Part shown: positions 1 through 32,839 of the stretch, piece by piece | How positions within the stretch are numbered: position 1 is the first letter of the stretch | Layout of the letters: the number at the start of each line of letters is the position of its first letter | Assembly (NCBI GenBank): GCA_014859205.1 | Contig: JACUUR010000006.1 | Location: forward strand, 1 to 32,839 | Reading direction: 5' to 3' | Origin: Dehalococcoidia bacterium | Lineage (GTDB): Bacteria > Chloroflexota > Dehalococcoidia > GIF9 > AB-539-J10 | Length of the DNA stretch: 32,839 bases | Program-made: the position numbers and the translations under genes | Notes under the pieces: model-generated | Database searches by the model: none | Seen by the model: only the letters and a program-made list of their open reading frames with translations | Told to the model about the DNA's origin: nothing

Positions 1-1
1 C

Positions 2-1183
2 ATGCCCGAACACCGCAGGCTGGCACTGGAGGCGGCACGCAAATCGCTGGTCCTGCTCAGGAACCAGGATGGTCTGCTGCCGCTGGAGAAGAACGTCGGG
101 ACCATCGCTGTAATAGGGCCAAATGCAGATAACGCCAGGAACATGCTGGGGGACTACACCTATGCTGCTCATATCGACCTGATCGCGATCACGGCGACCG
201 CGCTGGGCACGCCGTTACAGATACCAAGTAGTGACGAAGACCGGATTGGTGTTCGCGTAGTTACGGTGAACGAGGGCATCAGGGCGAAGTGCTCACCCGG
301 GACCAGGGTGCTTTATGCCCGGGGCTGTGACGTGGCCGGCACGTCAAGGACCGGCTTCGCCGAGGCCGTGAGAATCGCCGGCGAGGCCGATGTGGCTGTG
401 GTGGTGGTGGGCGGCAAGTCCGGTCTGACCCCGGACTGCACCTGCGGCGAGATGAGGGACAGCGCCGAGCTTCGCCTGCCGGGAGTGCAGGATGATCTGG
501 TGAAAGCCGTCTTTGAAACCGGCACCCCGGTCGTGCTTGTTCTAGTGAACGGGCGACCGTTGGCCCTCGGCTGGATGGCAAAGCAGATACCCGCCATCGT
601 GCAGGCCTGGTTGCCCGGCGAGGAGGGCGGCAATGCCATTGCTGACGCGCTGTTCGGTGACTACAACCCGGGCGGCAAGTTGCCCGTATCGATGCCTGAG
701 AGAGTGGGGCAGGTCCCCGTCTATTACGGTCACAAGCCATCAGGGGCCAGGTCACAGGTTTGGGGAGACTATGTTGAGGCGAGCACCGGTCCTGCCTTTG
801 AGTTCGGCTATGGGCTGAGCTACACGACCTTTGAGATGAGCAACCTCAGGATAGAGCCCGCCAGGATCAGGGCAGAAGACACCGTTTCGGTGCAGGTCGA
901 TGTGCGCAACACCGGCAGCAGGTACGGCGACGAGGTCGTCCAGCTTTACATAAATGACCCCTCTGCCAGCGTCACCCGGCCTGTCAAAGAGCTTAAGGGT
1001 TTTCGCAGAATCGCCCTGGAGCCAGGTGGGACCCAGACGGTGTTGTTCGATCTGCCGGCAGAGACGCTCGGCTTCTATGACCGGGAGATGAGATTCGCCG
1101 TTGAGCCCGGCACCTTCAAGGTCATGGTGGGCCGCTCCTCCCGGGACATCGTCCTTGAGGGCGTGTTTGAGGTCTTACCCTAG
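2..1183 (+). CDS. Glycoside hydrolase family 3 beta-glucosidase, C-terminal part (GH3_C plus Fn3-like domain), 5' truncated by window edge
   Basis: ORF open at the window start; GH3 C-terminal motifs (RKSLVLLRNQDGLLPL, IAVIGPNAD, GDYNPGGKLPVSMP, FEFGYGLSYTTFE) and Fn3-like tail (VRNTGSRYGDEVVQLYI). Confidence 0.9.
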   Translation: MPEHRRLALEAARKSLVLLRNQDGLLPLEKNVGTIAVIGPNADNARNMLGDYTYAAHIDLIAITATALGTPLQIPSSDEDRIGVRVVTVNEGIRAKCSPGTRVLYARGCDVAGTSRTGFAEAVRIAGEADVAVVVVGGKSGLTPDCTCGEMRDSAELRLPGVQDDLVKAVFETGTPVVLVLVNGRPLALGWMAKQIPAIVQAWLPGEEGGNAIADALFGDYNPGGKLPVSMPERVGQVPVYYGHKPSGARSQVWGDYVEASTGPAFEFGYGLSYTTFEMSNLRIEPARIRAEDTVSVQVDVRNTGSRYGDEVVQLYINDPSASVTRPVKELKGFRRIALEPGGTQTVLFDLPAETLGFYDREMRFAVEPGTFKVMVGRSSRDIVLEGVFEVLP

Positions 1184-2773
1184 CTTGCGCAGCTCCGCTC
1201 TCAGCACCTTGCCCAGAAGGTTCCTGGGCAGGGATTCCATGAACTGCACCTTCTTAGGCAGCTTGAAAGTGGGCATGCGCTCCTTGCAGAAGGCGATCAG
1301 TTCTTCCTCGCTTACACGTTCTCCCTGCTTGATGACCACGAAGGCCTTTATCTCCTCTCCGTATACGGGATCGGGGACACCCACCACGCCTGCTTCGGCT
1401 ATCGAGGGGTGCTGTAGAAGCGTCTCCTCGACCTCCGCGGGGGACACGTTTTCGCCGCCTCTGATGATGATGTCCTTCTTGCGCGCCGTGATGTAGAAAT
1501 AGCCGTCCTTGTCGACATATCCTATGTCGCCCGTATGGAGCCAGCCGTCTCTAATGGTACGGGCCGTCTCCTCAGGCAGGTTCCAGTAGCCTTTCATCAG
1601 CGTGGGCCCCCTGACCACTATCTCGCCTTGCTCGCCCGGCCGAAGCTCCCCGCCGTTCTCATCGACAACTCTCATGGCGTTGCACTTGAGCAGGCTCTTG
1701 CCGATGGAGCCATACTTGGGCGTCAGGTCGCCCGGCTGGCCAGTAGTAATAGCACCAGATTCGGTGAGGCCCCACCCCTCCCGAATGTCCACGCCCACCC
1801 TTTCCTTCCATCGCAGAGCTGTCTCCACCGGCAGAGGCGCCCCACCGCACTGACAGTCCTCAAGAGAGCTCAGGTCGTAGCTGTCCAGCCCGGGAAAGTC
1901 CAGCATCTGGATGTACATGGTGGGCACCGCGGCCATCTGAGTTACCCGGAATGCCTGAATGGCTTTCAGTGCCTCTTCGACGTTCCACCAGCGCAACAGG
2001 ATCGATCGTCCGCCCACCAGCATGCCGGTATTGCCGAAGGCAATGCCGAAGGAGTGCGAGAGAGGCAGCACCGCCAAACTGACCATGGCCCGGTTCACCC
2101 CGGAGACCCGCTGGTTGAGCTCCTCGATCCGGAGTGATCGGGCATCAAAGGAGCGGCTGTGCAACTGGAGGGTCAGCGAGCGGTGGACCAGTATGTACTC
2201 ATAGAAGAACAGAGCGTTGATGTGAAGCGAATAATGCGTATGCATCACGCCCTTGGGCGGACCTGTGGTGCCGGCGGTGTATATCAGGGCGGCTACATCG
2301 TCATTGTCGGTCTGCTCAATCGTTAGCTGAGGCGAACTTGTTGACATAATATCTCGATAGGAGAGGGTTCCAGGAACGTCACCGCCGTCTGTGAGTATGA
2401 CATGCTGCAGGCTCGGGGTCTGCCTCTGTGCCTCCAGGACGCGGCCTACGAAATCTGAGCTGGTCAGGATGGCCTTGGCTCCGGAGTCTTGATATATGTA
2501 CGCGGCCTGGTCGGGTCGCAACAGGGGGTTCACGGGCACCACAACCGCGCCTATCTTGTATATGGCAGGGAAGGCAGAAAGCACCTCAGGGCTGTTGGGC
2601 ATCTGTACACCGACCCGGTCTCCTCTCTGGACACCCAACCCTTTGAGCGCATTGCCCAGCCGGTTGGCGCTCTCGTTCATCTCGGTATTCTTGTACCATC
2701 TTCCTTCGAAATAGGTGCTGTCGTATTCGCCGAACCTCTTGATGCTATCCTCTATGCCCTGGCCGATGTTCAT
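1175..2773 (-). CDS. AMP-forming acyl-CoA synthetase/ligase
   Basis: ANL superfamily motifs: AALIYTAGTTGPPKGVMHTH, GWGLTESG, GWLHTGDIGYVDKDGYFYITARKKDIIIRGGENVSPAEVE, GKVLRAELR. Confidence 0.93.
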   Translation of the reverse strand: MNIGQGIEDSIKRFGEYDSTYFEGRWYKNTEMNESANRLGNALKGLGVQRGDRVGVQMPNSPEVLSAFPAIYKIGAVVVPVNPLLRPDQAAYIYQDSGAKAILTSSDFVGRVLEAQRQTPSLQHVILTDGGDVPGTLSYRDIMSTSSPQLTIEQTDNDDVAALIYTAGTTGPPKGVMHTHYSLHINALFFYEYILVHRSLTLQLHSRSFDARSLRIEELNQRVSGVNRAMVSLAVLPLSHSFGIAFGNTGMLVGGRSILLRWWNVEEALKAIQAFRVTQMAAVPTMYIQMLDFPGLDSYDLSSLEDCQCGGAPLPVETALRWKERVGVDIREGWGLTESGAITTGQPGDLTPKYGSIGKSLLKCNAMRVVDENGGELRPGEQGEIVVRGPTLMKGYWNLPEETARTIRDGWLHTGDIGYVDKDGYFYITARKKDIIIRGGENVSPAEVEETLLQHPSIAEAGVVGVPDPVYGEEIKAFVVIKQGERVSEEELIAFCKERMPTFKLPKKVQFMESLPRNLLGKVLRAELRKLG

Positions 2774-2991
2774 CCTTCACCCTCCTGGTTCAGTATCGAG
2801 CAGTATGCGGTGCCGGTGAGCCTTGAGTTCATCTGATCTCGGGGCCGATAGTACAACTCCCGTGAAGGGGCCGTCAAGTGACAGAGGGGCGCTCTCGGGC
2901 GGCCTCTGTAAGAGCGAGGCAGCTGCTGCTATAGCGATGTGCACGAATGAGCGTATCGTCGCTAAGGGCGCACTTCTAAGGCTGTCGGGGT

Positions 2992-3020
2992 TTGACATGA
3001 GACAGTTTGTATGCCATAGT
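2992..3020 (+). promoter_or_regulatory. Candidate sigma70-type promoter for the acyl-CoA gene cluster (TTGACA-N17-CATAGT)
   Basis: TTGACA 2992-2997, 17-nt spacer, CATAGT 3015-3020, upstream of ATG 3059 in the divergent intergenic region. Confidence 0.55.
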
Positions 3021-3058
3021 CTCTCGGGTCCGCAAAGCTTGTGTCAGGAGGTTAACCA

Positions 3059-4501
3059 ATGGTCGGCATCACTTCTTACGGAGCTTACATCCCCCGATAT
3101 CGAATGAACCACAACACCCTGTTCACGGCTGTTGGCTTTCTGTTGACTTTTCCGCCGCCCGGTGAGAACGCCATCGCCAATCAAGATGAGGATACTCTCA
3201 CCATGGCGGTGGCCGCAGGAGTTGACTGCCTTGCGAGTAAGAAGCGGGAGATGGTCGATGGAATCTACCTTGCCTCCACAAGTCAGCCCTATGCGGTCAG
3301 GCAGAATTCCGTCCTGATAGCTACGGCCCTTGATCTGCCCTGCGGCATCAGGAGCGCCGACTTCACGGGCTCTACGAGGTCGGGAACGACGGCGCTGCTT
3401 GCTGCCTTTGATGCTGTGAAGGGAGAGATGTGCGGCAGTGTGCTCGTCTGTGCCTCTGATTGCCGCTTAAGCAAGCCGGGCAGCCCGCAGGAGTATCTGT
3501 ACGGCGATGGGGCTGCCTCCCTGCTTGTGGGCAACGAGGACGTGATCGCCACGTTCGAGGGCGCGTATTCTGTCTCCTATGATTTTCCCGATCGCTGGAA
3601 GGCCAGTTCAGAGAAGTTCGAGCACGCCTGGGAGGACCGCTTCATTCGCGATTCGGGCTATAGCCAGTTCGTCCTGGAGGCCATCTCCGGCCTGCTCAAG
3701 AGGTATAACCTCGACATCAAGGACTTCGCCAGGATAGCGTATCCCGGCCTATACGCACGGGAACACGGCGCCATTGCCAAGCGCCTCGGTGCCGACCCTG
3801 CCCAGCTTCAGGATACCCTGCTGAGCACGATTGGCGATACCGGTGCAGCCTCTCCTCTTATGATGCTGGTAGCGGCACTGGAAGGGGCCAAGCCCAACGA
3901 CATGATTCTGGTGGCCGGCTTCGGCAACGGCAGCGATGCCATGTTCTTGCGCGTGACCGATAGGATAAGCGATCTCAGTGAGAGGCGGGCGGTGAAGAAG
4001 CACCTGGCGGCCAAGAAAGACCTGGCCAGTTATGAGAAGTATCTCGCCTTCAGAAATCTGGCGCCGTTTGACCTGGGCATGCGCGGCGAGATCAGCATCC
4101 GGACTCCCATGTCGGCCCTGTTCAGGGAGCGAAAGGTGGTCCTGTCCCTCTGCGGCTCGAAGTGCCAGAGATGCGGCACACCTCAGTACCCGTATCAGAG
4201 GATATGTGTGAACCCGGACTGTGGAGCCGTTGACCAGATGGAGGACTACCGGTTCTCGGACAAGAAGGGAGTCATCTTCACCTACACGGGTGATTATCTG
4301 GCTGCCAGCATGGACCCGCCCTCATTGTACGGCCTGATCGATTTTGATGGGGGTGGCAGATTCTGGTTCGATTTCACAGATTGTGACATGGACTCCGTGA
4401 AGGTGGGCATGCCGGTGGAGATGACCTTCCGCAGACGGTATGTTGATGAGCCCACCGGAGTTCATGGTTATTCGTGGAAGGCGACCCCCATCGGTGAGTG
4501 A
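3059..4501 (+). CDS. HMG-CoA-synthase-like (thiolase fold) protein fused to a C-terminal DUF35 zinc-ribbon/OB-fold domain
   Basis: N-terminus MVGITSYGAYIPRYR and GDGAASLLVG resemble archaeal-type HMGCS; C-terminal zinc ribbon CQRCGTPQYPYQRICVNPDCG followed by an OB-fold-like region (GVIFTYTGDYLA...). Confidence 0.85.
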   Translation: MVGITSYGAYIPRYRMNHNTLFTAVGFLLTFPPPGENAIANQDEDTLTMAVAAGVDCLASKKREMVDGIYLASTSQPYAVRQNSVLIATALDLPCGIRSADFTGSTRSGTTALLAAFDAVKGEMCGSVLVCASDCRLSKPGSPQEYLYGDGAASLLVGNEDVIATFEGAYSVSYDFPDRWKASSEKFEHAWEDRFIRDSGYSQFVLEAISGLLKRYNLDIKDFARIAYPGLYAREHGAIAKRLGADPAQLQDTLLSTIGDTGAASPLMMLVAALEGAKPNDMILVAGFGNGSDAMFLRVTDRISDLSERRAVKKHLAAKKDLASYEKYLAFRNLAPFDLGMRGEISIRTPMSALFRERKVVLSLCGSKCQRCGTPQYPYQRICVNPDCGAVDQMEDYRFSDKKGVIFTYTGDYLAASMDPPSLYGLIDFDGGGRFWFDFTDCDMDSVKVGMPVEMTFRRRYVDEPTGVHGYSWKATPIGE

Positions 4502-4541
4502 CCTGGGCGAACGGCAATAAAGCGTACGGAGGAAGCAAGAC

Positions 4542-5744
4542 ATGGCAGAAGGCATTAGAGACAAGGTCGCTATTATAGGCATGGGCTGCACCAAGTTCGG
4601 GGAACTGTGGGACAAGAGCGCCGACGACCTGATGGTGGACGCCTTTAAGGAGTGCATAGAGGATGCCGGCCTGGATAAGAAGGACCTCAATGCTGCCTGG
4701 TTCGGCGTGCATTTTGAGGAACAGAGCGTGGGAAAGGGGGCTACCTCACTGGCTCTGGCCCTGAAGTTGCCCTTTCTTCCGGTCACCAGGACCGAGAACT
4801 TCTGCGCCACTGCCACGGAGGCCTTCCGTGGTGCCTGCTACGGTGTAGCTTCAGGCGCTTATGACATAGCCCTGGCCCTGGGCGTGGAGAAGCTTAAGGA
4901 TACGGGATACGGCGGACTGCCTGGGGGGCCGGGACTTATGGGCACCAAGAGCGCGCTGATTATGCCTAAACTGACCGCCCCCGGGGCTTTTGCCATGATG
5001 GCCACCAGATATTTCTCAGTGTATGGCCTCAGTCCGGAGGACGGTAAGCGAATGCTGGCCAAGGTATCGGCCAAGAGCCATTACAACGGGGCCCGCAACC
5101 CCAAGGCACATCTGCGCCGTGAGGTGACGGAAGAACAGATACTGAAGGCCCCTGTCATCGCCTGGCCGCTGGGGCTGTTTGACTGCTGCGGAGTGAGTGA
5201 TGGCGCAGCGGCTGCCATCGTTACCAGGGCCGACCTGGCCAAGAAGTTCCGGCCCGATCCCATACATGTAAAGGCGCTCCAGGTGGCTGTGAGTTCCGGC
5301 GAGGAGTTGATGTATACCAAGTGGGATGGAGCGCATGTTGAGAGCGGTTACCGTGCCGGCATGCTGGCCTATGAAGAGGCGGGCATTAAGAACCCGCGTG
5401 AGGAGATCAGTATGGCTGAGGTGCACGATTGCTTCTCCATCACCGAGGCGGTGACCATGGAGGACCTACAGTTCAGCCCCAGGGGCAAGGTCAAGGACGA
5501 CATCGAGGCCGGCCGCTTCGACCTTGACGGCCCGCAGCCTATTCAGCCTGACGGTGGCCTCAAGTGCTTCGGGCATCCTATCGGCGCCTCTGGCCTTCGG
5601 ATGCTGTATGAGATGTACAAGCAATTGCAGGGCAAGGCTGATCTGCCGGAACGGCAGATCAAGAATCCCAGGCTGGGCCTGACCCATAACATGGGCGGGT
5701 TTCCGGCCATGAATATCGTTAGCGTGGCCATTGTTGGACTGTAG
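4542..5744 (+). CDS. SCP2-type thiolase / lipid-transfer-protein-like acetyl-CoA acyltransferase
   Basis: Thiolase motifs: nucleophile region ENFCATATEAFR, EVHDCFS, CFGHPIGASGLR, THNMGG. Confidence 0.9.
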   Translation: MAEGIRDKVAIIGMGCTKFGELWDKSADDLMVDAFKECIEDAGLDKKDLNAAWFGVHFEEQSVGKGATSLALALKLPFLPVTRTENFCATATEAFRGACYGVASGAYDIALALGVEKLKDTGYGGLPGGPGLMGTKSALIMPKLTAPGAFAMMATRYFSVYGLSPEDGKRMLAKVSAKSHYNGARNPKAHLRREVTEEQILKAPVIAWPLGLFDCCGVSDGAAAAIVTRADLAKKFRPDPIHVKALQVAVSSGEELMYTKWDGAHVESGYRAGMLAYEEAGIKNPREEISMAEVHDCFSITEAVTMEDLQFSPRGKVKDDIEAGRFDLDGPQPIQPDGGLKCFGHPIGASGLRMLYEMYKQLQGKADLPERQIKNPRLGLTHNMGGFPAMNIVSVAIVGL

Positions 5745-5770
5745 AGCAAGGCGCAGCGACGAGACTGGCT

Positions 5771-6244
5771 ATGACTGAGGGTAGCCTGATCACCGATGAG
5801 CTACGGGCATTGATAGGTGTTGCCTGGGAGCCCGCTGTTTTCAAGATCGAGGAGGGCGCCATCCAGAGGTACGCCCAGGCTATTGGCGACCCCAACCCCA
5901 TGTTCAATGACCCCGAATATGCACGCATGACCAGGCATGGTCGGCTGCTGGCCCCTCCCGGCTTCACCGGCTGGCCTGTCCGAGAAGCCCGTGCCAAGGA
6001 GAAGCTGTTTGATACTCTGATCAAGGCCGGAGGGCCGCCCAGGATTCTGGACGCCGGCGTTGAGTTCGAGTTCTTTGAAACTATCGGCGCCGGGGATATC
6101 TTAACCGCCACGCTCAGCGTTGCCAGCATCACCGAGCGCGACACCAGACTGGGCAGAACCATGTTTACGGCTGCCGAAACCACTTATCTGAACCAGAAGG
6201 GCGACCTGGTGCTCAGGAGCCGGTCCACCTTGATGCAGTTCTAG
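5771..6244 (+). CDS. MaoC-like / FAS1-like dehydratase N-domain hotdog protein (probably non-catalytic subunit)
   Basis: Hotdog motif AIGDPNPMFNDPEYAR with the usual catalytic His position occupied by Phe; APPGFTGWPV. Confidence 0.8.
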   Translation: MTEGSLITDELRALIGVAWEPAVFKIEEGAIQRYAQAIGDPNPMFNDPEYARMTRHGRLLAPPGFTGWPVREARAKEKLFDTLIKAGGPPRILDAGVEFEFFETIGAGDILTATLSVASITERDTRLGRTMFTAAETTYLNQKGDLVLRSRSTLMQF

Positions 6245-6266
6245 CCCGTCTGCGCCTGGAGGAGAG

Positions 6267-6737
6267 ATGGCTGAACAGATCTATTACGAGGATGTGCAAG
6301 CGGGGATGGAGATAACTCCCCTGGCCAAGATTGCCACCAGCCTCATGCTCGTCAAGTGGGCGGGGGCCTCGGGAGATTTCAATCCTCTTCATTATGAGGA
6401 CGACTTTGCTAAAGCAATGGGCGTGGGTGCTCCCATTGTGCACGGCGCGCTCAAACGCGCCTGGTTAGGGCAACTGATGACCGACTGGATTGGGGAAGAG
6501 GGAAGACTCAAGAAGCTATCCTGCCAGTACCGCGGCATGGACTATCCCAGGAAGATGAAGACAATGGAGGAGCCTCATGACGGCGAGACATGGTGGTGTA
6601 AGGGCAAGGTGACCGGAAAGCATGTCGACGGCGGTGATCACCTGGTTGAATGCGAGATCTGGGTGGAGAATGGAAAGGGAGAACGGACGACGCCCGGCTC
6701 GGCCCTGGTAGCACTGCCATCCAGGGGCGCGCTGTGA
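6267..6737 (+). CDS. MaoC-like (R)-enoyl-CoA hydratase, catalytic subunit
   Basis: Hydratase-2 motif ASGDFNPLHYEDDFAKAMGVGAPIVHGAL with Asp and His retained. Confidence 0.85.
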   Translation: MAEQIYYEDVQAGMEITPLAKIATSLMLVKWAGASGDFNPLHYEDDFAKAMGVGAPIVHGALKRAWLGQLMTDWIGEEGRLKKLSCQYRGMDYPRKMKTMEEPHDGETWWCKGKVTGKHVDGGDHLVECEIWVENGKGERTTPGSALVALPSRGAL

Positions 6738-6843
6738 GCCCCGGCCTGTGTCGGGGTTGAAGGATCTCGTAACACGGCGGGCGACTCGGGACCGGGGGAC
6801 TGAGTCAGAGCAAAGAACGTGAGGAATCGAAAGGAGGTAACGA

Positions 6844-7623
6844 ATGGGAAAACTAGACGGAAGAGTGGCGGTTATTACAGGGGCGGCGCGCGGCATAGGT
6901 AGGGCTGATGCCCTGTTGTTCGCCAGTGAGGGCGCCGCGGTCTTTGTCAGCGACATCGATGAGGCACCGCTGGCTGAGGTGGTCAAGGAGATAAAGGCTG
7001 CCGGAGGCAAGGCCGACGGCCTGGCCGGAGATGTCAGAAAACTGGAGGACTGTCAGAAGATCATGGACCAGGCGGCCGAGAAATTCGGCCAGATAAACAT
7101 CCTGGTCAACAATGCTGGCCTGACCAGAGATGCCCTGATCAACAGGATGAGCGAGGCGCAATGGGACACATGTGTGGATATTAGCCTCAAGGGGACCTTT
7201 AACTGCATCAAGGCAGCCTCGAAGTACCTGATGAAACAGGATAACAATGGCCGGATCATCAACGTGGCCTCGGTTGCCGGACTGATGGGCAATGTCGGAC
7301 AGATCAATTACTCCGCCGCCAAGTCGGGCCTCATCGGCTTGACCAAGACAGTAGCCAAGGAATGGGGAAGGTACGGCCTCACCTGCAATGTCATTGCCTA
7401 CGGCTTTGTAGATACGCGGTTGACCGCGGAGAAGGAAGCGCAGGAGGAGCGGGTGGACGGGGAATTGGTGGGCATACCCAAGAAGATAAGGGATCTAATG
7501 CTTCTGCAGGTTAAGCCGATGACCCCCGAGGATGCAGCCAAGCCAGTTCTGTTCCTGGCTTCGGATGACGCTGCCTTCATCACCGGGCAGGTGCTGAACG
7601 TCTCCGCCGGCATCTATATGTAG
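6844..7623 (+). CDS. Short-chain dehydrogenase/reductase (FabG-like 3-hydroxyacyl-CoA / 3-oxoacyl reductase)
   Basis: TGAARGIGRA cofactor motif, NNAG, Ser of NVASVAG and YSAAK catalytic motif; SD aaaggaggtaacg before ATG. Confidence 0.93.
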   Translation: MGKLDGRVAVITGAARGIGRADALLFASEGAAVFVSDIDEAPLAEVVKEIKAAGGKADGLAGDVRKLEDCQKIMDQAAEKFGQINILVNNAGLTRDALINRMSEAQWDTCVDISLKGTFNCIKAASKYLMKQDNNGRIINVASVAGLMGNVGQINYSAAKSGLIGLTKTVAKEWGRYGLTCNVIAYGFVDTRLTAEKEAQEERVDGELVGIPKKIRDLMLLQVKPMTPEDAAKPVLFLASDDAAFITGQVLNVSAGIYM

Positions 7624-7794
7624 CCCGCGATGGCGACGCTACCGTTGGACCGTGCGAAGGCTTGAGCGCTGGCTGCTGTCACCGCAGTTCGCTGTGTCTA
7701 GCTGTGGACAGGCACCTGTTGTTGAGGCTGCCCTTCACGGCGGAGATAAGGAACTGATGCTGCACCCAGGACATGCAACATAGTTGAGATAGGA

Positions 7795-8997
7795 ATGGAC
7801 TTCGGACTGAGCGAAAAAGAGCTGGCCCTGAAGGAGGAGATCCGCAGGTTTGCGCAGGCCGAGTTGCCTGCGGACTGGAGGCGCACCACACTCATCGACT
7901 GGGAATGCCCGGACTTCGAGTTCGAGATGTCCATATCCCGAAAACTGGCGCAGAAGGGCTGGCTGGTCATGAGCTGGCCCGAGGAGTACGGCGGTCGGGG
8001 CGCTTCTGTCATGGAGCAGACCATATATGAGATGGAGCTGGCCTACTGGGGCATCCCGGGGGCCTGGATGGGCATCAGCGGAACACAATGGGTGGGTCCC
8101 TGCCTCATGCTCTTCGGCACTGAACAGCAGCGCCGGCAACATCTGCCCCTGATCGCCTCGGGTGATAAAGATGGCGTCTGGTGCACGTGCTACAGCGAGC
8201 CAAATGCCGGCTCGGACTTCGCCAATCTGCAGACGCGGGCGGTGAGGGATGGCGATGACTATGTCATCAACGGGCAGAAGGTGTGGACGAGCGCCGCTCA
8301 CAGGTCCAGATGGTGCTGGCTGGCTGCCAGGACCGATCCCAACGCGGCCAAGAAGCACCGCGGCATCAGCATATTCATTGTAGACATGACGAGCCCGGGC
8401 GTGACCGTCAACCCTATCCTGAACTACTACGGTCGACACCACTTCAACGAGGTGTTCTTCGATAATGTCAGGGTGCCGGCCTCCGATCTGGTGGGTGAAG
8501 AGAACAAGGGCTGGTATCACCTCATGCAGGCGCTTGTCTTTGAGCGCCGCAGCATGGCGCCCACAACCTACGGTGGATTCAAGAGACTGCTGGAAGAACT
8601 CGTAGAGTATGCCACCCACACCGAGCATCAAGGCCAGCCTTTGTCTCAGAATCCTGCGGTTCGTGCCAGGCTGGCTGATCTGGCGGTGGAGTTGGAAGTG
8701 CTCAAGATGTTCGCCTTTCAACTCGCCTGGTGCATAAGCCAGGGCCAGATCCCTGCCTATGAGTCTTCCCGGAACAAGATAGCCAGCGACGAGGCAATGA
8801 AGCGCATGGCCCTCATAGGGGCGGAGCTACTGGGCATATACTCCCAGGTTGACCCCGATTCCGAATGGGCCAAACTGAGAGGCGCCATACAGGGTGCCTA
8901 TCTCGGATTCCCCGGTCACGCTATCGCGGCCGGCACCGCTGAGATCGAGAAGAGCATCATGGCGCAGTTCAAACTAGGGCTGCCCAAATCGTATTGA
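7795..8997 (+). CDS. Acyl-CoA dehydrogenase, putative catalytic subunit of a heteromeric ACAD
   Basis: ACAD motifs WPEEYGGRGAS, CYSEPNAGSDFANLQTRA, NGQKVWTS; Glu in LVFERRSMAP; C-terminal AAGTAEIEKSIMA. Confidence 0.92.
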   Translation: MDFGLSEKELALKEEIRRFAQAELPADWRRTTLIDWECPDFEFEMSISRKLAQKGWLVMSWPEEYGGRGASVMEQTIYEMELAYWGIPGAWMGISGTQWVGPCLMLFGTEQQRRQHLPLIASGDKDGVWCTCYSEPNAGSDFANLQTRAVRDGDDYVINGQKVWTSAAHRSRWCWLAARTDPNAAKKHRGISIFIVDMTSPGVTVNPILNYYGRHHFNEVFFDNVRVPASDLVGEENKGWYHLMQALVFERRSMAPTTYGGFKRLLEELVEYATHTEHQGQPLSQNPAVRARLADLAVELEVLKMFAFQLAWCISQGQIPAYESSRNKIASDEAMKRMALIGAELLGIYSQVDPDSEWAKLRGAIQGAYLGFPGHAIAAGTAEIEKSIMAQFKLGLPKSY

Positions 8998-9106
8998 GGT
9001 GTGGCTTTTGCTTGACGAGATATCTCTATTGGCGTCAGGAGCGAGCATAATCGGAACTCGCCGCTATGTTGTGCTGAGACTGGGGCGGGTCTTCTGAGAA
9101 GTTATC

Positions 9107-10240
9107 ATGGACTTTAGCTTTACCGAGGAGCAGGACATGTTACGAACCCTGGCCAGGGGTTTTCTGGCCGAGCAATGTCCCAAGGCCAGGGTCAGGGACA
9201 TGGACAGGGATGAGAAAGGCTTTGACCCCCACCTATGGCGCAGCATGGCCGAACTGGGCTGGCTGGGGCTCGTCCTTCCCGAGGAGTACGGCGGTATGGG
9301 CGGGAGCTTCATAGACCTGGCCGTTCTGATGGAGGAGATGGGTAGGAACATCGTGCCGGGCCCTTTCTTCTCTACCATGGCCTTTGGTGCGCTGCCTCTG
9401 CTTGAGTACGGTAGTAGTGAGCAGCGCAGCAGGTTTCTGCCGCCGGTAGCTCGCGGCGAGGCGATCTGGACCTTGGCCTTAGCCGAGTCGTCGGGAAGCT
9501 GCAAAGCCTCTGAGGTACGGCTTCGCGCTGTGGCTGAGGGAAGCTCACACGCTCTTTACGGGGACAAGCTTTTCGTTGCCGGTGCCCACATAGCCGATTA
9601 TATGCTTGTAGCCGCCAGGACCGGAGAGGGTGCCGGGCCCGAGGATGGCGTCACGCTGTTCGTCGTTGAGGCCGGGCAGCCGGGTATGAAGATCGAGGCG
9701 ATCCCCACCATGGGCGGCGACAGGCAGTACAGGGTCAGCTTCGAGGGAGCAGCAGTGTCGGCGGGTTGTATCCTGGGCGAGCTGGGTCAGGGTTGGGTTG
9801 TGGTGGAGTTCGCCCTGCAGCGGGCTGCCGTGCTCAAAGCTGCCGAGATGTCCGGGGCCTGCCAGGCTGTCCTGGACATGTCCAGTGCCTATGCCCGGGA
9901 GCGGGTGCAGTTCGACCGGCCCATCGGCTCATTCCAGGCCATACAGCACAAGCTGGCCGACATGCTGATCGACGTGGAGGCGGTGCAGTACCTGGTCTAT
10001 CAGGCAGCCTGGGGAATAAGCTCCGGTTCGCCATCCCCCTGGCAGATCTCGGCGGCCAAGGCCAAGGCCAATGAGGCTTACCAGCGGGTCTGCATCGATG
10101 GCATCAGCACTCATGGCGCCATCGGATATACCATGGATCATGATATCGGCCTCTACTATCGTCGTGTCAAGGCGGCCGAGTTCACGGCCGGCGACACCGA
10201 CTTTCACCGGGAAGTGATAGCCACTGAACTGGGCCTTTAG
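9107..10240 (+). CDS. Acyl-CoA dehydrogenase-like protein, putative non-catalytic partner subunit
   Basis: ACAD N-terminal motif LPEEYGGMGGS and FAD-contact motif RVQFDRPIGSFQAIQHKLADM retained; common catalytic Glu positions not conserved. Confidence 0.9.
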   Translation: MDFSFTEEQDMLRTLARGFLAEQCPKARVRDMDRDEKGFDPHLWRSMAELGWLGLVLPEEYGGMGGSFIDLAVLMEEMGRNIVPGPFFSTMAFGALPLLEYGSSEQRSRFLPPVARGEAIWTLALAESSGSCKASEVRLRAVAEGSSHALYGDKLFVAGAHIADYMLVAARTGEGAGPEDGVTLFVVEAGQPGMKIEAIPTMGGDRQYRVSFEGAAVSAGCILGELGQGWVVVEFALQRAAVLKAAEMSGACQAVLDMSSAYARERVQFDRPIGSFQAIQHKLADMLIDVEAVQYLVYQAAWGISSGSPSPWQISAAKAKANEAYQRVCIDGISTHGAIGYTMDHDIGLYYRRVKAAEFTAGDTDFHREVIATELGL

Positions 10241-10273
10241 CCCTGCCGAACGGGAGGCCTTCCGCGTACTGTG

Positions 10274-10915
10274 TTATCCGGGAGTCGTGGCTTGCTGCGG
10301 CGGAGGCCGCTTCCGGTGCAGGACCACCCTGGCTGCAATCAGGGCCGCCAGGCCCGAGAACAACAGGGCCCTTCTGCCGTCCGGCATCGGGCGCCAAAAC
10401 GCGCGCCAGCCAGAATCCACCATCTGATTGACACTGACCTCAGGAATTCGGAACTCCCTGTCACCGGTGTCAGGATCCCGTTGGTAGAACTGTACATGGG
10501 GGTTCTCAAACGAGGTCTCCACTTTGCCGTCATACTCCACCCACATATGCATGGGAGATGAACTGATCCGGTAGGGAATGCTCTTGGCTTCGAAGACGGA
10601 AGCTAATACCAGGGCTCGAGCTTTGCAGTCGCCCTGTTGTCGTTCTAGTATCTCCTCGATGCTGGGAAAATACCACGGCATGTTATATAGCTCCCAATCA
10701 TGGCGATAAGGTATTCTGGCTAAGACCGCTCTCTCCAGAGCTGCCGGATCAGACGGCAGGTCATCCAACATGAACTCAACGGCTGCTGGTATAGCATCAA
10801 AGGTATACACTCTGTGGATGCTGACGATTAGCTTGATGGGATTCGGATACAGTACAAATAGAATCCACAGCGCAAGCAGCAGAGGGAAGTATCTCCGGAA
10901 AGCTCTTCTAAGCAT
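10274..10915 (-). CDS. Membrane-anchored transglutaminase-like (cysteine protease fold) protein
   Basis: N-terminal hydrophobic helix (YFPLLLALWILFVLYP), QGDCKARALVLASVFEAKSIPYRI...HMWVEYDG resembling transglutaminase-core Cys/His/Asp pattern, C-terminal TM-like segment; start overlaps the upstream lyase stop. Confidence 0.65.
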   Translation of the reverse strand: MLRRAFRRYFPLLLALWILFVLYPNPIKLIVSIHRVYTFDAIPAAVEFMLDDLPSDPAALERAVLARIPYRHDWELYNMPWYFPSIEEILERQQGDCKARALVLASVFEAKSIPYRISSSPMHMWVEYDGKVETSFENPHVQFYQRDPDTGDREFRIPEVSVNQMVDSGWRAFWRPMPDGRRALLFSGLAALIAARVVLHRKRPPPQQATTPG

Positions 10916-12287
10916 AATCGAACCTACACGTGAAATGCCGCAGGATGGGAGTTTGGTACACCATCTTCAGGCCCCTCAGGTTTACGCGATTGTGGTAGAT
11001 CTCCAGAATGCTGTCCGCCACGAAGTCCATGTGCGCGTTGGTATAAGCCCGGCGGGGAATAGCCAGCCGCACCAGTTCGAGATCTGGGTATTTCTCGTGT
11101 CCGGTAGCGGTATCTTCCTCCCCGAACATGCTTGGGCCCAGGTCTACCCCCCTGATGCCCGCTTCCACGTAGAGCGCTACCACCAGGGCCTGTCCCCTGA
11201 ATTCACGCTGCGGAATGTGCGGGGCAAATCTTCTGGCGTCAAGATACACCGCGTGTCCGCCGGGCGGCAGAACAATGGGCACCCCTCCTTCCTGGAGGCG
11301 TCCGGCCAGATGGGCCACCTGTTCGATGCGGAAGCGCAGATAGGGGAGTTCGAGTACCTCCTGGAGTCCCACCGAGAGTGCCTCCATATCCCTGCCCGCC
11401 ATGCCTCCATAGGTGGGAAAGCCTTCGTATATGACCGCCAGCCCGCAGGCCTGTCGGTAGAGGGTCTCGTCACTGAAGGCCATGAAGCCTCCAATGTTGA
11501 CCAGGCCGTCCTTCTTGGAACTCATGACACAGCCGTCTCCATAGGAGAACATCTCTTGAGCGATCCTCAGTATCTCCCTATCCTGATAGCCGGACTCCCT
11601 GGTCCTGATGAAATAGCAGTTCTCGGCGAAGCGCGCAGCATCGAAGAAGAGAGGCACTCTGTAGCGACGGCAGATCTCTGCTGCCGAGCGGACATTCTCC
11701 ATTGAAGCGGGCTGACCGCCATTGTTGTTACAGGTGACGGTTATCAGAACAAACGGCACCTTCCGACTGCCATGCTCCTGAAGAACTCCCTCCAGTCTGC
11801 CCAGGTCGATATTGGCCTTGAAGGGATGGCAATCCTCCGGGTCCAACCCCGGCGCTATGACCAGGTCCAGTGGAGTCGCCCCCTTGAGCTTTATGTGCGC
11901 CCGGGTGGTATCAAAATGCATGTTGCCGGGGATAACCGATCCCGGCTGGATCAGCATCGCGGCAAGTATGTTCTCAGCCCCCCTGCCCTGGTGGGTGGGC
12001 AGGACGTATGGATAGCCTGTGATATTGGTTACGGTCTCCTGGAAGCGAAAGAAGCTGCGCGACCCGGCATATGATTCGTCACCAAGCAGCAGGGCCGCCC
12101 ACTGGAACTGGCTCATAGTGGAAGTGCCGCTGTCGGTCAGCAGGTCAATGTAGACGTCTTCCGCCCTGAGGTTGAAGACGTTGTAGCCCGCTTCAGCGAT
12201 CAGCCTTTCCCTATCTTCCCTGCTTGTCTGCCGCAACGGCTCGACCATCTTGAATTTGTACGGTTCCGGGCCAATGCTATCGCTCAT
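10908..12287 (-). CDS. tnaA: Tryptophanase / tyrosine phenol-lyase family beta-eliminating lyase (PLP), tryptophanase-like at specificity positions
   Basis: PTHQGRGAEN, SSKKDGLVNIGGF (PLP Lys), YEGFPTYGGMAGRDMEA, GGHAVYLDARRF; ORF is open to 12353, but ATG at 12287 follows AAGGAG (about 11 nt spacing) and matches the family N-terminus. Confidence 0.85.
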   Translation of the reverse strand: MSDSIGPEPYKFKMVEPLRQTSREDRERLIAEAGYNVFNLRAEDVYIDLLTDSGTSTMSQFQWAALLLGDESYAGSRSFFRFQETVTNITGYPYVLPTHQGRGAENILAAMLIQPGSVIPGNMHFDTTRAHIKLKGATPLDLVIAPGLDPEDCHPFKANIDLGRLEGVLQEHGSRKVPFVLITVTCNNNGGQPASMENVRSAAEICRRYRVPLFFDAARFAENCYFIRTRESGYQDREILRIAQEMFSYGDGCVMSSKKDGLVNIGGFMAFSDETLYRQACGLAVIYEGFPTYGGMAGRDMEALSVGLQEVLELPYLRFRIEQVAHLAGRLQEGGVPIVLPPGGHAVYLDARRFAPHIPQREFRGQALVVALYVEAGIRGVDLGPSMFGEEDTATGHEKYPDLELVRLAIPRRAYTNAHMDFVADSILEIYHNRVNLRGLKMVYQTPILRHFTCRFDYA

Positions 12288-12324
12288 AATACTATGGTTC
12301 TCCTTGGCAGGTATTCGGACAGAG

Positions 12325-12351
12325 GAGGCCGGCCGAACGGAGGCCGGCCTC
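12325..12351. repeat. Perfect 10-bp stem inverted repeat (GAGGCCGGCC-7 nt-GGCCGGCCTC) between ridA-like gene and lyase
   Basis: 12325-12334 GAGGCCGGCC and 12342-12351 GGCCGGCCTC are exact reverse complements; no T-tract on either side. Confidence 0.8.
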
Positions 12352-12380
12352 AAGCTTTGTCTGCGTGAATCGCATGCATC

Positions 12381-12785
12381 TCAACCGACCGCTGTGCCCT
12401 CGATCTCGACCTGGCATCCCCGGGGCAGGGCCGAGACCTCCACCACCGCCCGGGCCGGGTATTCCTCCCCCGGGAAGAACGACTGGTAGGCCCTGTTCAC
12501 CACCGGGAAGAGGGTCATATCTGTAACGTAGACCGTTGTCTTGACCAGGTTCCCGCAGGAGAGTCCGGCCTCCTTAAGGATCTCGCCCAGGTTGTGCATG
12601 CACTGCTTTACGTGGTCTTCGATGTCACCGGCTACGATCTCGCCGGTGACAGGATCGAGGGGCAACTGACCCGATACGAATACAAGCCTGCCTTCGGCCG
12701 AGGTTGCCTGCGCATATGCTCCGATGGCTTGTGGTGCCCTCGCTGTGCTGATCCTGTGTACTGGTCCCTCTGTTCCTTTGGTCAT
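12381..12785 (-). CDS. ridA: RidA/YjgF/Rid family reactive intermediate deaminase
   Basis: Rid family sequence: FVSGQLPLDPVTGEIV, MHNLGEILKEAG, YPARAVVEVSALPRG including the Arg of the catalytic motif; ATG 12785 preceded by GGAG at 8 nt. Confidence 0.92.
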   Translation of the reverse strand: MTKGTEGPVHRISTARAPQAIGAYAQATSAEGRLVFVSGQLPLDPVTGEIVAGDIEDHVKQCMHNLGEILKEAGLSCGNLVKTTVYVTDMTLFPVVNRAYQSFFPGEEYPARAVVEVSALPRGCQVEIEGTAVG

Positions 12786-13084
12786 TCTTGGCACTCCTTC
12801 ATCGACTGCCGGAACCCGCTGAAGGTGATATCAGCACCTCGACAGGACCGGACCGCTGCATCTCCTCAGGTTACCGCGAACCTGGCATCTCATCGTATCT
12901 GCTTCGGGCATGTACCGACGGCCACATGCGGCAGACGAGATGCGAATCCTGGTCGCTGTCGGCCCCGGGATCTGCCCAAAGTTTGACGCGTTTCACCGCC
13001 CCTGTCAAACACGACCTCTTAGAGAATCCTGCTCTCTTAAGCTGTAGTGGGTCTGCGCCCCGGCCACGTGGAGGCTAGGGAGTG

Positions 13085-13113
13085 TTGACAAAGTTTATAG
13101 TGGTTATTATAAT
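13085..13113 (+). promoter_or_regulatory. Exact-consensus sigma70/sigmaA promoter TTGACA-N17-TATAAT
   Basis: TTGACA 13085-13090, 17-nt spacer, TATAAT 13108-13113, upstream of ATG 13210. Confidence 0.85.
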
Positions 13114-13126
13114 AGATCAAGATATT

Positions 13127-13160
13127 TAAGTAAGAGATTAACTATAGTTATGACTACTTA
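13127..13160. promoter_or_regulatory. Candidate operator: nested AT-rich dyads just downstream of the consensus promoter
   Basis: TAACTATAGTTA (13139-13150) is a perfect palindrome; flanking TAAGTA (13127-13132) and TACTTA (13155-13160) are inverted, with center offset by 1 bp. Confidence 0.5.
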
Positions 13161-13209
13161 TGGGCGGCCCGAAGGGCCCAGTCTAGGAGGCCAACAAAGG
13201 AGGTAAGAG

Positions 13210-14088
13210 ATGGCGAAGATCGAAGGAGCATTCGAGAAGGAACTGGAGGTGGGGACGTCTGTGCGGCTGGAGGTGAAGACAGGCAGCGGAGACGTAGACA
13301 TACTGCCCGGAAAAGACGGAAGACTGGGGGTATCTGCTGAGTTCGACGTGAAAGCAAGCTCGCAAGGGCAAGCCGAGGAGTTGGCCCGGAGGATCGAAGC
13401 AGACCCTCCCATTGAGGTGGACGGAGACCTGGTCAGGATCGGCGATCTGAGCAAATACAGCCTGGGCCGGCAACCTCTGGGCCCCTTCGCGGTCTTCGAT
13501 TTCTCCATCTCAGCCCCCCGTGAGACCCAGGCGATGCTCAAATCCGGGTCGGGTGACCACCAGGTGCGTGGTCTGAGGGGTCCGGTGAGGGTCAGAGCCG
13601 GCTCCGGTGACGTCCAGATCGAAGATATCGAGGGCGATGTCGATGTTGGCGTGGGTAGCGGAGATATCCGGATTGCCAGGGCCCGCTCGGCTGTCAGCGC
13701 CGAGTCCGGTCGTGGAGGCGTCGATCTGACGGAGACGACCGGACCGGTTACCGTGAAGGCCGGCTGCGGTGATATGTCGCTCCGGGACATCGGCGGCAAT
13801 ATCGATGCGAGTGTCGGGCATGGGGATATCACGCTGGAGTCTCCCGTCGGGGCCGGTGCAGAGTGGGCTCTGAAGGCTGGCTCGGGGGACGTCGAACTCC
13901 TGCTGCCTCGCGACTCGCAGTTCAGGCTTTGTGCTGTGAGTGTCTCCGGCGACATAGAGACCGACTTTGATCTGGAGTCCCCCGGGGGGATCGGGAAGAA
14001 GAAGGTGGAAGGACAGGCTGGGGAGGACACGAGTGCCGGGATCAACGTCACGACTGGACACGGAGATATCACGATAGAAGCAAGGTAG
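13210..14088 (+). CDS. DUF4097-like putative adhesin / beta-repeat protein
   Basis: Repeated GSGDV.I motifs (TGSGDVDI, AGSGDVQI, VGSGDIRI, AGCGDMSL, VGHGDITL, AGSGDVEL, TGHGDITI) typical of DUF4097; SD aaaggaggtaagag. Confidence 0.8.
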   Translation: MAKIEGAFEKELEVGTSVRLEVKTGSGDVDILPGKDGRLGVSAEFDVKASSQGQAEELARRIEADPPIEVDGDLVRIGDLSKYSLGRQPLGPFAVFDFSISAPRETQAMLKSGSGDHQVRGLRGPVRVRAGSGDVQIEDIEGDVDVGVGSGDIRIARARSAVSAESGRGGVDLTETTGPVTVKAGCGDMSLRDIGGNIDASVGHGDITLESPVGAGAEWALKAGSGDVELLLPRDSQFRLCAVSVSGDIETDFDLESPGGIGKKKVEGQAGEDTSAGINVTTGHGDITIEAR

Positions 14089-14142
14089 CGGTGCACGTGA
14101 GCTGATCCGCCGTCGTCGGTAGGCCAGGTAGGCCGGAAACGG

Positions 14143-14170
14143 CAGGGCGTTCACAAACGTATTCGCCCTG
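14143..14170. repeat. Inverted repeat CAGGGCG-14 nt-CGCCCTG, possible REP-like element or 3' hairpin
   Basis: 14143-14149 and 14164-14170 are exact reverse complements in the noncoding gap after the DUF4097-like gene. Confidence 0.55.
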
Positions 14171-14181
14171 TCCACGAGGCG

Positions 14182-14204
14182 GCCCGATGCCTGTTCCATC
14201 GGGC
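14182..14204. repeat. Inverted repeat GCCCGATG-7 nt-CATCGGGC
   Basis: 14182-14189 and 14197-14204 exact reverse complements, close to the preceding hairpin. Confidence 0.55.
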
Positions 14205-14247
14205 AGCCGCAGGAATCGTGCGCACATGGTGCCTGAGCTGATTGACG

Positions 14248-14276
14248 TTGAATGTGAGATCGAAGTCGGGTAGACT
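14248..14276 (+). promoter_or_regulatory. Candidate sigma70-type promoter for tldD-tldE (TTGAAT-N17-TAGACT)
   Basis: TTGAAT 14248-14253, 17-nt spacer, TAGACT 14271-14276, upstream of ATG 14309 with SD aaaggagg. Confidence 0.5.
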
Positions 14277-14308
14277 ACATGTAGAACAGAGAGCAGAAAG
14301 GAGGCGTT

Positions 14309-15691
14309 ATGCTTGAATTCTTGGAGGAGTTGCTGGGTGAGTTCACCGGGTCGGACTACGGTGAACTGCGTTATCATGAACGGAAGGGGCTCAACATCGC
14401 GGTACGTCAGGGCGAATTGGAGGCGGCTAACTCCACAGTCTACAGCGGAGTTGGGGTGCGGGCCTTCTGTCAGGGAGGCTGGGGTTTTAGCAGCACGTCG
14501 CGCCTCGACCGGGAGAGCCTGAAAGCTGCAATCCGGGACGCCGTCAGCGGAGCCAGGGCGGCGAGCAAGAAGGCAGACACAAGGCTCGGGCAGGCCAGGC
14601 TGGCCAGGGGGACGTTCAGTCCCGAGATCGGGGACCCCCTGAGCGCTCATCCCTTTGAGGAGAAGCTCGCCGTGGTGCGCCGAACCGAGGCGAAGGCCGG
14701 GTCGTTTCACTTCATCTCCTCGACGGCCTGTGCCTATCGGGAGAACCTCGATCATAAGTATATACTAACTACCGATGGCGCCAGAGCGGAGGTGATGGAC
14801 TCCAAGCCGGAGTTCAGGGTGCTCGCTGTGGCCACAGCCGATGGCCGATCAGTAGAAGCTTCCGAGTCTCTGGGCGTCACCGGGGGATGGGATGACCTCT
14901 TTAAGAGACAGCCTGATGAACTGGCGGAGATCGCGGCCAAGAGGGCCGGGGACCTGCTCAAAGCCTCACATCCCGGCGGCGAGCGGGCGTTGGTGATATT
15001 AGACCCTGCGCTGGTGGGCCTGCTGGCCCATGAGGCCATCGGACATACCGTGGAGGCCGATTTCGTGCTGTCCGGTGCCATTACCGAAGGGAAGCTGGGT
15101 CAGCGGGTGGCCAGTGAACTGGTGACCCTGGTCGACAGCGGCCCGTCGCAATACGGCAAGCACGCCGGCGGGACCGTCCTGGTTGACGATGAAGGGGTCA
15201 TCGCTGAGAGGACGGTGGTTATCGAGCAGGGCATCTTGAAGTCGTACCTGCACAGCAGGGAGACGGCCGGCATGTTCGGGGTGAATGCCACCGGGAACGC
15301 GCGGGCCTTCGAGTACTCCGATGAGCCTCTGATCAGAATGCGCAACACTTATATAGAACCGGGAGACAAGACTCTTGAGGAGATGGTCTCCGAGGTGCAG
15401 CACGGCTACCTGCTTAAGGGTGCCAGAGGAGGGCAGGCCGATGCCAACGCTGAGTTCATGTTCTCGGTGCAGGAGGCCTATCGCATAAAGGATGGCAAGA
15501 TCGGCGAACTCCTGCGCGGGGTGGCGGTCAGCGGTCAGGCCTTTGAGGTGCTGCAGAGTGTGGATGCTGTGGGCAAGGAGTTCCGCTTCGATATAGGAGC
15601 GGGCTACTGCGGCAAGGGCCAGCCGGCCAAAGTCGATGGCGGAGGCCCCTACCTCAGGTGTAAGGCAATAATAGGAGGGAGGACACGATGA
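14309..15691 (+). CDS. tldD: TldD-type metalloprotease subunit
   Basis: TldD/PmbA family; zinc-binding HEAIGHTVEAD; GTVLVDDEG, LHSRETAGMFG; adjacent to TldE-like gene. Confidence 0.92.
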   Translation: MLEFLEELLGEFTGSDYGELRYHERKGLNIAVRQGELEAANSTVYSGVGVRAFCQGGWGFSSTSRLDRESLKAAIRDAVSGARAASKKADTRLGQARLARGTFSPEIGDPLSAHPFEEKLAVVRRTEAKAGSFHFISSTACAYRENLDHKYILTTDGARAEVMDSKPEFRVLAVATADGRSVEASESLGVTGGWDDLFKRQPDELAEIAAKRAGDLLKASHPGGERALVILDPALVGLLAHEAIGHTVEADFVLSGAITEGKLGQRVASELVTLVDSGPSQYGKHAGGTVLVDDEGVIAERTVVIEQGILKSYLHSRETAGMFGVNATGNARAFEYSDEPLIRMRNTYIEPGDKTLEEMVSEVQHGYLLKGARGGQADANAEFMFSVQEAYRIKDGKIGELLRGVAVSGQAFEVLQSVDAVGKEFRFDIGAGYCGKGQPAKVDGGGPYLRCKAIIGGRTR

Positions 15692-17022
15692 CAATTCTGA
15701 AATATGGGGAGTTCGCGGTACAGAAGGCGCGCCAACTGGGCGCCGATGAAGCTGAGGCCTTCTTGACGCAGGGGCAAGAGATAAGTGTTAAGGCAGAGGC
15801 AAACGAGCTCAAGCTTGCCACCACCCATGTAAGGGACGGCGTAGGCATCCGTGTGTTCTCTGATCGGGCACTCGGCTTTGCCTCGGTCAATGCCTTCGAT
15901 GAGCAGAAGATCGAGGAAGCGGTTCGGGCAGCAGTGAGCCTGAGCAAGGCCTCGCTCAAGGACGAGCACAACCTCCTGCCGGAACCACAGCACATCAAGG
16001 ATGTTGGCGGCCTCTATGATCAGCAGGCTGAGAGGTTCCAGGTCGATGCGGCCATCTCCATGGCTGGGGAGCTGCTTTCGACGGCCAGAGGCTATGACCC
16101 CCGCGTTATGGTTGATTCGGCCTCCTTCAATGCCACGATCGAGACGCGGGCCATCGTAAACTCCAGGGGCATCAAGGCCGAGGAGAGGGCGAACCTGTTC
16201 TCCTATTTCATCATGGGTATGGCCCGGGACGGAGAGGAGGTCTCTAGCTTCAACTATCGCTTCGACGCCACCAGGAAGGCCGGCGAGATCGCCGTTAAGG
16301 AGAAGGCACGGGAGTTTGCCGAAGGGGTGGTGGCCTCGCTCGGAGCGAGTAAGGGCGAATCCTTCGTGGGCACGGTCATCCTGTCGCCCAATGCGGTCCT
16401 CGAGCTTGTGATTGAGCCGCTCACCTTTGCCATAGACGCCAACAGAGTGCAGAAGGGAATGAGCGGCTGGGCCGGGATGCTGGACAAGCAGGTTGCCTCA
16501 CCTCTGCTTGCCATCGAGGATGACGGTCGGCTTGAAGGTGGCACAGGTTCGGCTTCCTTTGATCGAGAAGGACTGCCGCACACGCATCTAAAGCTAGTTG
16601 AGGACGGCATATTACGCGCGTATCTGCATAACAGCTACACCGCCGCTAAGGAAGGCCGTCGCTCGTCCGGTCACGCCTCAGGAGGTGCTCGATCGGTGCC
16701 TGCGATCGGGCCGACGAACCTGCTGGTCAGACCCGGACACAAGAGCAAGGAAGAACTGATCGATGGGGTGAAGCGAGGCATACTGGTCACCAGGTTTTCT
16801 GGTTTTCCTGAGCCGGTGAGCGGGGAGTTCTCCGGCGTAGTCAAGGGAGGTTTTCTCATAGAGAACGGAAGGCTTACCCGGCCGCTGATCGAGACCCTGG
16901 TCTCGGGAAACCTGTTCGAAATGCTGCCCAGGGTCTCGGGCCTGTCACGCGAGACCGAGCGTTTGGGCGCTGTCGTAGCCCCCTATATGATGGTCGAGGA
17001 CATGGCCATAACAGGGGGCTAG
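15688..17022 (+). CDS. pmbA: TldE/PmbA-type metalloprotease partner subunit
   Basis: TldE/PmbA family features (FDREGLPHTHLKLVEDGILRAYLHNSYTA, SGEFSGVVKGGFLIENG); start overlaps tldD stop by 4 nt (ATGA). Confidence 0.9.
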   Translation: MTILKYGEFAVQKARQLGADEAEAFLTQGQEISVKAEANELKLATTHVRDGVGIRVFSDRALGFASVNAFDEQKIEEAVRAAVSLSKASLKDEHNLLPEPQHIKDVGGLYDQQAERFQVDAAISMAGELLSTARGYDPRVMVDSASFNATIETRAIVNSRGIKAEERANLFSYFIMGMARDGEEVSSFNYRFDATRKAGEIAVKEKAREFAEGVVASLGASKGESFVGTVILSPNAVLELVIEPLTFAIDANRVQKGMSGWAGMLDKQVASPLLAIEDDGRLEGGTGSASFDREGLPHTHLKLVEDGILRAYLHNSYTAAKEGRRSSGHASGGARSVPAIGPTNLLVRPGHKSKEELIDGVKRGILVTRFSGFPEPVSGEFSGVVKGGFLIENGRLTRPLIETLVSGNLFEMLPRVSGLSRETERLGAVVAPYMMVEDMAITGG

Positions 17023-17104
17023 GCGCCGGAGCACGGGAGTTTGAGTTGAGAACCGCGCGGATTGAGGTGACGCATCCGGTGGATGGTAGACACGGGAGAG
17101 CACC

Positions 17105-17947
17105 TTGAATCGAGACGTTGTTGAATACCTCTGCTGTCCGGCCTGCAAGGGAGACTTTGTGGCTAAGCCCGAAACCGCGGAAGGCTCAAGGGTGGTCTCA
17201 GGCACGCTTACCTGTAAAGGGTGTGGCCGGGATTTCGAGATCGCCTACGGGTTGCCCAACCTGGTCCACCCTGAACCAGAGAAGCTTCCTGACATGGATA
17301 GGAAGTTCCTCGATCGGTACCAACGGGTGGCCGCCTCATACGACCGTACCATTCGCCTGTTGATGCTGCTGTTCGGGATGTGGGAGCCCCGGGCACGCAG
17401 GCGCGATCTCATCACACCATTGGAACTCCAGCAGGGTCAGCGAGTTCTGGAAGTCAGTGCAGGGACGGGGAGCAACTTGCTGCCGATGGCAAGGCAGATC
17501 GGCAGGACAGGGAAGCTTTTTGCGCTGGATCTCTCCCCGGGGATGCTGGCAGTAGCCCGGGAGAAACTCGCCAACAAGGCAATTGAGGCCGCGTTCAGCC
17601 TGGGTAACGCAGGTTATCTGCCTTACAGGGACGACAGTTTTGACGCCGTCCTGCACTTTGGAGGCATCAACACCTTCGGAGAGAAGAAGCGAGCGCTGGC
17701 CGAGATAGTGCGCGTAGCCAGGCCCGGGGCGAAGATCGTGATCGGAGATGAGGGGCTGGCGCCCGGAAAGGAGAACACCCGATTCGGACGATGGCTGCTG
17801 AAGAAGAACACGCTCTACGCCAACAAGCCGCCTATGGAGTTGCTTCCTCGGGGGATCGCAGAGGTGGACCTGAAGTGGGTCTGGCGTGGGCTCTTCTATG
17901 TGATCAGCTTCCGGAAGGCCCATCAGGCAGCGAATGGACCGGCATGA
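17105..17947 (+). CDS. SAM-dependent methyltransferase with N-terminal Trm112-like zinc domain
   Basis: N-terminal EYLCCPACKGDF...LTCKGCGRDFEI; methyltransferase motif VLEVSAGTGSNL and LFALDLSPGMLAVAREK. TTG start assumed. Confidence 0.85.
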   Translation: MNRDVVEYLCCPACKGDFVAKPETAEGSRVVSGTLTCKGCGRDFEIAYGLPNLVHPEPEKLPDMDRKFLDRYQRVAASYDRTIRLLMLLFGMWEPRARRRDLITPLELQQGQRVLEVSAGTGSNLLPMARQIGRTGKLFALDLSPGMLAVAREKLANKAIEAAFSLGNAGYLPYRDDSFDAVLHFGGINTFGEKKRALAEIVRVARPGAKIVIGDEGLAPGKENTRFGRWLLKKNTLYANKPPMELLPRGIAEVDLKWVWRGLFYVISFRKAHQAANGPA

Positions 17948-17969
17948 TAGGTATCAGAGAAGGAGATAG

Positions 17970-18929
17970 ATGGATACGGTGCTCCAGGTCAAGGACCTAA
18001 CCAAGCTGTACCGTCGGCGTCGAGCTGAGCCGGTGGTGGCGGTGGACCGGGTTAGCTTCTCCGTTAGTAAGAACGAGGTTGTCGGCCTTCTTGGCCCGAA
18101 CGGAGCAGGAAAGACCACCACGATCAAGTGTATTGCCGGCCTGATCAAGCCGACCTCTGGCGAGATATGGCTCGATGGAATCGATGCTATCCGCCGTCCC
18201 GGCAAAGCCATGGAGAGGGTCGCCGCTCTCCTCGAGGGGAATCGGAACATATACTGGCGACTGACACCGCGCGAGAACCTGGAGTTCTTTGCCGGGATCC
18301 AGGGACACCCGGTCGGCAGAGTCAGGGGGTATATCGACGAGTTAATCGAACTCTTCGACCTCAAAGATAAGGAGCGGACCTCCGCGCGCATGCTCTCCCG
18401 GGGAATGCAGCAGAAGCTGGCCCTGGCCTGCGCGCTGGTGAGGCAGACCGAGGTGCTCCTGCTCGACGAGCCGACGCTGGGACTGGATGTCGAGACCTCT
18501 TACGAACTCCGGCATATCCTGAAGCAGATGGGGGCTCGGGGCGAAAGGACGATTCTGCTTTCCTCGCACGACATGCATGTGGTCCAGGATATCTGCGAGC
18601 GAGTGGTCATCATAAACAACGGGCGGGTGGTGGTCGATGATCGGGTAAGAAGCCTGATGAAGCTATTTCGGGCCAGCGCCTATCGCTTTGAACTCGAAGG
18701 CCAGCTTGCTGAGGAACTGGCACTGACGCTGAGGGGGCGTTTTCCTCTCCTTGCGCTCTCGGCCACAGACCATCGTACCTACATTGACGCCGACTTGAAG
18801 GATGGGAACGAGCTGTACGAGGTGCTCGATATTCTGAAGGGCGGCAACACACAGATCAAATCGATCGGCCATAAGGAGCCCAATCTGGAGGAGATATTCC
18901 TTACGATCGTGAAGGGGCAGCTCAAATGA
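17970..18929 (+). CDS. ABC transporter ATP-binding protein (ABC-2 type)
   Basis: Walker A GPNGAGKTTT, signature LSRGMQQKLALACAL, Walker B VLLLDEPTLGLD. Confidence 0.95.
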   Translation: MDTVLQVKDLTKLYRRRRAEPVVAVDRVSFSVSKNEVVGLLGPNGAGKTTTIKCIAGLIKPTSGEIWLDGIDAIRRPGKAMERVAALLEGNRNIYWRLTPRENLEFFAGIQGHPVGRVRGYIDELIELFDLKDKERTSARMLSRGMQQKLALACALVRQTEVLLLDEPTLGLDVETSYELRHILKQMGARGERTILLSSHDMHVVQDICERVVIINNGRVVVDDRVRSLMKLFRASAYRFELEGQLAEELALTLRGRFPLLALSATDHRTYIDADLKDGNELYEVLDILKGGNTQIKSIGHKEPNLEEIFLTIVKGQLK

Positions 18930-19705
18930 GGTACCTGGCGCTGTTCATGGCCCAACTGAAGATAAGGTACATCTACCTCAAACGTTATTACTTCGATACG
19001 CTTTCCATGATCGTTACCCTCTTTCTAGTGTTCCTGATCATCTTTCTTGGGGCCTCCTGGTTGCTGGGAGGCACTCCCGGCGAGGTGGGCGACACCCTGG
19101 AAGGCATTGTGGTCGGGTTCATGGTCTGGTCCTTCGCCCTGATGGCCTATGGCACCCTCTCCTGGGGGATGATCGAGGAGGCCCAGCAAGGGACGCTGGA
19201 GCAACTGTATATGAGCCCGCTTGGCTTCGGCTGGGTGACCATATTACGCGTGGCCGCTCACTTCGTCATTAACGTGTTGATAGTAGTCGTCATACTGTTC
19301 TTGATGATGGCCACCACCGGCAGGTGGCTTAACCTCGACATCCTCAGCCTGATTCCACTTGTGCTATTGACGGTCGCCGGCGCCTACGGGATCGGGTTCT
19401 TCATGGGCGGGCTGGCCCTCGTGTTTAAGAGGGTTCAGTCGGCCCTGCAGATCCTCCAGTTCGTACTGGTGATCTTTATCGCGGCCCCCTTTGGATGGAC
19501 GCCGTTCATGAGGTTCTTGCCCTTGTCGCTGGGGACCCGGCTCATTGGAGCAGTGATGATCGACGGACGCTCTCTCGTCGAGCTCGCTCCAGGCGACGTC
19601 CTGTTTTTGATCGGCAACTCGGCTGTCTATTTCGGGCTTGGCTTCCTGGCCTTCAAGTTCTTCGAGAACGTGGCGCGCGACCGCGGTCTGCTGGGACACT
19701 ACTAG
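18926..19705 (+). CDS. ABC-2 type transporter permease
   Basis: About six hydrophobic segments; start overlaps ATPase stop (ATGA); MIEEAQQGTLEQLYMSPLG typical of ABC-2 permeases. Confidence 0.88.
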   Translation: MRYLALFMAQLKIRYIYLKRYYFDTLSMIVTLFLVFLIIFLGASWLLGGTPGEVGDTLEGIVVGFMVWSFALMAYGTLSWGMIEEAQQGTLEQLYMSPLGFGWVTILRVAAHFVINVLIVVVILFLMMATTGRWLNLDILSLIPLVLLTVAGAYGIGFFMGGLALVFKRVQSALQILQFVLVIFIAAPFGWTPFMRFLPLSLGTRLIGAVMIDGRSLVELAPGDVLFLIGNSAVYFGLGFLAFKFFENVARDRGLLGHY

Positions 19706-19824
19706 CCGGGTCGGGGTGCCGCATCAGCTAGGGATCACCGGTGTGATGTCACGAGAGAACACGTCTAAGGAGTCTAAGAAGGAGGACACTTCCAAAGAGT
19801 CTTGACATACCCGGCAGGTCTTAT

Positions 19825-19854
19825 TTGACAAGGCCTGATTGATGGTGTTATACT
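19825..19854 (+). promoter_or_regulatory. Candidate rpoBC promoter (TTGACA-N18-TATACT), with a second TTGACA at 19802-19807
   Basis: TTGACA 19825-19830, 18-nt spacer, TATACT 19849-19854; ATG of rpoB at 19965. Confidence 0.7.
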
Positions 19855-19964
19855 TATGGGTTTTCGTTATGCCCCTGTTCCATTGTAGCCTCGTAGCCTC
19901 ATATTCCTGCGGTTACTGTCCTCGATATACAGGGTTTTAGGAAAGATCAGGATCGTCTCCTCAT

Positions 19965-22900
19965 ATGCTTAGACATAAGTCGCTGAAGTCGTTCGCCAGA
20001 CTGCCCGAGACTTTAGACATACCGGACCTCGTTCAGGTTCAGATTGATTCGTTCCGCTGGTTTCAAGAGGAGGGGCTGAGGGAGTTGCTTCAGGAAATCT
20101 CGCCGATTCAGGACTATACCAACACCAGGCTGGAACTGCATTTCGTTGACTACGAGTTCCGGGAACCCCTCCACTCTATCCCTGAATGCCTCGAACGGGG
20201 CCTGACTTACTCCGCGCCTATTCATGTGACTGCACAGCTAGTGGTCAAGGAGACCGGGGAGATCAAGCAACAGGAACTGTACTTCAGCGACTTCCCCTTG
20301 ATGACCGATGCCGGCACCTTCATCATCTCCGGCGTGGAGCGGGTAGTGGTTAACCAGCTGACTCGTTTTCCCGGCGTCTATTTCACCCTGGAGAAGGACC
20401 CTTCGAGTGGTCGGGAGCTGGGTTATGCCAAGCTTGTTGCCGAACATGGGGCCTGGCTCGATTTTGATACTTCTAATCGAGATGTCATTTCGGTCAAGGT
20501 GAGCGGAAAACGCAAGATACCTGCGACTACTCTGCTTCGTGCCATCGGCCACGAGACTGATGAGGAACTGTATGCGCTTTTCCAGGACGTAGATAACTCA
20601 CCCGATCGCGCCTTTATCCGCTCCACTATAGAGCGGGACCCGCTGGTCAAGAACAAGACCGATGCCCTGTTCGACATCTACAGAAAGCTGTCCTCCGGCG
20701 AGGCCCCCAGCCTCAGCAGTGCTCAGGCCCTGTTGAACAATTTCCTGTTCAACCCTCGTCGCTACAGCCTGGGTAAGGTTGGGCGTTACAAGCTTAACAA
20801 GAAGCTGGGTCTGAATATACCCGGCGATTGTACGGGGCTGACCCCTGAGGACCTGGTGCAGATAGCCCGCCGCATCATCTCTGTCAACATCGGCCTGGAA
20901 GCTCCGGATGACATCGATCATCTGGGCAATCGCAGAGCACAGGCCGTGGGCTTTCTCATACAGAAGCAGTTTCGTGTCGGGCTACTGAGGTTGGAGAGGG
21001 CGATCAAGGAGAGAATGAGCATCCTCGGCCCCGAGGCGGCAACTCCTGCTGCTCTGATCAACATCCGGCCTGTAGCAGTTGCTATCAGGGAGTTCTTCGG
21101 TCGGTCCCAGTTGTCCCAGTTTATGGACCAGACCAATCCGCTGGCCGAGCTAACTCATAAACGTCGTCTTTCTGCCATGGGTCCCGGCGGTCTGTCAAGA
21201 AAACAGGCGGGATTTGAGGTGCGTGATGTACATCACTCTCACTATGGCAGGATGTGCCCAATAGAGACGCCGGAGGGGCCGAACATCGGTCTCATTGGCT
21301 CTCTGGCTACTTACGCGTCGGTCAACGAATACGGTTTCATAGAGACGCCGTATCTGACGGTCGTGCACCAGGTTACCAATACTGCTGAGCAGTTGGCGGG
21401 GAGAACGATAGGGGACGACGTTGTGGATGACGAGGGCACCGTCGTGGCCAGGGCCGGAGAGCAAGTCACAGAAGAGTTGGCCCAAAGGTTGTCTGCTCTG
21501 CCGCTCCGGGATATAAAGGTGGTTCCCTATGTTTCGGGCGAGATCGCCTATTTGACCGCCGATGAGGAAGGGCAATACGCCATTGCCCAGGCGAATGCCC
21601 CGCTCAACGAGAGAAATGAGTTTGTCTTCGATAAGGTCGAGGTCAAAAGGGGCGAGAAATACTTCAAGGAATCGCTCGACAGAGTAGACTTCATCGATGT
21701 CTCCCCGAAGCAGCTGTTCAGCATAGCTGCCTGTCTGATCCCCTTTCTTGAGCACGATGATGCCAACCGGGCTCTGATGGGCTGTAATATGCAGCGGCAG
21801 GCGGTGCCGCTGCTGCGTCCCGAGTGCCCACTGGTGGGCACGGGCATGGAGCGAGAGGTGGCCAAATACAGCGGACAGGTGATATATGCGCCTTACGATG
21901 GCGTGGTTACGTCTGCAACAAGCTCGGCGATATCCATCAAGAACAAACGGGGCCAGCAGCAGACCTTCCCTCTGATGAAGTTCGTCAGAACCAATCAGGG
22001 GACCTGCGTCACCCAGCATCCTGTGGTCAGCAAGGGCGACAAGGTCAAGAAAGGGGAGGTACTGGTGGATAGCTTCTCGGTTGAGGACGGAAATCTTGCC
22101 CTGGGCCAGAACCCCGTCGTTGCTTTCATGAGCTGGGAGGGCTACAACTTCGAGGATGCCATTATCATCAGCAGAAAGCTGGTCAAGGAAGACGGCTACA
22201 CCTCGATTCATATTGAGAAGCACGAGATTGAGGAACGAGATACCAAGCTCGGCCCTGAGGAGATCACCAGAGATATCCCGAATGTGAGCGAAGAGAACCT
22301 CGCTGACCTTGATGAACTGGGGATTGTTCGTATCGGAGCTGAGGTCAAGCCCAATGACATTCTGGTCGGGAAGATAACTCCCAAGGGTGAGACTGAGCCG
22401 TCTGCCGAGGAGAAGCTGTTACGGGCCATTTTCGGCGAGAAGACGCGCGAGGTGAAGGATAGCTCTCTCAGAATGCCGTCAGGAGAATGGGGCAGGGTAA
22501 TCAGGACCAGAGTGTTCTCTCGTGAGACTCATGATGAATTGCCTGCCGGTGTGAACAAACTGATCCAGGTATGGGTGGCGCAGAAGCGGAGGCTCTCAGT
22601 GGGAGATAAGATGTCGGGCCGACACGGCAACAAAGGCGTGGTGTCCATCATAGTGCCTGAGGAGGATATGCCGTTCTTGCCGGATGGCACGCCTGTAGAC
22701 ATTATTCTCAACCCTCTTGGTGTTCCCTCCCGTATGAACATTGGACAGGTTATGGAGACGCATCTCGGTTGGGCAGCTCAGACGCTGGGCTTCAGGGCTG
22801 TCAATCCGATTTTTGATGGGGCCGATGCCCTGGCTATAGAGGATGCCCTGGCTAAGACGTGGATAGCGTGGAAAGCGGGTGCGGTCAACTTCAGCCCTGA

Positions 22901-23570
22901 TGATTCAGGGAAACCAAGGACAGATCTGGAGAAGGTCGCGGAATGGCTCGGCCGGCACGGGTTCGATGCTGGAGAGGTGATGGACGGAAAGCAGGAGGGT
23001 GTAGCCAGAAGGGCCTCGCTCTGTCTCTGGCTGGAAGAGCTGGGCATAGCCGACATTGACCGGCTGAGAGCTCTAAGTGACAGCGACCTGGAGCAGATGG
23101 CTCAGGATGCCTACAGGGAACGCAAGGTCTATCCTCCTGTCTTCGGTAAGGTGGAACTACGGGACGGCAGAACCGGCGAGTTGTTTGACAAGCCGGTCAC
23201 TGTAGGGAGCTTATACATGATGAAGCTGATTCACCTTGTTGGTGACAAGGTCCATGCTCGCTCTACCGGCCCGTACTCGCTGATCACACAGCAGCCATTG
23301 GGAGGCAAGGCTCAGTTTGGTGGTCAGAGATTCGGTGAGATGGAGGTCTGGGCGTTGGAAGGGCATGGCGCCGCGCATATGCTTCAGGAGATGCTGACGA
23401 TAAAATCCGATGATGTGATGGGAAGGGCTAAAGCCTATGAGTCTCTTGTCAAGGGCGAGGATATTCAACAGCTAGGTATTCCGGAGTCGACCAAGGTCCT
23501 GTTCATGGAGCTGCGCAGTTTGGGTTTCGCTGTTGAGCTGCTTAGCGAGGGGGAAAATGTCTCAATTTGA
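19965..23570 (+). CDS. rpoB: DNA-directed RNA polymerase subunit beta
   Basis: Full-length Rpo[83 protein letters not shown]. Confidence 0.99.
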
Positions 23571-26500
23571 CGGCATTAATGGCATCCGTATCAGCCTTGC
23601 CTCATCTGAACAGATCAGGAGCTGGTCTCACGGCGAGGTGACCAAGGCGGAGACCATAAACTACCGCACTCTGAAGCCGGAGCGAGACGGCCTGTTCTGT
23701 GAGAAGATATTCGGGCCGGTCAAGGACTTCGAATGTCACTGCGGCAAATACAAGAAAGCCAGGTATAAGGGGGTTATCTGCGACAAATGCGGCGTTGAGG
23801 TGGCCCATTCGGGCGTGCGCCGCGAACGCACAGGGCACATAGAACTGGCTGCGCCGGTTACCCATATCTGGTTTGCCAAGTTGGTGCCCAGCCGGCTGGG
23901 GCTGTTGCTCGACCTATCTCCTCGAGACCTGGAAGGCGTCATATACTTTGCCCGTTATATCATCATCTCGGTTGATGAGGAGGCCAAGGAGAAGAAACTT
24001 CGTCAACTACAAGAGGAGATTGCCGGCAAGACTGCTGATCACGAGGAACGCCTGAACAAGAAGGTTGAGGAACTGGAGGCCAAGGAACTGGAGGAAGAGG
24101 TGAAGGTAAAGGAGGTGAACCAGCTTCATGCCGCGTTCGTGGAGAGGAAGGCATCATTGCAGGAAGAGCTGAAGGCGGGCACTGAAGAGATAGAGGGCCT
24201 GAAGCCGTTAAGGTTGCTTCATGAGGAAGAGTGCAGGCGACTGAAAGATAAGTATGGCGAGGTCTTCGAGACCGGCATGGGAGCCGAGGCTCTTCTGCAG
24301 GTATTGAAGCAGCTTGATCTGGATGCCCTGCACCAGAAGCTTCTTGAACAGATCCGTAGCACCTCGGGAGGATATCGGAAGAGGGTCAGTCAACGACTGC
24401 AGTTGGTTGAAGGTTTCAAGCTCAGCGCGAATAAGCCTGAGTGGATGGTTCTCACTGTGCTTCCCGTATTGCCTCCATCACTTCGTCCTATCGTTCAGCT
24501 GGACGGCGGACGCTTTGTCATAAGCGATCTCAATGACCTCTATCGAAGGGTCATCAACCGTAACAACCGTCTCCGCCGCCTGATCAAGCTGGGTGCGCCG
24601 GAGATTATCATCCGCAACGAGAAACGGATGCTGCAGGAAGCTGTTGATGCTCTCATAGACAACGGCCGTAGAGGACGTGCGGTTACCACCGGTAACAAGC
24701 ATCCCTTGAAATCTCTGTCCGACATCCTTAAGGGCAAGCAGGGACGGTTCAGGCAGAATCTGCTGGGCAAGCGAGTAGACTACAGCGGTCGCTCGGTCAT
24801 CGTTGTCGGGCCCAAACTTAAACTCCACCAGTGCGGTCTGCCGCGGCATGTTGCCCTGGAGCTGTTGAAGCCTTCAGTGATGCACAAGCTCATCCAGAAT
24901 GGATACGCCAACAACCTGAAGAGCGCCCGGCGCTTGGTAGAGAGGGGGACCCCCGAGGTGTGGGATGCGCTGTATGAAGTAGTCAAGGAACGTCCGGTAT
25001 TGCTCAATCGGGCTCCTACGCTGCACCGGCTGAGCATTCAAGCCTTCGAACCCGTGTTGATCGACGGCGATGCTTTTCAACTGCATCCTCTGGTGTGTAC
25101 CGCCTTTGGGGCCGATTTTGACGGCGACCAGATGGCAGTCCATGTTCCATTATCCAGAGCCGCAGTCAAAGAGGCCAGGGAACACATGCTTAGCCCGAAC
25201 AATATGCTGCTTCCGAGCAGTGGCGAGCCTAGCACAACGCCTACCCTGGATATGGTTTTGGGCTGCTATTACCTTACTCTTGCTAAGCCTGGAGCCAAGG
25301 GTGAAGGGAAGCTCTTCAGCAGCTTTGAGGAGGCCAGGCTGGCCTACGAACTAGGCGTTATCGAGCTTGGCGCTGAGATCGTTGTGCAGGATCCATCTCT
25401 AGGTTCAGATGGAGGGAGGATAAGCACTACGGTGGGCAGAATCCTATTCAACGATGCCCTGCCTCCGCAGCTTCGTTTCCGCAACCAGACCACAGACAAG
25501 GCTTTCTTGAGAGCCCTGGTGTCTGACTGCATTAGCGTGTTGGGCAACCAGGGTACTGCCGGTGTTCTGGATAAACTCAAGCAAGCGGGATTTGAATACG
25601 CTACGAAATCGGGCGTTTCGGTGTCCATGGATGATATTGAGGAGCCTCCGGAGAAGCGCAGGGTTCTTGAGGAAGCCGAGGAGAGGATGCGCCTGATTGA
25701 GGATCAGTTCGACCACGGCCTGATTACCGAGGATGAGAAGTACGAGAGCTCGATTCAAGTCTGGATGGAGGCTACCGACAAGGTTACTGAGAGCATCTCC
25801 AGAACGCTGGATCCTTACGGCAGTATTTACATGATGGCGACGTCGGGAGCCAAGGGGAACATCTCCCAGATCAGGCAGATGGCGGGCATGCGCGGGTTGA
25901 TGACCGACCCTTCGGGCAGGATCATAGATTTCCCCATCAAGTCCAGTCTCCGTGACGGGCTGGCACCCATGGAATACTTCATCTCCACCCACGGCGGGCG
26001 CAAGGGACTGACCGATACCGCCTTGAGGACGTCGGACAGTGGTTATCTTACCAGGCGACTTGTTGATGTAGCTCAAGATGTCATTGTCACTCAAGTAGAC
26101 TGCGGTACTACCGAGGGAGTCTGGATAGCGCGCCAGACTGCGGATTCATCGCTTCCCCCGTTTGAGAGGCGGGTTATCGGCTATCTGGCGGCAAGCCAGG
26201 TGGTTGACCCTGCCGCAGGTGATGTCATTGTCGATCGTGACGAGGAGCTTAACGAGGCGAAGGTTCAAAGGATCGTCGAGGCTGGAGTTGAGGGGGTACA
26301 TGTGCGGTCGCCTCTCACCTGCCGCTCTAGATTCGGCGTTTGTCGAAACTGCTACGGAAGGGACCTGGGGAAGAAGCAGCTAGTAAAGCTTGGGACTGCT
26401 GTAGGGGTGGTCGCCGCCCAGAGCATCGGTGAGCCCGGAACGCAGCTCACGCTGCAGACTTTTCACACTGGGGGTATTGTAGGGCTCGATATTACCACCG

Positions 26501-27507
26501 GGCTGCCTCGTGTGGAAGAGCTGTTTGAGGCTAGAACGCCGAGCGGGAGTGCCGTGATTTCGGAGATTGATGGCACGATTGAGATAACCCATACCGATGG
26601 CGAGAGCGTGGTCAAGGTCACCAGTTCTGACTTCTACATGGACGAGTATCCTATTCCTCCTGGAGCGGAACTAGCTGTCAGCGACGGGCAATTGGTTGCT
26701 GCCGGCAGCATTCTGTTCTCTGTGCCAGAGCAGACTGAAGGTAGTTTGCCGGCCGTCAGCGGCGGCGACGGTGATCAACCGCAACCTTTGGTGGCTCGTG
26801 TAGCCGGCCAGGTGATCGCTGACGATGATCATGTCTGCATTAGATATGAGGAGAGCGAAGAGAGAGAATATACGGTCCCTCATGGCGCTCATTTGCTCGT
26901 TCAGTCGGGAGATCAAGTCAAGGCGGGAGACAGGCTTACCAGAGGGCCTGTGGACCCTCACGACATCCTGCGTATCATGGGCAAAGCTGCGGTGCAGCAA
27001 TATCTGATTGATGAAGTACAGAAGGTGTACCGGGCACAAGGGGTTACCATACATGATAAGCACATTGCGGTCATTACACGCCGGATGCTGAGCAATGTAA
27101 GGATCATCTCCTCAGGGGATACAAAGCTCCTGCCCGGTGAATTGGTTGATCGATTTGACTATGAAGAGATGAACGCCAGGGTGCTGGCTGAGGGCGGGGA
27201 GCCTGCAACGGCTCAGGCTGCGTTTCTGGGCATAACCAGGGCCAGCTTGAGCAAGGATAGCTGGCTATCAGCCGCCTCTTTCCAGGAAACCGGGCGTGTT
27301 CTTGTCGATGCTGCAATCAAAGGTAAACTGGACAGGCTACGCGGCCTCAAGGAAAACGTGATTCTTGGCAAGCTCATCCCGTCTCGCATCCTCGCTGAGA
27401 GTCCTGAGGACGGGACACGGTTGATGGTGGCAGCAGGTGATGATGAAGGGCAGACCGAGACACCCGAAATCGAGCACTCCTCTAGGGATCTGATCTCTGA
27501 AGGTTAG
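23557..27507 (+). CDS. rpoC: DNA-directed RNA polymerase subunit beta'
   Basis: Full-length RpoC: zinc finger [68 protein letters not shown], bridge helix [35 protein letters not shown] 23557 preferred over TTG 23533 (SD-like gcgaggggg). Confidence 0.99.
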
Positions 27508-27509
27508 CG

Positions 27510-28544
27510 ATGCGGCTCATTTCAGGCAAGGCAGCAACTGAGGATAGCTCCGTTGATCTCGACCTCCGTCCCAGGCGCCTCAGTGAATTCATAGGGCAAG
27601 AAAGAATCAAGGACAATCTGCGAATAGCGATTGTCGCCGCTCAGAAGCGGGGCGAGTCGCTGGACCATGTAATCCTGTATGGTTCTCCCGGTCTGGGAAA
27701 GACTACCCTTGCCTACATTATCGCTGCTGAGATGGGGGTCAATATCAAGGTCAGCTCCGGACCGGCCATAGAACGCACCGGTGACCTGGCTGCCATTCTC
27801 ACCAATTTGCATGAGGGCGACATCCTGTTTATCGATGAGATACACAGGCTGAGCCATACGGTAGAGGAAAAGCTCTATCCCGCAATGGAGGACTTCGCCT
27901 TCGACATCTTCCTGGGCAAAGGGCCGGCCGCCAGAGACTTGCGGCTGAATCTGCCCCATTTCACACTGATCGGGGCTACTACGCGGCTTGCTCTGCTGAG
28001 CCCTCCCCTTCGCGACAGGTTCGGGGTTACTTATCATCTGGATTTCTACGATGAGGGGGCGATACAGACGATTCTGGAGAGGGCGGCGACCATCCTTAAG
28101 GTTCACGTGGAGAGCGAAGGGCTTGTGCCGATTGCCTGCCGCGCCCGAGGTACCCCCAGAGTGGCTAATCGTCTCTTGAAGAGGGTGAGAGATTATGCCC
28201 AGGTGATGGCAGATGGAGTGGTTACCCGTGAAGTAGCCATGGAAGGCCTTTCGAAGCTGGAGATAGACTCTGTGGGCCTCGATGACATAGACCACAAGGT
28301 GCTGCATACCATAATCCACAAGTTCGATGGTGGCCCCGTAGGCCTGGATACCATTGCTGCCTCGATAAATGAGGACGCTGATACCATCATGGATGTCTAC
28401 GAGCCCTATCTTCTGCAGCTTGGGTTTCTGGAGCGAACGCCTCGTGGCAGAGTAGCCGCCAGACTTGCCTATGAGCATCTGGGGTTGCCTTACAGAAAGG
28501 GTGTTGAATCCCAGCCTGGCTTGTGGAGTCAAACGCAGAGCTAA
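27510..28544 (+). CDS. ruvB: Holliday junction branch migration DNA helicase RuvB
   Basis: [18 protein letters not shown], Walker [40 protein letters not shown], arginine finger region PPLRDRFG. Confidence 0.97.
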
Positions 28545-28689
28545 CCGTTGACCTACGGTTATTCGCTGCTCGCCGGAAACACCGCCTTATGCCCTTATCT
28601 CGGGGTTCGATCTTGCGTAGGTATCCTGCGCGCTTGCCGTAATGGTGGACGCAGTCGGAGGTTCTCAGAGGTGGAGTTGCTGACGCCGA

Positions 28690-29589
28690 CTACTGGTATG
28701 CTCTGGTCTGCATCCATACAGGCATAGCAAAGGCGAACAGGGAGAACAGGAGGATGAACCAGCCCAGAGGCTCGATGCTGGCCCGGCTGATCAGAGCTAC
28801 TGATAGCAGGATCACAACGGGCGGAGTCAGCAGACTCAGGATTTTGTGTCTTCGGGACTTGAGGCGGATGAAGCCGATAGTTGCTGCTGCCAGCGCGATA
28901 AAGCTGATGACTATCCAGGGCGACTTTGCGTGCAGGCTCGCGATCCACATGTCGCTTGCCAGGAACTCATTTCCTGCGCCCAGCGACAGGAACCAACCGA
29001 ACAGGACGGGCATGGGGGCCAGCATCAGCGACGCATACAGCCAGTCGCGCCTTGCGGTCTGTCTCAGTATGTACACCAGCACAAATACGGCCAGGGGGAT
29101 GTAGATGAGGGCTGCTATCCACCCCCAACCTTGAGGCAGGGACAGCAGCAGTATGCCGGTAACCACCACCGGCATAAGGAAGTACCCCAGCCAGGGGAAA
29201 AGCCATACCGGCTTGCCTCGATGCCACCCATAGATCGCTGCACCTACTGTCAGGCTCAAGATGATTGACAGAGAGATGACACTGTGCCAGTAGTAATATG
29301 AGGCGAACAGGAAAGCGACCAGAAAATGGGGCAAGGCACTGAAGAACGCCTCTTTCCAGCTGCCCTGAGCATGTGTATCGTAGATCTGCTGAGCGATCAA
29401 CTCCGGTGAGCCCAGAGACTGCATAGCGAGCTTGCTAGCCTCCTCGCTGCTTAGCCCGCTATCCTCTAGCTCCTGAGTCTTATCCTGGAGATGCGAGTAG
29501 AGTTCCAGAGCCGCATCCTCCCTGATACTCTGGTCAATTCGGAGATAGGCTTTGAACCTGTTCAGATAGTGGCTTGCGTTAGCTGTCAT
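28690..29589 (-). CDS. Membrane protein with N-terminal HAAS-like signaling domain (DUF1700-like)
   Basis: N-terminal YLNRFKAYLRIDQSIREDAALELYSHLQDKTQELEDSGLSSEEASKLAMQSLGSPELIAQQIYDTH (HAAS pattern) followed by many TM segments; directly downstream of padR. Confidence 0.78.
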   Translation of the reverse strand: MTANASHYLNRFKAYLRIDQSIREDAALELYSHLQDKTQELEDSGLSSEEASKLAMQSLGSPELIAQQIYDTHAQGSWKEAFFSALPHFLVAFLFASYYYWHSVISLSIILSLTVGAAIYGWHRGKPVWLFPWLGYFLMPVVVTGILLLSLPQGWGWIAALIYIPLAVFVLVYILRQTARRDWLYASLMLAPMPVLFGWFLSLGAGNEFLASDMWIASLHAKSPWIVISFIALAAATIGFIRLKSRRHKILSLLTPPVVILLSVALISRASIEPLGWFILLFSLFAFAMPVWMQTRAYQ

Positions 29590-29596
29590 GTTGCTC

Positions 29597-29932
29597 TTAG
29601 ACCGTTTCAGGCTGTATTACTGCCTTGACTGCGCTGGAGAAGTCCTGCCACGTCGCCAGTCTCGTGGCTAGGACCTGCCGTCCCTTTTCAGTGATGTAGT
29701 AATAGCGTCTCTGCTGGCCGCTGGCAAGAATCTGCCACCTACCCTCGATGAGCCCTTCTCGCTCCAGGCGGTGAAGAGCAGGATAAAGGGTGCCTTCCTT
29801 GAACTGGAAATACCCGTTACTCCTCTTCTCCAGTTCCCTCACTATCTGGTAACCATAGGTGGGTTGACGACTGATCAAGCAGAGCAGCAAAGAGTCGGTG
29901 TTTCCTTTCAACAACTCACGCCCGTAGTTCAT
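29597..29932 (-). CDS. PadR family transcriptional regulator
   Basis: PadR wHTH: LLLCLISRQPTYGYQIVRELEKRSNGYFQFKEGTLYPALHRLEREGLIEGRW...RRYYYITEKG; ATG 29932 preceded by GAGGTG. Confidence 0.93.
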   Translation of the reverse strand: MNYGRELLKGNTDSLLLCLISRQPTYGYQIVRELEKRSNGYFQFKEGTLYPALHRLEREGLIEGRWQILASGQQRRYYYITEKGRQVLATRLATWQDFSSAVKAVIQPETV

Positions 29933-29944
29933 CGTTTCACCTCG

Positions 29945-29992
29945 CATAGTGTGCTAATTTGATTCTAATATAGCATCGACCGGACATAGTGT
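29945..29992. promoter_or_regulatory. Pair of CATAGTGT boxes (29945-29952 and 29985-29992) flanking the padR promoter; candidate PadR operators
   Basis: Exact 8-mer repeated 40 bp apart, one overlapping the -35 and one just downstream of the expected start site; the distal box is dyadic (GACA-TAG-TGTC). Confidence 0.6.
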
Positions 29993-29995
29993 CAA
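29967..29995 (-). promoter_or_regulatory. padR operon promoter (TTGACA-N17-TATATT on minus strand)
   Basis: -35 TTGACA at 29995-29990, 17-nt spacer, -10 TATATT at 29972-29967. Confidence 0.75.
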
Positions 29996-30211
29996 TACTG
30001 ACGGCGAAGGCGCCTTTGTTCTGGTTGCCGCTGCCACCTTCAGCCGGTACAATATCATCCCGTGCAATGAATCACAACTGGAGCAGTGCTGCGCCTTTCT
30101 CCGCATTACCAAGCAGATGAGTTATGAGTGGACGAAGCCTGTCTCTGGAGAGGTCGCTGAGACCGCTCTCCCTGACCGGGAAGAAGAGTAGGGCGACCTT
30201 TTCGTCGCGGG

Positions 30212-30544
30212 ATGAATCAGGAGTCAACCGAGATGGGAGCCTATGATGATTTCGTTGATCTGATCAGGCAGACAGAAACTATGCAGGCTCTGCTCCGCAA
30301 CCTGGAAAGCGAGCCGGCGAAGATTCTGGCCGCCATTTGCAGGGAGCACGAGATGACCGGCAAGGATGTGCCGGACCATCATCTCAACCTGGCTGGTTAC
30401 TTCGGTGAGGCAATGCTGAGGGCACTTCTGTCAGCAGATCTGGTTGCCAGGGTGCCGGGAGATCGGTGTGCTCTGTATGGCTATAGGCCCACCAAGCAGG
30501 GGCTCAAGCTCTATCAGGCCATGCGCAAGGAGAAGACCATCTAG
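30212..30544 (+). CDS. Hypothetical protein, winged-helix-like, co-oriented with tatD
   Basis: 110-aa ORF whose TAG overlaps the following GTG start (TAGTG); C-terminal YRPTKQGLKLYQAMRKE resembles a wHTH tail; fold assignment tentative. Confidence 0.55.
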   Translation: MNQESTEMGAYDDFVDLIRQTETMQALLRNLESEPAKILAAICREHEMTGKDVPDHHLNLAGYFGEAMLRALLSADLVARVPGDRCALYGYRPTKQGLKLYQAMRKEKTI

Positions 30545-31320
30545 TGTACAGGCTCATCGATACTCACGCGCATCTGGACGAACTCAACAACCTCGGCGTG
30601 ATGATTGAGGAAGCGAGGAGGGCCGGAGTCGTTGCCATGATCGCTGTGGGGTCCGAGCAGCAGTCGAACACGAAGACCCTGGAAATCTCACGCAAACACC
30701 GGCGTTTTGTCTATCCTGCTATCGGCTTGCATCCCTGGCAGCTTACCCGCCTTGGAACTCCTGACATAGAGGACGATCTACGATGGATCGAAGATAACCT
30801 CCCGTCGGCAGTTGCCGTCGGTGAAATAGGCCTTGACTATGACAAAAGGGTGGTGAGGGGAGCGTCCAAGGAAATACAGAAGGAGGTTCTGGGTCGGCTG
30901 CTGGAGACAGCCCGAAGACACGCCAAGCCTGCGATAGTCCACAGCAGGTATGCCTGGAAGGATGCACTGCTTCTAGTTCAGGAGGCTGGCGTGGATAAGG
31001 CGGTGTTCCACTGGTTCACTGGCTTTTCCGGGGTTCTTAAGGATATAATTGCTGGCGGCTTTCACATCTCCGCCACGCCGGCCGCTGAGTATCATGAGGA
31101 GCATAGAAGGGCAGTCAAGGAAGCGCCTCTGCGTAGACTGCTTCTGGAGACAGATTGCCCTGTGACTTACGGAAGGGCAGTTCGTTATGAGTCAAGGCCT
31201 GCTGATATCGTACGAAGTCTTCAGGCCGTGTCGTGCATCAAATGCGGTGGTCAAGTGGAGATCGCCGAACAGACGACGAGAAATGCCACTGAACTCTTCT
31301 CTCTTGGCGTAGCATTCTAA
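30544..31320 (+). CDS. TatD family metal-dependent hydrolase
   Basis: LIDTHAHLDEL, YPAIGLHPWQ, AVGEIGLDYDK, AIVHSRYAW, FHWFTGF, LLLETDCPV. Confidence 0.93.
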   Translation: MYRLIDTHAHLDELNNLGVMIEEARRAGVVAMIAVGSEQQSNTKTLEISRKHRRFVYPAIGLHPWQLTRLGTPDIEDDLRWIEDNLPSAVAVGEIGLDYDKRVVRGASKEIQKEVLGRLLETARRHAKPAIVHSRYAWKDALLLVQEAGVDKAVFHWFTGFSGVLKDIIAGGFHISATPAAEYHEEHRRAVKEAPLRRLLLETDCPVTYGRAVRYESRPADIVRSLQAVSCIKCGGQVEIAEQTTRNATELFSLGVAF

Positions 31321-31337
31321 GTAAGGAGGTGCATTCT

Positions 31338-31664
31338 ATGATACAGGCCATAGTAGGTGAGGACAACTTCAGGAAGACCGTCTTGGAGGCGAAGTCGCCG
31401 GTTATGGTGGATTTCTGGGCACAGTGGTGTGGTCCTTGCCTGGCTACTGCTCCTGTTCTGGAGGAACTAGCCAATGAATACGCCGGCAAAATGGACTTCG
31501 TGAAGGTAGATGTGGATGCAAACGGGCCTCTGGCCGCCAAGTACGGAATAGCTTCCATTCCCACCATGCTCGTCTTCAAAGGGGGCGAGCCTGTTCAACA
31601 GATCACCGGTTACAAGCCCAAGAAGGAACTCCAGAAGGCGCTGGATGAGGTTCTGCAGAAGTAG
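31338..31664 (+). CDS. trxA: Thioredoxin
   Basis: VMVDFWAQWCGPCLATAPVLEELA, VDVDANGPLAAKYGIASIPTMLVFKGGE; ATG 31338 preceded by aaggaggt. Confidence 0.95.
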   Translation: MIQAIVGEDNFRKTVLEAKSPVMVDFWAQWCGPCLATAPVLEELANEYAGKMDFVKVDVDANGPLAAKYGIASIPTMLVFKGGEPVQQITGYKPKKELQKALDEVLQK

Positions 31665-31689
31665 ACTGCAGGCTGGCCTCCGGTTGGGA

Positions 31690-32187
31690 TCATCCGGAGG
31701 ATAAGAAGAAGTGGCGGATGAAGTCGAAGTCCTCAGGCAGGAGTGCCAGCAGCAGGGGGAATCCTGCCATCAGGAATCTGGCTACTGCCGATTGGGCTAT
31801 GGTTGTCTCTGCCCCGGGGTGCCATCTAACTATAATGGCGAGAATGGCAGCGCATAGCAGGCTACCTATGAAGACGCCCAGGACAAATCCCACCAGCCTG
31901 TCAAGCCATCCCAACAAAGCGAGGTGGGCAACCTTTGTCACAGACCAGCCGATCACGCCGGCGACAACGCACGTAGCTATCAGGATGATGGCGTAGGCGG
32001 CTATGTTGGCCCAGGTGGCCCCGGACGGCGAGAGCATGTCGGCGAGCCCGCCGTAATAGCGCCCTGCCAACGCTATGCCGCCTATCAGCCCGGCAATACC
32101 GAAGGCTGTCCTGATTAAGCCGTTGCGCAGGCCTACGAAACCCAGCACAAGAGCGACAACTATTATCACTATGCTCAACCAGTTCAT
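31690..32187 (-). CDS. CvpA family membrane protein
   Basis: Four hydrophobic segments, NWLSIVIIVVALVLGFVGLRNGLIRTAFGIAGLIGGI and LDRLVGFVLGVFIGSLL typical of CvpA. Confidence 0.82.
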   Translation of the reverse strand: MNWLSIVIIVVALVLGFVGLRNGLIRTAFGIAGLIGGIALAGRYYGGLADMLSPSGATWANIAAYAIILIATCVVAGVIGWSVTKVAHLALLGWLDRLVGFVLGVFIGSLLCAAILAIIVRWHPGAETTIAQSAVARFLMAGFPLLLALLPEDFDFIRHFFLSSG

Positions 32188-32251
32188 TGCTCACCTCTTC
32201 GGTCCACGTTCTGTCCTATCATAGAGCGGCCCGGTATGTGCTCAGTGTGTT

Positions 32252-32283
32252 ATTGCCCCGCAATCGTAGGCTTGCGGGGCAAT
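32252..32283. repeat. Perfect 12-bp stem hairpin ATTGCCCCGCAA-8 nt-TTGCGGGGCAAT
   Basis: 32252-32263 and 32272-32283 exact reverse complements in the intergenic gap; no adjacent T-tract, so REP-like or processing hairpin rather than canonical terminator. Confidence 0.75.
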
Positions 32284-32404
32284 GCACCTGTATCGGCAGC
32301 TTTCATCAGGATTATACTCTCAAGCGGGCCGAGATTCCAGGCCGAATGACGGCGAGGCTGCCGGCGCAAAGGTGTGGCTTCGAGCAAGGCTCGGGATTGC
32401 GCTC

Positions 32405-32839
32405 CTATCGGTGCAGGGCCTGCACAACGGCCTCCCTGAGCCCATCTTTGGGGGCCTCATAACCCCAGCCTATTTCCCGGCCGTCGACAAAGACGGCGCG
32501 GGGTATCTGATGACGCACCAGGACCCCACGGTCATCCGCGCAGTATTCGTTAAGGATCACCGTATCCCCGAACTCCGCGGCCACTTCCCTGACCCGCTGT
32601 GCTTCCATGTCGCTGGTCTGACAGAATGTGTTCCAGAAGAGGTCGATCACCACCTTTCCCGGTGTCGGCTTGAACTGATAGCTGGGCTTCAAGGGCACAG
32701 GCGGTTGGGCATGCTCGTCAAGGACCTTCCACAGCAGCACAGCTTGGTCGTTCGTGTCACAACTCCCCCACGCGTGTGGCGCACATTCCAGGAAACCATT
32801 GGCGTCAAAGAAACTACCCGGCATGAACCAGAAATCGTG
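32405..32839 (-). CDS. C-terminal part of a protein with thioredoxin-like (YoaP-type?) domain, possibly a GNAT acetyltransferase; truncated by window edge
   Basis: Reading frame stays open to the window end (HDFWFMPGSFFDANGF...); VVIDLFWNTFCQTSDMEAQRVREVAAEFG resembles a CxxS thioredoxin-fold domain. Confidence 0.5.
   Translation of the reverse strand, partial: HDFWFMPGSFFDANGFLECAPHAWGSCDTNDQAVLLWKVLDEHAQPPVPLKPSYQFKPTPGKVVIDLFWNTFCQTSDMEAQRVREVAAEFGDTVILNEYCADDRGVLVRHQIPRAVFVDGREIGWGYEAPKDGLREAVVQALHR

Follow-up and report, generated by a model that had tools for sequence, protein, structure and literature searches.

A fused HMG-CoA synthase-like/DUF35 protein as a probable non-catalytic partner of a beta-oxidation thiolase in Dehalococcoidia

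The Friedel-Crafts acylase PhlABC (PDB 5m3k, 5mg5, 9skh), an enzyme of antibiotic synthesis encoded by three separate genes, combines a dead HMG-CoA synthase (HMGCS)-like subunit, a DUF35 subunit and an active thiolase-fold subunit. In PhlA the Cys and Glu of HMGCS are missing, and the substrate is acted on by residues of PhlC only, but all three proteins are required and one cavity is lined by PhlA, PhlB and PhlC (PMC6392133). The acyl transfer is CoA-independent, and the complex was reported to be without CoA-binding residues (PMC6392133). PhlA had earlier been called an inactive member of the thiolase superfamily, in a study that also noted DUF35 fused to thiolase-superfamily domains (PMC2954200). 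The acyltransferase MucABC of Streptococcus macacae (PDB 9vbo, 9vbt), also encoded by separate genes and very divergent, performs the 3-acetylation of tetramates with an HMGCS/KASIII-like subunit without HMGCS catalytic residues and a thiolase-like subunit. The same three folds make up the archaeal acetoacetyl-CoA thiolase/HMGCS/DUF35 complex of the mevalonate pathway (PDB 6esq, 6et9), in which, however, HMGCS is catalytically intact and unfused. In degradation pathways, DUF35 docks a thiolase-fold enzyme in the benzoylsuccinyl-CoA thiolase BbsAB and in the aldolases Ltp2-ChsH2 and Sal-Shy, but these have no HMGCS-like subunit, and their DUF35 is either free (BbsA) or fused to MaoC (ChsH2, Shy).

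We analysed a window of 32,839 nucleotides (the whole stretch of DNA under study, from a Dehalococcoidia bacterium) in which a preliminary description, made from the sequence by eye, had noted an HMGCS-like protein fused to DUF35 and followed by a thiolase gene. We consider it probable, at about three chances in four, that this fused protein is a non-catalytic HMGCS-like/DUF35 partner of the adjoining thiolase, which assembles the complex and completes its substrate/CoA cavity. A dead HMGCS-like subunit is known in principle from PhlA; what is new is the fusion, its wide spread and its beta-oxidation setting.

Architecture of the fused protein

The open reading frame covers exactly positions 3059-4501 (+) and codes for a single chain of 480 amino acids made of an archaeal-type HMGCS domain and a DUF35 zinc-ribbon/OB domain (Table 1). 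Residues 1-333 match the archaeal HMGCS models NF003274 (1e-65) and TIGR00748 (8e-44), but miss their curated cut-offs (222 bits vs 244 and 150 vs 353, respectively). Pfam finds an ACP_syn_III_C domain and, at residues 401-458, the DUF35 OB domain PF01796, whose score of 42.1 bits exceeds the cut-off of 27.1. The zinc ligands C369, C372, C383 and C388 are all present, so that assignment to DUF35 holds in full, as the preliminary description had it. The best solved relatives by sequence are PhlA (9skh, 5m3k; 2e-33 to 9e-38), archaeal HMGCS (6esq_I, 3e-33) and MucA (9vbo); the C-terminus is closest to the DUF35 chain of 6esq. An AF2 model built on 24 sequences (pTM 0.88, mean pLDDT 84) has 9skh_C, 6esq_J and 5mg5_A as its nearest folds, the same structures that come top by sequence.

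Table 1. Positions of the fused gene's parts and of neighbouring features in the window
Feature	Residues	Coordinates	Strand	Evidence or remark
AMP-forming acyl-CoA ligase, divergent		1175..2773	-	profile matches; same place in related loci
Promoter-like TTGACA-17-CATAGT (10/12, TG ahead of -10) and AGGAGG ribosome site		2992..3051	+	5' of fused gene
HMGCS-like domain, predicted catalytically dead	1-335	3059..4063	+	NF003274, 6esq_I and PhlA matches, AF2 model
Thr74 at catalytic Glu site (Glu82 of 6esq HMGCS)		3278..3280	+	multiple alignments
Thr106 at nucleophilic Cys site (Cys114 of 6esq HMGCS)		3374..3376	+	multiple alignments
Pro229 at catalytic His site		3743..3745	+	multiple alignments
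Linker, low model confidence at about 345-353	336-355	4064..4123	+	AF2 model
DUF35 zinc ribbon and OB fold	356-480	4124..4498	+	PF01796 8e-11; 6esq_E 1e-14
Partner thiolase (SCP2-type/archaeal-type)		4542..5744	+	NF004810; catalytic Cys88, His295, Cys297, His345 intact
MaoC-like protein 1 (HadA-like, FAS1_DH_region)		5771..6244	+	hydratase His replaced (NPMFN)
MaoC-like protein 2 (HadB-like)		6267..6737	+	hydratase motif GDFNPLH present
FabG-like SDR, probable 3-hydroxyacyl-CoA dehydrogenase		6844..7623	+	
Acyl-CoA dehydrogenase, nearest PimC (large subunit)		7795..8997	+	
Acyl-CoA dehydrogenase 2		9107..10240	+	best model AcrC-like; also PimD-like

An HMGCS is recognised by its catalytic Glu, Cys and His, and at these sites the window protein has T, T and P. 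Alignment to 6esq_I and multiple alignments bear out the earlier placing of Thr at the Cys and Glu sites; for the His site, where Tyr or Pro had been suggested, the aligned residue is the Pro, with the Tyr just before it. The AGGAGG lies a short way 5' of the ATG, and shuffles contain promoter-like matches at least as often as the region around the fused gene does. In public databases the adjoining thiolases are labelled 'acetyl-CoA acetyltransferase', and the fused proteins go under 'KAS III C-terminal domain-containing protein' or 'OB-fold domain-containing protein', which masks that the pair probably forms one unit; recognising the pair would also prevent mis-annotation as HMGCS.

The fused family and its ancestry

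Scanning species genomes yielded 36 loci, further loci came from a sample of 301 Chloroflexota genomes, and plasmid matches were found in Sphingomonadaceae, Variovorax, Azoarcus, Tistrella, Rhodococcus, Mycobacterium avium and haloarchaea. The 66 fused homologues belong to several bacterial phyla and to archaea, and since all of them show the same dead state, chance or assembly error is ruled out. The catalytic Cys and Glu are present in 0/66 and the His in 1/66. Thr occupies the Glu site in 58/66, and the nucleophile site varies freely (L 23, T 19, A 6, Q 5, also V, S, I, P, N, R and G). The set of four zinc Cys is complete in 64/66. The remaining two, on plasmids of Sphingopyxis macrogoltabida (L106, 7001-8383) and Sphingomonas paeninsulae (L059, 9001-10440), have lost zinc-ribbon Cys and yet retain an adjoining thiolase, and zinc may therefore be dispensable.

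Far from being a one-off, the dead HMGCS-DUF35 fusion defines a widespread family that almost always has a thiolase gene linked to it. Purifying selection acts on both of its domains and on the thiolase, with dN/dS of about 0.06-0.15 for the HMGCS-like domain, about 0.02-0.14 for DUF35 and about 0.03 for the thiolase. That the fused gene is a decaying, functionless HMGCS, as the lost catalytic residues might suggest, is hardly credible: the selection data, with dN/dS far below 1, already contradict it, as do the open frames and the retention of the gene across several bacterial phyla and archaea.

Working HMGCS has 103 columns with a conservation of 95% or more; in 30 of these, 80% or more of the fused family shares the residue, and the columns lost include active-site segments. 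As judged from these alignments, the fold is retained and the active site is not. Strongly conserved residues absent from HMGCS have appeared instead, namely Gly262 (65/66), Arg136 (57/66), Asp150 (60/66), Trp191 (57/66), Glu192 (62/66) and Thr74 (58/66). Together with the strong selection on the domain, they might be taken to mean that it has acquired a new catalysis (for example another condensation, a hydrolase or an acyl transfer reaction) through other residues in a remodelled pocket. We think this improbable, because no Cys or His reaches 75% conservation in the HMGCS-like domains of the 66 homologues, so that no replacement nucleophile is visible, because the nucleophile site is freely variable, and because protein interfaces equally predict new conserved residues.

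We built a maximum likelihood tree of 78 HMGCS-like domains, with 19 rows of working HMGCS (one archaeal and 18 from Chloroflexota) and the root placed on the archaeal row. All working HMGCS are set apart from all dead domains (100/99), and on the dead side the fused family (100/98) is the sister of the PhlA/MucA clade (99/94), outside which it falls; MucA is very divergent (branch 2.4) and groups with PhlA, whose branch is the characterised one nearest to the fused family. The suggestion that the window protein is simply a covalent version of the archaeal HMGCS-DUF35 pair is contradicted by this topology. Given the sister placement, the simplest course is that a single catalytic loss preceded the split between PhlA and the fused family, with fusion coming later. 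Tyr10, Arg194 and Tyr201 are found in working HMGCS and in the fused family but are missing in PhlA and MucA; because PhlABC is CoA-independent and reportedly without CoA-binding residues, they are candidates for a retained CoA-contacting surface.

A locus that looked like a fused intact HMGCS (L084) was rejected on account of a TGA between its two genes, and therefore fusion accompanies only dead HMGCS in this sample. The ibuprofen degradation proteins IpfD/IpfE were considered as a characterised fused pair and set aside, since the literature found presents IpfE simply as an OB-fold protein that has IgrD-type matches, with no sign of an HMGCS domain. A literature search for the fused HMGCS-DUF35 architecture in degradation clusters found none.

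Several loci depart from the usual arrangement. The window's own genome carries a second fused dead HMGCS-DUF35 gene (G000:C117:27752-29173, L002/L074; 44% identical), followed by an enoyl-CoA hydratase just where the contig ends; its counterpart in the related genome G242 (L071) has a thiolase 918 bp downstream. In lake Chloroflexi (L018 and L019), the fused gene plus thiolase occurs as two tandem copies, accompanied by genes for MaoC, SDR and acyl-CoA dehydrogenase. A non-fused PhlA-like protein of Chloroflexota (L101, 6537-7490, G072) has Gly, Asp and Pro at the catalytic sites, and no thiolase was detected within the stretch fetched around it.

The partner thiolase and its operon

The apparently active thiolase noted directly downstream keeps its nucleophilic Cys, its HDC motif (His295-Asp-Cys297) and its GHP His, and scores 620 bits with NF004810 against a cut-off of 403. 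Its closest solved relative is the thiolase of the archaeal complex, by sequence (6esq_A, 5e-57) and by fold (6et9_C/6esq_A), and its solved relatives include the 6esq thiolase, BbsB, PhlC and Ltp2; in contrast to PhlC, it has the full HDC/GHP set and sits in a beta-oxidation operon. The closest solved relatives of both partners, which for the fused protein are PhlA, HMGCS and MucA, belong to solved multi-part complexes.

A same-strand thiolase adjoins 59 fused genes, downstream in 57 and upstream in two (haloarchaea), with a median gap of 45 bp that is within 60 bp in 49/57 of the downstream cases. All four catalytic residues are intact in 59/59 scored partners. Fused genes without a paired thiolase are mostly at a contig edge or next to a truncated one; the true exception is L077 (4760-6142, G137), which has no thiolase nearby and neighbours that look unrelated by eye, and because of it the pairing is not strictly universal. 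The distance matrices of fused protein and thiolase are correlated (Mantel r 0.82, 0/5000 permutations, 40 rows below 70% identity), a value that includes shared ancestry; both gene linkage and correlated trees can also come from shared operon inheritance.

After the divergent ligase, the fused gene, the thiolase, two MaoC genes, the SDR and two acyl-CoA dehydrogenases follow on one strand with short gaps, and the same order repeats in related Dehalococcoidia. The hydratase His is missing in the first MaoC-like protein and present in the second, as in HadA/HadB. Going by predicted functions, the operon is a full beta-oxidation set. The HadA/HadB-like and FabG-like partners, together with the acetyl-CoA condensation that 6esq, as the nearest complex, carries out for the mevalonate pathway, would also suit an operon running synthetically, as reversed beta-oxidation or ACP-free fatty acid synthesis, in which the thiolase pair would condense acyl-CoAs. 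This direction seems unlikely, considering the two acyl-CoA dehydrogenases related to PimC/PimD, the conserved divergent AMP-forming ligase, and the ETF, CoA transferases, enoyl-CoA hydratases, uptake systems and aromatic-ring dioxygenases annotated at other loci of the pair. The dioxygenases occur in Rhodococcus and M. avium, and UbiD decarboxylases with a benzoate-CoA ligase in Haladaptatus; taken across loci, the neighbour genes therefore favour catabolism. The host has Dxr of the MEP pathway and, by profile search of its genome, no HMGCS above the TIGR00748 cut-off, and therefore no mevalonate role is needed.

Alternatively, the partner would be a retro-aldolase of the Ltp2/Sal type, the pair removing a side chain by aldol cleavage instead of thiolysis. 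Ltp2 and Sal are related enzymes that use DUF35 partners, and their operons also encode MaoC proteins and paired acyl-CoA dehydrogenases. Nevertheless, the nucleophilic Cys and the HDC(F) motif are present in 59/59 partners, as opposed to YDCY in Sal, and the operon SDR would produce a 3-oxoacyl-CoA, so that we regard aldol cleavage as very unlikely.

Plasmids of M. avium and Rhodococcus (L104, L063, L111) carry the pair next to genes for ring-hydroxylating dioxygenase subunits, three enoyl-CoA hydratases and an AMP-forming ligase, apparently an uncharacterised aromatic-acid degradation cluster. Beyond the window operon, a gene on the opposite strand (10908-12353, -) codes, by eye, for a tryptophanase/tyrosine phenol-lyase-like protein, with a small transglutaminase-like membrane protein gene (10274-10915, -) downstream of it.

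A proposed non-catalytic partner and its mirror case

By analogy, the 480-residue protein would be PhlA and PhlB in one chain beside PhlC. DUF35 would dock the thiolase and the HMGCS-like fold would pack on it, giving a complex similar to those solved as 6esq and 5m3k. The dead domain may keep the oligomer together and help to line the cavity, probably including a CoA-binding surface, before the thiolase active site. The chemistry would be left to the thiolase alone, as thiolytic cleavage of a 3-oxoacyl-CoA in the final step of a dedicated beta-oxidation operon whose substrate is probably bulky or branched. The proposal of a dead scaffold beside the thiolase survives in part: the lost catalytic residues, the intact DUF35 and the adjoining intact thiolase make a non-catalytic partner the best reading, and this idea already has a solved precedent in PhlABC. 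Passing the CoA substrate to the thiolase by channelling is unlikely because the dead domain produces no intermediate for transfer; more plausibly, it completes a cavity or a CoA site that the two partners share. The pair would represent a natural two-gene thiolase, perhaps easier to express than PhlABC, and would offer a test of why an enzyme retains an inactive relative as partner.

A broader proposition, to which we give even odds, is that un-named, widespread beta-oxidation thiolases depend on the fused dead HMGCS/DUF35 protein for part of their CoA/substrate site, and that the HMGCS-thiolase-DUF35 complex tolerates catalytic loss in either partner. The mirror case, a live HMGCS with a dead thiolase, lets one ask whether an old thiolase-HMGCS complex persists for its shape and not for both reactions. 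Of 18 Chloroflexota loci where HMGCS is intact, six have a linked thiolase that retains its Cys and 12 have one with Gly, Asp or Gln instead, and the same gene set therefore also occurs with a dead thiolase. The 12 Cys-less loci (L085-L087, L090-L094, L097, L098, L100 and L102), all with HMGCS intact, fall together on one side of a branch with an SH-aLRT of 89.
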